A stretch of DNA of 64,000 nt from Aliikangiella sp. G2MR2-5 (lineage in GTDB: Bacteria; Pseudomonadota; Gammaproteobacteria; Enterobacterales; Kangiellaceae), in assembly GCF_015687155.1 (NCBI RefSeq), contig NZ_JADPQF010000001.1, positions 496,001 to 560,000 of the forward strand, given 5' to 3'. The notes under the pieces are model-generated. The model did no database searches. It was not told the origin of the DNA and saw nothing but the letters and a program-made list of their open reading frames with translations. Position numbers and translations under genes: made by a program. Within the stretch, counting starts at the first letter, position 1. The number at the start of each line of letters is the position of its first letter. Below, one piece after another: positions 1-64,000 of this stretch.

Positions 1-2
1 TT

Positions 3-305
3 GGCCAAAAATTTGGATCTGAGAAGGTAACTTTAAATGTTAATCAAATACCGAATCACAATCATGCTTTCGTTGCTAGTTTGAATGATGCAGATTCCAG
101 TAATCCTGCCAGTGACGTTTTAGCATCGCAGTCTGATGGAGATAAGCCCTATGCGGGGGCTGCCTCTGATCCGGCTAACTTTCAACAACTCAACAGCCAG
201 ACTATCGGCTTGAGTGGTGGTGGGCTATCGCACACCAATATGATGCCTTCTTTGTGTGTGAACTTTATTATCTGCCTATTCGGGATTTTCCCGTCTCGAA
301 GCTAA
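3..305 (+). CDS. Tail-collar domain protein (MdpB-like), 3' part
   Basis: This frame is open from the window edge to the TAA at 303-305, so only the C-terminal ~100 residues are visible and the start lies upstream. The end of the protein (VNFIICLFGIFPSRS) closely matches the end of the next gene (VNFCIALQGLYPSRS). A shared N-H-N-H / P-H-D-H histidine motif precedes a variable Ser/Asn-rich stretch. These are features of the phage tail-collar / microcystin-dependent protein family. Such proteins occur in bacterial genomes as small tandem sets with no phage around them, and their role is poorly known. It is 10 bp from the next gene, so the two are probably tandem paralogues in one operon. Confidence 0.75.
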   Translation, partial: GQKFGSEKVTLNVNQIPNHNHAFVASLNDADSSNPASDVLASQSDGDKPYAGAASDPANFQQLNSQTIGLSGGGLSHTNMMPSLCVNFIICLFGIFPSRS

Positions 306-315
306 GGAGTCAAAA

Positions 316-855
316 ATGTCTGAACCATTTATCGCAGAAATTCGTATGTGGGCTTGCAACTTCGCTCCAAGAACCTGGGCTTTTTGTAATGGCCAACTGA
401 TGCCTATTTCTGAAAATACCGCTTTGTTTTCTCTTATCGGAAATATTTATGGAGGAGATGGTAGAACAACCATGGCCTTACCAAATTTGACAGATCGTGT
501 ACCTATGAATCCGGGAAATGGACCAGGATTAACACCCAGACGTCTCGGCGACAAAATAGGTATTAATGACGTTACACTGACTGAATCAGAACTACCGCCA
601 CATGACCATATCTTAAATGGTGTTGCCGAAAGTGGCAATTCTGCACAACCGAGTGAGTCTCACTTTATGGGGCAGGATGCTGACTCGGCAGCTGAAGTTA
701 TTGCATTCACTTCGGATCAAACATCAATTAATGCGCAGTTGTCTGAAAAGGCCATTGCCAATAGCGGTTCCAGTCAACCTCACGAAAATAGGCAACCGAC
801 TTTGGGAGTAAACTTTTGCATTGCGCTACAAGGCTTGTATCCATCTCGAAGCTAA
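316..855 (+). CDS. Tail-collar domain protein (MdpB-like)
   Basis: Complete 179-residue protein. Residues about 5-65 form the collar domain, including the FAPRTWAFCNGQ segment, a Phe-Ser-Leu-Ile-Gly-x-x-Tyr-Gly-Gly-Asp-Gly stretch and the LPNLTDR motif. A middle region with PPHDH and the family-typical C-terminal SRS follow. It starts at ATG 316 behind an AAGGAG at 304-309. No other tail, capsid or lysis gene is nearby, so this is more likely a chromosomal MdpB-type protein than part of a prophage. The family includes the microcystin-degradation-associated MdpB, whose function has not been firmly shown. The downstream sulfotransferase may be co-transcribed. Confidence 0.8.
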   Translation: MSEPFIAEIRMWACNFAPRTWAFCNGQLMPISENTALFSLIGNIYGGDGRTTMALPNLTDRVPMNPGNGPGLTPRRLGDKIGINDVTLTESELPPHDHILNGVAESGNSAQPSESHFMGQDADSAAEVIAFTSDQTSINAQLSEKAIANSGSSQPHENRQPTLGVNFCIALQGLYPSRS

Positions 856-920
856 CCTGAAAGCCGGGCTAGTCCCGGCATGTTTTAAATTGTTGGTTAA
901 ACAAATTCGTAAAGTGTTGT

Positions 921-1745
921 ATGAGTAGAAAGTATCATTTTATTTCCGGATTACCTCGTTCAGGTTCAACCCTGTTGTCCGGTCTTCTAAGACAAAATCC
1001 AAATTTTTTTGCTGCCATGTCCAGTCCGGTCGCTTCACTAATGAATGGTTGTCTGGAACAGATGGGAGCTGGCGGAGAGTTCTTTACCTTTTTCGACTCG
1101 GAAAAGCGCAAACGTATCTGTCGTTCACTATTTGAAGCCTACTATCAAGATAAAGCAGATAATACCGTTATTTTTGATACTAATCGGTTATGGAATGCTC
1201 GTCTACATCAACTCTCGGAACTGTTCTCGCAGTTTAAAGTTATTTGTTGCGTTAGAAATCCGGCCTGGATTATGGATAGCTTTGAGCGCATTTATCGGAA
1301 AAATCCGTTTGATTATAGCCGAATGTACAATTCGCAGGCTCGCCTGACTGTCTATTCGAGGTGTGAAACCTTGATTAACGCCTCCAGTGTTGTTGGTAGC
1401 GCCTGGACTGCGCTCAAGGAAGCCTACTATGGAGAGCATTCTGAGCGACTATTGTTGATCGATTATGACTTGTTGACGCAGCATCCCGAAAAAACGTTGC
1501 AGCTGCTGTATGAATTTATCGACCAATCTCCATTTGAGCATGATTTTGAAAATGTGGATTATCAGGAAGTAGAGTTTGATGAAAAGCTGGGCGCCAAAGG
1601 ATTGCATACTGTAAAGCGCAAAGTTGAATTTTCTCCGCGTCGAACTATTTTGCCTCCTGATTTGTTTGCTAAATATAACGATATGGCTTTTTGGAAAGAT
1701 AATACAGGGACTAACGCCAGCATTATTTCCCCTAAAGAGGATTAA
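921..1745 (+). CDS. Sulfotransferase family protein
   Basis: 274-residue cytosolic protein. Residues 11-20 (LPRSGSTLLS) are the P-loop-like 5'-phosphosulfate-binding loop of PAPS-dependent sulfotransferases. A VRNPAWIMDSF segment in the middle fits the 3'-phosphate-binding region with its Arg and Ser. Members transfer sulfate from PAPS to hydroxyl or amine groups on glycans, lipids or peptides; the acceptor here cannot be told. It follows the collar-protein genes by 65 bp, and such collar plus sulfotransferase neighbourhoods recur in bacteria, so a shared cell-surface role is possible. PAPS would be shared with the assimilatory pathway that includes CysH further along the window. Confidence 0.8.
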   Translation: MSRKYHFISGLPRSGSTLLSGLLRQNPNFFAAMSSPVASLMNGCLEQMGAGGEFFTFFDSEKRKRICRSLFEAYYQDKADNTVIFDTNRLWNARLHQLSELFSQFKVICCVRNPAWIMDSFERIYRKNPFDYSRMYNSQARLTVYSRCETLINASSVVGSAWTALKEAYYGEHSERLLLIDYDLLTQHPEKTLQLLYEFIDQSPFEHDFENVDYQEVEFDEKLGAKGLHTVKRKVEFSPRRTILPPDLFAKYNDMAFWKDNTGTNASIISPKED

Positions 1746-1895
1746 AGAGTTATTAGATAAATAAAAATAATTAAGCAAAGTCGTTCTAGAATTAATAAAG
1801 TCGGCAAGGAGTAGCCAGTTTTCTTTAGTTGATATTTGTTGACTAAAACAAAAGGCCATTGATAGAAGTTCGAACCATTAAAATCGGAACAGGAC

Positions 1896-4800
1896 ATGAA
1901 TAGAGAGTTAGTTCATCAAGTTGCAAGCAGGGTTCTTCCATTGGGTTTGGGGCTGGGGGTGGGGATGTCGCCATTAGCTTCCGCCACTTATTATGCTCGA
2001 GTATCATCGCCGTCAACTTACCGTAGTAGTAGAGGATTCGAAACCTTAAGTTTGACAGCAGCTTCGCCTTTAAGTTTAGGAAGGTCGATTGCACCACGCC
2101 CCGACTTATTTTCAGCACAACCAAAGACAGACGTTAACCCAAATACTAATGATGTCGAGTTAATTTCATTAAGCAAACCTCAAATTCTTGATAGCAAAGC
2201 CGACTTCATACTTGTTAACGATGTCGAGCTCAAATTACTACAGCCTGTTAAAGAACTGGTCATTATTGATGCCGCGGTGGAAGACAAGCACGTGTTTTAC
2301 AACATGAGTCGTCCAGGCATTGATGTGGTCGAAATAGAGTTTAAAAGTGACAGTTTAGATCAGTTATCCGAAGTGCTTTCAAGTTATCAAAGTCTGGATG
2401 CATTGCACTTAGTCTCTCATGCGAAAAATGGTGTGATTCAATTGGGCGAGCAGTCTATTACCGAAGTTAATTTAAAACAGCATGTTCGGGCCTTGGCTTC
2501 AATTGATGATGCGTTAAAAGATCACGGTGATCTATTGATTTATGGATGTGAGCTGGCTTCAGGTAGTTCTGGTGAAAAACTACTAGAACTAATAGCAAAC
2601 CAGGCCAATGTTGATGTTGCTGCATCCAATAACAAAACCGGTTCGAGTAAGCATAATGGCGATTGGGAGTTGGAAATTGTTAAAGGGAATATTGAGACAG
2701 ATAAACCGTTTAGCGACCTTGCGCTAAAAGATTTTACCTCCATTCTTCCCATTCCGGGAACCGTTGCATTTTCGGTGGCTTCCGATTCTGGAGCATACGA
2801 TGGAGCCAATACGATTAATGCTTCCTACACGAATGGCGGTTACACCATTATCGCTGATGGCGCTGATGTGAGTACGCAGATTCTTTCAGCGGTCGGTCGA
2901 ATATATTCGGGTGCTTTTGGTAATCTTGAATCTCAGTTAACGTTATCTTTTTCTGGAAATGAAACGTTTAATGCATCTTCGTTGTACCTTTATAACTCCT
3001 ACGGAGCTGCTTTGTCTTTCACGGTAACTTCGGATGTTGGAGGTGATTCCGTTACGACATCATCGTTAGCATCTGCGAGTGGTACGACTGTCGATCTAAC
3101 CGGTTTCGATGGCATTACGAAACTTTATATTACACCGAGTTCATCTGCTTATTGGGACACTGACAACTTGGTAATGGACTTCAACATTAACTCGGATCCC
3201 ACCATCAGTATCGACGTTTCTACGCTCGCATTTACCGAAGGTGACGGTGTCACTCAGGTTGATAGTGCAGCGACTTTAAATGATGCTGACGGCGATGCAG
3301 ATTGGAATGGGGGAACCTTAGTTGCACAAATTACTGCAAACAACGAAGCGGCAGATCAGTTATCCATTCCAGACAATGTGGTTGGCACCATTAATACTTC
3401 GGGCACCAATTTGTTAAATGGTGGTACCACCATTGGCACCTTGAGTGCCAGTGAAGGAACTGTCACCAGTGGTACCGCTCTCACTATTACTTTTAATGGC
3501 AATGCAACCAATGCGTTAGTACAACAAACTTTACGCGCCATTCATTACAACAATAGCTCCAGTACACCGGGCACATCTAACCGGACGGTAACCTTTATCG
3601 CGACTGATACCAATGCAGGTAGTTCAAATGATTCACGAACGATTTCAGTTACGGACACTCCTGACAGCGATGGCTCTCTAACGGCCAGTGGGACGGTGAC
3701 TGAACCGGTTAATCTGGACACTACCGTCGATACGGTTGGAGAAGCGGTGGATGTGTTTGACTTTACCCTATCCGATGGCGGCTCAACCGATGGACTTGCC
3801 ATGACCGTTTCACAAGTTGTTGTCAACGTGAGTGGTACAACAACGGACACGCATCGTAATAATATTACCTGGCGTTTAAACGGTAATGATGTGGCAAATG
3901 TAACCGGTGTTTACAGTGCGGGAGGAGACACGATAACTTTTAGTGGTTTAAGTATTTCTATTGCCGATGGCGCAAGTGAAACTTATACGGTTAATGCTTA
4001 TTTCAATGACAATACCGGTGTCACCGAAGATGATACGTTTATTTTAAGTGTCGACGGTGATACCGATTTAACTGTTGGCGGGGCTGGAACACAAATGAGC
4101 TCGACCACGGCCGTTACGAATGGAAGTGGCGGTACACTTGATGTTACGGCTACTGTGTTGGCCTTTACTACACAGCCGGCCGGTTCAATTTCAGGCAGTG
4201 CCTTATCGACGCAACCTGTTGTCGCGGCGCAAGATGCGTTTGGTAACACTGACGTTAATTTTTCTGAAACCGTTACCGTTACTGAGGCCAGTGCTGGAAG
4301 TTTAACGAATAACACTGCAACAGCAACCGGCGGTATTGCAACCTTCAGTGGACTAACTTATTCCGCAACTGCGGATCAGCAAAGTTTTATTCTGACCGCA
4401 AACGATCAGGATGGCGTCGGAAGTAATTTGCCGACTACCGACGCTAATTCGGTGACCTCGGATGTTGTTGCCACTTTGTTAGTGTTCGATACTCAGCCGG
4501 TCCCCCTGTCTGTTGACAGTGGTGTTGCGACCAGTTTTACAACAGTTCCAGTGGTCTCTGCGAGAAATGCCATGGGTGTAGTTGATATCGGTTACAGCAC
4601 CGATATTACATTAGCTGAAGTGAATGGGGCTGGCTCGGCTACTTTAACCGCTACAGGAGATACCGATGGTAGCGGAGCAACGGTGTCCATAACGCCCAGT
4701 TCCGGCGTATCGACCTTTACTGCATTGCAAATAACCTATACCGCCAGTGGAGGCGCTGATGAAAACTTCAATTTGCAAGCCAGTTCAGGTGGCTTGTCGA

Positions 4801-7800
4801 CAGTAAACAGCAGCCAGTTAACTGGTATTTCTTCTGATGCGGATGCTGACGTTATTGCAGGCTCCGGTGTTAGCGAACCGGTGGCGATTGATACCACCGT
4901 AGATACAGTCGGCGAATCACTTGATATTTTCGATTTTACTATCAGTGATGGAGGTACATCTGATGGTAAGGCAACTAGCATTTCGGAAGTTAGAATAAAC
5001 ACTTCCGGAACAGTTGATCCGAGTAAATTAACCTATCGATTAAATGGTCCGGATGCCTCGAATGTTTCCGGAAATTATAGTGGAGGAGTGATTACTTTCA
5101 GCGGGTTAACCTTGTCAATTGCTGACGGAGGTAGTGAAACTTACACGATTAATGCTTACTACAATGATAATACCGGGCTTAGCGAAAATCAGACTCTGAT
5201 ACTTAGTGTTGACGGTGACACCGATTTAACAGTGAATAGCGGAAGTACCAGAATGGGAAGCACTGCCGCAGTTAATAACAGTACTGGATCTACGGTGGGA
5301 GTTACCGCTTCGGCACTGGCATTTACCACTCAGCCGGCCGGTTCAGTATCAGGAAGCGCTTTGTCAACACAACCGGTTGTGACCGCACGCGACGCTTTTG
5401 GCAATACCGACGTAGACTTTGCAGAAACTATAACTCTGACCGAGTCGAGTGCTGGCTCTTTAACCAGTAATACTGCCGTCGCGTCTTCAGGGGTAGCGAG
5501 TTTTAGTGGGTTGACTTATACCGCGACCGCGGATCAACAGAGCTTTACTCTGACCGCCAATGATCAAAATGGTGTCGGCTCGGATTTACCTACGGTTGAT
5601 GCAAACTCAGTCATTTCGGATGTTGTTGCAACGCAACTAGTGTTTGCTACTCAGCCGGCTCCACTTACCGTAAGTTCCGGGGTTGCTACCAACTTTACCA
5701 CTGTACCGGTTGTATCCGCGCAAGACGGAAATGGTGTCGTTGATACTGGCTACTCAACCGCTATTACTTTGGCCGAAGTCAACGGTGCCGGCTCGGCGAC
5801 AATGAGTGGTACCGGGGATACAGATGGTAGTGCATCGACGGTTTCCATTATACCTGGTTCAGGAGTGTCTACTTATACCGGGTTGCAAATTACTTATACC
5901 GCGAGCGGCGGTTCCAATGAAAACTTTAATTTGCAAGCTAGCTCCGGAGGCTTAAGTACTGTAAACAGCTCTCAATTGACAGCAGTTGTCAATAGCGCTC
6001 CGGTCATAACCAGTAGTGCAGTGACCGCAGTAGATGAAGATGCTGCTTACACTTACACGCTAACTGCAACAGACGCTGATAGCGACCCCTTAACTTACAG
6101 TGCTCCGGTACTGCCAGCCTGGCTGAATTTTAACACTGGTAGCGGACTATTATCTGGTACTCCGACTAATGACGAAGTCGGCAATCATAACGTAACTTTA
6201 CGAGTTAATGATGGTACGGTGAATGTTGATCAAAGCTTCACTATCACGGTGAGTAATACCAATGATGCTCCAACCATTACTAGCTCTGCTATAACTGGCG
6301 TGAACGAAGACTCTGCATACACTTATACCTTTACTGCAACCGACGTTGATGTTGGAGATTCGCTCACATACAGCGCGCTGACATTGCCCTCATGGTTGAA
6401 CTTCAATAGTTCAACCGGCGTGTTGATGGGGACGCCTACGAACAATGAAGTAGGCGATCACAATGTGTCCCTACGCGTGAATGATGGCACAGTAAACGTT
6501 GATCAAAACTTCACTATCACAGTGAGTAATACAAATGATGCGCCGATTATTACCAGCTCAGCTGTAACCAGTGCGATCGAAGACTCATCTTATAGCTATA
6601 CCTTGACGGCAACTGATGAGGATTTAGGAGATACTCTAACCCTCAGTTCACCAGTTCTTCCTACCTGGCTAAACTTTAATGCTGCAACTGGAGTGCTTTC
6701 AGGTACGCCTTTGGATGCTCACGTGGGAGGACACAATGTAACTTTGCGGGTCAATGATGGTTCAGTGGATGTGGATCAAAGCTTTGTCATTACAGTAACA
6801 GGCGTCAATGATGCTCCTACCGGAGAGCCTGTAATCAATGGATCAGCTATAAGGGGACAAAACCTGAGTGTCGATACTTCGACGATTAATGATGAAGATG
6901 GGTTGGGAGCATTCAGCTACCAGTGGCAGAGGTCTGGTCTCAATATTTTGGGAGCAACCACTAATAGTTACACGCTTGTAGAAGACGATATAGGTCAATC
7001 AGTTCGAATCATTGTGAGTTATCTTGATGGCGGTGGAACGAACGAGTCATTAACGAGTGCTTCTACTGCTGTCGTATCCGACATAGATTCCGACGGTGAT
7101 GGTATCGGCGATCTTGAAGAGGGAACCGGTGACGCTGATGGCGATGGCATTCCAAATTATCTTGACGATGACAGTGATGGAGATGGAATCCTTGATAAAG
7201 ATGAAGGCAATGGAGACTCAGACGGAGATGCAATTCCCGATTATTTAGACTCCAGTTCGGATGAAGATGGTGATGGTATTCCTGATATTTATGACGGTGA
7301 TGCTAATACCGATACTGATGGTGATGGCACGGCAGATGTATTTGATACCGACAGTGATAATGATGGCATTCCAGACTTTAATGAATCAAATGCTAGTGGG
7401 GTCGATACCGATGGCGATACCATAGATGATGCCTTTGATGTTGATCAAACTGGCGGTATTGATGCAAATGCTGACGGAATTGACGATGGTGGATTGGTTG
7501 ACACCGACATGGACGGTGTTGCTGATGCATTTGACCGAGATAGCGATAATGATTTTGTCCCGGATGCCCTTGAAAATAGTGTCGGGTTAACTTTGTCCGC
7601 TATTCAACCAAATCCTGCGATTACATCTGATTTTGATGGCGACGGCGTGATGGATTATCGCGATAAAGATTCCGATGAGGATGGAATCAGTGACCAGGCT
7701 GAATCTCGAATGTCATTCGCTGATAGCGATAATGACCAGATCATTGATGCGTTTGACGTTGATAATACTGGTGGCCAGGACGTGAATCTAGATGGCGTAG

Positions 7801-9437
7801 ATGATAGTGCTTTTCTGCAAAACTCTGATTCCGATCTGTCTCCCGATATGTTTGATCTGGACAGCGATAACGATGGCATAACGGATGTATCTGAAGCTGG
7901 ATTTACTGATAGCGATCTAAACGCAATCCTGGATGAGGGAATACAGTACACTGACTCGCCGACTGCCTCAGATGCGGATTCTTTGCCGGATTATATCGAT
8001 CTGGACAGTAATGATGACGGTATTTTCGACATAGCATCTGGTGGAGCAAATTCTCTGGATGAAAATAATGATGGTGAGATCGACGATGTAAGTGACACTG
8101 ACTATGACGGTTTGGTCGATATAATAGACGAAGAGCCTCAGCAATTTGGTACCGCACCAGATCGTGATCACGATGGTATTCCAGCATCAATCGACCTGGA
8201 TGATGATGGTGATGGAATTGCAGATCTGGTTGAAGGTTCTTTGGATACCGATCAGGACGGACTGATTGACTCCAATGATGTAGACAGTGATGGAGACGGG
8301 TTGCCCGATAGATTTGAAGCCGATCGTCCGGCTCCTTTAAATCAGGATGTCGACAAAGATGGAATTGATGATCGATACGATGTGGACTTTGCCGGCGGAA
8401 ACGATGCCAATGGAGATGGCGTTAGTGATCTCTTCGTGCATGCTGATACAGACAGTGATGGTCAATATGATTTTCAGGATACTGATAGTGATAATGATGG
8501 AATCAGTGATACGGTGGAACAGGTTTTAGTAGAACTATTGGGAGCGGATAGCGATAGTGACGGTCTGGATGATGCTGTGGATGTTGATTTCACAGGTGGC
8601 ATCGATGCAAATGGAGATGGTATGGATGATTCACTGCTCAATACTGATGATCTCGACAATGATGGCATATTAGCTTTTCGGGATGCAGACACCGATGGTG
8701 ATGGCATACTGGATGCTGATGAAGATGGCGATTTTAATCAGGATGGTATTAATGATCGGTTGCAGGCAGAAAATAATGTTACCGCGACATCAGGTAGTGG
8801 CAGTATGGGAGGAGTATTGCTGATTGCGCTAGCTTTATTGTTATTATTTAAACGCGCCAAAAATACCAAAGTACTTTTACTTGCCTGTCTTTTAATGCCT
8901 GTCTCCTTTAAATCTCAGGCTTCTGATAATAACTGGTGTTGGCAAGATAGCAGTTCTGTGACCAACTGTCTGGATTTTGGGATGGGAGCAGGCTTGTCAG
9001 AATTCGAACCTTCGACGGAGGGAACCAGCTGGCTTATAGAAGATGATAGTTCTTCAGGACAGAAGCTTTATTTAGGCATCGACCTAAAGCAACAATTCTT
9101 TGCCGAACTGGCATATGCCGAACTTGGAAAGGCGAAATTTGAGAATTTAAATCCGCTTCTGCAGCCACAAGGATATATTAAATACTCCATGACTTCATTG
9201 TCACTAGGCTACCGATATCAAGAAAGTGAGTTGTTGGCTTTTCAGATCAAAGGCGGCTGGGCTGGTATGAATACTCGTTCGGATTTTACTTTTGACGAAA
9301 ACGATAATTTATTTGCCTGGGGAGTTGGTAGTCGCTGGACTTTCAGCGGAACTTCGCGGTCTATCGGTCTTGAATATGAGCGTTTTGGGGACGATATTTC
9401 TCTTTTGTCGATGAGTCTGATTTTTCACTTTAAATAA
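1896..9437 (+). CDS. Giant DUF4347 / type-3-repeat surface protein with C-terminal barrel
   Basis: 2513 residues. An N-terminal hydrophobic segment (about 13-30, ending ASA) looks like a signal peptide. DUF4347 spans about 115-280, with H175 in HLVSH and C218 in YGCELA. About 290-600 holds cadherin-like beta domains, and 602-1365 two copies of a ~391-residue unit. From 1366 to 1640 come three ~90-residue putative-Ig (He_PIG) repeats, each ending in a VNDG and NDAP pattern, then one more Ig-like unit. Residues 1730-2290 are dense DxDxDG calcium-binding (thrombospondin type 3-like) repeats. At 2300-2322 a Gly/Ser linker, a hydrophobic helix and a KRAK cluster resemble a GlyGly-CTERM sorting signal. 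The chain then continues: a second signal-like stretch (2325-2342, ending SQA) and a 171-residue domain with alternating aromatic strands ending in FHFK, typical of an outer-membrane barrel. It is likely an exported adhesin or surface protein. The barrel after a sorting signal is odd. Confidence 0.85.
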   Translation: MNRELVHQVASRVLPLGLGLGVGMSPLASATYYARVSSPSTYRSSRGFETLSLTAASPLSLGRSIAPRPDLFSAQPKTDVNPNTNDVELISLSKPQILDSKADFILVNDVELKLLQPVKELVIIDAAVEDKHVFYNMSRPGIDVVEIEFKSDSLDQLSEVLSSYQSLDALHLVSHAKNGVIQLGEQSITEVNLKQHVRALASIDDALKDHGDLLIYGCELASGSSGEKLLELIANQANVDVAASNNKTGSSKHNGDWELEIVKGNIETDKPFSDLALKDFTSILPIPGTVAFSVASDSGAYDGANTINASYTNGGYTIIADGADVSTQILSAVGRIYSGAFGNLESQLTLSFSGNETFNASSLYLYNSYGAALSFTVTSDVGGDSVTTSSLASASGTTVDLTGFDGITKLYITPSSSAYWDTDNLVMDFNINSDPTISIDVSTLAFTEGDGVTQVDSAATLNDADGDADWNGGTLVAQITANNEAADQLSIPDNVVGTINTSGTNLLNGGTTIGTLSASEGTVTSGTALTITFNGNATNALVQQTLRAIHYNNSSSTPGTSNRTVTFIATDTNAGSSNDSRTISVTDTPDSDGSLTASGTVTEPVNLDTTVDTVGEAVDVFDFTLSDGGSTDGLAMTVSQVVVNVSGTTTDTHRNNITWRLNGNDVANVTGVYSAGGDTITFSGLSISIADGASETYTVNAYFNDNTGVTEDDTFILSVDGDTDLTVGGAGTQMSSTTAVTNGSGGTLDVTATVLAFTTQPAGSISGSALSTQPVVAAQDAFGNTDVNFSETVTVTEASAGSLTNNTATATGGIATFSGLTYSATADQQSFILTANDQDGVGSNLPTTDANSVTSDVVATLLVFDTQPVPLSVDSGVATSFTTVPVVSARNAMGVVDIGYSTDITLAEVNGAGSATLTATGDTDGSGATVSITPSSGVSTFTALQITYTASGGADENFNLQASSGGLSTVNSSQLTGISSDADADVIAGSGVSEPVAIDTTVDTVGESLDIFDFTISDGGTSDGKATSISEVRINTSGTVDPSKLTYRLNGPDASNVSGNYSGGVITFSGLTLSIADGGSETYTINAYYNDNTGLSENQTLILSVDGDTDLTVNSGSTRMGSTAAVNNSTGSTVGVTASALAFTTQPAGSVSGSALSTQPVVTARDAFGNTDVDFAETITLTESSAGSLTSNTAVASSGVASFSGLTYTATADQQSFTLTANDQNGVGSDLPTVDANSVISDVVATQLVFATQPAPLTVSSGVATNFTTVPVVSAQDGNGVVDTGYSTAITLAEVNGAGSATMSGTGDTDGSASTVSIIPGSGVSTYTGLQITYTASGGSNENFNLQASSGGLSTVNSSQLTAVVNSAPVITSSAVTAVDEDAAYTYTLTATDADSDPLTYSAPVLPAWLNFNTGSGLLSGTPTNDEVGNHNVTLRVNDGTVNVDQSFTITVSNTNDAPTITSSAITGVNEDSAYTYTFTATDVDVGDSLTYSALTLPSWLNFNSSTGVLMGTPTNNEVGDHNVSLRVNDGTVNVDQNFTITVSNTNDAPIITSSAVTSAIEDSSYSYTLTATDEDLGDTLTLSSPVLPTWLNFNAATGVLSGTPLDAHVGGHNVTLRVNDGSVDVDQSFVITVTGVNDAPTGEPVINGSAIRGQNLSVDTSTINDEDGLGAFSYQWQRSGLNILGATTNSYTLVEDDIGQSVRIIVSYLDGGGTNESLTSASTAVVSDIDSDGDGIGDLEEGTGDADGDGIPNYLDDDSDGDGILDKDEGNGDSDGDAIPDYLDSSSDEDGDGIPDIYDGDANTDTDGDGTADVFDTDSDNDGIPDFNESNASGVDTDGDTIDDAFDVDQTGGIDANADGIDDGGLVDTDMDGVADAFDRDSDNDFVPDALENSVGLTLSAIQPNPAITSDFDGDGVMDYRDKDSDEDGISDQAESRMSFADSDNDQIIDAFDVDNTGGQDVNLDGVDDSAFLQNSDSDLSPDMFDLDSDNDGITDVSEAGFTDSDLNAILDEGIQYTDSPTASDADSLPDYIDLDSNDDGIFDIASGGANSLDENNDGEIDDVSDTDYDGLVDIIDEEPQQFGTAPDRDHDGIPASIDLDDDGDGIADLVEGSLDTDQDGLIDSNDVDSDGDGLPDRFEADRPAPLNQDVDKDGIDDRYDVDFAGGNDANGDGVSDLFVHADTDSDGQYDFQDTDSDNDGISDTVEQVLVELLGADSDSDGLDDAVDVDFTGGIDANGDGMDDSLLNTDDLDNDGILAFRDADTDGDGILDADEDGDFNQDGINDRLQAENNVTATSGSGSMGGVLLIALALLLLFKRAKNTKVLLLACLLMPVSFKSQASDNNWCWQDSSSVTNCLDFGMGAGLSEFEPSTEGTSWLIEDDSSSGQKLYLGIDLKQQFFAELAYAELGKAKFENLNPLLQPQGYIKYSMTSLSLGYRYQESELLAFQIKGGWAGMNTRSDFTFDENDNLFAWGVGSRWTFSGTSRSIGLEYERFGDDISLLSMSLIFHFK
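3699..5987 (+). repeat. Intragenic tandem duplication, ~391-codon unit
   Basis: Two in-frame copies lie inside the giant surface-protein gene. The first begins at 3699 (TEPVNLDTTVDT) and the second at 4872 (SEPVAIDTTVDT), a spacing of 1173 bp. Both contain the same order of blocks: a DTTVDTVGE start, a TQPAGS-SGSALSTQPVV block, a QQSF-LTANDQ block, and an LQASSGGLSTVNSSQLT end. The copies have diverged in sequence, so the duplication is old or was kept as protein repeats. Confidence 0.85.
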
Positions 9438-9454
9438 GTCTGCTTTTCCAAATC

Positions 9455-9484
9455 AAAAAAGCCCCTGTAGCAGGGGCTTTTTTA
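9455..9484. terminator. Bidirectional rho-independent terminator
   Basis: A hairpin with GCCCCTG / CAGGGGC arms and a three-base loop at 9461-9477 is flanked by an A run on the left and a T run on the right. It can stop transcription from both the giant surface-protein gene and the convergent alanine dehydrogenase gene. Confidence 0.9.
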
Positions 9485-9507
9485 TATCCGGGTAACTGAC
9501 TTACCAA

Positions 9508-10626
9508 TTAAACATTTAACGCGTCAGCTGGTTCAACATATTCAAATCCAAGATTATCGGCAACACTTTTACAGGTGACCATACCTTTGTGAACGTTGAG
9601 ACCATTCAAAAGATGTTGATCCGCTTCCAGAGCCGCTTTGTATCCCTTGTTAGCAATACTGATGATAAAAGGCAGGGTAGCATTATTTAGTGCAAAGGTT
9701 GAGGTACGTGGTACAGCGCCAGGCATGTTAGCTACGCAATAATGGACAACTTCATCGACAATATAAGTTGGCTCTGCGTGGGTAGTCGCTTTGGAAGTCT
9801 CGAAGCAGCCACCTTGATCGATAGCAACATCAACAACCGCTGCTCCAGGTTTCATTTGTTTAATCATGTCCGCAGTTACCAGCTTCGGTGCTGCTGCACC
9901 AGGAATCAGGACTCCACCGATGACTAGATCAGCAGATAGCACATGGCTTTCTAATGCATCTTTACTGGAGAAAACAGTTTCTACCGCACCGTTGAATTGT
10001 GCATCGATTCGTCTCAGAACATCTACTGAGCGATCAAGGATAACGACATTCGCACCCATACCAACAGCCATTTGAGCCGCATTAGTACCAACGACACCAC
10101 CACCAATGATAACGACTTTTGCCGGAGATACGCCCGGAACGCCACCAAGCAACATGCCGCGACCTTCTTTGGACTTCTCAAGACATTGTGCGCCAGCCTG
10201 GATTGACATTCGACCAGCTACTTCTGACATTGGAGCAAGTAGAGGCAGGCTGCCACGGTCGCTGGTTACTGTTTCATAGGCGATACAGATAGCCTTGCTT
10301 TTAATCAGGTCTTCTGTTTGTGGAAGATCGGGAGCAAGATGCAGATAAGTGAAAAGAATCTGGTCTTCTCGCAACCTGGCACGCTCTTCAGCCAGAGGTT
10401 CCTTAACTTTGACAATCATTTCTGCTTCTGCAAAGACTTTTTCCGCTGAGTCGCGAATTTCTGCTCCGGCAGCGATATAATCTTCGTCGGTAAAACCAAT
10501 TCCTGTGCCTGCGTTGGTTTCAACGATAACTTTATGGCCATGGCTGACAACTTCTCTAACGCTCGCAGGAACCATTCCAACGCGATACTCGTGATTTTTT
10601 ATTTCCTTTGGTACACCGATCAACAT
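9508..10626 (-). CDS. ald: Alanine dehydrogenase
   Basis: 372 residues, the full length of the family. The enzyme interconverts L-alanine and pyruvate plus ammonia with NAD. Residues known from the family are at their usual numbers: R15 and K75 (substrate), H96 and D270 (catalysis). The Rossmann loop [13 protein letters not shown] lies at about 172-184. It starts at an ATG with [10 protein letters not shown], the typical N-terminus. The gene is divergent from an lrp homologue across 177 bp, and ald genes are often controlled by Lrp-family regulators, so alanine- or leucine-dependent control through that region is a fair inference. It ends at the shared bidirectional terminator. Confidence 0.97.
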
Positions 10627-10734
10627 AATTGATACCTCATATTAGCTAATATCTGGCCTCTGTCGAACAATATCCTGTTCCTGAGCAAGCCTGTAAAATT
10701 TTCCGCTAGTATATATAGTATCGTGTAGAATAAC

Positions 10735-10764
10735 TTGCTTATATTTCGGCTTTTAAAGTATTAT
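10735..10764 (+). promoter_or_regulatory. Putative sigma-70 promoter of lrp
   Basis: TTGCTT (10735-10740) and TATTAT (10759-10764) are 18 bp apart, about 40 bp before the lrp ATG. The region also serves the divergent ald gene and is AT-rich, as expected for Lrp binding. This is assigned by eye only. Confidence 0.35.
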
Positions 10765-10803
10765 TGTCTGTCAAGTGTTGCTTAAATAGTTAAAAACTCC
10801 AAA

Positions 10804-11280
10804 ATGAAGACCACTGCCAGTGATTTGGACCGCATTGACAAAGCCATATTAAGAGAACTTCAAAAAGATGGCCGAATGGCCAACGTGGAGCTTTCCAGAA
10901 GAGTTGGTCTTAGTGCTACTCCCTGTCTTGAAAGGGTAAAGCGTTTGGAAAAGAGCGGATATATTAAAGGTTACACGGCTAATGTGGCGCCCGAAAAGCT
11001 TTCGGCGGCCCTATTAGTATTTGTAGAAATCCGGCTAACAAGGACTTCACCGGATGTTTTTGAGGATTTTAAAAAATCTATCATTGATTTACCGCAGGTG
11101 TTAGAGTGCCACCTTGTATCTGGCGATTTTGATTATCTGGTTAAAGCACGAGTTGCTGATATGGCTGCTTATCGAAATTTGCTCGGTGAGACACTGCTCA
11201 CACTGCCAGGAGTGAGTGGTTCCAGAACTTATGTTGTGATGGAAGAAGTTAAAGAAAGCAGTATTATTGATATCCCATAA
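10804..11280 (+). CDS. lrp: Leucine-responsive regulator Lrp
   Basis: 158 residues against 164 in E. coli Lrp. The N-terminal winged helix-turn-helix covers about residues 8-65 (LDRIDKAILRELQKDGR, then LSRRVGLSATPCLERVKRLE), followed by the RAM effector domain (about 70-150) with the VLECHLVSGDFDYLVKARV pattern. The match to true Lrp, rather than a generic AsnC-family protein, is strong across the HTH. Its place immediately before ftsK-lolA-rarA-serS is the same as in E. coli, which supports orthology. It probably regulates itself and the divergent ald gene, and globally responds to leucine or alanine. Confidence 0.93.
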   Translation: MKTTASDLDRIDKAILRELQKDGRMANVELSRRVGLSATPCLERVKRLEKSGYIKGYTANVAPEKLSAALLVFVEIRLTRTSPDVFEDFKKSIIDLPQVLECHLVSGDFDYLVKARVADMAAYRNLLGETLLTLPGVSGSRTYVVMEEVKESSIIDIP

Positions 11281-11524
11281 CAATTTCGGCTGCAATTGGC
11301 GGCCTTGCGATTAAGAGTTGTCCAGATAAATCCAATAGTGTTACACAGATGACTGACAGTCGCTTTTAATAGCACGATAGTGAGCGTTTCAGAAATAGTT
11401 AAATGTATAATTTCGCCGCCTTTCCCAAGCTGGGCTTTTATTGACAAAGTTAAGTGAAAAGAAAGGACTCGAGTAGGTTTAATAAGTTTTAGGTAGAAGA
11501 ATTATTTAGGGTTTTGCAACGAGA

Positions 11525-13834
11525 ATGAATACCAAGGTTGATCATCAACAGGCTGTAAATATCTTGATGGTAAGAATTAAGGAAGGCGGCTTTATATTAC
11601 TAATTGCGCTGGCTGTTTTCCTTTTTATGGCATTATGGAGTTTTTCTCCGGACGATCCGGGTTGGACTTTGGCTAAGGATAGTCGGGAAATTGCCAACGC
11701 GACCGGAAGGGCCGGCGCCTGGTTTGCCAGTTTTTTCTTACATCTTTTCGGATATCTGGCCTATCTCTTTCCTTTTATGGTGATTTATTCCGGTTATCTT
11801 ATTTTTCGAGAGCGGAGATCTGTATTGCCAAATAGCTGGGCTTTCTGGTCATTTCGTCTTTTTGGTTTGATATTCACTCTTTTGCTCGGAGCCGCCATTT
11901 CTGCACAACACTTTACAGAACCACAAATGGAATATGGTTATCTGGCAGGGGGCATCTTTGGTCAGGCGGTGGCAGACTTGTTGGTTAACTGGTTTAACCC
12001 AGTCGGTGCAACGCTCATCATGTTAGCTGCATTTTTTGCTTCAATGACTCTTTTCACCGGAATATCCTGGTTTCAGTTGATGGACTGGGTCGGTAAGGTA
12101 ACGCTTGATGGCATTGCCTGGATTAATAACAAGTTAGTTGAATTTATTGATCGAATGAAGGACAAAAAAGCGCAGAAAACGATCAAGCAGCAACGAGAGG
12201 CGGTATTTAAGCAGGAAAAAGTAAAAATAGAACAGCGCCCAAAAGTGAAGATCGAGAAAGAAGTCAAAAAAATCGAGCCAAGCTTAAGAGAAGAGAAAGA
12301 AAAGCAAACCACTTTGTTTGAGGATGCGCCTGTTGAAGGAGAGTTGCCACCCGTTCGTTTGCTTGATGAGCCCAAGCCTCATACACAAAGTATGTCTGAT
12401 GAAGCGCTGGAAGCACTTTCAAGGTTGGTTGAGCTTAAATTGGCAGATTTTAAAGTTGAGGCTCAGGTAGTTGCTGTTCACCCAGGGCCTGTTATCACTC
12501 GGTTTGAATTGGACCTGGCTGCTGGCGTCAAAGTCGCTCGAATTTCCAACCTTGCAAAAGATTTAGCAAGAGCGCTAGCGACTACCAGTGTTCGTGTAGT
12601 CGAAGTTATCCCCGGTAAGCCCTACATCGGAATCGAAGTGCCGAACGAGAGTAGAGAAATTGTTCGTCTAAAAGAAGTTATTGGTAGTCGTACTTTTGAT
12701 GATTCAAAATCCAATTTAAGTATGGCTTTAGGAAAAGATATTTCCGGTAACCCCGTTGTTATCGACTTGATTAAGATGCCCCATTTATTGGTAGCAGGTA
12801 CCACCGGGTCGGGTAAATCAGTCGGAATTAATGCGATGCTGGTGAGTATTTTATACAAGTCTTCGCCTGAGGATGTCCGCTTAATAATGATCGATCCAAA
12901 GATGCTGGAGCTTTCTGTTTACGAAGGAATCCCTCACCTTTTAACTCCAGTTGTTACCGATATGAAAGAAGCTGCCAACTCTTTGCGTTGGGCCGTTGCT
13001 GAAATGGAAAGGCGTTATAAGCTGATGTCTGCACTAGGTGTTAGAAACCTGGCCGGGTTTAACCGAAAAATCTCCGACGCCATAAAAAACGGAGACCCAA
13101 TCAGGGATCCTTTGTGGCAGCCGACCGACTCGATGGACGAAGAGGCTCCGGAGCTTGAGACTTTACCAAAAATAGTCATTGTTATAGACGAGCTTGCCGA
13201 TATGATGATGATAGTTGGTAAGAAAGTTGAAGAGTTGATCGCGCGTATTGCTCAAAAGGCGCGTGCTGCAGGTATTCACTTGCTACTTGCAACCCAAAGA
13301 CCTTCTGTTGATGTTATCACAGGTTTGATCAAAGCCAATATTCCGTCGCGAATAGCTTTCCAGGTTTCTTCAAAAATTGACTCTCGCACTATTCTTGATC
13401 AGGTTGGTGCCGAGCAATTACTGGGACAAGGGGATATGCTTTATTTACCTGGCGGAACCAGTATTCCTATTCGAGTTCATGGAGCTTTTGTCGCTGACGA
13501 TGAGGTTCATCGAGTTGTTGGTGACTGGAAGAAGCGTGGTGAACCTGTTTATGAAGAGTCGATAACCTCTGGCGCTCCTGATGTCGACGTGCCAGGGATG
13601 CCGGGAGCTGAAGGTGCTGATGGCGGTGAAAAGGATGAGTTATATGATCAGGCTGTCATGATTGTTACAGAGACACGCAAAGCATCAATCTCTGGCGTAC
13701 AACGACGCCTAAAAATTGGCTACAATCGTGCCGCAAGAATGATTGAAGAAATGGAGGCTGCAGGTATTGTTAGCGAAATGCAGTCCAATGGCTCGCGAGA
13801 GGTTTTGGCACCGCCGCCGCCGCCTGCGCCATAA
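11525..13834 (+). CDS. ftsK: DNA translocase FtsK
   Basis: 769 residues. Four hydrophobic segments in about residues 20-180 anchor it at the septum. A short charged Lys/Glu linker (about 200-265) replaces the long Pro/Gln linker of E. coli FtsK. The RecA-like motor has Walker A GTTGSGKS at 425-432 and a Walker B VIDELAD at about 555. The C-terminal gamma winged-helix (about 700-760, with [21 protein letters not shown]) recognises KOPS and activates XerCD at dif. The protein ends in a short Pro run. It moves chromosome termini through the closing septum. Its position between lrp and lolA is conserved in gammaproteobacteria. Confidence 0.97.
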
Positions 13835-13991
13835 CTATTATAGAGTCTACTTTGGTAATACTTCACAGAGAGTTATTCATTTTGGGTTCAGTAGTAGACT
13901 TTAAGATTAGAGTTATCAGGCTAAACCTTCTTTCTTGCGGACTAATATTGGCAGAAGAATTTTAAAAAATCATCACGAACGTTAAACATTT

Positions 13992-14699
13992 ATGAATCGA
14001 ATAGTACAAAGCACCATTACAAGTTTAATTACTCTTTCAGTATTTATTATTTCGCTGTCTATTTTGACTGTTAGTGCTGAAGAGGTAGCTCAGGACAAGA
14101 TTGTAAGTCAATCTGATACAACCGCTGCGCAGTTGCTAGTAAAAAAAATCGGAGGGCTAAAAACCTTTGAAGCTAAATTTGAGCAAAGAGTGAAAAATGA
14201 AAACGGGGTGGAGATAGATTTTACTTCCGGAAAGTTTTCAATAGAGCGTCCCGATCATTTTCGTTGGGAAGTTAAGGAGAGTTTCGAACAGGTAATTGTT
14301 GCTGATGGCGAATATTTATATACTTATGATCCCGAACTAGAGCAAGTAACTATCCAGTTGCAAAATCACGCATTAGCAGACTCACCATTGCTGTTGATGA
14401 CAAGTGATGCAGAAGCGTTAGCGGATGCGTTTGATATAAAGCTATTAACTTTGTCGAGTGCTGAAGACGGCAACTTGTTTTTATTGAAGCCGAGGAAAGA
14501 CGGTAATATTTTTAGTTCCGTCCATATTTTATTTAAAAATAACGAAATTACAGAGCTGTTGATGGCTGATTCTCTTGGTCAACAAACAAGTGTAATATTT
14601 TCCGATATACGTACTAATATTGAATTGCCACAATCACTTTTTCAGTTTGTTATTCCTGAAGGTGTTGATGTTATCGACTCCAGAGAATATGTTGAATAG
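13992..14699 (+). CDS. lolA: Outer-membrane lipoprotein carrier LolA
   Basis: 235 residues with an N-terminal signal peptide (hydrophobic to about residue 29, ending VSA). The LolA fold is shown by the FEAKFEQRV start strand, the F-RWEV core segment and the YTYDPELEQVTI strand. LolA carries mature lipoproteins from LolCDE across the periplasm to LolB. The gene lies between ftsK and rarA as in E. coli and ends 14 bp before rarA, consistent with co-transcription. The sequence between signal peptide and domain is slightly longer than in E. coli, which accounts for the extra length (about 203 residues there). Confidence 0.93.
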   Translation: MNRIVQSTITSLITLSVFIISLSILTVSAEEVAQDKIVSQSDTTAAQLLVKKIGGLKTFEAKFEQRVKNENGVEIDFTSGKFSIERPDHFRWEVKESFEQVIVADGEYLYTYDPELEQVTIQLQNHALADSPLLLMTSDAEALADAFDIKLLTLSSAEDGNLFLLKPRKDGNIFSSVHILFKNNEITELLMADSLGQQTSVIFSDIRTNIELPQSLFQFVIPEGVDVIDSREYVE

Positions 14700-14713
14700 A
14701 GCGTATTAATCTT

Positions 14714-16054
14714 ATGCGAGACCTATTTGATGGACAGGAACAGCCGATACAACCAGAACGATCTAATCTGCAAGAACACCGTCCACTAGCGGCGCGTATG
14801 CGTCCAAAAAAATTGTCTGAATATGCTGGCCAGAACCACCTTTTTGGTGAAGGAAAGCCACTTTATGAAGCAATAAGTCAGGGCAAGCTTCACTCAATGA
14901 TCTTCTGGGGACCTCCAGGAACCGGTAAAACAACATTAGCCAAAATGATTGCCATGCAAAGTGACTGTCATTTTATTGCGATTTCAGCTGTATTGGGAAG
15001 TGTAAAAGAAATTAGAGCTGCTGTAGTAGAAGCGAATTCACAAAAACAATTAGGAAAGCGAACTCTACTTTTTGTCGACGAGGTTCACAGGTTTAATAAG
15101 TCTCAACAGGATGCATTTTTGCCTTATGTTGAAGATGGAACTTTTATATTTATCGGAGCGACAACAGAGAATCCTTCATTTGAAGTTAACAATGCTTTGC
15201 TTTCCAGAGCCAGAGTTTATGTCCTAAAATCTTTAGATAATGATGCTCTGGGGGATATTCTGGAACGTGCGCTTGTTGATCCTGTTGCCGGTGTCGGAGA
15301 ACTTGCATTAACCGTCGAGCCTGAGGCAAAAACACTTTTAGTTGAAGTTGCCGACGGTGATGCTCGGAGATTGTTAAACTTGCTTGAAATGGCCTGCGAT
15401 CTTGTAGAAAAAAATGGATTGTTAACCTCTGAACTGGTTAGCGAAGTAGTAGGGGATAATGTTCGGCGGTTTGATAAGGGCGGAGAAGATTTTTACGATC
15501 AGATTTCCGCATTGCATAAGTCGGTACGAGGATCTAATCCGGATGGAGCCCTCTATTGGTTTTGTCGGATGATTGATGGCGGGTGTGATCCTCTCTATAT
15601 TGCTCGAAGAGTCGTCAGAATGGCAAGTGAAGATATTGGCAACGCAGATCCGAGAGCATTGCAAATTGCTATTAATGCGTGGGATGTGCAACAACGGCTG
15701 GGGAGTCCTGAAGGCGAGCTGGCTGTAGCCCAGGCAGTTACCTACCTGGCGGTGGCTCCAAAGAGCAATGCAGTATACACGGCCTTTAAAAACTGCATGA
15801 ATTTGGTACGGCAGGAAAAGAGTTTACCTGTTCCGCTTCATTTGAGAAATGCACCGACCAAACTAATGAAAGAATTGGATTATGGGGCAGAGTATCGCTA
15901 TGATCATGACGAGCCAAATGCATTTGCTGCTGGGCAGACTTACCTACCAGAAGAAATTCTTGGAGAAGAATTCTATTTTCCGACTGAGCGGGGAATGGAA
16001 AAACAGATTGGAGAAAAGCTTCAGCGTTTAAAGTCGCTTGGCAAAAAATCCTGA
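14714..16054 (+). CDS. rarA: Replication-associated recombination protein RarA
   Basis: 446 residues, normal for the RarA/MgsA (WRNIP1) family of AAA+ ATPases acting at stalled replication forks. The start segment PLAARMRPKKLSEYAGQ is diagnostic. Walker A GPPGTGKTT is at 66-74, Walker B LLFVDEVHRFNKSQQD follows, then GATTENPSFEVN (sensor 1). The C-terminal half has the tetramerisation region (SEDIGNADPRALQIA, and YPLR-like LHLRNAPTKLMKELDYG). It starts at ATG 14714, 14 bp after lolA, in the conserved order ftsK-lolA-rarA-serS. Confidence 0.96.
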   Translation: MRDLFDGQEQPIQPERSNLQEHRPLAARMRPKKLSEYAGQNHLFGEGKPLYEAISQGKLHSMIFWGPPGTGKTTLAKMIAMQSDCHFIAISAVLGSVKEIRAAVVEANSQKQLGKRTLLFVDEVHRFNKSQQDAFLPYVEDGTFIFIGATTENPSFEVNNALLSRARVYVLKSLDNDALGDILERALVDPVAGVGELALTVEPEAKTLLVEVADGDARRLLNLLEMACDLVEKNGLLTSELVSEVVGDNVRRFDKGGEDFYDQISALHKSVRGSNPDGALYWFCRMIDGGCDPLYIARRVVRMASEDIGNADPRALQIAINAWDVQQRLGSPEGELAVAQAVTYLAVAPKSNAVYTAFKNCMNLVRQEKSLPVPLHLRNAPTKLMKELDYGAEYRYDHDEPNAFAAGQTYLPEEILGEEFYFPTERGMEKQIGEKLQRLKSLGKKS

Positions 16055-16131
16055 AAGAAAACAAGCCTAACCTAGACTGATTGTAATCTGTTAGTCTTGG
16101 TACAAAACTAACAATTGTCGAAATTCGGATT

Positions 16132-16542
16132 ATGGTTGATGTTATCGTAACAAAACTTGGCCCAACTTTGCTTGTTGCCCTGGGTGGTGCACTTGGAGCT
16201 ACAGCTAGATTTTACGTGCGTGAATATCTTCCGGCAATTTCCGGAACAGAGTTTCCTTTTAGTACCTTGATAGTTAATGTCGTCGGTTGCTTTTTGGCCG
16301 GATTCGTTTATATGTGGCTTGAGCATACAGGTACGCATTGGCCTGCGGGTAGGTTACTCTTCTTTTTCGTTGGCTTTCTCGGTGCCTTTACAACCTTTTC
16401 TGCTTTTGCTCTGGATAGCTTTCTGTTGTTTCATCAGGGAGAAAACCTTAAATTATTCGTAAATATCGCAGCAAATTGCTTTTTATGCCTGGTTTGCGTG
16501 TTTTTTGGGGCGTGGCTTGGTGGTAGAATAGGCGCCAGTTGA
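16132..16542 (+). CDS. crcB: Fluoride exporter CrcB/Fluc
   Basis: 136 residues with four transmembrane helices, the normal size for a dual-topology Fluc subunit. Family signatures are GGALGATARFY (about 18-28), the pore Asn in TLIVNVVGCF (N49) and GAFTTFSAFALD (about 84-95) with the Phe-box phenylalanines. The protein exports fluoride as a homodimeric channel. crcB between rarA and serS is a common gammaproteobacterial arrangement. No fluoride riboswitch pattern was seen in the 77 bp upstream. Confidence 0.93.
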   Translation: MVDVIVTKLGPTLLVALGGALGATARFYVREYLPAISGTEFPFSTLIVNVVGCFLAGFVYMWLEHTGTHWPAGRLLFFFVGFLGAFTTFSAFALDSFLLFHQGENLKLFVNIAANCFLCLVCVFFGAWLGGRIGAS

Positions 16543-16642
16543 TACTTTCCTATTATGCTTGGTTAGACTTTGATGGACTGTTACAGCAATTTATCATCGA
16601 TAAATGAATGATAAACAATAAATGATAAACAATAATTTTTAA

Positions 16643-17938
<1,296 letters not shown>

Positions 17939-17964
17939 GTGTCGAGTTCGTAAATTATGAGCAA

Positions 17965-17995
17965 TAAAAAACCGCCATTTATGGCGGTTTTTTAT
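17965..17995. terminator. Bidirectional terminator between serS and mlaC-like gene
   Basis: AAAACCGCCAT and ATGGCGGTTTT arms form a strong hairpin with a very short loop, with an A run on one side and a T run on the other. It lies between convergent serS and the MlaC-like gene and can serve both. Confidence 0.9.
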
Positions 17996-18011
17996 TAGGG
18001 CAATTAAGTTC

Positions 18012-18614
18012 CTATTCTTCGGGGTCGGTTTGCGTTGCCAGCTCTTCCAAAAACTTATCAAATCCGATTTCTTTTATTCTGGGTAAGAACTGGGTTCTGT
18101 AACTTTTAGTCACGCTAGTGCCGGCAATCGACATATTGGTAATTAACCAACTATCATTGGCAGGTTTCAGGATGTAATAGATATCCAGAGGAGTTGAACC
18201 TTCCTGCTTCATTTCACTTTTGACTCTTACTTTATCTGATTTATCACTGAACTCAGCTTTGTCAAATTCAAACGCCTGGCCGTCATAGAGTGATAATCCT
18301 TTTGCATATTTATTAATTACACGATTAATATAGCCATCGATGAATTTGCCTCTTTGTTCATCTGTCAGGTCTTTCCAAATTGTTTTACCTAAAGTTGATT
18401 TTGCAAACGATTCTTTGTCTATAACAGGCAATAAGTGGTCACGAACTAATTTTTCGGCAAGTGAGTTGTCGGCTTTCAAAGCTTCCTTATTTTGTTCGAT
18501 CTCTTTGATCATTGTATTCGCAATACCTTCCAGATAAGCCGAAGGGTCAGCATTTGCGCTAGTAATACCAACAAAAGAAACAAACAACAGGATGCTGCTA
18601 ATTAGTTTTTTCAT
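18012..18614 (-). CDS. MlaC/Ttg2D-like phospholipid-binding protein
   Basis: 200 residues with a signal peptide (MKKLISSILLFVSFVGITSANA). The mature part matches the MlaC/Ttg2 toluene-tolerance family: a helical N-terminal half with VRDHLLPVIDKESFAKSTLG, then LTDEQRGKFIDGYINRVINKYA and a beta half with VRVKSEMKQ and the DIYYILK strand and the SWLITNM segment. MlaC ferries phospholipids between the outer-membrane MlaA complex and the inner-membrane MlaFEDB transporter. No other mla gene is adjacent, so this is either a solitary paralogue or displaced from its operon. GGAGAG precedes the ATG. Confidence 0.85.
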   Translation of the reverse strand: MKKLISSILLFVSFVGITSANADPSAYLEGIANTMIKEIEQNKEALKADNSLAEKLVRDHLLPVIDKESFAKSTLGKTIWKDLTDEQRGKFIDGYINRVINKYAKGLSLYDGQAFEFDKAEFSDKSDKVRVKSEMKQEGSTPLDIYYILKPANDSWLITNMSIAGTSVTKSYRTQFLPRIKEIGFDKFLEELATQTDPEE

Positions 18615-18932
18615 TTTAAACCACTCTCCAAATTGGTTTTCGAAATTTAATATCGTTTGGACTGTTAAGAAAGGCCGATAAGTCAGAGCTGGTGCTATTG
18701 AAAAGGCGGCTTTCTACGTTTTCAGTATGTACTCTCATACTATCCAGTTTGCATGAACTGAAACTGAACTCATTGACTTCGTCTGGGTATTTTACCAACC
18801 CCGGTAGCAAATAGCTCACTTTTTAAGAATATTTACGATTTTTAACACTAACTGGTACTTTCGTATGACTTAGGGTGAATCGTTGAGGTGGAGGGATAGC
18901 CAATTGTATTCCTGGACTACAAGTGACAGGCC
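18615..18932. other. Intergenic region upstream of mlaC-like gene
   Basis: 318 bp between the MlaC-like gene and tusE. A 67-codon minus-strand reading frame (18616-18819) abuts the mlaC-like start but shows no recognisable domain, and its composition looks non-coding. The region probably holds the promoter of the mlaC-like gene and the end of the tus transcript. No clear hairpin terminator was seen. Confidence 0.5.
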
Positions 18933-19253
18933 TCAGGTACAGCGAGCTGGCTTGGGTAAGCCCGCAATTTTGGTTGCCTGCTTGGCAGGACCTTCAGGAA
19001 AAAGTATTTGCAAAAATAGACTTCCTGATTTTTCTGCAGGCAAAACTGTTGCAAGATATTTGACCAATGGACGTATTGACGGACTGGTATTAAACTCTTC
19101 ATAGAATTGACGAACATAACGCACTACTTGCCAATGGTCTTCGGTCATTTCAATTCCTTCCATTTCTGCAATCATTGACGCAATCTCTTCATTCCATTGG
19201 TTGGCATCTTTTAAGTAACCTTCCTGATCAGTTTTAATAGTATGAGGCAGCAT
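18933..19253 (-). CDS. tusE: Sulfur relay protein TusE (DsrC family)
   Basis: 106 residues against 109 in E. coli. The EGYLK--QWNEEIA start, the [22 protein letters not shown] core and the C-terminal [17 protein letters not shown] with the penultimate Cys are diagnostic. In tRNA wobble-uridine 2-thiolation, the C-terminal Cys takes sulfur from TusD in the TusBCD complex and hands it to MnmA. DsrC proteins of sulfur oxidisers have a second upstream Cys in the C-terminal arm; the residue there is not Cys (KQATKIAG), which favours the TusE role. It is the last gene of tusD-tusC-tusB-tusE. Confidence 0.95.
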
Positions 19254-19256
19254 GGT

Positions 19257-19553
19257 TTACCAACTAATAATCTGCTTTGCTTGAGCGCATAGAAATACCA
19301 TTTCTGTGTCATCCACTAGTTCGGCAGCTCCATTAAGTAACGCCGAAATACCGCGGCAAGTGCAATCGCACTCTAGTGCGAAAATTTGTTTGGTCCCGAA
19401 CTCTTTAAATGTATTTTTCAGTCCATTGCCTAGCAAACTTGACACTCCTTCGCCAATAAAAAGAACATTGTCACCATGCTGAGCCAGTAGCTTCAGTTTA
19501 GTTTCCAGCTCCGGCCTTGACATATTTTGGCTAATTAAATGAAGATTATTCAT
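19257..19553 (-). CDS. tusB: Sulfur relay protein TusB (DsrH family)
   Basis: 98 residues, the family length. The N-terminal LHLISQ strand and the GDNVLFIGEGV segment, plus order in the operon, identify it as the DsrH-like subunit of the TusBCD hexamer. It is three bases upstream of tusE and two bases downstream of tusC, so translation is probably coupled. The subunit is structural: the transferring Cys is in TusD. Sequence conservation of TusB is low in general, so the assignment leans partly on context. Confidence 0.87.
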   Translation of the reverse strand: MNNLHLISQNMSRPELETKLKLLAQHGDNVLFIGEGVSSLLGNGLKNTFKEFGTKQIFALECDCTCRGISALLNGAAELVDDTEMVFLCAQAKQIISW

Positions 19554-19555
19554 AT

Positions 19556-19921
19556 TTAGAAAGTCACCGTATTTTGACTAGCCTGTACAAGACTATTAAT
19601 TTGCTCTGCTGGGGCAATTGTACATTCTTTGAGTAGCTGCGACTCGTCCAGGTTTAGTTCTTTCAAGCTTTGCTGGTTGACGTAGATGGTATCGATATCA
19701 TAAAAAGCCAGGGCATTTAATTGCTTGTCATGCAATTTGTCATTAATACCCTCTTTGCCTTGGTTGTTAAGTAAGTGGAGCACACCCCGGTCTGAAAATA
19801 TCAAGTTTACCTGTTGTTCAAAAGCTGCACAGACTAAAGCCAGATCAACCGCTTCTTTGCCTGCGATTGAAGAAAAAGGAGGGCTCTGGATTATGATACT
19901 TGTGGTTATCGAATTGTTCAT
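19556..19921 (-). CDS. tusC: Sulfur relay protein TusC (DsrF family)
   Basis: 121 residues. The start ITTSIIIQSPPFSSIAGKEAVDLALVCAAFEQQVNLIFSDRGVL region, split by short loops, is the typical DsrF Rossmann-like fold (PP-S-x-x-x-x-E-A-hydrophobic). It is the middle subunit of TusBCD. ATG 19921 has GGAG about ten bases upstream. A 64-bp gap separates it from tusD, the largest gap in this operon; no terminator is seen there. Confidence 0.92.
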   Translation of the reverse strand: MNNSITTSIIIQSPPFSSIAGKEAVDLALVCAAFEQQVNLIFSDRGVLHLLNNQGKEGINDKLHDKQLNALAFYDIDTIYVNQQSLKELNLDESQLLKECTIAPAEQINSLVQASQNTVTF

Positions 19922-19985
19922 CGCTACTTTGCTCCTGAAATCAGTCTGGCCAGCCTAAAGCGTCACCACACTTTCACCAAATCTA

Positions 19986-20384
19986 CTATTTAAAATGAAC
20001 CAGTTTATTTTCGCCGGATGAAAGTGCTGCGGCAAATTGACCGAGGCCTAAAACTTTAAATCCAGGTCTAATTGAAGCTCCAGATTTGCCTTTTAGATTA
20101 GCTTCTTCTTGCTCAATGATTCCTCGCCTGTTTCCTGCTGCAATGCAGACTTGAAGCTCGATACCATTTTTATTGCAGAGTTCTTCCCACTCTTCGGTTA
20201 GTTGCGCCTCATCATCAGGTTTTATAATGAACTCGCTGGCAACTAATACGGCTTCTTGATAAAAAAAGATATTCGCAATTTTTTGTCCTGCAGCTAAAGC
20301 TGCTTTAGCAAATCGAATTGCAGACAAGTGGGCCTGAGAATTTGTCGGAGAGCCGGTTACCAATAGGGTAAAGCAGGTAGACAT
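19986..20384 (-). CDS. tusD: Sulfurtransferase TusD (DsrE family)
   Basis: 132 residues, the first gene of the tusDCBE operon. The DsrE-type fold shows in FTLLVTGSPTNSQAHLSAIRFAKAALAAG and in the FFYQEAVLVA strand. The active Cys is in LQVCIAAGNRRGI, matching the E. coli TusD Cys that receives persulfide sulfur from TusA. TusBCD then passes it to TusE for tRNA 2-thiouridine synthesis. It is divergent from gdhA across a 342-bp region. Confidence 0.94.
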   Translation of the reverse strand: MSTCFTLLVTGSPTNSQAHLSAIRFAKAALAAGQKIANIFFYQEAVLVASEFIIKPDDEAQLTEEWEELCNKNGIELQVCIAAGNRRGIIEQEEANLKGKSGASIRPGFKVLGLGQFAAALSSGENKLVHFK

Positions 20385-20726
20385 GACAAGATATTGATTA
20401 ATTTAACGGAATACAGAGCCTTATTTTCCTGTAACCCTTAATCTAAATCAAGTTTTGCACAATTTTGATCGAATATTAGACTGGTCTAATCTCTTTGTGA
20501 GAAAAGGAGATAGATAATCGCTGCCGAGACTTAAATCATAAATCCAGCTCAAATGAGCAGTGTAATTAACGATGGTCTCAAATAAAAATAATTTTAAGTT
20601 GTAACGGCGATATTCAAATGGTTTCTCTCCAACTAACTTTTAATTTAGGGAAGCTGTAGGGTTAGCTGTTGCAGGCACGACAACAGTATCTTTTACGAGA
20701 TACGTGACCCAAAGAGACAACACAAG
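20385..20726. other. Divergent intergenic region tusD / gdhA
   Basis: 342 bp with no plausible gene. It holds the 16-bp palindrome described separately and an AT-rich stretch. Promoters for both genes must lie here. The segment just before gdhA contains CACGACAACAG and GAGACAACACA but no strong Shine-Dalgarno motif. Confidence 0.5.
20475..20490. promoter_or_regulatory. Perfect palindrome, possible repressor operator
   Basis: ATTAGAC and GTCTAAT are perfect 7-bp half sites around TG. The size and symmetry fit a TetR-type or similar dimeric regulator site between tusD and gdhA. No regulator gene is adjacent, so its partner is unknown. Confidence 0.4.
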
Positions 20727-22073
20727 ATGAAAAAGCAGCACCTGGACCTCGAGTCTTTCATGGCTGAGGTTAAGCGACGTAATCCAGGCGAACCTGAATT
20801 CCATCAGGCCGTACAGGAAGTAGCAGAAGACGTTGTTCCATTTGTGAACGAAAATCCTCGATATAATCAGGCCGCTATATTGGAGCGAATGATAGAGCCG
20901 GACCGCATCGTTTCTTTTAGAGTTTGCTGGGAAGATGATGACGGGAATATTCAAGTTAACCGCGGATACCGTGTGCAATATAACAGTGCGATTGGCCCTT
21001 ACAAAGGTGGTTTGCGTTTCCATCCATCAGTAAACCAAAGCATCCTGAAATTTCTTGGATTTGAGCAAGTATTTAAGAACTCTTTGACCACATTACCAAT
21101 GGGGGGGGGGAAAGGGGGGTCTGATTTTGACCCCAAAGGCAAATCAGATCGAGAAGTCATGCGATTTTGTCAGTCTTTTATGACTGAGTTGCATAAGCAT
21201 ATTGGCCCAAACCGGGACGTACCTGCAGGTGATATCGGTGTCGGCGCGCGCGAGATAGGCTACCTGTTCGGTCAATACAAGCGTCTTGAAAATGAGTTTA
21301 CCGGTACGCTAACAGGTAAGTCTTTAGAGTACGGTGGAAGCCTGATTCGTACTGAAGCAACCGGTTATGGTGCAGTCTATTTCCTCGATTTGATGTTGAA
21401 ACATCAAGGGGACAGCATAGAAGGCAAAACCGCTGTTATTTCTGGCTCTGGAAATGTTGCCCAGTATGCTGCCGAGAAGATCATCCAATTGGGCGGTAAA
21501 GTAGTAACTATGTCCGATTCTGCGGGCTTCATCTATGATCCTGCCGGCATCGATGCAGAAAAACTGGCTTATATTATTGACCTTAAAACGGTAAAACGTG
21601 GTCGAATTAAAGAGTATGCAGAGAAATACAACGCTGAATACTTTGAAGGCCAAAAGCCCTGGTCCATTCCATGTGATATCGCCTTGCCTTGCGCTACTCA
21701 AAACGAGATTGACAAGGAAGATGCAGAAAAGTTGGTCGCCAACGGTGTCAAAGCTATTTCTGAAGGGGCTAATATGCCGACTTCTATCAATGCTATTCAC
21801 GTTTTTCATGACGCCAAAGTGCTTTATGCGCCTGGCAAAGCGTCAAATGCGGGTGGTGTTGCTGTGTCAGGACTGGAAATGTCGCAAAATAGTCAGCGAC
21901 TGTCCTGGACTCGTGAAGAGCTGGATGAAAAGCTCAAAGGCATTATGGCCGGTATTCACAGCCAGTGCTTGCAGTTTGGTGACGAGGGCGAGTATGTAGA
22001 CTATGTTAAAGGCGCTAACCTTGCAGGTTTCGTTAAAGTTGCCAATGCGATGCTGGCGTACGGTGTGGTCTAG
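20727..22073 (+). CDS. gdhA: NADP-type glutamate dehydrogenase
   Basis: 448 residues, the hexameric GDH length. It converts 2-oxoglutarate plus ammonia to glutamate. Signatures are NRGYRVQYNSAIGPYKGG, RFHPSVN and PMGGGKGGSDFDPKGKSD with the catalytic Lys, and the Rossmann segment VISGSGNVAQYAAEK. The substrate-binding GGGKGG is encoded by ten G, three A and six G in a row (21101-21119), an unusually long homopolymer, but the frame is intact. It is divergent from tusD. The C-terminal AMLAYGVV is a usual ending. Confidence 0.97.
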   Translation: MKKQHLDLESFMAEVKRRNPGEPEFHQAVQEVAEDVVPFVNENPRYNQAAILERMIEPDRIVSFRVCWEDDDGNIQVNRGYRVQYNSAIGPYKGGLRFHPSVNQSILKFLGFEQVFKNSLTTLPMGGGKGGSDFDPKGKSDREVMRFCQSFMTELHKHIGPNRDVPAGDIGVGAREIGYLFGQYKRLENEFTGTLTGKSLEYGGSLIRTEATGYGAVYFLDLMLKHQGDSIEGKTAVISGSGNVAQYAAEKIIQLGGKVVTMSDSAGFIYDPAGIDAEKLAYIIDLKTVKRGRIKEYAEKYNAEYFEGQKPWSIPCDIALPCATQNEIDKEDAEKLVANGVKAISEGANMPTSINAIHVFHDAKVLYAPGKASNAGGVAVSGLEMSQNSQRLSWTREELDEKLKGIMAGIHSQCLQFGDEGEYVDYVKGANLAGFVKVANAMLAYGVV

Positions 22074-22117
22074 TCTTATCTAGTAGCCCGGTATTATCTA
22101 AGTAATCGGCATAAATC

Positions 22118-22145
22118 TGCCCGGTATTAAATCTTTGCCGGGCAG
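22118..22145. terminator. Hairpin after gdhA
   Basis: CTGCCCGG and CCGGGCAG arms form a stable GC-rich hairpin between convergent gdhA and the small membrane-protein gene. There is no clear T run on either side, so it may terminate weakly or act as an mRNA-stabilising structure. Confidence 0.45.
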
Positions 22146-22168
22146 AGTTATCAATCAATGGGGAAAGG

Positions 22169-22348
22169 CTAAACCGATTGCATTAGCAGCCATACAAATA
22201 AGGCTACTCCGCCAAGTAAAGCCAAAGCTCCCATCCACTCTTGCTGACTGCCTTTCTTTCCGTGCTTCAACTCTTGCCGAACCCTTGGAAAGACCATAAA
22301 TATAAACATTGTCAATAAAATGGCCGAGCCTATTTTCATCCAGTCCAT
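22169..22348 (-). CDS. Small two-helix membrane protein, 59 residues
   Basis: An ATG at 22348 begins a 59-residue frame ending at TAG 22169. An AGGA sits about seven bases before the ATG. The protein starts MDWMKIGSAILL, has a first hydrophobic helix (about 6-20), a basic loop (RVRQELKHGKKGSQQ) and a second helix (about 40-57). This is a clear coding pattern: compositional bias, a good start site and two balanced membrane segments. I recall similar short proteins in other gammaproteobacteria but no function. It lies just downstream of the BI-1 family gene on the same strand, with a hairpin terminator in between. Confidence 0.7.
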   Translation of the reverse strand: MDWMKIGSAILLTMFIFMVFPRVRQELKHGKKGSQQEWMGALALLGGVALFVWLLMQSV

Positions 22349-22362
22349 ATTATCCTACTCGC

Positions 22363-22396
22363 AAAAAAATAAGGGCTCTGTAGATGAGCCCTTTTT
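22363..22396 (-). terminator. Terminator after BI-1 family gene
   Basis: AAGGGCTC and GAGCCCTT arms with a seven-base loop; on the minus strand the hairpin is followed by a T7 tract (A run at 22363-22369 on the plus strand). It ends the BI-1 gene just before the small membrane-protein gene, which must then use read-through or its own promoter in this short gap. Confidence 0.8.
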
Positions 22397-22421
22397 AATA
22401 TTTAAATAATTCTTCGACTAA

Positions 22422-23093
22422 TTAGTCGTCACTTGCAAATCCAAGCAAATGAAGCAAATTAACAAAGATGTTGAATATATTCAGAAACAGAGACACGGTC
22501 ATCACGATGTAATTTGCAGACTCCGGCTGATTAATCATTCTGCTTGTATCGTACAGAATAAAGCCACTCATGATTAAGATAACCACTGAAGAAATAGCAA
22601 GTGAGAGTCCTGAAATATTCAAAAAGATATTTGCCAGCGCTGCAACTAGTACAACCAGCATACCCACCATCAAGAAGCCACCCATAAAGCTGAAGTCTTT
22701 CTTGGTCATCAAGGCGTAGCCAGAAAGGGCAAAGAAAATCAGTCCTGTTCCTGCGAGGGCTGTAGCCACGATTTGTGTGCCATTAGACATCGCCAGGTAA
22801 TGGTTTAATAGAGGCCCTATACCAAAGCCCATTAAACCGGTTATTGCAAACACCACCAGAATTCCTGCTCCAGAATTTGCTGTGCGTGGAAGTGCCAGCC
22901 AGATTAGAGCGAATGAAAGACCAATACAAATCAAGTAAGTCATTGGTGGCATATAAAGCAGTGTAGACACTGTCGCCATTACAGCCGAAAAAATAAAAGT
23001 TGCCGATAGTAGCAAATAGGTATTCTTCAGAACCTTATTGATCTCAATTGATTGACCGCGGGCTCTTTCAATTACCGGGGTTGGTTGTTGCAT
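22422..23093 (-). CDS. Bax inhibitor-1 / YccA family membrane protein
   Basis: 223 residues with seven hydrophobic helices. The N-terminus (NKVLKNTYLLLSATF) and the block around MGFGIGPLLNHYL match bacterial YccA. The C-terminal half has GFILYDTSRMI with its conserved Asp, and LFLNIFNIFVNLLHLLG, the family's C-terminal helix. E. coli YccA is a substrate and modulator of the FtsH protease; other members conduct calcium or protons. Whether this one modulates FtsH is inferred from similarity only. It has its own terminator at 22363-22396. Confidence 0.92.
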   Translation of the reverse strand: MQQPTPVIERARGQSIEINKVLKNTYLLLSATFIFSAVMATVSTLLYMPPMTYLICIGLSFALIWLALPRTANSGAGILVVFAITGLMGFGIGPLLNHYLAMSNGTQIVATALAGTGLIFFALSGYALMTKKDFSFMGGFLMVGMLVVLVAALANIFLNISGLSLAISSVVILIMSGFILYDTSRMINQPESANYIVMTVSLFLNIFNIFVNLLHLLGFASDD

Positions 23094-23327
23094 TGATAAA
23101 CTCCTGTTTAACGTACAATTTCAAGCCAGAAAAATGCCTTCTCAACAGGCTTGGACTCTTTTATATAATAAGGGTTCAAAATAAAGAACCCAACCCTTAA
23201 GGTCAAGTATTTTGGCTTGAGATGGGTGTTTACTGGTTGTTCTTTATACAAAGAACAAAAAAAATGTTCTTTTTGTCAAATTAGGCTTTTACAATTTCTA
23301 ATTATCCGGTAATATGCGCGCCTCAAC

Positions 23328-23418
23328 GGAGAGATGGCTGAGTGGTTGAAAGCACCGGTCTTGAAAACCGGCATACGTTAATAGCGTATCTAGGGTTCAA
23401 ATCCCTATCTCTCCGCCA
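23328..23418 (+). tRNA. tRNA-Ser (TGA anticodon)
   Basis: 91 bases including encoded CCA. The acceptor arms GGAGAGA and TCTCTCC pair. The anticodon loop is CTTGAAA with TGA in the anticodon position, between CCGGT and ACCGG stems. A long variable arm (CATACG...CGTAT) is as expected of a class II tRNA, and the T loop is GGTTCAAATCC. A strong terminator follows. Confidence 0.97.
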
Positions 23419-23423
23419 TTTAA

Positions 23424-23454
23424 TAAAAACCCGCATTTTATGCGGGTTTTTTTA
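23424..23454 (+). terminator. Terminator after tRNA-Ser
   Basis: AAACCCGCAT and ATGCGGGTTT arms with a TTT loop, followed by a T run, lie six bases past the tRNA CCA end. Confidence 0.9.
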
Positions 23455-23700
23455 TGCCTCCTGAAATATCTTACATATCTAATCTAGTCTGTTAAATTTC
23501 AGTTCTCTTGCCGGAACTTCAATCACTCAAGTTTATAATTACATATATCTCTTATGGAGAAGTTTTTTATTCGGTAAATCGAATTAAAAAAATAGTATTA
23601 ATATGATTTGTGAATTAACAGCTTATCTCAATAGCACTATATCTACAGCTAGCTTAAAGTAGTTTGTTCAAACTACGTTGCAGAAGGATCAGGAGGGCAC

Positions 23701-24774
23701 GTGGGAGTGAGGGGAAGTATTGAGGAGCGTGCTGCTGTTGCGCTCAAACAACAACAAACCAATCAACTTTTACAAGTACAAAAAGACATTCTGGAAGTAG
23801 TGGTTACCAGCAACCAATATCAGGAAGCGCTTGATAAATTATGTATTGCTGCAGAAGGTCTGCTGCCAGATTCGACAGCATCGATCATGATTTTTGAGCA
23901 GCCGGAAAATCATCTGGTTGTTCGCTCCGCTCCCAATATGCCTGCGGAAGCAATTGGCCAGCTGGAAGGATTGGTTCCTGGTGAAAATGCGGGCTCATGC
24001 GGTACTGCAGTCTTTAAGAATGAAGCTCAATTTGTGTGCGACACAGCCTGTGACAATCGATGGCAGGGGTTTGCTGGCTATATTGAAGAATTTGGAATCA
24101 GAGCTTGCTGGTCAATGCCGGTAAGGGACCCTCAACAAAAGTCTATAGGTTCTTTTGCATTAGCGAGTAAAACGACTCGAGAGCCTAGTCAATTTCACTA
24201 TTTGTTACTGGAAACTGTGGCTAAGCTGGCAGCCATCATTTTGACGCGTGAAAAAGAACAAACTCGTCTTCAGATAGCCGCAAGTTATGATGGGCTAACC
24301 GGGTTGGAGAATCGCGCCAGTTTGTTGGAGCGTATTTCAGAAGGTATTAGTCGATGCGAAAGACACAGCAGAATGCTCGCGGTTCTGTTTATCGACCTTG
24401 ATAACTTTAAGAAAGTAAATGATCGACTGGGTCACCATGTAGGAGACAGCATTTTAAAGGCCGCCGCTCTTGAAATGAACAAATCAATACGCAAGACCGA
24501 CTCGTTAGCACGCCTGGGCGGAGATGAGTTTGTACTAGTGGTTGAAGAGTTCAAGGATATATCCGAACTCAGAGTTATTGCCGAGAAAATGATCGAGTCG
24601 GTAACAAGAGCGACAGATTTAATGGGACACGCCAGTGTTTCCGCAAGTGTGGGAGTTAGTATTTATCCTCAGGACGCTATTTCTGTTAATCAATTATTAC
24701 GCTGTGCTGATTTAGCAATGTATCGAGCAAAAGATAAAGGAAAAAAGCAGACGATCTTCTTTCATGAACCCTGA
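23701..24774 (+). CDS. GAF-GGDEF diguanylate cyclase
   Basis: 357 residues. The GTG start is fixed by an AGGAGG about six bases upstream. A GAF domain covers about 25-190 (DSTASIMIFEQ, NAGSCGTAVFKNE and the WSMPVRDPQ strand). A GGDEF domain runs from about 200 to the end, opening YDGLTGLENRASLLERI and with intact active site GGDEF at 273-277. An RxxD inhibitory site (R264-D267) lies exactly five residues before it, so product inhibition by c-di-GMP is expected. There are no membrane segments, so it is a soluble enzyme whose ligand at the GAF domain is unknown. It is isolated between tRNA-Ser and cysJ. Confidence 0.92.
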   Translation: MGVRGSIEERAAVALKQQQTNQLLQVQKDILEVVVTSNQYQEALDKLCIAAEGLLPDSTASIMIFEQPENHLVVRSAPNMPAEAIGQLEGLVPGENAGSCGTAVFKNEAQFVCDTACDNRWQGFAGYIEEFGIRACWSMPVRDPQQKSIGSFALASKTTREPSQFHYLLLETVAKLAAIILTREKEQTRLQIAASYDGLTGLENRASLLERISEGISRCERHSRMLAVLFIDLDNFKKVNDRLGHHVGDSILKAAALEMNKSIRKTDSLARLGGDEFVLVVEEFKDISELRVIAEKMIESVTRATDLMGHASVSASVGVSIYPQDAISVNQLLRCADLAMYRAKDKGKKQTIFFHEP

Positions 24775-24941
24775 GTCGCATCCTGATTCATTGATTATTC
24801 GACATAATATTTCCTGCCTCCAGGCTGATTTCTATTTTCATCATGACTCCAGGTTATTTCCCAATAGCTGTTAATTAGTGGTTCCTTTTTCTTTACAAGT
24901 CCAAAATCTAGGTCAATTTTCATTAATCCGAAGTTAACCTT

Positions 24942-26771
24942 GTGAACGATAAAGTCGATTTTCCTACAGGAGCGGCGCCGCTTAATAGCGACCTGCTTGA
25001 AAGTGTCCAGCAATATGACGCCAAGTCTTTATATTGGCTTAGCGGATACTGTTCCGGTTTAGCTGATGCCAGGGGGAAATCTCCTAATGCAGTCAATACT
25101 GCTGTCGGCTTAAATCTGTCTTCGAGCCAAGACTTGTTAGAACAGTCCAATAGTGCTGTAGCGTTAAAAACGTTGGTGCTTTTCGCGTCTCAATCAGGAA
25201 ATGCCGAGAAAATTGCTACTGAACTTCATCAAAGCCTGGAGCAAAGTGGTCTGGAAGCAAGACTTTCTTCGGTCGCCGATATCAAAGGTAAAGAAATTAA
25301 AGAGCAGCAGGTAATACTTCTGGTCGCTTCAACTCATGGTGAGGGCGAGCCACCGGACGATGCTATCGACTTTCATGAGTTCGTGTTAGGTAAAAGAGCG
25401 CCAAAACTTGATGGTGTGAAGCATGCGGTATTAAGTCTCGGCGATTCCAGCTATGAGTTTTTCTGCCAGACAGGTAAAGACTTTGACCAGGCGTTTGGCA
25501 AATTGGGTTCTCAGCCTTTGATTGAACGCGTTGATTGCGATCTGGACTATGAAGCTCAGGCCGAAGAGTGGATCAACTCTATCACCGAAAAACTCAGAGA
25601 GTTGACGGGAAGCAATCCGTCATCAGCTAATTCTAATCAAGCAGTACATAATGTAGCACCTGATCAGTGGAGTAAAGAAAAGCCGTTTAGCGCTACAGTG
25701 TTAGCAAATCAGAAGATAACCGGCCGTGGTTCAGTTAAACAGATCCATCATATTGAACTCAGTCTGGAAAATTCGGGCATACATTATTTGCCAGGAGATT
25801 CTCTGGGGGTTTGGGCGAAAAATGACGAGCAAACTGTTAACGATATCCTTAAGTTGGTAGAGCTAAACGGTGATGAAAAGGTTGTAATCAAATCTGTCGA
25901 GCGTAGTTTAAAACAGGCATTGATTGAAAATCTGGAGATCACACTACTTAATAAAGGCTTGATAAGCGACTATGCAAAACTTTCTGGCAGTGACGAGGTT
26001 GCCAAAATTGTTAGCGAAGGTTATGCAGAATATGTAAGCAATCATCAACTAATTGATTTGCTCTCTCTCGCGCCACTAAAGCTTGAAGCTCAACAACTGG
26101 TTGATCTGCTAAAACCGATCAAGCCGCGCATGTACTCAATTTCTTCCAGTCTGGAAGCTAACCCGGAAGAGGTGCATCTTACTGTCGCTTTGGCCGAATC
26201 AGAAAATGAATCCGGCAAGCGACAAGGTGCCGCCAGTAGTTTTCTTCTGGAAAGACTTGAAGAAGATGATCAGGTACTAGTTTTTGTTGAAGAAAACCGT
26301 CACTTCAAATTACCTGAAAATGACAAGCCCGTTTTAATGATTGGTCCTGGTACAGGTATTGCGCCGTTCAGAGCCTTTTTGCAAGAACGCGAAGAGCGCC
26401 AGGCTAAAGGGGGGAACTGGTTGTTTTTTGGAAATCCGAATTTCAATACCGATTTTCTTTATCAAACTGAACTTTTGGAAGCGTTAAATTCTGGGGTTCT
26501 TAATGAGTTGAGTGTTGCTTTTTCTAGAGATCAGGAAGAAAAAATCTATGTGCAAGACAGGCTCAAAGAAAATGCGGAGAAAATCTGGGATTGGATAAAT
26601 TCGCAAGGTGCCTATTTATATGTCTGTGGTGATATGAACCGCATGGCAAAAGATGTTGAAGCTACCTTGAAGAATATTATTCAGGAACAAGGAAACTTAT
26701 CAGCTGAACAAGCTGATGATTACCTGAAACAATTAAGAAAAGACAAACGATACCAAAGAGATGTGTACTAA
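24942..26771 (+). CDS. cysJ: Sulfite reductase flavoprotein CysJ
   Basis: 609 residues (599 in E. coli), with a GTG start at 24942. A flavodoxin-like FMN domain (about 75-215; LFASQSGNAEKIA and STHGEGEPPDD) is followed by the FAD/connecting region (RMYSISSS) and the NADP domain (MIGPGTGIAPFRAFLQER, YVCGDMNRMA), ending in KDKRYQRDVY. It passes electrons from NADPH to CysI for six-electron reduction of sulfite to sulfide. cysI begins three bases after the stop, so the two are co-translated. The ribosome site before the GTG is weak. Confidence 0.96.
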   Translation: MNDKVDFPTGAAPLNSDLLESVQQYDAKSLYWLSGYCSGLADARGKSPNAVNTAVGLNLSSSQDLLEQSNSAVALKTLVLFASQSGNAEKIATELHQSLEQSGLEARLSSVADIKGKEIKEQQVILLVASTHGEGEPPDDAIDFHEFVLGKRAPKLDGVKHAVLSLGDSSYEFFCQTGKDFDQAFGKLGSQPLIERVDCDLDYEAQAEEWINSITEKLRELTGSNPSSANSNQAVHNVAPDQWSKEKPFSATVLANQKITGRGSVKQIHHIELSLENSGIHYLPGDSLGVWAKNDEQTVNDILKLVELNGDEKVVIKSVERSLKQALIENLEITLLNKGLISDYAKLSGSDEVAKIVSEGYAEYVSNHQLIDLLSLAPLKLEAQQLVDLLKPIKPRMYSISSSLEANPEEVHLTVALAESENESGKRQGAASSFLLERLEEDDQVLVFVEENRHFKLPENDKPVLMIGPGTGIAPFRAFLQEREERQAKGGNWLFFGNPNFNTDFLYQTELLEALNSGVLNELSVAFSRDQEEKIYVQDRLKENAEKIWDWINSQGAYLYVCGDMNRMAKDVEATLKNIIQEQGNLSAEQADDYLKQLRKDKRYQRDVY

Positions 26772-26773
26772 TT

Positions 26774-28528
26774 ATGGCTACTAGCAAATTGATTAATGAA
26801 GTTCAGAATAAGGTCGAAATTAACGACGCTATCCAGCCAACCAGCTTCGATCCTGGTAAGCACTCTGATGTAGAGCGTATCAAAGTCGAAAGTAACTATT
26901 TGCGCGGAACCATTACTCCAAGCTTGCAAAATTCGGTAACAGGTTCTGTGGCGGACGACGATTTAATGCTGATTAAGTTTCACGGAATCTACCAGCAAGA
27001 TGATCGTGATCTTAGAAATGAGCGACGTAAGCAAAAACTGGAACCCTTGTATTCATTTATGATCAGGGCAAGAATTCCGGGCGGAGTTGCAACTTCTCAG
27101 CAATATATTCAAATGGCTGAACTGGCGACCAAATACTCCAGTGGCAGTTTGCGGTTAACGACGCGTCAGGCGTATCAATGGCATGGTGTGTTTAAAAGAA
27201 ACCTGAAAAAAACCATCGCTGGTATTAATGAAACTATGCTGGATACCATTGCAGCTTGTGGTGATGTCAATCGTAACGTGATGAGTAACCCTTTGCCGGA
27301 AACGTCAAAAATTCATGCAGAGGTTTTCGAGTGGACTAAAAGAATTAGTGAACATCTATTGCCACAAACCAGGGCTTACCATGAAATTTGGCTGGATGGT
27401 GAGAAAGTGGAGTCGAGTGAAGAGCCTATTTATGGACAGACTTACTTGCCGCGAAAATTCAAAACAGCGATCGCTATTCCTCCTTACAACGACGTAGATG
27501 TTTTTGCCAACGATCTCGGCTTCATCGCAATTGTTGAAAACAATGAATTGATAGGTTTTAACGTTGTTGTTGGCGGTGGCATGGGAAGCAGCCATGGAGA
27601 CCAGACAACTTATCCTAGAGTAGGGAATATCATTGGATTTTGTGATCTTTCACAAGTGCTTGCTGTTGCAGAAAATGTAGTCAAGGTACAGCGCGACTTT
27701 GGTAACAGGGAAGTGCGTAAACATGCTCGACTCAAATACACTATCGATAGCTTGGGCATTGATAACTTTGTTGCAAAGCTACATGCCTATTTAGGATTTG
27801 AATTGCCAGAAGCACGAGATTATCAATTTATTCATAATGGCGATCGTTACGGCTGGATTGAAGATGAAAATGGCAATTGGCATTTAACGCTGTATATCCA
27901 TAGCGGAAGAATTATTGATAGTGAAGACAAAAAGATTTTTTCCGGTCTGCTTGAGATCGCAAAAATTCATAATGGTGAGTTCAGGATTTCTCCGAATCAA
28001 AATCTGATCATCAGCAATATCAATCCGACCATCAAAGATAAGGTGTCAGCGATATTGAAAACACACAATATCAGTATTGGTGAAACTGAGTCGCCGACTC
28101 GATTAAACTCGATTGCTTGTGTGGCTTTTCCAACCTGTTCACTGGCTATGGCAGAAGCCGAGCGATATTTGCCGAGTTTTGTTGATAAGCTGGAAGAAAT
28201 ATTATCTGAGTACTCAATTCGCGATCTGCCGATCAATGTGCGAATGACCGGTTGCCCGAATGGATGTGGGCGACCATTTCTGGGCGAAATAGGTATGGTT
28301 GGTAAAGCACCAGGCAAATACAACCTCTATCTTGGGGCTAGTCATACCGGACACAGGCTCAACAAGCTTTTTCGTGAAAACATCGGAGAGCAGGAAATAT
28401 TGGAGACCTTAAGGCCGATCCTGAAAGACTACTCTGAAAGTAGGCTGACTGATGAACGCTTTGGTGACTTTGTTATTCGAACAGGTGTCATTAAAGCTGT
28501 CGAAAATGGTCTTGATTTTCATAAGTAA
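26774..28528 (+). CDS. cysI: Sulfite reductase hemoprotein CysI
   Basis: 584 residues against 570 in E. coli. It carries siroheme and a 4Fe-4S cluster. The cluster ligands are seen as CVAFPTC (C-x5-C) and GCPNGCGRP (C-x3-C) in the C-terminal half. The N-terminal [21 protein letters not shown] and [14 protein letters not shown] segments carry substrate-binding Arg residues. It is the second gene of cysJIH and forms the holoenzyme with CysJ in the cytoplasm. No frameshift or missing ligand is seen. Confidence 0.97.
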
Positions 28529-28575
28529 ATACTAAAAACAGGAACATGGGGTTTTTCATAACGGAGCAATGCAAG

Positions 28576-29295
28576 ATGCTTGATTCAGTTTGGAATGAAC
28601 AACGTATTACTACCGCAAATGAAGCGCTGGAAGAAATGAGCGCCCAGGATAGAATTGCCTGGGTGCTTGAAAATTTACCGGGAGAGTTTGCCCTGTCTTC
28701 GAGCTTTGGCGTTCAGTCTGCGGTTAGCCTGCATATGGTGACCCAGTTAAAGCCCGATATCCCGATCATCCTGGTTGATACCGGCTATCTTTTTCCGGAA
28801 ACCTACCAGTTTATCGAGGAGCTCACTGACCGCCTAAGCCTTAACCTGAAAGTTTTTCGTTCGCCTATTAGCCCTGCATGGCAGGAGGCAAGATTTGGAA
28901 AACTTTGGGAAAAAGGGTTAGATGGTTTAAAGCAATATAATCAGCTGAATAAAGTCGAACCTATGGAGCAGGGACTAGAACAACTTAATGTATCCACCTG
29001 GTTTGCAGGTGTAATGCGAAGCCAATCAAATAGCAGACAGAATCTTGAAGTGTTGCAAAAAATCAGGGGAAGGTTAAAAGTTCATCCGCTGATTGACTGG
29101 AATAATCGGGTGGTTTATCAATACCTTAAAAAGCATAATTTACCGTATCATCCGCTTTGGGAGAAAGGATACGTGTCCATCGGTGATATCCATAGCACAG
29201 TGCCATTATCTGCAGGAATGAGTGAAGAAGAAACACGTTTTGGCGGTTTGAAAAGAGAGTGTGGCTTGCACGAAGACTCTCTATCCGGTCTATAG
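28576..29295 (+). CDS. cysH: PAPS reductase CysH
   Basis: 239 residues from ATG 28576, chosen because GGAG at 28563-28566 is well spaced. An in-frame ATG at 28546 would add ten residues but its AGGA is only two bases away. The nucleotide-binding region has [16 protein letters not shown] and [28 protein letters not shown] segment binds PAPS, and the C-terminal ECGLHE holds the catalytic Cys. There are no additional Cys pairs for a 4Fe-4S cluster, so this is the thioredoxin-dependent PAPS type. It makes sulfite for CysIJ in the same operon. Confidence 0.95.
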
Positions 29296-29316
29296 TTGAA
29301 AATTTTATTACTGTGA

Positions 29317-29904
29317 TTAGCAACCGTGACGTTGATGTTTTTGTTTGAGTAGCTGTATAGGATTGGGAGCTGACGGTGGTGAGCTATTACTGTCGCTAAG
29401 CTCACCGCCAAAAAATCGACTGGTTTTTTCTCGCTCTTTGAGAAGTTCTGCGGGTATTTCGCTTTTCTGTGGAAATAGAACCTCTTTTTTCCACGCTTCG
29501 AACCCTCCGCTTAAAATAGTAACCTTGAAAAAGCCTCTAATCATCAGCAAGTAATAAGCTTGTAGTGCTTCGGCTTCATTTTCTGAATAAAGAATGATGT
29601 TGTCGTTTAAACGCCATTTTGATTGTTTAATGAGGTTCAGGTCATAGTTTTCTGATGTTGGGATTTTGTAGTCTGCAGCTTCCCTCAGATCTAAAAGGAA
29701 ATAGTTCTGATTCTGTTCCATTAAGAGTTTTGCGAGCTTGAGTGGTGAAATTTTCCTCACTTTTTGTTCAACTAATTCATCAAACTCCGTGAAAGAGAGC
29801 ATTAACGCATCTTCATCGGTTATCGGTCGTTCTTCAAGAAAAAATGCCGAGAGTCCAAGAGGAAGAAATACCAGGGTTAGTATGATTAAGGTTCTGTTTT
29901 GCAT
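29317..29904 (-). CDS. Rhodanese-like protein with altered active site
   Basis: 195 residues with an N-terminal hydrophobic segment (about 6-21) that exports or anchors it. The rhodanese-like fold shows in SPLKLAKLLMEQNQNYFLLDLRE (split by turns) and ILSGGFEAWKKEV. At the catalytic loop, where a Cys normally follows the VVVY strand, the sequence reads ILYSENEAEA, so the nucleophile is replaced by Ser and thiosulfate sulfurtransferase activity is unlikely. The protein ends HQRHGC with a lone terminal Cys. It is the last gene of the phosphatase-YeeE-YeeE operon and overlaps the YeeE gene, suggesting a sulfur-binding or partner role. Convergent with cysH. Confidence 0.75.
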   Translation of the reverse strand: MQNRTLIILTLVFLPLGLSAFFLEERPITDEDALMLSFTEFDELVEQKVRKISPLKLAKLLMEQNQNYFLLDLREAADYKIPTSENYDLNLIKQSKWRLNDNIILYSENEAEALQAYYLLMIRGFFKVTILSGGFEAWKKEVLFPQKSEIPAELLKEREKTSRFFGGELSDSNSSPPSAPNPIQLLKQKHQRHGC

Positions 29905-30497
29905 AGCTCACTCCTCGATAGCGAAAAATGATTTTCTATTTTTTCCACCACAAAAAAGCACAATAGTGCTAAAGAACAAATAATTAATATTGTCATGCCG
30001 TAAGTCAGCATAGAAAACTGGTAAAGAAATTCTGGTAGGGGTGAGCGGCTTGAATAGAAACTTTCCAGCCATGTGTAACTAGTCGCAAACACAAAGCTTC
30101 CAATAAAAAGACCGACAATTGTGAACCATCCGTCTTTATGACCGCTTGCTGCACCGATAAAAGCTGTTCCGGGACAGTAACCACTGATCATAAAGCCCAC
30201 CCCCAATATCAGACCGCCAATAAATTGTGGAGCCGGAAAACTTGCAGTAAAGCGAATGATGGAAAGCTCTATCCAGCCCAGATAGTGAAGATAGAACAAT
30301 GCTGTCATCGCGGTAATAATGGCGGTAAACATAACTTTGAAAACCGTCATATCATGTAGTAAAAATTGTCCGGTTAATTTTTTCGGATTGCCCAGTCCGG
30401 ATTGCTCTAAAGTTGCGCCGAAAGCCAGGCCAATAATAAGCGCGAATATAAGGTGGATACCGTCACCAATATGTTGAAACTCATACAGCGGAAACAC
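29886..30497 (-). CDS. YeeE/YedE family (sulfur transport) half-protein B
   Basis: About 203 residues, with helices throughout. The ISGYCPGTAFIGAASGHKDG segment holds the conserved Cys of the YeeE/YedE (TsuA, DUF395) family, which imports thiosulfate through a path of Cys residues. The GTG at 30497 is preferred because AAGGAG lies eight bases upstream and it overlaps the preceding stop (TAGTG). An upstream in-frame GTG at 30506 also exists. It forms a two-gene pair with the next feature; each likely makes half of the pore. The last part, after a further helix, is charged (KIENHFSLSRSE). Confidence 0.85.
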   Translation of the reverse strand: MFPLYEFQHIGDGIHLIFALIIGLAFGATLEQSGLGNPKKLTGQFLLHDMTVFKVMFTAIITAMTALFYLHYLGWIELSIIRFTASFPAPQFIGGLILGVGFMISGYCPGTAFIGAASGHKDGWFTIVGLFIGSFVFATSYTWLESFYSSRSPLPEFLYQFSMLTYGMTILIICSLALLCFFVVEKIENHFSLSRSELCKTEP

Positions 30498-30982
30498 TAT
30501 CGCCACTCCTTTTTAAAGAAAACACAAGTAGCGTAGGCGCCAATAAAGACCGCCAGCATAAATGCCCAACTACCGGTATTGAGTAGAGCACCGCCGGACA
30601 GCGCCTGACCACTGGTACAGCCTCTTGCAAGGCGGGCCGCAAAGCCCATTAATATGCCGCCGCTAAAAGCCCAGACAAATCGTCGAAAGTTGCTCGGTTG
30701 ACTTCCTTTGATCACCCTTGGAGCGAAACGTCCGCTAAACTTTGCCGACAGGAAACCGCCGACAATCATTCCGATAACTTCGATAAATATCCACGACTCC
30801 AAAAGGCTTCCTGGCGCGTCGATTGATTTTAGATAGCTTCCCTGATTCGGCAGCGTTTCGGCCAATGATTGCGCAACCGCGCCTGAAGCCCCGAGTCCGC
30901 GTCCGGCGATTAAAAAACTCGCCGTTAAGATCAGGCCTAAAATAATACCTGCAAGATACGGGTTGATGTATTGCCTGGTCAT
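30497..30982 (-). CDS. YeeE/YedE family (sulfur transport) half-protein A
   Basis: 161 residues with about four helices. ARLARGCTSGQALSGGAL is the family signature with the conserved Cys. Split YeeE pairs such as this are common in marine proteobacteria and are linked to thiosulfate or other reduced-sulfur uptake. It overlaps the phosphatase-like gene upstream by four bases and its stop overlaps the next start, so the four genes are tightly coupled. Proximity to cysJIH and the tus genes is consistent with sulfur acquisition, which is an inference. Confidence 0.88.
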   Translation of the reverse strand: MTRQYINPYLAGIILGLILTASFLIAGRGLGASGAVAQSLAETLPNQGSYLKSIDAPGSLLESWIFIEVIGMIVGGFLSAKFSGRFAPRVIKGSQPSNFRRFVWAFSGGILMGFAARLARGCTSGQALSGGALLNTGSWAFMLAVFIGAYATCVFFKKEWR

Positions 30983-31509
30983 TGGGCTGACCGTATTGAA
31001 CTGTCGGACCTAGCATAGTGTTTTAGTGTCTCATCGATAAAGCTTTGCCACCTTTCTTCTGGTTGCCAGATAGCGACAAGATCTTTTACCGCTTGTTGCT
31101 TATCAATTTTTAACTGGGTTATTCGATAGAGATAAACAAAAGTTGATGCTCGCCAGTTAAGCTGACAATGAACAAAGACTTTGTCATCTTTATATTGCTC
31201 CATCAACGCGACGAACTGCTTGAAATTTTCCAGTGTCGGGTTGTGCCAGTCGACTTTTATTTGTTCAAAAGTCATACCCAGCTGCTGAACTTTTCGTTTC
31301 TCCTTGAGCTGTACTCCCGGTATCAGGTTGATCACATGTTGAAAGCCATAGTCTTTCAACAATTTAAGTTGTTCAGGCTTGGGGAGTCCTGCGGAGGCAA
31401 GATCGTCGTTGACGAAATGGAAGTTGGTGATTTGTGCAAGCTGCTCTGTCTGTTTTGCCGAAGCAAACGGGGTAATCAAAAAGAGTGTCAAGATCAGTAT
31501 TCGAAACAT
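30979..31509 (-). CDS. Exported protein-tyrosine-phosphatase-like protein
   Basis: 176 residues with a signal peptide (MFRILILTLFLITPFASA). The HCQLNWRAS loop is the HCx5R(S/T) active site of the cysteine-based dual-specificity phosphatase superfamily. The upstream GLPKPEQLKLLKDYGFQHVINL is typical of the beta-lactamase-hydrolase-like/DUF442 branch, whose members are often fused or adjacent to sulfur-dioxygenase or rhodanese domains. It is first in the operon with two YeeE halves and a rhodanese-like gene. A role in sulfur metabolism, rather than in protein phosphatase signalling, is therefore possible. Confidence 0.8.
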   Translation of the reverse strand: MFRILILTLFLITPFASAKQTEQLAQITNFHFVNDDLASAGLPKPEQLKLLKDYGFQHVINLIPGVQLKEKRKVQQLGMTFEQIKVDWHNPTLENFKQFVALMEQYKDDKVFVHCQLNWRASTFVYLYRITQLKIDKQQAVKDLVAIWQPEERWQSFIDETLKHYARSDSSIRSAQ

Positions 31510-31650
31510 TATTATTTCCTTGCATAATAGGCTGTGATAAACACTATATTATTCAAGGCATATTGGTGCCGCACCTGCTAATCTGTGAACAGCCTGAAAG
31601 TTAGGTCTAGTGACAGAGTGATGCGGTGAAAGAATTTAATCTTTTTCTGA

Positions 31651-32436
31651 TTAGTTCTGCTCAGTGAGACTGGAGATCAGTTGCTCGCGATAACTTCGGC
31701 TAACTTTCAGTTGAGTATTATCATCAAGTACCGCGGTATAGTCGCCGGCGTCATTGGTAAGCAATTCCCTGACTAAAGAGAGGCGGATCAGGGTTGAACG
31801 GTGTATTCGCTGAAAGCCGGAGTCTTGTAAACGTTGCTCCATATTGCGTAGCGATTCACGCATCAGGTGAGAGGCTGTCGTCGTGTGGATATTGATATAG
31901 TCACCATCGGCTTCAATCCAACGGATATCATCCGGCGTGACAAAGACTACCCGGCCATGCGAGCGGATCTGGATTCGCTCTGATGGCTTACCGGGGGAGG
32001 ATGTTCGCTCGGTATCGGACATACCCCCCAAAAGGGACTGCAATTGTGCAACATGTTTTCCAATGTTATTGCTATTCAGTTGTTCCCTTATTCTGGCGAG
32101 GCTTTGCTCAAGTCTCTCCCGGGAAAGCGGTTTTAAAATATAGTCAACGGCGTTGACTTCGAAAGCCTCAATGGCGTATTGATCATACGCAGTTAAAAAC
32201 ACAACCAGCGGCATATTTTCAACCCCCACAGCCCGGATTACATCGAAGCCATTCACTTTGGGCATATTGATATCGAGAAATACGACATCAGGTTTGTCGC
32301 TTAAAATGGAGCGGATTGCTTCGCTGCCTCCACCAGACTCCGAGATGATCTTGATATCGGCCTCCTGCTCAAGTCTCAACCGGATACCTTCCCGAGCCAA
32401 TGGTTCGTCATCTACAAGCAACACTTTGATTGTCAT
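31651..32436 (-). CDS. LytTR-family response regulator
   Basis: 261 residues. The receiver domain (1-120) has the acidic pair in LLVDDEP, the phosphoacceptor Asp in VVFLDINMP and the switch Lys in DYILKPL. A linker (about 125-160) leads to a LytTR DNA-binding domain (about 160-255) with VFVTPDDIRWIEADGDYINIHT and FQRIHRSTLIRL. It starts four bases after the kinase gene and is surely its partner. LytTR regulators bind direct repeats as dimers and often control surface or exopolymer genes; the target here is not visible. Confidence 0.93.
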   Translation of the reverse strand: MTIKVLLVDDEPLAREGIRLRLEQEADIKIISESGGGSEAIRSILSDKPDVVFLDINMPKVNGFDVIRAVGVENMPLVVFLTAYDQYAIEAFEVNAVDYILKPLSRERLEQSLARIREQLNSNNIGKHVAQLQSLLGGMSDTERTSSPGKPSERIQIRSHGRVVFVTPDDIRWIEADGDYINIHTTTASHLMRESLRNMEQRLQDSGFQRIHRSTLIRLSLVRELLTNDAGDYTAVLDDNTQLKVSRSYREQLISSLTEQN

Positions 32437-32440
32437 TCGA

Positions 32441-33568
32441 TTAAGTCCTTTCAGCTTTTTGTAAAGGCAAGGTTAAAGTAACACAGACGCCTTCGCCGGC
32501 TCGGCCATTGATTTCAAATTGATGGTCATCACCATAAATTTGTTGAAGTCGAGCTTTCACGTTGGTGAGACCAATACCGCTACTCTGTTTATTTTGCTTA
32601 TAGTCGAATCCTGCACCGTTGTCTTCTACTCGAAGAGTCAAACGGTCCTTGATTTGATTGCAATCGATAGTGAGCTTACCCAAACCTTCAATTTGGCCAA
32701 TACCATGATTCATGGCATTTTCTACCAAGGGCTGCAGGATCATATTAGGTACTTTTATCGATTCCAGTTTCTTATCGCAATTGATTTCAATCGACAATTT
32801 CTCACCGAATCGTACTTGTTCAATCGCCAGGTAGTTCTGAATGGTTTCGAGTTCATGTTTTAGCGTAACCATCATTTGATGGTTATCATTCAGCGATTGG
32901 CGAAAAAAGTTACTTAAGCGCTCGATCATTTGTCCGGCTTTTTCGCTGTCATTTTTTAACACCAGTACGGATATTACATTCAGCGTATTAAACAGAAAGT
33001 GAGGGTTAACCTGCATCTGCAGAGTTTCCAGTTTTGCCTGAGTCAGTTGCTGATTAAGTCGTACTGAATCGAGCTCCTTTTGCTGGGCAATGGCATAGAA
33101 ATTCTTCAGATTAAAACTGCTGATAAATATCGTATAGACGATGATATCGATCAGAAAGAGGGAGTCGCCAAATAGAAAATGACCGGCATGCTGCCAGGGT
33201 TGATATCCTCTCATACCGGGACTCATATCTTCCAGGTAGTGGTAAGAGTAGCTGATAGCAATTCCGTGAGCCAGCGACACAAGGAGAAAAAGCCCCAGAT
33301 GAATCAGCGCCGGAGACGCCCATTTAACCGGACTTAATGGGATTCTTAAAGCGATGATTGTCACCAACGGTGAAAGTAACAACCAGGGTAAACAGATCTT
33401 CAACAGCAGAAAACTGATTTGGCTTATAGGGTGAGGCTCGAATTCGTGTATTGTCAGCAGACCCGATAATTGTGCCAGTAATACGTATATGATGCCTCCG
33501 AGCGTGATCGAAGACATTAGTATTAATACGTGTTTAACCAGTGGTTTGTTGCGACTAAGCCATTGCAT
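32441..33568 (-). CDS. LytS/YehU-type sensor histidine kinase
   Basis: 375 residues. Four N-terminal transmembrane helices (to about residue 160) are followed by a short coiled coil (QQKELDSVRLNQQLTQAKLE region, in two heptad runs). The His_kinase domain has the phospho-His in NPHFLFNTLNVIS, and the HATPase has LQPLVENAMNHGI (N box) and SSGIGLTNVKARL (G box). This is the histidine-kinase family paired with LytTR regulators, as here. There is no extracellular sensor domain, so the signal is probably sensed in the membrane. Confidence 0.93.
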   Translation of the reverse strand: MQWLSRNKPLVKHVLILMSSITLGGIIYVLLAQLSGLLTIHEFEPHPISQISFLLLKICLPWLLLSPLVTIIALRIPLSPVKWASPALIHLGLFLLVSLAHGIAISYSYHYLEDMSPGMRGYQPWQHAGHFLFGDSLFLIDIIVYTIFISSFNLKNFYAIAQQKELDSVRLNQQLTQAKLETLQMQVNPHFLFNTLNVISVLVLKNDSEKAGQMIERLSNFFRQSLNDNHQMMVTLKHELETIQNYLAIEQVRFGEKLSIEINCDKKLESIKVPNMILQPLVENAMNHGIGQIEGLGKLTIDCNQIKDRLTLRVEDNGAGFDYKQNKQSSGIGLTNVKARLQQIYGDDHQFEINGRAGEGVCVTLTLPLQKAERT

Positions 33569-33959
33569 GAGTAAGGGGTCTACTACGATAGATGGTTTCC
33601 GGCAGTGTATTTAATAATAGCGGCAAATGGAAGGCTGGTGCTGTAGGATAACGGCCTGGCCGGGATGGAACGTGGATACAGGCGGTGAATGGTAATAAAT
33701 CTTCAATATTACTAATCAGCTATGTGGAGCCATGTCAAACCATTCGGGGAATTCTGGCGTCAGGATGACTCGTTCGTAAAAATAAAATGTATCGGCTCCT
33801 ACTCGTACTGTATAAGTAGTTGTGGTCAAGTGATAATGTTCTTACCACGCTTCATTATTTGGCTATCCATATGATTTTAAAAGAACTTCTATTTTCGAGA
33901 TGTGTATTTATCGTCAGTAAATCACGATAATAACGAGACTTTACTTTAAGTTTGACGTC
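33569..33959. other. Intergenic region left of the cassette array
   Basis: 391 bp with no supportable gene. It holds the promoter of the kinase-regulator pair, a GTAG-headed GC-rich palindrome at 33643-33663 (CGGCC-T-GGCCG), and at 33907-33932 one arm of an inverted repeat whose other arm (34011-34036) lies inside the first cassette copy. No integrase gene and no clear attI site is seen. Confidence 0.55.
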
Positions 33960-34159
33960 TAACTCATGGCTACGAGACAAAAAGCTCTTTTGCATATAAA
34001 AAATTTTCCGTATTATCGTGATTTAGTGAAGATAATAATCTGTTAAGAGCAGAATACGGAGAACAAATTTTTCTGCTGAGAGTAGTTGAGTGATACGGTA
34101 ACATAATGCCGTATCGATATTTGCGTTTTATCGAGAGAAAAATAAATAAGGGAGTTGAC

Positions 34160-34387
34160 GTGCCATTTTTTCATCGTTACCTTAAGGCGGAGGCCGGGCG
34201 CGTTGATGAAATCGTGGTTACATGCAACGGACACTGCCTCCGCCTTAAGGAGAAGAAAGTCACATCGCCATCATTCCTTGTTTGTTCTTCCTATCGTAAA
34301 CTCGCCAATCTGAGATCGTACAAAGTTAGTATTCCGAAAAACAGGAATACATCAGACAGAATTGTGCGAGCTCTTAACAACCCGTAG
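34160..34387 (+). CDS. Cassette A ORF, copy 1, unknown function
   Basis: 75 residues from GTG 34160, chosen because AAGGGAG lies six bases upstream. An in-frame ATG at 34106 would give 93 residues but has no ribosome site. The TAG at 34385 lies inside the attC-like site, as usual for cassette genes. The protein is basic, with two Cys in VVTCNGHC and another in LVCSS; no family is recognised. Its first third is encoded across a perfect 15-bp inverted repeat (34180-34194 / 34236-34250), so the reading may be secondary to a structured RNA. An identical copy is at 36552-36779. Confidence 0.45.
   Translation: MPFFHRYLKAEAGRVDEIVVTCNGHCLRLKEKKVTSPSFLVCSSYRKLANLRSYKVSIPKNRNTSDRIVRALNNP
34180..34250 (+). 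repeat. 15-bp perfect inverted repeat inside cassette A
   Basis: CCTTAAGGCGGAGGC at 34180-34194 and its exact complement at 34236-34250 enclose 41 bases. The loop holds a further short GTTG/CAAC pairing. The same structure is in the second cassette copy at 36572-36642. It is far stronger than expected by chance inside a coding frame. Confidence 0.85.
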
Positions 34388-34435
34388 CATGTGACAAAGT
34401 TGAAAGACACTTCGCACATGTACTTTTCGTTAGGC
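34372..34435 (+). other. attC-like recombination site 1 (end of cassette A copy 1)
   Basis: 64 bases. The R'' box is TCTTAAC and the R' core site is GTTAGGC, matching GTTRRRY. Inner arms GTAGCATGTG and CACATGTAC pair with one extrahelical G, the asymmetry that directs integrase strand choice. The spacer is about 12 bases. Confidence 0.75.
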
Positions 34436-34439
34436 ACAT

Positions 34440-34943
34440 ATGAAGAAACGTCGACCTACAATTCCATTTTCAGGCTGGATGCTGGCTGTTGATTTGGAAG
34501 AAACCAGAAAAATACAGAATCAGAAAGGTACGCCTGCTTACGGATGTGATTGTGATTTATGCACAGAATGGAAGTTGGCGTATAAGAAAATAATCCCTGA
34601 AAAATTATTAGACGAGTTTGGCCGAGCTGGAGTTGAGCTTCAATCACCAACTGATCTTTACGGCTCTGGCTCTGGAGATGAAGAGCGAACTATAAGAGTT
34701 ACTTTCCACTTCATAGGAAAGATTTTAAGTGGATTAAACGGCGCTACACATGATGATAGATTCGACTATGATGGATTTCCATATGAAGTCGTACGAGATA
34801 ACCCATACTTTAGTGTTAGAGTGATTCCTCAACAAGAAACATATGTATCCGCTCCTAATTGTGAAGCCAAGGGGAACTCCCGTGTCTTATGTATAGATAT
34901 GAGACTTGGCTATCCCGCTAAGTACGTGTGTGAAAATGCCTAA
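34440..34943 (+). CDS. Cassette B protein, unknown function
   Basis: 167 residues, starting 11 bases after the G-TT junction of attC 1 and with its TAA inside the R'' box of attC 2, the compact form of an integron cassette gene. No family is recognised. Near residue 33 a C-D-C-x2-C cluster (YGCDCDLC) suggests metal binding. The middle is acidic, with a GSGSGDEER stretch, and a further Cys is in SAPNCEA and LCIDM. No signal peptide or membrane helix is seen. It probably depends on read-through from upstream, as no promoter fits in the 10-bp leader. Confidence 0.7.
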   Translation: MKKRRPTIPFSGWMLAVDLEETRKIQNQKGTPAYGCDCDLCTEWKLAYKKIIPEKLLDEFGRAGVELQSPTDLYGSGSGDEERTIRVTFHFIGKILSGLNGATHDDRFDYDGFPYEVVRDNPYFSVRVIPQQETYVSAPNCEAKGNSRVLCIDMRLGYPAKYVCENA

Positions 34944-35003
34944 CAAGGGTTAGAAAATGAATTCGGCTAAAAAACAGCCTCACAATTTAAACAAGCGTTA
35001 TAT
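34938..35003 (+). other. attC-like recombination site 2 (end of cassette B)
   Basis: 66 bases. The R'' box GCCTAAC matches RYYYAAC and contains the stop codon of cassette B. The R' core is GTTATAT. A central GGCT/AGCC hairpin with an A-rich loop forms the unpaired tip. Pairing of the inner L boxes is weaker than in sites 1 and 4. Confidence 0.6.
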
Positions 35004-35230
35004 GTACTTTTATGATTGACACAAACTAAATCAGACACTCAGGTTTTAATAGATGCCTATATGACTCACGGCCTATCAGTATTTTAAGGGTAAAACTTAA
35101 GAAAGGCTTATAGATATTGCTTGAAAAAACAAAAAGCCAAAACTCGTAAGAATAATGTATCGACATTTGATTCTTCGACATAGCTACGCCTACCAAATCA
35201 GAATAGAAAAGATTTTTTAGTCTTTATCAA
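35004..35230. other. Non-coding stretch left of the transposase gene
   Basis: 227 bp after attC 2, AT-rich, with no plausible ORF. It may be the flank or 3' end of the element that carries the transposase. No terminal inverted repeat matching the right flank was found by eye. Confidence 0.4.
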
Positions 35231-36205
35231 TTAGGACTGATACAGCAACTTCGCCTGCCCAACTCCCTTAACCCAGCTTTTCTTAATGGCTTTAGCCTTT
35301 TCTCTGAGTTTATCAATTGAGCCCATCATCGTCGGTTGTCCATGACAGAGCTTTTGAATTTGGTCGAGCCAATTACCTTGTTGAATATTTAAACGCTGAA
35401 AGATGGAGCTGACATAAGGCGGAATAGCAGCCTTTTTCTGATGAACAATAGCACGGCCCGTCCATTCTACTAAAGCTAGGTAATCACTCAGGTTAAATGT
35501 GCAAAGAGACTCATCAGGCGACTGGTTAACCGGAATCAGTGGTTCATTCATCTGAAGGGGTGAAGTTTTTAGTTTATCAATTCGCCGTTTGATTGACGTG
35601 TGGAGTGAGGATTCCAGCTCCTGAGTAATCCCTGTACGAATTGGATTTAAATCGACATAAGCCATACAGGCAAGAACTGAAGTTTCATCGAGTAGCGGAA
35701 TCGACTGATAGCGAGATTCCCAGAATCGACCTTTGACACAATCTTCCAGGTTACTCTGTTTCGCCAGAGGCTCATTCAGCCTTGCCATAAACCAGGAAAG
35801 CTTGCCGAGGCGTTTTCGATACTTGGCCAGTTTAGCTTTATCCGCCATGATAGCCTGTTTCTTTAATTCTCGAAGTTTATGGTTCTCAGGTTTATCCAAT
35901 CGGCCGGGATAGGCCTTTAACCAACGCTCGGCGACTTGTTCATCAGTTAATTTTTCAGCGCCTTTAGGGTCAACTTTCAGAACCAGATGATAATGGTTAT
36001 CCATGATGGCGTAAGCGTAGAGTGATACAGAGAAAATATCTGACAGCGCCAGCATTCGATTTTCCAGCCAAGCTTTGCGATGGTCACAGTTACGCCCAGA
36101 AACAGGATCATCGCCACATAGATAAGCGCGTCGAACGCAGCGGGAAATGCAGTGATAAAATCCAGCTGACTCACTGTCAACGAGATATTTACGAGGTATG
36201 GCCAT
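35231..36205 (-). CDS. REP-associated (Y1, HUH) transposase
   Basis: 324 residues. The AGFYHCISRCVRRAYLCG start, the HUH motif in DNHYHLVLKV and the YVDLNPIRTGI segment with the probable catalytic Tyr place it in the TnpA_REP (RAYT) family, related to IS200/IS605 transposases. These single-copy enzymes cut single-stranded DNA at hairpins headed by GTAG or GGAG and are thought to spread REP elements. It lies against the cassette direction between the two copies of cassette A. GTAG-headed sequences occur at 36289, 36312 and 33643. The frame is full length, without damage. Confidence 0.88.
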   Translation of the reverse strand: MAIPRKYLVDSESAGFYHCISRCVRRAYLCGDDPVSGRNCDHRKAWLENRMLALSDIFSVSLYAYAIMDNHYHLVLKVDPKGAEKLTDEQVAERWLKAYPGRLDKPENHKLRELKKQAIMADKAKLAKYRKRLGKLSWFMARLNEPLAKQSNLEDCVKGRFWESRYQSIPLLDETSVLACMAYVDLNPIRTGITQELESSLHTSIKRRIDKLKTSPLQMNEPLIPVNQSPDESLCTFNLSDYLALVEWTGRAIVHQKKAAIPPYVSSIFQRLNIQQGNWLDQIQKLCHGQPTMMGSIDKLREKAKAIKKSWVKGVGQAKLLYQS

Positions 36206-36351
36206 TAGTTCTCATCCTTGAGAAGAAAGTTCTGCTCTTATTCTACCTGTTCATTGATTCACGCCAATCAGCTAAATCCGCTCAAGCTGTAGGAAAAGGC
36301 CGGTTGATGTTGTAGGATATTGGATTAAATCAGGATGTCTGAAAATAGATT
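36206..36351. other. Right flank of the transposase gene with GTAG motifs
   Basis: 146 bp. Two GTAGGA motifs (36289 and 36312) frame AAAAGGCCGG, a pattern close to RAYT target sites. This also must hold the promoter of the transposase gene. Cassette A copy 2 begins at once after it, with no attC-like site at the join. Confidence 0.4.
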
Positions 36352-36824
36352 TAACTCATGGCTACGAGACAAAAAGCTCTTTTGCATATAAAAAATTTTC
36401 CGTATTATCGTGATTTAGTGAAGATAATAATCTGTTAAGAGCAGAATACGGAGAACAAATTTTTCTGCTGAGAGTAGTTGAGTGATACGGTAACATAATG
36501 CCGTATCGATATTTGCGTTTTATCGAGAGAAAAATAAATAAGGGAGTTGACGTGCCATTTTTTCATCGTTACCTTAAGGCGGAGGCCGGGCGCGTTGATG
36601 AAATCGTGGTTACATGCAACGGACACTGCCTCCGCCTTAAGGAGAAGAAAGTCACATCGCCATCATTCCTTGTTTGTTCTTCCTATCGTAAACTCGCCAA
36701 TCTGAGATCGTACAAAGTTAGTATTCCGAAAAACAGGAATACATCAGACAGAATTGTGCGAGCTCTTAACAACCCGTAGCATGTGACAAAGTTGAAAGAC
36801 ACTTCGCACATGTACTTTTCGTTA
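36352..36824 (+). repeat. 473-bp direct repeat, copy 2 (duplicated cassette)
   Basis: Perfectly identical to 33960-34432. Both copies end at the same attC core position and are followed by different cassettes (B after copy 1, C after copy 2). This is what is expected of two independent cassette insertions or a cassette duplication. Confidence 0.95.
36552..36779 (+). CDS. Cassette A ORF, copy 2, unknown function
   Basis: Identical to the ORF at 34160-34387, with the same GTG start behind AAGGGAG and the same stop inside an attC-like site (93 residues if the ATG at 36498 is used). The 15-bp inverted repeat is at 36572-36586 and 36628-36642. Total identity of both copies, including silent sites, means that the duplication is recent or is kept uniform by recombination, so no conclusion on coding selection can be drawn from comparing them. 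Confidence 0.45.
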   Translation: MPFFHRYLKAEAGRVDEIVVTCNGHCLRLKEKKVTSPSFLVCSSYRKLANLRSYKVSIPKNRNTSDRIVRALNNP

Positions 36825-36827
36825 TGT
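36764..36827 (+). other. attC-like recombination site 3 (end of cassette A copy 2)
   Basis: The same site as attC 1, with the core reading GTTATGT instead of GTTAGGC because the bases after GTTA come from the next cassette. That difference is direct evidence of joining at the G-TT position. Confidence 0.75.
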
Positions 36828-37191
36828 GTGTGAAAATATGAATCCAGAATGCAAATTTTATATGGAGATAGAAGCCCCTAAAGGACTAGCTGGGATAGAG
36901 GAGCATCTAGGTCGTTGTAGGCTTGACGTTATGCCATATTTATCTGGATATAACAAAAAAGTCATCTTAAAGGCGGGGCAAGATTGTAATTACCTCGAGT
37001 GGGCAATGGACTCATCGGATACTGATATTATGATCGCGCATGGATATTTCGAAATTCCTGTCGAAGATGCTTGGATGCTGCTGAGTGACTTATCTATAGC
37101 GCTAGTTGCAGCAGGATTTCCACACTATATTGGTATAGATGATGAAGACGGCAACAAAAAATATGCAACGTCATTTCTATGGCAAGAGTAA
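36826..37191 (+). CDS. Cassette C protein, unknown function
   Basis: 121 residues from ATG 36826, which lies inside the attC 3 core region; the ATG at 36838 (MNPECKFYMEIE) would give 117 and may be the real start. The TAA is two bases before attC 4. The protein is acidic, with an ALVAAGFPHYIGIDDEDGNK segment in its C-terminal part. No family, signal peptide or helix is recognised. The layout (no leader, stop at attC) is that of a cassette gene. Confidence 0.65.
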   Translation: MCENMNPECKFYMEIEAPKGLAGIEEHLGRCRLDVMPYLSGYNKKVILKAGQDCNYLEWAMDSSDTDIMIAHGYFEIPVEDAWMLLSDLSIALVAAGFPHYIGIDDEDGNKKYATSFLWQE

Positions 37192-37193
37192 TC

Positions 37194-37249
37194 ACATAAC
37201 AAAAGGTTCAAACTGACGCCTAGCGGCGCAGTTTACCCAAGTGTTATGC
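37194..37249 (+). other. attC-like recombination site 4 (end of cassette C)
   Basis: 56 bases, the clearest site of the array. ACATAAC and GTTATGC boxes pair over seven bases (CATAACA / TGTTATG). An internal bulge separates them from AAACTG / CAGTTT, and CGCC / GGCG closes a small tip. This bulged imperfect palindrome is the hallmark of attC. Confidence 0.85.
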
Positions 37250-37259
37250 ATAAGTCATC

Positions 37260-37712
37260 ATGTACGGATTAATGCTATTTTTCGTCGTTTTTTTACTCAT
37301 TTGTTTTGCAGGCTATCGTTCGTCTCAAGAAAACAAGCGATTCAAGGAGGCGTATGATGCTTTTCTTGAGGAAAATGAGGGAAGTGAGTTCTTTTGCTAT
37401 ACGAATAGAGAGCTATTTTGCAGTTTTATTGAAGAGAAGCTAATCCCGAATCTGGAAGGTGATATATTCATTGTAAAACTGGAAGGTAAGGTGCCGAAGA
37501 GTGAATTTGATGAGAAGTTCATGTCCTATTCTTTGTGTCGCTTAAGAAACGTTGGTTTTCCCAATGTTATGAAAATTGTAAACGGACAATTCATCGACCA
37601 CTCCATACACAATGAAATTTACAATGCTATTAATAATGAAAAATTCGATGAAGTGCAAACCATAGTGCAGAATGCATTGTTAAAAATAAGAGGGGCTTGT
37701 AAAAATGCATAA
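37260..37712 (+). CDS. Cassette D membrane-anchored protein, unknown function
   Basis: 150 residues, starting 17 bases after the attC 4 junction, with its TAA inside a GCATAAC box. One N-terminal helix (MYGLMLFFVVFLLICFAG) anchors it, followed by a charged KRFKEAYDAFLEENEG stretch and a soluble domain with several aromatic residues. The C-terminus holds IYNAINNEKFDEVQ. No family is recognised. It is the last cassette before the stable chromosome resumes with the sigma factor. Confidence 0.65.
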   Translation: MYGLMLFFVVFLLICFAGYRSSQENKRFKEAYDAFLEENEGSEFFCYTNRELFCSFIEEKLIPNLEGDIFIVKLEGKVPKSEFDEKFMSYSLCRLRNVGFPNVMKIVNGQFIDHSIHNEIYNAINNEKFDEVQTIVQNALLKIRGACKNA

Positions 37713-37757
37713 CAAAAATTGGTGTCACAAAAATTGGTGTCAGAGTTAATTAATTCT
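37707..37757 (+). other. Degenerate terminal attC-like site with tandem repeat
   Basis: A GCATAAC box holds the stop of cassette D, but no paired core follows at the expected distance. Instead ACAAAAATTGGTGTC is repeated in tandem (37712-37726, 37727-37741) and then a CAGAG-TTAATTAATT-CTCTG palindrome follows. The site seems eroded. Confidence 0.5.
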
Positions 37758-38104
37758 CTGAAAAATCAAAAAGCGAGGTCAATGTCGATAACTTTGATTT
37801 AGAGATAGATTTACACTGACCCTAAATTTTTCTTGGTATAAAGCCAATCCCCAATAAAGACAAGTTGTTCGATTTGCTGGGGGGACTATGGTTATAGTCT
37901 TAATAATTCTGATGGGGATGTCAGCGTATACGGTAAACACATAAGGTGTTTTATCTACAACAAATTTCACTTAACGAAACGCAGGAAATTGAAATACGGA
38001 AAGGCACGGATTAGTTAACTTTTTAACTAAAAAAGAAAATTTCTTGTAAGAAAGAGATAATCTCCTTCGTCCTATAGGATAGAAGCGCGATAAGGAGAAA
38101 GTCA
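37758..38104. other. Intergenic region right of the cassette array
   Basis: About 350 bp without a convincing gene. A 63-codon minus-strand frame (37779-37970) has no domain or ribosome site. The last 60 bp hold the ECF-type promoter described next. Confidence 0.5.
38044..38073 (+). promoter_or_regulatory. Putative ECF-sigma autoregulatory promoter
   Basis: TTGTAAG (38044-38050) and CGTCCT (38068-38073) are 17 bp apart, close to the TGTAA-N17-CGTC pattern of many ECF promoters. It lies about 30 bp before the sigma-factor gene, which suggests that the factor drives its own operon. Confidence 0.5.
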
Positions 38105-38665
38105 TTGAATAAACAACAACACACGGCCAAAATTGCCGATTTGGCAAACCAATATGGACGCCAGGTGTTTCAAACTGCTTTTCGCTTACTGGGAGATAGC
38201 CATCTGGCTGAAGATATTACCCAGGAAGTCTTTTTAAAGCTGTTTAAGAAAACGCCTGAAGCATTCGACAAAATACTAAACTGGCCTGCTTACCTAAAAT
38301 CCATGGCATCATCGAGTGCCATCGACCAACTAAGACGTCACAAGCGGTTATCAGAGCAACCACTGGAGCCCGGAGAAAATCAGACGAGTTCTTTGGGTAA
38401 TCAGGAGGCCAAAGATCCTTTCGGACACTTGGCGACTCAACGAGATTTGGCGAGCTTTCGTAAAGCTCTGACTGCTCTCACGGCTCAAGACGCTCAAGTT
38501 TTTTGCTTGCGACACGTCGAAGAAATGTCTTATCGAGAGATAGCTGATTTGCTGGATATTTCAACGAGTCTGGTTGGTGTTACTCTGCACCGCGCTCAAC
38601 AGAAGCTTTCTCAATTGTTGGGAGAGTCACAATTTTTAGGAGCAGGTTATGAAATCACAGGATAA
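38105..38665 (+). CDS. ECF RNA polymerase sigma factor
   Basis: 186 residues with a TTG start at 38105, supported by AAGGAG eight bases upstream. Region 2 (about 12-80) has YGRQVFQTAFRLLGDSHLAED and the ITQEVFLKLFK helix. Region 4 (about 120-175) has a helix-turn-helix with DAQVFCLRHVEEMSYREIADLL. A Gln/Asn-rich linker lies between. The downstream gene overlaps by 17 bp and is a membrane protein, the usual place for a cognate regulator. An ECF-type promoter precedes it. Confidence 0.92.
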   Translation: MNKQQHTAKIADLANQYGRQVFQTAFRLLGDSHLAEDITQEVFLKLFKKTPEAFDKILNWPAYLKSMASSSAIDQLRRHKRLSEQPLEPGENQTSSLGNQEAKDPFGHLATQRDLASFRKALTALTAQDAQVFCLRHVEEMSYREIADLLDISTSLVGVTLHRAQQKLSQLLGESQFLGAGYEITG

Positions 38666-39539
38666 TTTGAGTTCTGAATTAAACCATTATGTCGAAGTTT
38701 TAAAGAGTAATGAGCCATCTGAAAAAGATATGCAAAGGATGGAATTTAACTTACAGGCTGCTATTGCCAAACAGGGACAACTTGAGTCGGCGAATGAAGA
38801 GATTCCGTCTGCTAATCAATCGCTCTGGCAAAAGTTAGCTGAGTCTTTTAAAGCAATAGTGCAACTACCCTCGCTGAAATGGGGAGGAGCGGCCGCTTCC
38901 TTAACTGCTTTCATGATTAGTATTGTTTTTTGGGGTGGTAATTCTAGTGTCGCTTTTGCTGAAGTCGTGGCTGAGCTACAAAAAATCACCAGCATGCGCT
39001 TTGTCAGTGAGATGAAAAATCAGGGAAACACAATGATGCAGCTCAAAGTGTTTTATCGACAACCCGGACAAGTGCGTATCGAGACGACGCCTTTGGTTGA
39101 AAATGGCGAAAATGCAACGAGTATAAATGTACTGGATACTTCGTTGGGAAAAGGAGTGATTTTTCTTGAAGGACCAAAGATGGCTATGCCTTTTAACTTT
39201 GAAGCCAACGATCAAAAGTCTTCGCCGCGGGAGAATCCGTTATTCTGGTTCGATGCAATTCATGACTATGACGGGCCGGTAACAGAGTTAGGTTGGAATA
39301 CTGTCAATGGTGTTGACGTTTATGGATTGTCATTTATTGAGTCTGGAGTGGAAATCATCCTTTGGGCGGATAAAAAGTCACATCTTCCGGTTCAGGTGAT
39401 AGTTAGTCAAAAGGATTATAGTGGGCAAGAGTCCTTTTCTATGACTGCCAATGTCGAATTTAACATTCAGCTGGCTAGTGAACTATTTTCGCTGGAGATT
39501 GATAGTTCCTACATTACAGCAGGAGATGAAAATAAATAG
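38649..39539 (+). CDS. Membrane protein, probable sigma-factor regulator with LolA-like domain
   Basis: 296 residues. A cytoplasmic N-terminal part (1-75, with ESANEEIPSANQSLWQ), one transmembrane helix (about 80-100, AASLTAFMISIVFWGG) and a periplasmic domain whose strands (MRFVSEMK, MMQLKVFYRQPGQVRIET, VDVYGLSFIESGVEIILWAD) resemble the LolA/LppX-like lipoprotein-localisation fold. It overlaps the ECF sigma gene by 17 bp. By position and topology it may be an anti-sigma factor whose periplasmic domain senses lipids or lipoproteins, though no zinc anti-sigma motif is seen at the N-terminus. Confidence 0.7.
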   Translation: MKSQDNLSSELNHYVEVLKSNEPSEKDMQRMEFNLQAAIAKQGQLESANEEIPSANQSLWQKLAESFKAIVQLPSLKWGGAAASLTAFMISIVFWGGNSSVAFAEVVAELQKITSMRFVSEMKNQGNTMMQLKVFYRQPGQVRIETTPLVENGENATSINVLDTSLGKGVIFLEGPKMAMPFNFEANDQKSSPRENPLFWFDAIHDYDGPVTELGWNTVNGVDVYGLSFIESGVEIILWADKKSHLPVQVIVSQKDYSGQESFSMTANVEFNIQLASELFSLEIDSSYITAGDENK

Positions 39540-39615
39540 GCAGAACTGATGTGAAACCACTGTTAGTGGTGATTAGTGTGGCATCCTGAAATTTACTCAG
39601 GTTGCCACTTGCTCA

Positions 39616-40173
39616 TTATCTTCTATTGGAAATGATTCTCGAGTCTAGCGTCCATACTTTCTTATCTGTACTTGTATGGCTTTCCCAGCGAAAGCTATTC
39701 TTATTTATACTATGAAATCGAATTTTCATAAAAGTCTCCTGTCCATCTATTGATTTTCTGGTCGCACTTAAATGAATTTCGTCGTCTATTTTATCGCCAA
39801 TGAAATCCTCGAATGAAGGCCCGCCCATTACGGCTAAATAGGTATGTTTCCATTGTTCTATCTGCGGAGAAAAGCTACGCAACGTAGTTCCTGCATAGAC
39901 TAAATCACCCTGTGGATTAAACATCCTAAAATCGTCTTGAACCATATTGCCGTTAAAAGTATATCTTCCATCCCATTGGCAGTTCGCCCTGTTTTTTACA
40001 TCGCCATTGGCATCGAGCTTTTGCCACTCGCAGCTCCAATTTCCGATCAAGAATTCATAGTCTTTTTTCTTTGCAATAAAATCCTTCTCTTTGTTGGATT
40101 CCGCTATGGAAGCATTGCTCACCAGAGACAATGTGAGTGATAAAATGATGCAAGGGATAGATTTGAGAGACAT
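39616..40173 (-). CDS. Exported DUF1579-like protein
   Basis: 185 residues from ATG 40173, chosen because AAGGAG is five bases before it; a GTG two codons earlier overlaps that site. A signal peptide ends at about ASIAES. The mature part (LIGNWSCEWQKLDANGD, then WDGRYTFNGNMVQDDFR and EQWKHTYLAVMGG) resembles the lipocalin-like DUF1579 family, whose members are calycin-type barrels with unknown ligands. It is alone, convergent with the sigma-factor operon. Confidence 0.65.
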   Translation of the reverse strand: MSLKSIPCIILSLTLSLVSNASIAESNKEKDFIAKKKDYEFLIGNWSCEWQKLDANGDVKNRANCQWDGRYTFNGNMVQDDFRMFNPQGDLVYAGTTLRSFSPQIEQWKHTYLAVMGGPSFEDFIGDKIDDEIHLSATRKSIDGQETFMKIRFHSINKNSFRWESHTSTDKKVWTLDSRIISNRR

Positions 40174-40359
40174 AGCCACTCCTTTAGTTGATATGTTGGA
40201 TTTGATGTGCTGGATTCGATGTGTTGATAATCTAGTCCGGACTAGCTAAAACACAATATAGAAGGTGCGAAACACTTGCTTCCAGTGATGAGGTTAGTGA
40301 TTTGTGAAATGTTTTCACGAACTCGTCTGGTTATCTAATCCAATTCCATGGTTTCGTAT

Positions 40360-41046
40360 TTAGTCAGAAACCACCAGTTCATAGCTAAGATCCAAGCCTG
40401 CGGTGTCAATAGCATTGATAGACAGGTAGTAAATATCACCAACAACTGGTGTAAAAGTAAAAGACTGACCGTTACTGGATAAACCGTTCAGTGTAGACGC
40501 TATAACATTTCCCTCTGAATCGTACAGTTCGATATAAATATTGGTATCTTGATAGAAAGGCGTTGTACAGTTGCCTGGCTCTCGACACACATAGGCAACG
40601 TGCAGATTTCCCGAGCGAGAAGCAAAAACAACCATATCGGTAACATCGTTAATAGAGTTAATCGTACCACTAATGGAAACCGTTGCCCCTTGCTGCATAA
40701 TAAATGCCAGTGCCTGCTCAAAATTGTCGTTTGGCTCTTGTTCGTTAGTCTGAGAAATGCCAGCTAACGCATCGAGATAGTCTCCGCTAATAATTCCGGC
40801 AGCAAAATCCTGCTCGGGTAAATCGTCAATACAGTCGACCTGCTCTGTACACTGGCCACTGTACCAGGCAAACGCTAAAGAAATACCAAAGGGATCATTG
40901 AATGAGTTGGAAGGGCACAGGTAAATGCTGCTTCTAAAGCAGATTTTTGGCTCCTCGCTTTCGCTGCCACCGCCACAACCAAGGAGGCCTAAAATGATGG
41001 CTGTACCGACAAGGCAGATCAAGCAACTGATTTTAAATAGAGACAC
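40360..41046 (-). CDS. Lipoprotein with pre-peptidase C-terminal-like domain
   Basis: 228 residues with a GTG start. The hydrophobic N-terminus ends in LLGCGGG, a good lipobox, so it is anchored to a membrane through Cys24. After a Cys-rich region (QCTEQVDCIDD), residues about 105-228 carry a PPC-type beta-sandwich: NEQEPNDNFEQAL start, SISGTI strand, a D-x-V-x-F segment, then FTPVVGDIYYLSI and LSYELVVS. PPC domains usually sit at the end of secreted proteases; here it stands with no catalytic domain. Function unknown. Confidence 0.72.
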   Translation of the reverse strand: MSLFKISCLICLVGTAIILGLLGCGGGSESEEPKICFRSSIYLCPSNSFNDPFGISLAFAWYSGQCTEQVDCIDDLPEQDFAAGIISGDYLDALAGISQTNEQEPNDNFEQALAFIMQQGATVSISGTINSINDVTDMVVFASRSGNLHVAYVCREPGNCTTPFYQDTNIYIELYDSEGNVIASTLNGLSSNGQSFTFTPVVGDIYYLSINAIDTAGLDLSYELVVSD

Positions 41047-41165
41047 TTTTATAACCTGGTTAACTAATGCTGATAATTTGGCTAATAAAAATTAATAGCC
41101 TTTTTCTAGTATAGCCCAGAGTCTTAAAGTATGAGATTGTCGGAACTCATTAATTGATCTATTTG

Positions 41166-42761
41166 TTAGACTTTAGATACCTGATTTAAATGCTCATAAC
41201 TATAAGTTGCGTACTCTCCGGCGTTATATAGTTCGCGATTTAAATTAAGCAAGCTACTAACTTCTATATTGGTAAGTTCCGGTTCTGAATCAACTTCTAA
41301 CAAGGCTTGCTGGCCCTGTTCCAGACAAAGCTTCAAATTGACTCGATAATCTTCCAAATCTTGTTGTGACAAAAGAATGCCTTTGGAAGTGAGTGACTCA
41401 AGTAATGCGCCGAACATTTGTTTTAGATCTTCAAAAAGATTTCGAGAGGGCTGAAAAATAACGCTTTCTGATTGGACCGCCCCTTGTTCTGATTGCAGTT
41501 TTGAAACGTCATGGATTACATCATTGAGTGACTTATAGGAAAAAATCGCGTATCTGACTACTTGCCTGAGTTGTTCAACCTCTTTGACCTCATTCTCTTT
41601 TAAAGCGTGTTTTTGTAGGCGTTGACAGAAACGCAGAATTTCTCCCTCGATTGCTTTTAAATGATAGTAGGTCTCCTTTCTTTGCGAGTAAGGAATCTCC
41701 AGAAGCTTTTGATTAGCTCGCAAAGCTCTCGATAACAGTTCTCGCGACTCGTTCTGGAGTGCCTGAATTGCAATTGCCGGAATATCGAGTGGAACTTTAT
41801 TGATGTAGTGGGCGTGTGAGACAGTTTTGTCTTTAAATTTTTGTTCGAGAAAATGACTGAATTTGGAAAGTGCCGGTAAAAAAATGAGTATCCCTGTAAA
41901 ATTAAACAAGGAATGAAATGCTACCAGCTGGTACAAAGGATCATTTATCTTCAGCCAATGGGTGATAGTGACAATAAATGGCAATAGAAGTAAAAAAGCA
42001 ATAATGTCAGTGATGACATTAAATAACAGGTGCGCCATCGCCAGTTGTCTTTTAATTCCTGCTCCCCTGATACTGGCCAACAACACTGTGGATGTCGTTC
42101 CTAAATCGGCACCGATAACAATTGCCCCTGCCTGTTGTAATGAAATCGCTTCAATATTCAACGCGCTCAAAGTGATCATCATTGCTGCTGAACTGGATTG
42201 AATTATTCCACTAAGCAGGATTCCAAAGAATAGAAAATAGAAACTGGATTGATTTTGCAGAGATTTAATCTCAAAATGCTGTGCCAGACCTTGCGCTGAA
42301 CCTTTCATCAGGTCGAGCCCCATCAATATTAATCCTATAGCGATAAAAGCCCAGCTCCAGTTTTTCAATTTTTCATAGGATGAAAACACATATATCAGTC
42401 CACCCAGACCAACCAGGTAGATAGCGAATGCGGTAAAATTGAGTTTAAAACCAATAAAAGTCGCCAGCCAGCCGGTAAAAGTGGTTCCCAGGTTTGCGCC
42501 TATCATGACTCCTATGGCGTTAAATAAAGGTAATATTCCTGCACCACATAGTGCCAAAACAATTAAACCTACGAGTGAGCTGCTTTGTACCAGTGCGGTA
42601 GATACAATTCCGGTACCTATCGCACCCATGCGGTTATCGGTATGCTGGATAATCGTTTTTTGAAGACGACCGCTGGCGGATTGTTTGAACGCCTGTTCAA
42701 GCTGTTTCATTGCAAATAGAAACAGTCCAATCCCTGTAATAAACTCTAGTAGGGAAGTCAA
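41166..42761 (-). CDS. Na/Pi cotransporter family protein with PhoU-like tail
   Basis: 531 residues with a TTG start nine bases after the AMMECR1 gene. Two inverted Na/Pi-cotransporter repeats are visible by their QSSS motifs: IVSTALVQSSSLVGLI (about 55-70) and GIIQSSSAAMMITL (about 185-200), among eight or more helices to about residue 310. The C-terminal third (about 320-525) is helical and PhoU-like. The family imports phosphate with sodium (NptA/YjbB) or exports it. It is co-oriented and nearly contiguous with Memo and AMMECR1 genes. Confidence 0.9.
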   Translation of the reverse strand: MTSLLEFITGIGLFLFAMKQLEQAFKQSASGRLQKTIIQHTDNRMGAIGTGIVSTALVQSSSLVGLIVLALCGAGILPLFNAIGVMIGANLGTTFTGWLATFIGFKLNFTAFAIYLVGLGGLIYVFSSYEKLKNWSWAFIAIGLILMGLDLMKGSAQGLAQHFEIKSLQNQSSFYFLFFGILLSGIIQSSSAAMMITLSALNIEAISLQQAGAIVIGADLGTTSTVLLASIRGAGIKRQLAMAHLLFNVITDIIAFLLLLPFIVTITHWLKINDPLYQLVAFHSLFNFTGILIFLPALSKFSHFLEQKFKDKTVSHAHYINKVPLDIPAIAIQALQNESRELLSRALRANQKLLEIPYSQRKETYYHLKAIEGEILRFCQRLQKHALKENEVKEVEQLRQVVRYAIFSYKSLNDVIHDVSKLQSEQGAVQSESVIFQPSRNLFEDLKQMFGALLESLTSKGILLSQQDLEDYRVNLKLCLEQGQQALLEVDSEPELTNIEVSSLLNLNRELYNAGEYATYSYEHLNQVSKV

Positions 42762-42770
42762 TGAGCAGCC

Positions 42771-43337
42771 TTAGTCAATCACATCTGTTGTATATCGAAA
42801 TACACGAATATTTTCATGCCAGAAGCCTTGGTCTAATCCTGCTTTTTGTTTTAAATGGGCTAAAAAGATTTCTTTTTCTGGTAAATCTTTCCAGACGCTT
42901 GGAAGAAAGGTTCCTTTATGACCATTAAACTTTAAGATTAAGCCATCGACATTCGGGTTAATTTGAGAAAGCAGATCCGCTTCGCTGGCGAACTCAATTT
43001 CGCTCGGTGGAGATAAAATTGAAACTGAAATATGCAGTAGAGGCTCCTCGATCGAATTAACCGGCGGAAAACGAGGATCGTTAAATGCCGCGGCATAAGC
43101 ATGTTCGGCAACATCCTGGATTAACGGCTGGTATGGCTCCAGAGTACCAATACAACCGCGAAGTTGATTCCCTTCTTTAAGGGTTACAAAGCTGGCGCCT
43201 TGCGCTTTTAAATTATCTGAATATTTTTCTAGCTCTAAAACCGGAGGCTCTTTATAGGTCAAGCCGTACTGAATTGCATGATGGGCAACCTGTAAAATAT
43301 TTTGCTTGTCTTTTAGTGTCAGTTTAGTAGATGGCAT
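42771..43337 (-). CDS. amrA: AMMECR1-domain protein (AmmeMemoRadiSam system protein A)
   Basis: 188 residues. The AMMECR1 domain is complete, with the invariant LRGCIGTLEPYQPLI and the AAAFNDPRFPPV segment. Bacterial members occur with a Memo protein and a radical SAM enzyme (AmmeMemoRadiSam A and B). The biochemical role of the system is not established. It overlaps the Memo gene by 14 bp and is followed nine bases later by the transporter gene. No signal peptide. Confidence 0.93.
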   Translation of the reverse strand: MPSTKLTLKDKQNILQVAHHAIQYGLTYKEPPVLELEKYSDNLKAQGASFVTLKEGNQLRGCIGTLEPYQPLIQDVAEHAYAAAFNDPRFPPVNSIEEPLLHISVSILSPPSEIEFASEADLLSQINPNVDGLILKFNGHKGTFLPSVWKDLPEKEIFLAHLKQKAGLDQGFWHENIRVFRYTTDVID

Positions 43338-44118
43338 AGGCCCCGTATCCTACAACGCGAGAGTGATCGCCGGCAGTATCGCCGGAGTTACATTGACTGA
43401 GTGTTGAGACTTTCCAGTTTTTTTCTTTGGCTATTTTGAGTAGAGCGTTAATTCCTGTACTGCCGCAAGCGCGGTTATGGTCAATGAGTTGATACTGACC
43501 GTCCTCAATAAGTTGCGTAGTCTGCAGATCGATACGTCGCGCCGTATTGTAATCGTGAAAATGACTTAAATCTGAGCTTACCAGTAATAGCGTTCCTGGT
43601 AGATCAAGTAAAGGAGAAAGCACTTCTGCGACTTTCTCTGAAGATACGTCGCCAAATACTATCGGCAAAATAGGCATTTCACCATAGATGCGTTGAACAA
43701 AGGGCAGTTGAACTTCAATGGAATGTTCCTGCTGATGTGCCGGGTCATTAACTTGTACCTGGGCAAAGCGTAATGCTATTGACAAGGCCTCTTTATCGAT
43801 GGGAAGCTCGCCCAATGGTGTCGAGAAATAGTCGCAAGAGGGGACTGCCAGTCCGTGAATGAACACTCGATGACAAGGGCCGATAATAACAATGCGCTCA
43901 ATATTGAGATCGGGTTTTAGTAGTTGATAGGCCTGAGCTGCGGTAGTGCCTGAATATTGGTAACCGGCATGTGGAACAATTAATGCTTTTACTGGATGTT
44001 GAATGGAACCTGCGATCGGCGTCACCGACTCAAATAATAGAGCCAGCTGGTTGGTTAACCGCTTGGAATCTGCTGAATAGAAAGAGCCCGCAACTGCCGG
44101 AGGTCTTACGCTAATCAT
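43324..44118 (-). CDS. amrB: Memo-family protein (AmmeMemoRadiSam system protein B)
   Basis: 264 residues, the Memo length. IVPHAGYQYSGTTAAQAY, GPCHRVFIHGLAVPSCDYF and a SSDLSHFHDYNTARRID region carry the His/Cys residues that form the metal-binding, dioxygenase-like pocket of human Memo1. It is the first gene of Memo-AMMECR1-transporter. Human Memo1 has been linked to copper or iron binding; for bacterial members only the conserved partnership is known. Confidence 0.93.
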   Translation of the reverse strand: MISVRPPAVAGSFYSADSKRLTNQLALLFESVTPIAGSIQHPVKALIVPHAGYQYSGTTAAQAYQLLKPDLNIERIVIIGPCHRVFIHGLAVPSCDYFSTPLGELPIDKEALSIALRFAQVQVNDPAHQQEHSIEVQLPFVQRIYGEMPILPIVFGDVSSEKVAEVLSPLLDLPGTLLLVSSDLSHFHDYNTARRIDLQTTQLIEDGQYQLIDHNRACGSTGINALLKIAKEKNWKVSTLSQCNSGDTAGDHSRVVGYGAYAIY

Positions 44119-44251
44119 CCTGCAACCTCAATGTTAGTGTCAGAAATGATAAAATTGCTTCGATAATAAGCATAGCGCGACAAAGGGCGCCGTTCAACTG
44201 CGCCCTGGAATATTGTCTCGGATTAAGACTCAATCTCCAAATAATCGAAAA

Positions 44252-44674
44252 TCAGTCTATCGCAATATGGCGTTGCTGGCTGGTTGGTGTTTCCGTCTTT
44301 CTCAAATGGAGTATCAACAAACCATCCTTAAACTCGGCTTTAATATCATCTTCCCGAACGTCATCTGGTAGATTAAAACTTCGTTCAAAAGAGCCATAAA
44401 AGCGTTCCATTGTATGCAGCTTTTTATCTTCCTTTTCAAATTTTCTATCACCGCTAATTGTCAGATATCCATTAGCAGTAGCTACCTTGATATTTTCTTT
44501 CTTGACTTCTGGAAGTTCGGCTTTAATGAGATATTCATTGGCATCTTCGGTGACATCAACTAGTGGCTTCCAGTTTGTCTCAAAGCCATTATCATGCGAA
44601 AAATTTAACATTCGAGATTTTGGTGTGAAAAAGTCGTCAAATTCTCTGAAGGGATTCCATCTTACCAGGCTCAT
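44252..44674 (-). CDS. Small heat-shock protein, Hsp20/alpha-crystallin family
   Basis: 140 residues from ATG 44674 (MSLVRWNPFREFDDFF), chosen because AGGAG is nine bases upstream; a TTG two codons earlier is too close to it. The alpha-crystallin domain spans about 38-128, with the WKPLVDVTEDANEYLIKAELPEV start split by a turn and the GLLILHLRK end. It holds unfolding proteins as an ATP-independent chaperone. It sits between the Memo/AMMECR1 genes and the divergent radical SAM gene. I saw no sigma-32 promoter upstream by eye. Confidence 0.95.
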   Translation of the reverse strand: MSLVRWNPFREFDDFFTPKSRMLNFSHDNGFETNWKPLVDVTEDANEYLIKAELPEVKKENIKVATANGYLTISGDRKFEKEDKKLHTMERFYGSFERSFNLPDDVREDDIKAEFKDGLLILHLRKTETPTSQQRHIAID

Positions 44675-45002
44675 AATCAATCTCCTCTTGTTTATGATGT
44701 TAAAAATTAACTGCCAAAAATAAGTAAAGAAAACACAACTTTTACTCTGGCTATTTTAAGACGAAAATCTAATCCGAATTTTGACCCAGGTCATGCTGGT
44801 GGTTGCTTGCTTTTAAATTGCTGGCACGTATTATGCGCTGCGTTAGCAAATGAAAAATCTATTCAATATTAGCGATTACACATTAAAGTGCTGCAAACAA
44901 ATATATTGCTCAATGAAATAATGAAAAGCAGGTTAAAGACTATTTTTCATAAGCCTTAATTGATGAGCTTGCTTTTTAGGAAAATACCACCATGATTGAA
45001 TT
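44675..45002. other. Divergent intergenic region hsp20 / radical SAM
   Basis: About 330 bp, AT-rich, no gene. Promoters of both divergent genes must lie here. No clear palindrome or riboswitch-like structure was noted. Confidence 0.45.
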
Positions 45003-46076
45003 ATGAATACTTCAATTCACAAAACGCAGTATTGGCATCGGCTGGAAGATGGTCGAGTGCAGTGTGATCTATGTCCGCGTTATTGCAAGTTAAAAAAAGG
45101 ACAGAGAGGACTTTGTTTTATTCGCCAAAACGAGGAAGATAGGCTAGTGTTAACTTCCTATGGGCGCTCCAGTGGGTTCTGCATTGATCCTATTGAAAAA
45201 AAGCCACTTAATCATTTCTATCCGGGAAGTTCTGTTCTTTCATTTGGCACTGCTGGTTGTAATTTAGCCTGTAAGTTTTGTCAAAACTGGGATATCAGCA
45301 AGTCTCGAGAAATTGACAAGCTGGGCTCAAAGGCAACACCACAACAGCTGGCTGATACTGCGCGTGAATATGGATGTAAAAGCATCGCGTTTACCTACAA
45401 TGACCCGGTTATCTTTCATGAATACGCAATCGATGTTGCCCAGGCTTGTCATGATTCCGATATTTCAAGCGTTGCAGTAACTGCCGGCTACATATGTGAG
45501 GAGCCTCGAAGGGAATTTTTTAAATATATGGACGCTGCCAATGTCGATCTAAAAGCGTTTACCGAGAGCTTTTATTACAAATTGACCGGCGCTCACCTGC
45601 AACCTGTGTTAGATACTTTGCTTTATTTGAAGAAGGAAACAGATGTCTGGTTGGAGCTGACAACCTTGCTCATTCCGGGAAAGAACGATTCCAGCGAAGA
45701 GCTGGAAGCTATGACCCAGTGGGTTGTCGAAAATCTGGGCCCTGAAGTTCCCATGCATTTTACTGCATTTCACCCTGACTGGAAAATGCAGGATATCCCT
45801 CACACACCCGACTTAACACTTTCCCGAGCCAGAGAAATTGCAATGAAAAACGGCATCTTCTACGCCTATACCGGTAATACTCATGACAAAGCTGGGCAGA
45901 GTACCTATTGTCATCACTGTGGGGAGTTAGTTATTGGCCGCGACTGGTATACGCTTAGTGACTGGAATCTGGATGCTGGCGGTAAATGTACTGCCTGTGG
46001 AGAGGCTGTTCATGGTGTTTTCGAGGCAAAACCCGGTACCTGGGGAGCAAGACGGTTGCCCGTTAGAATTGCCTGA
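45003..46076 (+). CDS. amrS: AmmeMemoRadiSam system radical SAM enzyme
   Basis: 357 residues. The radical SAM cluster motif is in AGCNLACKFCQNW (CxxxCxxC). An N-terminal Cys set (CDLCPRYCKLKKGQRGLC) and C-terminal pairs (CHHCGEL, CTACGEA) suggest extra metal or zinc sites. FTYNDPVIFHEY and the HFTAFHPDWKM segment are typical of this PflA-like subfamily. It is the third member of the Memo/AMMECR1/radical SAM group, here on the opposite strand and separated by hsp20. The substrate is unknown. Confidence 0.93.
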   Translation: MNTSIHKTQYWHRLEDGRVQCDLCPRYCKLKKGQRGLCFIRQNEEDRLVLTSYGRSSGFCIDPIEKKPLNHFYPGSSVLSFGTAGCNLACKFCQNWDISKSREIDKLGSKATPQQLADTAREYGCKSIAFTYNDPVIFHEYAIDVAQACHDSDISSVAVTAGYICEEPRREFFKYMDAANVDLKAFTESFYYKLTGAHLQPVLDTLLYLKKETDVWLELTTLLIPGKNDSSEELEAMTQWVVENLGPEVPMHFTAFHPDWKMQDIPHTPDLTLSRAREIAMKNGIFYAYTGNTHDKAGQSTYCHHCGELVIGRDWYTLSDWNLDAGGKCTACGEAVHGVFEAKPGTWGARRLPVRIA

Positions 46077-46257
46077 TTTTCTTGCACATTTCTTAGTTAA
46101 CTTCTTATCAATCTACTCAAAAAAATTTTCTGTGTACAAAATTTTATTACTTTTAATTATGTTTTTAAGCATTAGGGTTGCTTGTTATCTGGATTCTACT
46201 CGGGCAATATAGTCGAATTGTCGGAGCGATTGTATTATTAACATTAATACTGATGGT

Positions 46258-46317
46258 ACTGAAATTAAAAATACTGAAATTAAAAATACTGAATTTGAAA
46301 ATACTCAATTTAAAAAT
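46258..46317 (+). repeat. 15-bp tandem repeat, four copies
   Basis: Units of the form ACTGAAATTAAAAAT occur four times in a row; the last two differ at a few positions. It is non-coding on the available evidence and could vary in copy number. Confidence 0.85.
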
Positions 46318-46377
46318 ACTTAACCGAAAATCAGCAAAGCGAAAAACCGTAAAATAGCAAACCGAACCTTAAGCAAA

Positions 46378-46569
46378 ATGAAATTTCACTTCAAATTATT
46401 ACAGACTGGAATTTTATTGACTGACTCTCTGTTAGCTCAGGGGGATTCTTATTCTCAAATTTATACCGATTCTCAAGTTTATACCGAATCTGACAATCTA
46501 CTCGCTCATATCTCCTCAAACTCTCTTCCCGTATTACCCGTATCTCCTCGTCCCCTTGTGGGTAACTAA
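46378..46569 (+). CDS. Possible small exported peptide
   Basis: 63 codons from ATG 46378. The first 22 residues (MKFHFKLLQTGILLTDSLLA) look like a weak signal peptide, and then YSQIYTDSQVYTESDN shows a six-residue repeat made by an 18-bp tandem duplication in the DNA. There is no good ribosome site and no known family. It lies in a low-complexity region, so it may well be non-coding. Confidence 0.22.
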   Translation: MKFHFKLLQTGILLTDSLLAQGDSYSQIYTDSQVYTESDNLLAHISSNSLPVLPVSPRPLVGN

Positions 46570-46754
46570 TCGATCCAGGCCGGCTCGGTAGCAGCCCTGA
46601 AAAAGCTACTTCAATATACGCAATCGATATTCAAAACCATTTCATCATGGTGCTTTATCTGGCGTATTTTAATTTCTCGGGATGAATTTATTTTCGTTTC
46701 AACCGCAAAGCATAACGGTCAGACTTTGTGAACGAACAATCAGGTGAAAATTTT

Positions 46755-47621
46755 ATGGTTATGCAAACCAAACAATGGAAAAGGGTGGTCGTCAAAGTAG
46801 GAAGTGCTTTAATTGCCCCAAGTGGAGAAAGGTGCAGTACAAAGTATTTATTGGCATTGGCCGACTACCTTCATATATTAATTGCTCAGGGCTCTCAGCT
46901 AGTGATTGTCAGCTCCGGTAGTGTGGCCGCTGGCGCCGGGGTTACCGGAACATCAATGACTGCCAAACTAAGTATTGAAAAAAAGCAGGCGCTTGCGGCT
47001 GTGGGGCAGTCACAAGTGATGCAACATTGGCAAAAGCTGTTTGATCAAAGTTGTGCGCAGATACTGCTGACCCGTTCTGACATTGAAAGTGAACGACGAA
47101 GAAGCAATGCAAAGAATACCCTGGAAGCACTATTTGCAATGGGGGCTATCCCTATCATCAATGAAAATGATTCAGTTGTAATTGACGAGCTGGTGGTTGG
47201 CGATAATGATAATCTGGCCGCACAGGTCGCGGTTTTATGTCAGGCGAATACGCTGATTATCTGCAGCGATGTTGACGGTCTTTACGACAAAAATCCTTCT
47301 CTATTTTCCGACGCAGAATTGATTTCTGAAGTCGAAACTATTTGCAATAACGTTTTAGGGTTTGCCAGTGATACAGACAATCCGATTGCAACAGGTGGAA
47401 TGCGAACCAAACTTCAGGCGGCTCAATTTGCTACTCAAAATAATGTAGACACCTTTATTGTTAACGGTAAAAGTGCTCATACTTTCGAAAAGCTAAAGAG
47501 TGGTACAAATCCGGGGACCTGGTTTAAAACACAGACAAACACCAATAAATCGATACGGGCACAATTGAATTCTGTCGGTGAAAATGATTCGCAAAAAAAC
47601 GCTCAAGTAGAGGAAGTCTGA
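46755..47621 (+). CDS. proB: Glutamate 5-kinase, short form
   Basis: 288 residues from ATG 46755, chosen because AGGTGA lies seven bases upstream; a GTG at 46728 has no ribosome site. The amino-acid-kinase domain has VVVKVGSALI, the SSGSVAAG loop, NENDSVV and GDNDNLAAQVA, then SDVDGLYDKNP and TGGMRTKLQAA. The C-terminal PUA domain of E. coli ProB (367 residues) is absent: the chain ends 50 residues after the kinase core with a polar tail. It makes glutamyl phosphate, the first step to proline; proline feedback should act at the kinase domain. Its stop overlaps proA. Confidence 0.93.
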   Translation: MVMQTKQWKRVVVKVGSALIAPSGERCSTKYLLALADYLHILIAQGSQLVIVSSGSVAAGAGVTGTSMTAKLSIEKKQALAAVGQSQVMQHWQKLFDQSCAQILLTRSDIESERRRSNAKNTLEALFAMGAIPIINENDSVVIDELVVGDNDNLAAQVAVLCQANTLIICSDVDGLYDKNPSLFSDAELISEVETICNNVLGFASDTDNPIATGGMRTKLQAAQFATQNNVDTFIVNGKSAHTFEKLKSGTNPGTWFKTQTNTNKSIRAQLNSVGENDSQKNAQVEEV

Positions 47622-48877
47622 TGATGAATGCTCAAAATTATTTGGTAAAAATAAAGCAGGTAAAACAGCAGTCGAAAGAGTTTGGTTGTATATCGACAGA
47701 ACAGAAAAATCAGACTTTGTTGTCTATGGCGGTGTTGATTAAAGAAAAGCAGAAAGAGATTCTTGCAGCCAACCAACTGGATTTAGAATCTGCGATAAAG
47801 AGCGGTTTATCTGATGCTATGGTCGATCGTCTGAGATTAAATGATGAAAGAATTTGCCAAATGATAGAGTCTTTAACGCAGGTGGCATCTCTGGACGATC
47901 CTTTGACCGTCGAACGAAACGCGATAGTTCGTCCTATTGGCATCGAGGTAAAGAAGAAGTCGATACCACTGGGTGTCATCTTGATGATTTATGAGTCCAG
48001 ACCTAATGTAACTGTAGAAGCTGCTGCGCTCGCTTTAAAAAGTGGGAATGCCATAATTTTAAGAGGAGGGAAAGAGGCATTTGAAACTAATCAGCTTCTG
48101 GGAACTATATGGAAACAGGCGCTATTGGAAAATGATTTGAATGAAACCAATGTATTTGTGCTGGATACTACTGATCGAGAGATACTGGATGAATTATTAA
48201 AAATGGATGAATTTATTGATGTGGTTATTCCTCGGGGAGGAGAGGGACTCATTCGTCATGTGGTTGCCAATAGTTACATTCCTGTTATCAAACACTACAA
48301 AGGTGTTTGTCATCTTTATATCAATCAGTCGGCTGATTTTGAAAAGGCACTAAATATTCTGGTTAATGGAAAAACGCAACGGCCTGGCGTGTGTAATGCA
48401 CTGGAAGGTCTGCTTGTTGACCGCAGTATTGCGGCCGACTTTTTACCGGCAGCGGTTAAAGCGCTGCGAGAGAAAAATGTTGTCATAAAAGGGTGTGAAG
48501 AATCATGTGCAATCGATAGCTATATCGAGCTGGCAAAAGACGATGATTTTGGCGCCGAGTTTTTGTCGTTGATAATTTCCTGCAAGGTAGTTTCGGACTT
48601 GGAAGAAGCGATAAAGGTTATTGATCGATATGGCTCAGGGCATACCGAAGTGGTTGTTACTGAAGACTCAAATGTCGCGGAAAGATTTATTAATCGAGTG
48701 GATGCTTCTGTGGTTATGGTGAATGCGTCATCACGCTTTTCTGATGGAGGAGAATTGGGGTTGGGGGCCGAAATTGGTATTTCGACTTCCAAGCTTCATG
48801 CTTATGGACCTATGGGACTGGACGCTTTGACGTCGGAGAAGTTTGTTGTTGTGGGGGACGGGCAGGTAAGGGGCTAG
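47621..48877 (+). CDS. proA: Gamma-glutamyl phosphate reductase
   Basis: 418 residues (417 in E. coli). ESRPNVTVEAAALALKSGN, split over the NADP-binding region, IPRGGEGLIRHV, and the catalytic Cys in RPGVCNALEGLL are present. The C-terminal ASSRFSDGGELGLGAEIGIST is diagnostic. It reduces glutamyl phosphate to the semialdehyde for proline synthesis. The start overlaps the proB stop (TGATG), with AGAGGAAG just upstream; a second ATG follows directly. A hairpin follows at 48885. Confidence 0.97.
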   Translation: MMNAQNYLVKIKQVKQQSKEFGCISTEQKNQTLLSMAVLIKEKQKEILAANQLDLESAIKSGLSDAMVDRLRLNDERICQMIESLTQVASLDDPLTVERNAIVRPIGIEVKKKSIPLGVILMIYESRPNVTVEAAALALKSGNAIILRGGKEAFETNQLLGTIWKQALLENDLNETNVFVLDTTDREILDELLKMDEFIDVVIPRGGEGLIRHVVANSYIPVIKHYKGVCHLYINQSADFEKALNILVNGKTQRPGVCNALEGLLVDRSIAADFLPAAVKALREKNVVIKGCEESCAIDSYIELAKDDDFGAEFLSLIISCKVVSDLEEAIKVIDRYGSGHTEVVVTEDSNVAERFINRVDASVVMVNASSRFSDGGELGLGAEIGISTSKLHAYGPMGLDALTSEKFVVVGDGQVRG

Positions 48878-48884
48878 AGTTATA

Positions 48885-48920
48885 AGCACCATATTTAGAT
48901 ATGGTGCTGTTACTATTATT
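48885..48920 (+). terminator. Hairpin terminator after proA
   Basis: AGCACCATAT and ATATGGTGCT are perfect 10-bp arms with a TTAG loop at 48885-48908, followed by a T-containing stretch (GTTACTATTATTT). It is eight bases after the proA stop. Confidence 0.7.
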
Positions 48921-49011
48921 TCGTTCTGTATTTGATTGATAAAGTCGAGGCTTGAGCTTTACATAGTTTTGAATCTAATTTCGATTTTTGATGTTGATGA
49001 CAGACTTCTCA

Positions 49012-49648
49012 CTAAAGGGGACCTTTTAGCTTTTTTATAAAAGCTAGGGAAAACTTAATTTAAGAGCGTTTCGCAGCGCTGCGCTTTCCTGCGAGTTTCT
49101 TTTGGCCAAAGCCCCAAAAGAAACCAAAAGGTCATCACGCTGAGTTAACTAGTCCCTATTGACTTTCAATTTAATCAAAGCCTTTGCCTGCTCCCAACTT
49201 GAAGCCGATTCTTCAGGCAGGGCAAAAACTCGCTACGCTCAAACATTCACCCTGCTTATCTGAAGAATCATTCATTCCACAAGGCCGTTAAAACAGCTAA
49301 ATAAAGCCAAACCGATTTTTTACCAACGACTATAGTCACAACTGAAAATGTATTATTCATGGTTCATAGAGAGGTCCTAGTAGAGGGTGGGGCGTGAACA
49401 CAAATAGGTGGTGGGCGATCAGGCTCTTTCAAGACCTTATCTGATGTCAACAGCGCTGGCCCAGCGGCCTGAGCGTCGGGCGTTTTTGGTTACTTTTTTC
49501 GCTCTTGAAAAAAGTTACTTATGTCCATGGATGGACTGTATGCAGTTTTTGCAGGAGCAAAAAACTGTCGCAGGAAAGCGCAGCGCTGCGAAATGCTCTT
49601 GAACTAATAATTTTGCTAAGCTTTTAAAAAAGCGGAAGTCCCCTTTAG
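49012..49648. mobile_element. MITE-like element with long terminal inverted repeats
   Basis: 637 bp. The left arm (49012-49094) and right arm (49568-49648) are inverted repeats of about 82 bp with roughly 80% identity. They start with perfect CTAAAGGGGAC and end with a perfect TTTCGCAGCGCTGCGCTTTC core. Inside are two more hairpins, one with GTTTCTTTTGG arms near 49095-49125 and a GTTACTTTTTTC one near 49488-49520. No transposase is encoded; a 64-codon frame at 49408-49602 spans the inner part and the right arm and is not a credible gene. No clear target duplication was found. Likely non-autonomous. Confidence 0.75.
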
Positions 49649-49878
49649 ATAATAAGCTGTCGAATTGTTAACAGTCTGGCCTCATAAACTCGCGGTTAAT
49701 CTAAAGATCCCCCATTAACACTTTGATAAGCATTAATTCAAACAAACGTTTGAATTAATTGGTCGGATGAGTTAAATTCTGCTCAATAACTTGAAAATTA
49801 AACCATTCCCGTCAATTTGTACTAAGTTTTAAACACAACTAAGTGTTTGAAAACTTTAACCTTAAGTGAGAGTGAATT
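49649..49878. other. Promoter region of fadIJ
   Basis: 230 bp between the MITE-like element and fadI. It contains the long palindrome described next and GTGAGAGTGAATT just before the ATG. No ORF. Confidence 0.6.
49732..49759. promoter_or_regulatory. PsrA/FadR-type fatty-acid operator
   Basis: Perfect 12-bp half sites ATTAATTCAAAC and GTTTGAATTAAT are separated by four bases (AAAC). The core GAAAC/CAAAC-N4-GTTTG form is the published PsrA motif of Pseudomonas and relatives, a TetR-family repressor released by long-chain acyl compounds. It lies 120 bp before fadI. Confidence 0.75.
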
Positions 49879-51258
49879 ATGAGCGATACGCCAGAAACCA
49901 AGGCGTCTGTCGAAGAGGCAGAGGCGGCGCAAAAGCCGAAAAAGTCGAGTCCACGTAAGAAAGTGAGTAAAGCTTCCAAGCAAGAGAGAGTGGCGGTTGT
50001 GGCCGGTTTAAGAACCCCATTTGCTCGTCAATTGACTCATTTTAAGTCGGCCAACGCCATCGAAATGGGCAAAATGGTTGTTTCTGAAATGCTGGAAAGA
50101 ACTGAAATTGACCTTTCGCTGGTTGAGCGAGTGGTATTTGGCCAGGTACTGGTTCACCCTGAAGCGCCCAATATCGCGCGTGAAATTGTGCTGGGCTCGG
50201 GCATGAATGTGAATACCGACGCCTATAGTGTTTCACGAGCCTGTGCCACCAGTTTCCAGTCGACGGTCAACATTGCCGAATCCATTATGGCCGGCGCGAT
50301 TTCCGTCGGCGTCGCCGGCGGGGCAGATACTTCTTCGGTTGTACCGATTACCTTCAGTAAGAAATTTGCGGCCTTGATGCTTGATTTGTCAAAAGCGAAA
50401 ACCATGGGGCAGCGTTTAAAGGTTCTCAGCAAGCTCAGGCCAAAAGATCTAACGCCAATACCGCCTTCGGTAAAAGAGTATTCAACCGGTCTAACTATGG
50501 GGCAAAACGCCGAGCAGATGGCACGTGACCATGGTATCAGCCGTGAAGCGCAGGATGAGCTGGCCCATCGCTCACATACTCTGGCAGCGAAAGCCTGGAA
50601 CGAGGGTCTGCTCGATGACGAGGTTATGACTGCTTATGTGCAGCCTTATAAAGAGGCTTTAAGCCGCGACAACACGGTTCGCTTTGATTCCAAACTGGAA
50701 AGCTACGCCAAACTTCGTCCTGCTTTTGACCGACAACACGGTACTCTCACCGCGGCGAACAGTACAGGACTGACTGACGGCGCGGCATCTTTGCTGTTGA
50801 TGAGTGAGTCCAGAGCAAAAGAACTGGGCTACGAGCCAATGGGCTTTATTAAAAGCTACGCATTTGCCGCAATTGACGCTACTTGCGATATGCTGATGGG
50901 ACCTTCCTACGCGACACCTATGGCGTTGGACAGAGCCGGTATGCAGCTGTCTGACCTGACTCTGGTTGATATGCATGAAGCTTTTGCCGCACAAACTCTG
51001 TGTAATGTTCAAGCATTCGGCAGCAAAAAATTTGCCGAAGAAAAACTCAACCGTTCCAGCGCAATCGGCGAAATTGACTGGGATAAGTTCAACGTGCTCG
51101 GCGGCTCTCTGGCTTACGGGCATCCGTTTGCTGCAACCGGCGCAAGAATGATTACCCAGATGCTCCGCGAGCTAAAACGTCGTGGTGGCGGAACGGCGTT
51201 GACTACTGCTTGTGCTGCCGGTGGACTGGGCGCGGCGATGATTCTGGAGGTGGAATAA
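49879..51258 (+). CDS. fadI: 3-ketoacyl-CoA thiolase FadI
   Basis: 459 residues. The thiolase fold has the acyl-accepting Cys at C122 (SRACATSF), the [16 protein letters not shown] His region and the second Cys in [11 protein letters not shown] near the C-terminus. An N-terminal extension of about 35 residues rich in Lys, Ala and Pro precedes the core; most FadI proteins begin at about residue 36. It cleaves 3-ketoacyl-CoA to acetyl-CoA. The stop overlaps the fadJ start (TAATG), so the two chains of the beta-oxidation complex are made together. A PsrA-type operator precedes it. Confidence 0.93.
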
Positions 51259-53444
51259 TGAACAAGCCTGTTGAAAATGCTTCCGCTTTCTCACTAGAAG
51301 TCGCAGACAATGGCGTTGGCTGGATCACCATGGACGTTCCCGGTGAATCACAAAATACGCTCCGTGGTGAGTTTGTTGACGATATCACTGCACTGTTTGA
51401 TGAGATTGAATCTAACAGCAATATCAAAGCGCTGGTTTTAATCAGTGGGAAAGATAATAACTTTGTTGCCGGCGCGGATATTTCCATGCTGGAAAAAATC
51501 ACCAAAGCCGAAGAAGCAACAGCTTTGGCCAAACAGGGCCATCAGGTTTTTGCTCGAATGGAAAACCTGAAGGTTCCGGTAGTCGCGGCTATTAATGGTG
51601 CCTGTCTGGGGGGGGGGCTGGAATTGGCTTTAGCCTGTAGTCACCGCGTTTGTACCGATGAGCGCGCGACAAAAATTGGTTTGCCTGAAGTTCAGTTAGG
51701 TGTGCTCCCTGGCGGAGGTGGAACCCAGCGTTTGCCTCGACTGATCGGTATTGCTTCGGCGCTTGATATGATGCTCACTGGTCGTCAACTGGTGGCCAAG
51801 CAGGCTAAAAAGCTCGGACTGGTCGACGAAGTTGTCCCGCTCGCGAACTTAAGAAAAGCAGCAGAAAAACTGGCACTTAAAAATGCAGGCAAAAAGAAGC
51901 GTAAAGTTCGCGAGCTGAAAACCGAGTTTAAGCCTTCTTCACTGTTGAAAATGCCAGAGTTGCAAAAGTTGGTTCTGGAAACAAGTTCATATGGTCGCAA
52001 AGTGATTTTTGATAAGGCTTTGCAAGCTGTATTGAAAAAAACACGAGGCAACTATCCTTCACCACCAAAAATCATCGAATGTGTTCGCGTGGGTATGGAA
52101 GAAGGATTTGAAAAGGGTCTTGACGTTGAAGCAAGAAACTTTGGAGAACTGGTTGTTTCTCCTGAGTCGGCTCAACTTATGGGTATCTTCTTTGCAACGA
52201 CTGAAATGAAAAAAGATACCGGCGTTGATTCTGACATCACGCCGCAATCGATTGAACGGGTTGGTGTACTTGGCGGCGGATTAATGGGAGCCGGTATTGC
52301 GTATGTGACTGCTGATAAAGCGGGTAAGCGGGTTCGTATCAAAGATATCAGCGAGCAGGGAATCAATAGCGCACTCAAATATTGCTGGGAAATTTATCGC
52401 AAGCAGGTCAAACGCAGAAGGCTTTCAATTAACGAAGCCAGTAAACGTTTTGCCGCGATTTCCGGTACAACGGACTATCGTGGATTTAAGCGTAGCGATC
52501 TGGTGATTGAAGCGGTATTCGAGGATCTCGAACTAAAACGCAATATGGTGAAGGAAGTTGAAGCTGTTTGTGGTGAGAAGGTTATTTTTGCAACCAATAC
52601 TTCCTCCATTCCGATCAAAGATATTGCTGAAGCTAGCAGCCGACCTGAACGAGTAATTGGCCTGCACTATTTTTCTCCAGTTGAAAAAATGCCCCTTCTG
52701 GAAATTATCAGGAGCGAACATACATCCGATGAAGTCATTGCCACCAGTGTCGAGTTTGGCAAGCAGCAAGGCAAAACAGTAATCGTTGTTGAGGATGGTG
52801 CTGGCTTTTATGTCAATCGAATCCTCGCCCCTTATATGAACGAAGCTGGCCGCTTGGTCGCTGAAGGTGTTGCCGTTGATTTAATCGATAAGACTCTGGT
52901 TGATGCAGGCTTCCCGGTTGGTCCAATGACTCTATTGGACGAAGTGGGTATTGATGTTGCTACTAAAGTAGCACCAATTCTGGAAGAAGCTTTTGGCGAG
53001 CGCATGGCGCCTCCGGCAATGTTCGATAAGCTCAAAGCAGATGATCGCAAAGGTCGTAAAAATGGTAAAGGTTTTTACCTGTATAGTGGAAAAGGTAAAG
53101 GTAAAAAGCCGGTGGATGAGAGCGTTTATCGAGTGCTTGGCGTGACGCCCAACAAGATGATGAGTGCTGAAGATATTACCGAAAGATGTTTATTAATGAT
53201 GGTGAATGAAGCAGTTAAATGTCTTGAGGACGGTATTATTCGTAGCCCACGAGATGGTGATATCGGCTCGATTTTTGGTATCGGTTTTCCACCATTTCTT
53301 GGTGGTCCTTTTCGCTATATTGACGCAATTGGAGCGGATAAAATCGTTCGCAAAATGGAGTCTCTGGCTAACCTGCAAGGAGAGCGCTTCAAGCCGGCTA
53401 AAATGTTGGTGGACAAAGCGAATACCGGAGAAAATTTTTACTAG
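51258..53444 (+). CDS. fadJ: Fatty acid oxidation multifunctional enzyme FadJ
   Basis: 728 residues from ATG 51258, which overlaps the fadI stop; an upstream in-frame start at 51210 lies inside fadI and is not needed. The N-terminal enoyl-CoA hydratase has both catalytic Glu regions (CLGGGLELALACS and LPEVQLGVLPGGGGTQRLPR). The 3-hydroxyacyl-CoA dehydrogenase has GVLGGGLMGAGIAY and the His in IGLHYFSPVEKMPLLEII. The GGG of the hydratase loop is encoded in a run of ten G (51608-51617). A terminator follows. Confidence 0.95.
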   Translation: MNKPVENASAFSLEVADNGVGWITMDVPGESQNTLRGEFVDDITALFDEIESNSNIKALVLISGKDNNFVAGADISMLEKITKAEEATALAKQGHQVFARMENLKVPVVAAINGACLGGGLELALACSHRVCTDERATKIGLPEVQLGVLPGGGGTQRLPRLIGIASALDMMLTGRQLVAKQAKKLGLVDEVVPLANLRKAAEKLALKNAGKKKRKVRELKTEFKPSSLLKMPELQKLVLETSSYGRKVIFDKALQAVLKKTRGNYPSPPKIIECVRVGMEEGFEKGLDVEARNFGELVVSPESAQLMGIFFATTEMKKDTGVDSDITPQSIERVGVLGGGLMGAGIAYVTADKAGKRVRIKDISEQGINSALKYCWEIYRKQVKRRRLSINEASKRFAAISGTTDYRGFKRSDLVIEAVFEDLELKRNMVKEVEAVCGEKVIFATNTSSIPIKDIAEASSRPERVIGLHYFSPVEKMPLLEIIRSEHTSDEVIATSVEFGKQQGKTVIVVEDGAGFYVNRILAPYMNEAGRLVAEGVAVDLIDKTLVDAGFPVGPMTLLDEVGIDVATKVAPILEEAFGERMAPPAMFDKLKADDRKGRKNGKGFYLYSGKGKGKKPVDESVYRVLGVTPNKMMSAEDITERCLLMMVNEAVKCLEDGIIRSPRDGDIGSIFGIGFPPFLGGPFRYIDAIGADKIVRKMESLANLQGERFKPAKMLVDKANTGENFY

Positions 53445-53473
53445 ATTTTCAATTAGATTTTCTCCCTGTCATT

Positions 53474-53506
53474 AAAAGGAAAGATTTTTATCTTTCCTTT
53501 TTTTTT
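53474..53506 (+). terminator. Terminator after fadJ
   Basis: AAAAGGAAAGA and TCTTTCCTTTT arms with a six-base loop, followed by a T run, 29 bp after the fadJ stop. Confidence 0.85.
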
Positions 53507-53694
53507 AAGAACAAAGAGAAAGACTGCACAGGCAATGATTTTTGTTTAACTCATATTAGTTTATTATTTGACGATTCGGCAAGTTAAGCGGTATTAACTG
53601 ATTGAACTAGCTGGCAAGTCGCTGACTTTTTTGCATAAGGTGAGTTAGAGTTTTATGCTTGAATAGTTGATGACACTGAATGAGATAATAATCC

Positions 53695-54027
53695 ATGGCA
53701 TATGACAAGGAATTGGCCCAACGGCTTGATGAATATTTTGCAGAGAATAATGACGCTGAGTCAAAAAAAATGTTTGGCGGACTTTGTTATTTGATTCGGC
53801 ATCATATGTGTGTCGGTATCGTCGGTGATTCCTTGATGGCACGTGTAGGGCCGAAAGCGTATGAAAGCTGCCTCAAACAGAAGCATGTCCGAGAAATGGA
53901 TTTTACTGGAAAAGCTATGAAGGGAATGGTATTCGTTGCGGCCAAAGGTATTGAAAGTGATGCAGAGCTGTATAAATGGGTCAGTATTTGTGAAAGCTTT
54001 GTGAAGAGTCTGCCTCCTAAAACATAG
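53695..54027 (+). CDS. TfoX N-terminal domain protein
   Basis: 110 residues, only the N-terminal TfoX domain. ESKKMFGGLCYLI, then MARVGPKAYESCL and MKGMVFVAAKGI are typical. Full-length TfoX/Sxy, which activates competence with CRP, has a second C-terminal domain that is absent here. Stand-alone N-domains are common and of unknown role, so no competence function should be assumed. It is alone between fadJ and a minus-strand GGDEF gene. Confidence 0.85.
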   Translation: MAYDKELAQRLDEYFAENNDAESKKMFGGLCYLIRHHMCVGIVGDSLMARVGPKAYESCLKQKHVREMDFTGKAMKGMVFVAAKGIESDAELYKWVSICESFVKSLPPKT

Positions 54028-54093
54028 GCAGTAATATCCTAAAAATACAGGACTATATCGATAGCAATATTTGGTTTCTCTTGCGTTGCCACA

Positions 54094-54984
54094 CTATTTA
54101 CTAACTATCACTCTGTCTCGTCCGCTTTCCTTGGCTTGATATAGCGCTTTATCGGCTTTATCCAATGTATTGTGTACATCGCTAAGGCTCCTTGTCGAAG
54201 CAACACCAATAGAAGCGGAAATTCGAATATCCTGATTAATTTTGAATTCAAGAGACTTAACTTGTTTGCGAATTCTTTCGGCGATAAATTGTGCGCCCTT
54301 GGTATCAGTATTCCCCAATAACACCACAAACTCTTCGCCTCCATAGCGGAATACTTCATCTGAACGGCGAATAGTGCAACGTATTGATTGGGCAACATTT
54401 CTGAGTACCGAGTCTCCAACAATGTGGCCGTATGTGTCATTGATTCGCTTAAAAAAGTCGATATCAATTAAAAGCAATGAAAAACCGGTTAAGTGTCGCT
54501 TAAAAGAGCTGGTTTCTCTGCTTAGTGCTTCTTCAAAGGCTGCCCGGTTGCTAATTCCTGTGAGAGGGTCTCTATGAGCTTCTGCTACTGCCTGTTGGTA
54601 TAGTAATGCATTTCGTAGAGGATAGATTAATAAGCTCAAAAGCTTTTCAATCAACTCTGTTTCTCTAATGGAAAAGGGTGTCTCTCTGGTGCATTGGATC
54701 TCACCTAAATGACTGTCTTCTAGTTCCAGTTGATAATGACATGTATGTTTTTTAACGCTGCCTGTTTGGTATTCCAGCTCTTTATCTTTGTGTTTATATT
54801 GGACACTATCACAGGGAACAATCTGGGCCGTGTGTTCGCAAAAAGTTTGCAGTAACGGTGGGAGCTCAAGCGTTTGCTGAAGCTGCAGTGCCAGATGGGT
54901 GATGTCGAATTCTTTACCTGCACTATTTGCGGCAACTCTATAGCGTTCGAGCCCTATTATCTTTGATTGTGTCGGAGTGTTCAT
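54094..54984 (-). CDS. GGDEF diguanylate cyclase
   Basis: 296 residues. The N-terminal half (1-140) looks like a degenerate GAF-type sensor without membrane helices. The GGDEF domain starts AHRDPLTGISNRAAFEEAL and has GGEEF as active site, with an RxxD inhibitory site (RRSD) five residues before it. DIDFFKRINDTYGH is the metal-binding strand. An active enzyme is expected. It is the second cyclase of the window, and no phosphodiesterase is seen nearby. Confidence 0.93.
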   Translation of the reverse strand: MNTPTQSKIIGLERYRVAANSAGKEFDITHLALQLQQTLELPPLLQTFCEHTAQIVPCDSVQYKHKDKELEYQTGSVKKHTCHYQLELEDSHLGEIQCTRETPFSIRETELIEKLLSLLIYPLRNALLYQQAVAEAHRDPLTGISNRAAFEEALSRETSSFKRHLTGFSLLLIDIDFFKRINDTYGHIVGDSVLRNVAQSIRCTIRRSDEVFRYGGEEFVVLLGNTDTKGAQFIAERIRKQVKSLEFKINQDIRISASIGVASTRSLSDVHNTLDKADKALYQAKESGRDRVIVSK

Positions 54985-55289
54985 ATAATTACTGCACTTT
55001 ATCTATCTGCTGGCATTGTAAAATCCATATTGGATTTTGGTGATTTCCTAACAAACACAGCAATAGCTGTGCCATAAATAATATGTTCTTTAAAATCAGA
55101 AAGATAGAGGCTTTATTTTAATTTGAGACTTGTTTCGGCAAAAAATTGTCGGAAATTTGGCTTTGTAACTCTTTCAATCTAAGAAATCTCTGAGGCCAAT
55201 AAACAAAAGTGTCAAAAAAGCGGCAAAAAGTTGCCGCTTTTAACTAATTTAGAACTGTATGGGTTGGAAACAATGTCCAGAAAGACTCT
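54985..55289. other. Intergenic region with terminator
   Basis: 305 bp between two minus-strand genes. It holds the promoter of the GGDEF gene and, at 55214-55241, the terminator of the reductase gene. No ORF. Confidence 0.6.
55214..55241 (-). terminator. Terminator after the YciK-like reductase gene
   Basis: AAAAGCGGCAA and TTGCCGCTTTT arms with a four-base loop; on the minus strand a T run follows. Confidence 0.85.
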
Positions 55290-56030
55290 TTAAACTTGAG
55301 CGTCAATTGACTGACCATGGACATCTTTACTGTCACTTCCCATTAAGTATAAATATAAGGAAGCAATCTGTTCCGGAGTCTTAAGAGAGTATTTATCTTC
55401 TGCCGGGTAGGCTGTTGCTCTCATTTTAGTGCGGGTAGCCCCGGGATTTATCGCATTGACTCGTATGTTGGAGCCTTCTAGTTCATCAGCTAATACCTGG
55501 GTAAAGCCTTCGATGCCAAATTTTGATACTGCATAGGCTCCCCAGAAAGCTCTGCCTTTTCTTCCGACACCAGATGAGGTGGTAATAATTGATGCGTTGT
55601 CTGCCTCTCGTAGGAGAGGAAGACAAGCTTGAGTAAGAAGAAAAACCGAGTTTAAATTAACCTGAATTAGCTGGTTCCAGGTTTCTGAAGACGTGAACTC
55701 AATTGGTGTGAGTTCGCTGATCATCCCTGCATTATGCAAAATCCCATCGAGGCGCCCTAACTCAGAGCGAATTGTATTAGCGAGAGATGCAAACTGCTCT
55801 GGCGATGCATTAACCAGATTTAAAGGTAAAATTGCTGGCTGAGGATAGCCTGACGCGATAATCTCATCGTAGACGGCTTCCAGTTTGGAGGTATCACGGC
55901 CATGAAGTATTACTGTGGCTCCAACTCGAGCGTATTCTTTAGCCACTGCTTTCCCAATGCCATCGCTTGCGCCTGTAACCAGTATAACGCGGTCTTTTAA
56001 TAGGTCATCGGGGGCTTGGTAGTTGTGCAT
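55290..56030 (-). CDS. yciK: YciK-family short-chain dehydrogenase
   Basis: 246 residues. The cofactor-binding TGASDGIGKAVAKEYA, the HGRD segment that favours NADP, NAG in LHNAGMISELTP, and the catalytic Ser, Tyr and Lys in TTSSGVG and YAVSKFGIEG are all in place. The N-terminal NYQAPDDLLKDRVILVTGA is typical of E. coli YciK. The substrate is unknown. It stands alone with its own terminator. Confidence 0.88.
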   Translation of the reverse strand: MHNYQAPDDLLKDRVILVTGASDGIGKAVAKEYARVGATVILHGRDTSKLEAVYDEIIASGYPQPAILPLNLVNASPEQFASLANTIRSELGRLDGILHNAGMISELTPIEFTSSETWNQLIQVNLNSVFLLTQACLPLLREADNASIITTSSGVGRKGRAFWGAYAVSKFGIEGFTQVLADELEGSNIRVNAINPGATRTKMRATAYPAEDKYSLKTPEQIASLYLYLMGSDSKDVHGQSIDAQV

Positions 56031-56173
56031 GAATTATCCTGTTTGTTTTTGTTGCATATTGTAATTTTAACAGCCATCAATAGAAATAGCGTAATCATAT
56101 TTTCACATCTAGAATTAAGTGGTAAGCTTTCTTAATAGCTGGCGAATTGGTGGCCAGTTCAAGGAGGGATAAC

Positions 56174-56820
56174 TTGATTAAAGTACTCGTTGTTGACGAC
56201 CATGATTTAATAAGAACCGGAATTAGCCGACTATTGGCTGACGACGATAAAATAGAAGTGGTTGGTGAAGCGTCTAGCGGAGAAGATGGCGTTTCTAAAG
56301 CCAGAGAATTGAGGCCAGACGTGGTATTGATGGATGCAAATATGCCTGGCATTGGTGGATTGGAAGCTACACGCAGACTGGTCCGCTACGATCCTGATAT
56401 TAAAGTGATTGCGGTTACCGTTCATGGAGATGAACCATATCCAACTCGGTTTATGCAGGCTGGAGCTGCTGGATATGTCACAAAAGATGCTGATATTCAG
56501 GATGAATGATAATTGCGATAAAGCAAGTCGCAAGCGGTAAACGGTATCTCGCTCCGGAAATTGCGCAAGCAATGGCGTTAAGAGCTGTAAATCCGGATGA
56601 TGGAAGTCCATTTGATGAACTATCCGACCGTGAAATGCAGGTTATGTTAATGATAACCAAAGGCCAAAAAGTCCAGGATATCTCGGAACAGCTTTTTTTA
56701 AGCCCTAAGACGGTTAATAGTTACCGTTATCGCTTGTTTGAAAAGCTCAAAATTGAAAATGATGTCGAACTGACTCACTTGGCAATTAAACACGGCATTA
56801 TCGAAATGGAAAAGCTGTAG
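56174..56820 (+). pseudogene. uvrY: UvrY/GacA response regulator, frameshifted
   Basis: A TTG start at 56174 is fixed by AAGGAGGGAT just upstream. The receiver domain (IKVLVVDDHDLIRTGI, phospho-Asp in VVLMDANMPGIGGLEATR) reads to GYVTKDADIQDE and then meets a TGA at 56507. The LuxR-type HTH domain (LSDREMQVMLMITKGQ, LFLSPKTVNSYRYRL) resumes in the next frame from ATG 56506. Adding one A in GATGAATG would restore the family's continuous sequence DEMIIAIKQVASGKRY. The halves overlap as ATGA, so the HTH domain could still be made by coupling. UvrY with BarA controls CsrB-type small RNAs. The neighbour uvrC is as in E. coli. A sequencing error is possible. Confidence 0.85.
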
Positions 56821-56840
56821 CTCTTAGCTTCAGCTTTTCC
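56808..56840 (+). terminator. Hairpin at the uvrY end
   Basis: GGAAAAGCTG (overlapping the stop codon region) and CAGCTTTTCC are perfect arms around 13 bases. Only a short T run follows, after AAAG, so termination may be partial and uvrC may be read through. Confidence 0.45.
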
Positions 56841-56982
56841 AAAGTTTTTCGACAAAGTGTTTAAAGTTCCTGGTTTGGATATATTCCAGAATTCTACTTC
56901 GCTCATTGTTTCGTATTACGAATATCGTATAATATTTCTCATTCATTAGTTAAAGCTATCAATTATTTCTCGCGATTCAGTT

Positions 56983-58806
56983 GTGACCGACTCTCCAAAC
57001 CAGTTTGACCATCAGACTTTCTTAAAGAACCTGACGCATTTACCCGGTATTTATCAAATGATTAATGATAACGGGGATATCATTTATGTTGGAAAAGCCA
57101 AAAATCTAAGAAAACGAGTATCAAGTTACTTTCAGAAGCAGGATCACTCCCCTAAAACCAAGGTTATGGTTAGTCAGATTCACGAAATTCAGGTGGTAGT
57201 AACTGATAGTGAAAATGAAGCGCTAATTCTGGAAAATCAATTTATCAAAAAACATCGTCCCAGATATAACGTAATATTTCGCGACGATAAGAGTTACCCC
57301 TATATTTATCTTTCCGAAGAAGACTATCCACGACTCAGTATTCAACGCGGCGCCCAGAACAGGAAAGGCAACTATTTTGGACCATTTACCGGGTCTACTG
57401 CCGCACGGTACAGTATTGCTTTAATGCAAAAGTTGTTTCAAATTCGGCAATGTGAAAATAGCGTATTTAAGTATCGCTCTCGTCCATGCCTGCAATATCA
57501 GATCAATCGTTGCAGCGGCTCTTGTGTTGGTAAGATCAGTCAGAGCGATTATTTGAAAGACGTTGAGTTGGTAAGACTTTTTTATCAGGGCAAAAATGAA
57601 TCGGTAATAAAAGCTTTAACTGAACGAATGGAAAAAGCGTCAGAAGATCTGGCATTTGAGAGGGCTGCACAAATTCGTGATCAAATTATTCAGCTTCGAC
57701 GCGTGTTGGAAAAGCAGACAGTTCAAGGTACCGGTATTGATATCGATATTATCGCGGCAGGGGTTGTCGAAAAAACTGCAGGTATATTCGTTTTGCATGT
57801 TCGAAACGGTCTGGTTCAGGGAAGTCGAAACTTTTATCCAAAAATTCCACAGGATACAAGTGAAGAAGAGGTGCTGGAGTCTTTTATCGGTCACTTTTAT
57901 TCGGTGAGTAATAATGAAGTCCCAAAAGAAATTGTAACCAATCTGGCTCTGCCCAATGAATCCGAATTAGCGACTATTGTTGGTCAAATTCGAGGCTGTC
58001 AAGTCCGACTGGCACACAAGGTAAAGACTGATCGGGCTGCCTGGCTGGAAATGGCGACGCGCAATCTCAGTGAAATGCTCGGCGCAAAACTGGCTACGCA
58101 ACAACATACTCGCAAAAGAATGCAGGCTCTAATGGATGAATTGAATCTTGATAAAATGCCATATCGAATGGAGTGCTTCGATATTAGCCATTTTCAAGGA
58201 GAGCAGACTGTGGCTTCGTGTGTGGTTTTCGAGAAGGGGCAAGCCAAGAAAAGTGACTATCGTCGATTTAATATTGAGGGAGTTGAACCGGGCGACGACT
58301 ATGCTGCGATTGAGCAGGCTGTAAGACGACGTTTTAATCGCCTGGTTAAAGAAGAGGCCCGATTACCAGAGTTATTAATCATTGACGGTGGAAAAGGGCA
58401 GTTGAATCAAGCACAAAAGGTGCTGGAAGACCTCAATATAACTGACGTTACCCTGATTAGCGTTGCTAAAGGAAGTGATCGAAAGGTGGGGATGGAGCAG
58501 ATTTTCTTTCCTTCTGAAGCGATTGCTACACGTCTCAAAGAAGATTCTCTGGGACTACATTTGATTCAAGCTATTCGGGATGAAGCTCACCGGTTTGCTA
58601 TAACTGGACACAGAGGAAAAAGGGATAAACAGCGAAAGGTTTCTGTTCTTGAAGGTATCCCCGGTGTTGGAGCTAAGCGACGGAAGGCCATTATTCAGCA
58701 TTTTGGAGGGCTTCAGGGGGTCAAAAGGGCAGGAGTGAACGACTTGAAGGAGGTTGAAGGTATTAGTCAGGCGATCGCTCAAACGATTTATGACTATCTT
58801 CATTGA
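56983..58806 (+). CDS. uvrC: Excinuclease ABC subunit C
   Basis: 607 residues (610 in E. coli), GTG start at 56983. The GIY-YIG nuclease domain (about 15-95) has LPGIYQMINDNGDIIYVGKAKNLRKR. The UVR motif lies near 205-235, the RNase-H-like C-terminal nuclease domain begins ECFDISHFQGEQTVASCVVF with its Asp, and a helix-hairpin-helix pair ends the chain (GIPGVGAKRRKAIIQHFGG). It makes both incisions in nucleotide excision repair with UvrAB. uvrY-uvrC-pgsA is the E. coli order. Confidence 0.97.
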   Translation: MTDSPNQFDHQTFLKNLTHLPGIYQMINDNGDIIYVGKAKNLRKRVSSYFQKQDHSPKTKVMVSQIHEIQVVVTDSENEALILENQFIKKHRPRYNVIFRDDKSYPYIYLSEEDYPRLSIQRGAQNRKGNYFGPFTGSTAARYSIALMQKLFQIRQCENSVFKYRSRPCLQYQINRCSGSCVGKISQSDYLKDVELVRLFYQGKNESVIKALTERMEKASEDLAFERAAQIRDQIIQLRRVLEKQTVQGTGIDIDIIAAGVVEKTAGIFVLHVRNGLVQGSRNFYPKIPQDTSEEEVLESFIGHFYSVSNNEVPKEIVTNLALPNESELATIVGQIRGCQVRLAHKVKTDRAAWLEMATRNLSEMLGAKLATQQHTRKRMQALMDELNLDKMPYRMECFDISHFQGEQTVASCVVFEKGQAKKSDYRRFNIEGVEPGDDYAAIEQAVRRRFNRLVKEEARLPELLIIDGGKGQLNQAQKVLEDLNITDVTLISVAKGSDRKVGMEQIFFPSEAIATRLKEDSLGLHLIQAIRDEAHRFAITGHRGKRDKQRKVSVLEGIPGVGAKRRKAIIQHFGGLQGVKRAGVNDLKEVEGISQAIAQTIYDYLH

Positions 58807-58979
58807 CGACCTCTGTTGTAGGTTAGTGACCAATGGTCTATATATTTGCCATTGTTACAAATTTCAGCTAATTCCTGTGCTATGTTAGACACTTGTACAA
58901 ATTTGGGATGACATCTATTTTACCGATGTTACAATGGCCTGCATTAAAACAGCCGTTAAACCAATTCGAATAATAATCA

Positions 58980-59585
58980 ATGAATATCGCAAACCTCCTC
59001 ACTTCGTTCCGTATCCTTTGTATCCCATTATTGGTATTGTTTTTCTATTTGCCGGTGAGCTGGGGGCAAACCACTGCGGCATTGATCTTTGCCGTTGTCG
59101 GCTGGACTGACTGGTTTGATGGTTGGGTTGCCAGAACTTTTAATATGCAATCTCCACTGGGCGAGTTTCTTGATCCTGTTGCTGACAAACTCATGGTGGC
59201 TGCATCTTTGGTATTGCTGGTAGAGCAGCACGCAACGATTTGGATTGCAGCACCTGCGCTTGTGATTATTAGTAGAGAAATTACTGTTTCTGCACTGCGA
59301 GAATGGATGGCTGAATACGGTGAACGCTCAGCGGTTAAAGTTGTTTTTGTTGCCAAAGTTAAAACATTGATGCAGTTATCAGCGATTTTCTTCTTGTTAT
59401 TGGCGGGGAGAGAAGAAGAGGTAGCTTCTTTGTGGGAGCATAGCTGGCTTTACATATGGGGCTACATCTTTTTATATATTGCTGTAGCATTGACCTTATG
59501 GTCGATGTACATATACGTACGCGCGACCTGGCCACTGCTAATGTCTGCAAGGCTCGAAGATCGAACGGATAACGACGAAAATTGA
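58980..59585 (+). CDS. pgsA: Phosphatidylglycerophosphate synthase
   Basis: 201 residues (182 in E. coli). The CDP-alcohol phosphatidyltransferase motif is in TDWFDGWVARTFNMQSPLGEFLDPVADK (D-G-x2-A-R-x8-G-x3-D-x3-D), read here in parts. Several helices follow. It condenses CDP-diacylglycerol and glycerol-3-phosphate in the inner membrane on the way to phosphatidylglycerol. It follows uvrC and precedes tRNA-Gly/Cys/Leu, exactly the E. coli arrangement. Confidence 0.95.
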   Translation: MNIANLLTSFRILCIPLLVLFFYLPVSWGQTTAALIFAVVGWTDWFDGWVARTFNMQSPLGEFLDPVADKLMVAASLVLLVEQHATIWIAAPALVIISREITVSALREWMAEYGERSAVKVVFVAKVKTLMQLSAIFFLLLAGREEEVASLWEHSWLYIWGYIFLYIAVALTLWSMYIYVRATWPLLMSARLEDRTDNDEN

Positions 59586-59699
59586 TTATTAAATCAGCAG
59601 CTTGAACAAAATTAGGTCAATCGAGAAAAAAGTTTAAAATCTTCCTATTTTCTTGCTTGACAGAACCTAATCTTGCTGTAAAATGCCCATCCACTTGAG

Positions 59700-59775
59700 G
59701 CGGGAATAGCTCAGCTGGTAGAGCACAACCTTGCCAAGGTTGGGGTCGCGAGTTCGAATCTCGTTTCCCGCTCCA
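59700..59775 (+). tRNA. tRNA-Gly (GCC anticodon), copy 1
   Basis: 76 bases with encoded CCA. GCGGGAA / TTCCCGC acceptor arms, D arm with AGCTCAGCTGGTAGAGC, anticodon loop TTGCCAA and T arm GAGTTCGAATC are all present. Nearly identical to E. coli tRNA-Gly. Confidence 0.98.
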
Positions 59776-59887
59776 AATTTTAAAACCTCAATCGCAAGCT
59801 ACTTGAGTTCAAATAAAAGTATCTGCTTTGAGGTTTTTTTAGCACTGAGGAATGGTTATGATATCTTCCTTGGAGCGCTCAAGTGAT

Positions 59888-59961
59888 GGCTGGGTGGCAG
59901 AGTGGTCATGCAGCGGACTGCAACTCCGTGGACGCCGGTTCGATTCCGACCCCAGCCTCCA
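59888..59961 (+). tRNA. tRNA-Cys (GCA anticodon)
   Basis: 74 bases with encoded CCA. GGCTGGG / CCCAGCC acceptor arms, anticodon loop CTGCAAC, T arm GGTTCGATTCC. It is followed by tRNA-Leu. Confidence 0.97.
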
Positions 59962-59992
59962 TTTTCTCTTTGAGAAAATTATAAAGACGTCT

Positions 59993-60079
59993 GCCCGGGT
60001 GGCGAAATTGGTAGACGCAAGGGACTTAAAATCCCTCGGTGGCAACACCGTGCCGGTTCGACTCCGGCCCCGGGCACCA
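59993..60079 (+). tRNA. tRNA-Leu (TAA anticodon)
   Basis: 87 bases with encoded CCA. GCCCGGG / CCCGGGC acceptor arms, anticodon loop CTTAAAA between GGGA and TCCC, a long variable arm and T arm GGTTCGACTCC. Confidence 0.97.
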
Positions 60080-60111
60080 TTGACTAAAGCCTCATGGTTT
60101 TAGTACCAGAT

Positions 60112-60187
60112 GCGGGAATAGCTCAGCTGGTAGAGCACAACCTTGCCAAGGTTGGGGTCGCGAGTTCGAATCTCGTTTCCCGCTCCA
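60112..60187 (+). tRNA. tRNA-Gly (GCC anticodon), copy 2
   Basis: Identical over all 76 bases to the copy at 59700; the identity continues seven bases downstream (AATTTTA). It is a duplicate flanking the Cys and Leu genes. Confidence 0.98.
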
Positions 60188-60445
60188 AATTTTATACTCT
60201 TCACCATTCTCATATCCTCAAGCGTGCAATTAACTGTTGAATTTGTTCATTCTTAGTTTCAACTGGACCATTTTCAAGACAGTACCAGTAGCTCAGCCTG
60301 TAAAGTACTGCTTCCTGATTTTCGCAAGTTCACAGACTTACTGCTGGCCATTTATCAGTAATTTAGCTGTGATGCAGATTAAATTTCTATTTTAGAACTG
60401 ATATGCCTAAAGTTTCTAGATGGGGTTTACAACCTTAAATTAAGG
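60188..60445. other. Spacer with a tRNA-like remnant
   Basis: 258 bp without a gene. At about 60284-60350 the sequence resembles a decayed tRNA: AGTAGCTCAGCCTGTAAAG looks like a D arm, CGCAAGTTCACAGAC like a T loop, and CTGGCCA like a 3' end. The stems no longer pair well, so it would not be a working tRNA. Confidence 0.35.
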
Positions 60446-61180
60446 TTACTCAATAATATAGGTTGTAGCACTTTCAGTGTCAGTTTTAAACTTCACAGGT
60501 AGCATGAATCCTTCCAAATAATCCCGCGATAGCGCTCGACTAAGCGAAATCTCAAGAGAGTCTGTTTGTTCAACACCTAAATTGACCCTGGCATCTTTAA
60601 AGTCAAAGTAAGACTTGATTTTAGGGTGAAGGGCTTTGAAAAAAGTCTCTTTGGCTGAGTACAGAATTGTGAGTCGTTGGTTATAGTCGAAGTGTGCCAA
60701 GTTAGTATTAGCAGATTCTAGTTGGTGAATCTCGTAAGAGTCCAGAATTGAGGAAACAATTTCTCGACTTACTCTCGAGTCAATCCAATCCTCACGATCA
60801 AGCCCCAAAAAAGTAATGTCCTTGTCAGGCGCGATGATTGCTGCAGCTTTGGAGTTGGTGTGAGTGATAGAACCATTGATGCCGAGGGGCCAAACAGGCT
60901 CGCGATTTTTTCCTATAGTAATGTTATGATTTTCTAAGTTAAGCTTTGATAGAACGAAGCCGGCCGCGATTCTGCCTGCTAGAAACTCAGCCTTTCTCTT
61001 GACTACCGCTCGTCTTATTTTGGGAGGGCAGTCAATTCCCCACGCAACAAACAGTCGATCTTCATATTCACTTATTTCGAAATCAACCTGGCAGCCTTTT
61101 ATGGGCAATGGTTGATTCAGGAAATCACGTTTAACATTTTTAATGAACGAGCACCGGGTATCACCAAAGTAGCTGTGCAC
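60446..61180 (-). CDS. EntD-type 4'-phosphopantetheinyl transferase
   Basis: 244 residues with a GTG start that overlaps the stop of the thioesterase gene. RKAEFLAGRIAA, REPVWPLGINGSITHT, the metal-binding LGLDREDW and the ILYSAKETFFKAL (the W/F-x-x-KE-x-x-x-K-like helix) are those of the EntD/PcpS class. It transfers phosphopantetheine from CoA to carrier proteins of peptide or polyketide synthases, or of siderophore systems. Together with the thioesterase it indicates a secondary-metabolite cluster close by. Confidence 0.92.
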   Translation of the reverse strand: MHSYFGDTRCSFIKNVKRDFLNQPLPIKGCQVDFEISEYEDRLFVAWGIDCPPKIRRAVVKRKAEFLAGRIAAGFVLSKLNLENHNITIGKNREPVWPLGINGSITHTNSKAAAIIAPDKDITFLGLDREDWIDSRVSREIVSSILDSYEIHQLESANTNLAHFDYNQRLTILYSAKETFFKALHPKIKSYFDFKDARVNLGVEQTDSLEISLSRALSRDYLEGFMLPVKFKTDTESATTYIIE

Positions 61181-61971
61181 TAGGCGAATGCCTTTTTATT
61201 AAAGATTTGACCTACATTACTTTTTGTTAGTGTTTTATTTATTGTTGAGTTAACGAAGTCGATTACTGAGTCCCGGTTAGATTCAATAAAAAAATGATCA
61301 CCTTCAATGTATTTTAACTCATCAATTTTGCTGAAAACCTTTTTCCATGCGTTCAGATCCTCAGAAGTAATTTCTATATCATTAGTACCGCTTAGTACTG
61401 ACGCTGAAAGAGGAATTACCGTTTCCGTATTTGCCAGATAGGTATCTGCAATTTTAAAGTCACTTCTTAACAATGGAATACACAATTCCATTAGTTCCTT
61501 GTTTTGCAAAACTTCAGCGGGTGTCCCGTTTAAAGTTCTTAACCGGTCAACAAACTCGTTATCCGGCAGATTGTAAATAGGCTCCTCCCTACAAGGAATG
61601 AACGGCGCTCTACTACCCGAAGCAAAAAAGTGTAGTGGAAGGTTAACCTTTTCTTGAAGACATTTTTTTGCAAGCTCGAACGCAACTCTGCTACCTAAAC
61701 TGTGACCAAACAATATGTAGGGCTTGTCAGTTAAATTTACGAATTCTGGGAATAAGGATGTGATTAATTCATTCATATCCGTATAGGGTTCCTCAAGTAT
61801 TCGTGATGAACGTCCTGGGGGTTGCACAGCGACAAGCTCAACGTTGTAGGGCAATTTCTTAGCCCATGGGATATAGGTTGATGCACTGCCTCCTGCGTAT
61901 GGGAAGCAAAAAACTCTTAGTTGCGGATCAAGAATTCTTTGAGGCGTTAAAAACCATTTACTTGTAATCAT
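61180..61971 (-). CDS. Type II thioesterase (GrsT-like)
   Basis: 263 residues from ATG 61971; an upstream ATG at 62010 would add 13 residues but has no ribosome site. The alpha/beta hydrolase has VFCFPYAGGSAS (oxyanion), VAVQPPGR, the nucleophile in LFGHSLGS and the catalytic His in EGDHFFI. Type II thioesterases remove wrong acyl groups from carrier proteins of NRPS or PKS systems. Its coupling to a phosphopantetheinyl transferase gene supports that role. Confidence 0.9.
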   Translation of the reverse strand: MITSKWFLTPQRILDPQLRVFCFPYAGGSASTYIPWAKKLPYNVELVAVQPPGRSSRILEEPYTDMNELITSLFPEFVNLTDKPYILFGHSLGSRVAFELAKKCLQEKVNLPLHFFASGSRAPFIPCREEPIYNLPDNEFVDRLRTLNGTPAEVLQNKELMELCIPLLRSDFKIADTYLANTETVIPLSASVLSGTNDIEITSEDLNAWKKVFSKIDELKYIEGDHFFIESNRDSVIDFVNSTINKTLTKSNVGQIFNKKAFA

Positions 61972-62495
61972 AGTAAAACTTTCAAACAGATTTTTGGCGA
62001 AGCATAACAAAGGAGATGCATTTAAGTAAAAGTAAAAATCAGAAAACAGAATGAATATCTCTAGAAGGGATTTGTTATTGCTTTGAGAGATGTCGTTTTG
62101 CTCGTGCTATCTAAATGTGAAATTGGTTTGAAAGAAGTTATCAAAAAAGCTGAAGGTCTGGAAAATATATTGGCGAAAGAAAAACATTAAAAGATTTAAA
62201 TTGAAAGGACTTTTGTTTGCAAAAAAACATCAAGATAATATCTCGCTGTGAAATTATAGCGCGAAAAACAATCACTTCCGAGAGTGACGTATATTTGCAA
62301 AATTAATTTATATTTCTCTTCGAGATTATTTTGCTCAAAAAAGATTTAATCGTCATCTTTGTCATAGATATATGTGTTTTCTTTTGATATACATATCTCG
62401 CCTGCAAATAGGACGCAGTATTTTATGGTCTGATAGAACTAAAAAAATACTAATTTTGCAATTATAAAATCAGAAAGTATCGCTAAGGGACATCT
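61972..62495. other. Divergent intergenic region
   Basis: About 520 bp, AT-rich, between the thioesterase and the acylase genes. It must hold promoters for both. An AT-rich stretch (62220-62480) shows no strong palindrome. A short frame that might be a regulator remnant is listed separately. Confidence 0.5.
62077..62190 (+). pseudogene. Possible PadR-like regulator remnant
   Basis: About 37 codons. If ATT at 62077 acts as start (AAGGGA six bases upstream), the peptide would begin ALRDVVLLVLSK and run to KEKH. The opening resembles the start of PadR-family regulators (ALRD-x-hydrophobic). No downstream continuation in any frame was seen. It may be a decayed gene or chance. Confidence 0.2.
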
Positions 62496-64000
62496 ATGTT
62501 AAAACGAAATCCAATTTTATGGAGGATGCTGGGTTTTATTATCATTCCATTAATGATTACAGGATGGTTCTTATATGACCGATTTCTAATCCAGCCATTG
62601 CCAAAAGACAGTGGGGAAATTTCTGTAAAAGGTATTTCTTCCCAGGTCACAATTCAAAGAGATGATTTCGGCGTAGTTTACCTAAATGGAAAGAATAAAA
62701 ACGATGTCTATTTTGCAATGGGCTATGCTCATGCTCAAGATCGCTTATGGCAACTCGAACTTCAAAGGCGCATTAGTCAGGGTAGATTAAGTGAGGTTTT
62801 TGGCAAGGAGAGCTTAAACCAGGATGTCTGGATCAGGACGCTAGGAATTCGAGACTCTGCAAAAGAAGCAATCAAACATTTGAGTAAAGATGCTATTCAA
62901 TCTTTAGAGTCTTATAGTTCTGGAATTAATTCCTGGTTGGAAGAAAGAAACCAATTGCCCATTGAATTTGAAGTTTTTGGTGTTGAACCTGAACCATGGA
63001 GTATATTAGATTCAGTTTCCTGGAGTAAAATTTTTGCGCTTAATCTGGCTGGAAATTTTCGTTCTGAAATCCAGCACTACGTAGCGTCACAGCATTTAAA
63101 TAAAGTGCAAATTGCTAGTATCTTTCCAAACTATCAAACTGAATCTAATAGTGTTGATGAAGATAAGCAAAACAAATTAGCATCAGAATCTCTGAAAGCA
63201 GTCAGTAACTTACTCACTATTGATTTTTCATTTGAAAATGAGTTGAAGATCGGAGGAATATTTGTTGGAAGTAACGCATGGGTTATTTCTGGAGACCTCA
63301 CAGAATCAGGAAAGCCGCTACTAGCGAATGACCCTCACTTGGGAATACAAATTCCTTCACTCTGGTACCCAGTAGAACAAAATATTGATGATTTCAAAAT
63401 CAAAGGGATGAGTCTTGTAGGATTGCCTGTAGTTGTCTTTGGACAAAATGAATATGTCGCATGGGGAGCAACAGCTATGCAGGCAGATGTTCAAGACTTG
63501 TATATCGAAACTCCAAACTTTGAAAATCCGCAAGAGTACTTATTTGATAACAGCTGGATAAAGTTTGAAGTGAAATCCGAGTTAATACAAGTAAAGCAAG
63601 ACTTTCCTGCTGGACTTAGAAAGCCTTTGAAGCCTGTTGAAATAAAGGTAAGACGAACGGTTCATGGTCCTGTTATAAGCGATGTAGTAAAAGGTGTAGA
63701 ACAGCCGGTAGCATTGCGCTGGACAGCATTGGATAAAGACGACACTACGTATGAATCATTTCTTAAGCTGAACTATGCAAAAAATTCAAGCGAACTTAGA
63801 ACAGCATTAAGTGATTATGTCGCACCAGCGTTAAATATCTTATACATTGACGATCAGAATAATATTGGTTTTCAAGGAATTGGTCGGATACCCATAAGAA
63901 ACAAAGGGACTGGAAACCTCCCAGTCATGGGTAGTTCTCCTGATTATGACTGGCAAGGATATATTGACTTTGATGAAATGCCTCATAGTCTGAATCCAGA
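62496..64000 (+). CDS. Penicillin acylase family protein, 5' part
   Basis: 501 codons are visible and the gene runs off the window. One N-terminal helix (MLGFIIIPLMITGWFLY) anchors or exports it. YFAMGYAHAQDRLWQLELQRR is the alpha-chain signature. Ser259 in GSNAWV is the expected N-terminal nucleophile of the beta chain after self-cleavage, with DPHLG after it. The family hydrolyses amide bonds of N-acyl compounds: penicillins, acyl-homoserine lactones, or acylated peptide prodrugs (PvdQ, ZmaM-like). Beside a phosphopantetheinyl transferase and a thioesterase, a prodrug-activating or quorum-quenching role is possible. Confidence 0.93.
   Translation, partial: MLKRNPILWRMLGFIIIPLMITGWFLYDRFLIQPLPKDSGEISVKGISSQVTIQRDDFGVVYLNGKNKNDVYFAMGYAHAQDRLWQLELQRRISQGRLSEVFGKESLNQDVWIRTLGIRDSAKEAIKHLSKDAIQSLESYSSGINSWLEERNQLPIEFEVFGVEPEPWSILDSVSWSKIFALNLAGNFRSEIQHYVASQHLNKVQIASIFPNYQTESNSVDEDKQNKLASESLKAVSNLLTIDFSFENELKIGGIFVGSNAWVISGDLTESGKPLLANDPHLGIQIPSLWYPVEQNIDDFKIKGMSLVGLPVVVFGQNEYVAWGATAMQADVQDLYIETPNFENPQEYLFDNSWIKFEVKSELIQVKQDFPAGLRKPLKPVEIKVRRTVHGPVISDVVKGVEQPVALRWTALDKDDTTYESFLKLNYAKNSSELRTALSDYVAPALNILYIDDQNNIGFQGIGRIPIRNKGTGNLPVMGSSPDYDWQGYIDFDEMPHSLNP

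Follow-up and report, generated by a model that had tools for sequence, protein, structure and literature searches.

The cassette array that we analyzed in Aliikangiella sp. G2MR2-5 is real, and we consider it probable, at roughly two chances in three, that it is one of many integrase-less platforms that spread through this genome as a unit from which intI had been deleted and that would have been loaded by an IntI acting in trans. Along the window, the whole 64,000-nucleotide stretch of contig C1 that was analyzed (C1:496001-560000), the array opens with an attI and cassettes A and B, continues with a RAYT-like gene, and after another attI carries cassette A once more, followed by cassettes C and D. 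Its features are given below in window coordinates, where R1 and R3 are attC models, R2 is an attI covariance model, and scores are in bits.

33830..34045, plus: attI-proximal unit, copy 1, 216 bp to the attI core, by blastn to other loci
33957..33963, plus: inverse core RYYYAAC (GTCTAAC) in the attI region; the left end of the 473-bp repeat lies inside this motif
33960..34432, plus: 473-bp exact repeat, copy 1 (right part of the attI unit, cassette A and attC1)
34009..34048, plus: attI site 1, core GTTAAGA at 34042-34048; R2 51.8, E 3.8e-13 per genome; in the R2 training set
34106..34387, plus: cassette A ORF, 93 aa, no family
34372..34435, plus: attC1, core GTTAGGC; R1 62.4, no R3 match
34440..34943, plus: cassette B ORF, 167 aa; 42% identical (153 aligned positions) to an ORF of relative G016
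34938..35003, plus: attC2; R1 70.9, R3 69.2
35231..36205, minus: RAYT-like (REP-associated tyrosine transposase-like) gene, 324 aa; NF047646 E 3.4e-8
36352..36824, plus: 473-bp exact repeat, copy 2 (right part of the attI unit, cassette A' and attC3)
36401..36440, plus: attI site 2; R2 51.8 at C1:532397-532439
36498..36779, plus: cassette A' ORF, 93 aa, identical to cassette A
36764..36827, plus: attC3, core GTTATGT; R1 59.9, no R3 match
36826..37191, plus: cassette C ORF, 121 aa, no family
37194..37249, plus: attC4; R1 58.9, R3 38.3
37260..37712, plus: cassette D ORF, 150 aa, no family; own attC not recognizable by R1 or R3
37729..37830, plus: repeat abutting the right end of the array, 96% identity to C32:346382-346483

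An earlier note on this DNA described four attC sites and a degenerate fifth, and proposed a covariance-model check. R1 scores all four (58.9-70.9 bits), and the ORFs lie where that note had placed them. Because the 11 sites used to train R1 included window sites 1, 2 and 4, we built R3 without any window site. In the 64 kb (both strands, E<=10) R3 independently finds site 2 (69.2 bits) and site 4 (38.3 bits) as its sole matches and misses sites 1 and 3; the model used 11 pairs only, its alignment being structurally inconsistent, and alignments A1 and A5 were left out of model building. Sites 1 and 3 are copies, which part exactly after the core GTTA, and they are recognized by their R''/R' boxes, a concentric 20-pair hairpin, the ORF layout and this point of divergence. 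Covariation in the R1 hairpin amounted to 41 double-changed cells among the 11 training sites; shuffles gave 17.4, and slid registers no more than 15. A crude scan for R''/R' boxes had returned far too many false sites and a stricter one 15 matches against 5 in one mononucleotide shuffle, and the covariance models were adopted for that reason.

The fifth site drew no match from R1 or R3 and is not supported. Near 37707 an R''-like GCATAAC leads into a repeat of about 102 bp that also occurs at C32:346382, the only other place where the element is found nearly whole, with pieces at C34 and C12; it carries GGTGTCAG near its start, and REP-like is our own label for it. Hairpin-like repeats noted in the window include this element and I3. 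Rfam at gathering scores returned just five tRNAs in the window, and a search for a cassette promoter (Pc) brought up none that is convincing, with 2 promoter-like matches against a mean of 1.7 in shuffles.

Much else in the earlier description holds. The four cassette proteins have no match at E<=0.001 in Pfam, NCBIfam, PADLOC or PHROGs, and the array is flanked by kinase and ECF-type sigma genes. It had overlooked the exact 473-bp duplication (33960-34432 = 36352-36824), the RAYT-like gene within the array, and the two attI sites. The last of these bears on its reading of the locus as CALIN-like, which stands insofar as an attC cluster without nearby intI is a CALIN by the usual definition, and falls short insofar as an attI heads the array. 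The window indeed lacks an integrase: C1:496001-560000 gave no PF00589 or TIGR02249 match and no IntI match by tblastn, so that no intI adjoins the attI. An attI with the crossover G^TTRRRY nevertheless lies at the start of the first cassette, its core GTTAAGA deviating at the last base, and the attI region at the head of the array shares homology with the stretch that separates an interrupted intI from its cassettes at C1:1696042. This homology argues that the array is an integron platform that lost intI or never carried it. According to passages of the IntegronFinder 2.0 paper (PMC9024848), integrons typically have one attI, near the integrase. The window array resembles the CALINs characterized there in its tandem short ORFs bounded by attC without nearby intI, and differs from that characterization in the attI at its head. 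The same passages state that the program does not detect attI beyond class 1, so that attI heads of CALIN-like arrays would go unseen.

Similar attI regions are dispersed through the genome. R2 gave 19 matches. Thirteen, spread over 12 loci, have E<=3.2e-7, and 8 of these are R2 training sites; the remaining 6 are weak, on the opposite strand and inside the same units. By blastn the 216-bp window unit matches seven other loci in full at 79-90% (L022, L023, L024, L026, L027, L028 and L030) and two in part (L031, 77% over 123 bp; L032, 87.5% over 48 bp), while diverged unit pieces at L133, L135 and L137 were left out of the attI locus count. The inverse core RYYYAAC stands at -89/-90 in all ten own copies examined. 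Six copies (L024, L026, L027, L028, L030 and L031, the last with the core GCTA) show identities of 0.90-0.97 up to the core, which fall to 0.13-0.38 in the 60 nt past it. Since identity is high up to the attI crossover and lost to its right, a different cassette appears to have been joined at each copy. Of 89 distinct attC sites, 83 are downstream and share the strand of their attI; three of the exceptions are upstream, all at L189, and three on the opposite strand. At least one downstream attC is present at 32 of 46 attI loci, and 14 have none on the same strand (R1, E<=0.1).

The stretch in the place of intI is clearly common to three of these copies: L024, L027 and L030 are 84-87% identical over 77 bp (-296 to -219). 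L023 and L026 reach 59-67% to these three, L028 is not clear at 40-52%, and the window copy shows no such stretch. A motif at the left end, GTATCTTAAAGCGGA with as many as 3 mismatches allowed, is found 3' of intI in L034, L180, L140 and L138 and to the left of the attI region in the orphan copies L023, L024, L027, L030, L031, L032, L172 and L195; the window, L026 and L028 gave no match to it, and at least four matches elsewhere are apparently due to chance. Despite this motif the left edges of the unit, about 295 bp long, differ among copies, and a shared right end of arrays, sought among the own loci, was not found.

A genome-wide search for IntI, as the earlier note had recommended, revealed an intact integron integrase at C23:604555-605493 (TIGR02249, 435.8 bits). 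Residues 6-322 of its 322 align to the Vibrio-type IntI4 (2a3v, 311.8 bits), and it keeps R..HxxR..H..Y, which we take to be the conserved residue pattern. Among the 12 own attI loci, this is the one intact intI; another is interrupted (C1:1.696 Mb), a third is a C-terminal stub (C31), and tblastn (E<=1) finds no intI at the other nine.

Dispersal recurs in the family, sampled as one genome per species. R2 matches at E<=1e-4 occur in 10 of 39 other family genomes, and eight of these have two or more, mostly lacking intI; at the 33 relative loci examined there are 3 substantial intI, 3 N-terminal stubs and 27 without (E<=1e-3). The 24 genomes of other families yielded weak matches only (best E 0.0024). 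A tree built on 44 units selected across 11 genomes requires 16 genome-label changes against a mean of 30.3 and a minimum of 26 in 2000 shuffles, although many of its inner nodes are weakly supported. We compared 177 ORFs from the own attI loci (>=120 aa, nested frames included) with 37 loci, namely the 33 relative attI loci, L138-L140, and the kinase locus of G003 (L132, no attI). Matches at E<=1e-20 comprised intI, the RAYT-like gene (L201), cassette B, whose homologue sits in an attI-rich array of G016 (L191), two other ORFs with 34-41% matches in L191, and five with matches in L132; no common host position emerged, the relatives' flanks being short. Around the orthologue of the kinase gene, HK, in G003 and a Colwellia MAG, the sigma gene was not found in the stretches searched, and no empty site was readable.

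Taken together, our results favor a scenario in which copies of the attI unit spread to unrelated chromosomal positions and each attI received a distinct cassette set at its G^TT crossover, in exchanges that IntI would have catalyzed at sites that may still work. The stretch in intI's place suggests that several copies, three clearly, descend from one intI-deleted unit, and with such descent the joining would fall to an integrase encoded elsewhere, either the IntI at C23 or that at C1:1.696 Mb before its interruption. This should be interpreted with some caution. Between the attI of the C23 IntI and the orphan attI, 10-14 of 37 positions are different, with 12 such positions at the window site, whereas the integrase at L022, whose attI matches with 2 differences from the window site, is interrupted; moreover, gene conversion between copies could mimic a single intI-deleted ancestor.

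Alternatively, complete integrons (intI, attI and cassettes) may once have stood at each place and lost intI separately after capture in cis, which we regard as somewhat unlikely. Stages of decay are present, from the intact gene at C23 and the interrupted one at C1:1.696 Mb to N-terminal stubs (L187, L197, L203) and C-terminal stubs (own C31, L204); one common deletion is not clear in L023, L026, L028 or the window; and progressive intI loss is described in parts of a Xanthomonas study (PMC12444791). Yet a replacing stretch common to three own copies, and weakly to two more, is what a single deletion would leave, and the first cassettes differ among copies that share it.

That a transposon or RAYT-type single-strand transposition, and not IntI, dispersed the units, with the window RAYT-like gene as part of the machinery, seems improbable. 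This gene resembles RAYT (NF047646) as a 324-aa Y1_Tnp-like protein, and differs in its place inside an integron array and in its scores (33.5 bits to NF047646, curated cut-off 80; 20.6 bits to Y1_Tnp, cut-off 23). Four of its six full-length close copies, 76-100% identical and including the window's, adjoin an attI unit or part of one (window, L022, L030, L137); a diverged copy lies within the L028 array, and in relative G006 (L201) the gene is about 1.9 kb from an attI match. Against such a role, neither R2 nor R1 has a match near two of the six close copies (L206 and L205, the latter reaching a contig end) or near two of three diverged ones (L207, L208), most own attI loci lack the gene, and the arrays have no detected common right end.

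An ordinary CALIN, with cassettes at a secondary genomic site and an incidental likeness to attI, is very unlikely. CALINs distant from the integron (PMC12444791) and insertion at attG sites (PMC12901181) are described in passages of those papers, but the 216 bp shared with seven other attI regions, the end of inter-copy identity at the crossover, and an R2 E-value of 3.8e-13 against 0.0024 in other families already disfavor it. The misses of R3 and the false sites of the loose box scan would speak for chance, with sites that are not recombination sites at all, an extremely unlikely reading already disfavored by the covariation, by R3 picking sites 2 and 4 alone, and by the strand agreement of attC with attI.

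With integrase-less platforms loaded in trans as the preferred reading, the genome can be set beside known systems. It resembles a sedentary chromosomal integron of the Vibrio type in its IntI family (TIGR02249), in the attI adjoining intI at C23, and in attC cassettes of mostly unknown function. Such an integron is one long array on one attI, whereas here many short arrays stand on 12 attI loci. Xanthomonas, as portrayed in parts of PMC12444791, likewise combines one integron, integrase-less arrays elsewhere and intI decay; attI heading the CALINs, present here, is not described in those parts. Parts of PMC12901181 report DeltaattI-type cassettes in class 1 and 2 integrons, with attI pieces inside arrays that were shown to recombine with IntI1, a possible precedent, by analogy, for the attI-bearing module 36352-36824. 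There attI replaces attC 3' of the ORF, and here it lies 5' of the ORF and at dispersed chromosomal loci; the same parts report that IntI1 cannot excise cassettes in which a deltaattI lies upstream and the attC is normal.

More tentatively, we propose a distributed integron, in which the integrase of one locus would serve a dozen or so attI, and the attI region would be a mobile unit without ORFs, copied by integrase-type exchange between core and genomic sites and seeding platforms for capture and expression beside host genes; the family may thus repeatedly have turned single integrons into genome-wide cassette networks.

In conclusion, if the preferred reading is true, cassette capture can be distributed across a chromosome, on about a dozen mostly integrase-less attI platforms with different cassettes, and some arrays filed as CALINs would be attI-headed platforms that current tools cannot recognize. 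Service in trans by IntI would then become directly testable on natural sites.

The array in the window carries its own attI. When positions 33955-34436 were searched against the organism's own genome, the first ~90 bases were found to recur elsewhere, including at C1:1696042-1696129, which separates an integrase gene from its cassettes, and longer queries extended this match to a unit of 216-295 bp, of which seven other loci have the whole and two a part. On the right the unit ends at the attI crossover: up to there each copy has ...GTGATTTAGTGAAGATAATAATCTGTTA or a sequence very close to it, and beyond it they diverge; the window therefore carries attI. The features concerned are:

34042-34048, core of attI 1, assigned by homology to the unit copies
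36401-36437, attI 2, in the second copy of a 473-bp repeat
35231-36205, minus strand, RAYT-like gene; best family REP-associated transposase, below curated cut-offs

An inverted repeat (83%) lies in the unit, with arms at 33908-33942 and 34001-34035; the upstream arm repeats the attI-proximal sequence in inverted orientation and is kept in the unit copies. In a DNA search of 60 relatives (best 12 candidates in most genomes) the window attI region gave only short matches, in G009 and G038.

The earlier note saw no integrase in the window, and this holds, all TIGR02249 matches falling elsewhere. Searching the rest of the genome revealed an intact IntI at C23:604555-605493 (435.8 bits, TIGR02249) that aligns nearly full length to IntI4 (2a3v), a second gene at C1:1696341 (TIGR02249) with its frame broken near the 3' end, and pieces at C32:343378 and C31:1150. 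The attI of the intact C23 integron ends ...GTGATTTACTGAATACAATCAGCTGTTAGGC and, compared over 37 bases, has 12 differences from that of the window.

The four attC sites proposed in the same note (34372-34435, 34938-35003, 36764-36827 and 37194-37249) all score with an attC model, R1 (62.4, 70.9, 59.9 and 58.9 bits, in that order), trained on an alignment of 11 own-genome sites (A2), whose hairpin covaries: 75.3% of cells are paired (shuffles, 58.7%; slid registers, 31-37%), and 41 are double-changed (shuffles, 17.4). Because three window sites had trained R1, a second model, R3, used 12 training sites (A4), none of them in the window and three of them in other genomes. Across the 64-kb window at E≤10, R3 recovered only 34938-35003 (69.2 bits) and 37194-37249 (38.3 bits) and missed the sites at 34372 and 36764, which are copies of each other. 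A degenerate fifth site found no support.

The sites at 34372 and 36764 lie at the end of an exact 473-bp repeat (33960-34432 and 36352-36824). On the right the repeat stops with the attC core's GTTA; its left end, on the bottom strand, is likewise GTTA, within an RYYYAAC box. In the coding frame of cassette A lies a strong inverted repeat (34180-34250; 26-nt arms, 85%). The nearest precedent for the module at 36352-36824, as far as the consulted part of PMC12901181 goes, is its account of attI pieces that serve as 3' sites of cassettes and are recombined by IntI1. According to the same part, IntI1 could not excise cassettes with deltaattI upstream and attC downstream, a result that makes easy excision of this module less likely.

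attI is not confined to the window. R2, an attI sequence model of 45 nt with 11 training sites (eight own), gave at least 13 strong matches (E≤3.2e-7) at no fewer than 12 own loci, nine of 12 lacking intI; six weaker matches lie on the opposite strand within those same units. Among 39 other genomes of the family, at least 10 had a match at E≤1e-4 and at least eight had two or more. No match was better than 0.007 in 20 genomes of genus g5, or better than 0.0024 in 24 genomes of other families. At most the best 150 candidates were scored per genome, so each count is a minimum and the negative results are incomplete. In 33 relative loci fetched around R2 matches (E≤1e-3), a set that leaves out two G009 loci with intI (L138 and L140), intI (tblastn, E≤1e-3) was absent from 27, substantial in three and an N-terminal stub in three; the stub at L187 lies ~300 bases from a contig end. 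One of these loci, L191 (G016:C63:178500-198400), holds six attI-like sites within 16 kb on one strand (five at E≤1e-4); attC sites on that strand accompany them, and the stretch looks like attI-headed arrays in tandem. In the own genome, attC sites without a clear attI occur at C1:139 kb, C1:412 kb, C12:279 kb, C32:0-2 kb and C32:344 kb (L133-L136, L029), with decayed unit pieces in L133 and L135 and an IntI remnant in L029. At L031 (C35:187936-189859) unit pieces lie ~1.7 kb apart around a 519-aa ORF, apparently an insertion.

Three observations speak for integrase action at the units. First, six own copies are 90-97% identical over the ~225 bases that lead up to the core and 13-38% over the 60 that follow it (L031, with core GCTA, was compared over ~125 bases only); to the other copies, the window copy shows 73-87% identity left of the core and 18-37% right of it. 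Conservation is among the highest in the final ~40 bases and in the inverted arm (about -147 to -110); the stretches between vary more, and -222 and -192 are also well conserved. Secondly, attC lies downstream on the attI strand in 83 of 89 distinct cases (three upstream, three on the opposite strand); 86 were typed downstream, but three of these sites occur in both L139 and L173 and are counted once, and 10 of the 83 had trained R1. The count covers R1 matches at E≤0.1 at loci with a strong attI, outside the G016 cluster. Thirdly, the 77 bp standing in place of intI are 84-87% identical among L024, L027 and L030, shared weakly by L023 and L026 (59-67%) and not clearly by L028 (40-52%). The sequences suggest that, at L024, L027 and L030 at least, either cassettes joined after intI loss or the unit was placed before existing cassettes by core exchange. 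Either course would need an integrase acting in trans. The main alternative to such action is that the copies converted one another.

The RAYT-like gene has six full-length close copies in the genome, plus two 25-residue pieces at contig ends. Four of the six (window, C1:1695k, C34:23k, C35:61k) adjoin attI units or a unit fragment and two do not; the gene may move attI units, or it may favour arrays as targets. A diverged copy occurs in the C32:209k array. Adjoining the right end of the window array is a 102-bp element (37729-37830), 96% identical to C32:346382-346483 (L029), where it comes after attC sites; pieces lie at C34:177739 and C12:271285.

According to the parts consulted, one attI is typical of integrons and non-class 1 attI is not detected by IntegronFinder (PMC9024848), and Xanthomonas has CALINs at seven other loci (PMC12444791). 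Dispersed attI-headed arrays appeared in none of the titles and abstract openings listed from open-licence literature (in places the best 20 of 35 or 15 of 69).

The attI-rich array of G016 contains a relative of cassette B (42%). A tree was built of 44 units selected across 11 genomes (without L032, window copy 2, L188, L190, L194, L200-L202 and one G016 site). In it the own copies group with the attI of the interrupted intI (support 0.99), and copies from other genomes fall largely together; genome labels change 16 times, fewer than in any of 2000 shuffles (minimum 26), and many inner nodes are weak. Thus, several genomes appear to have had attI expansions of their own.
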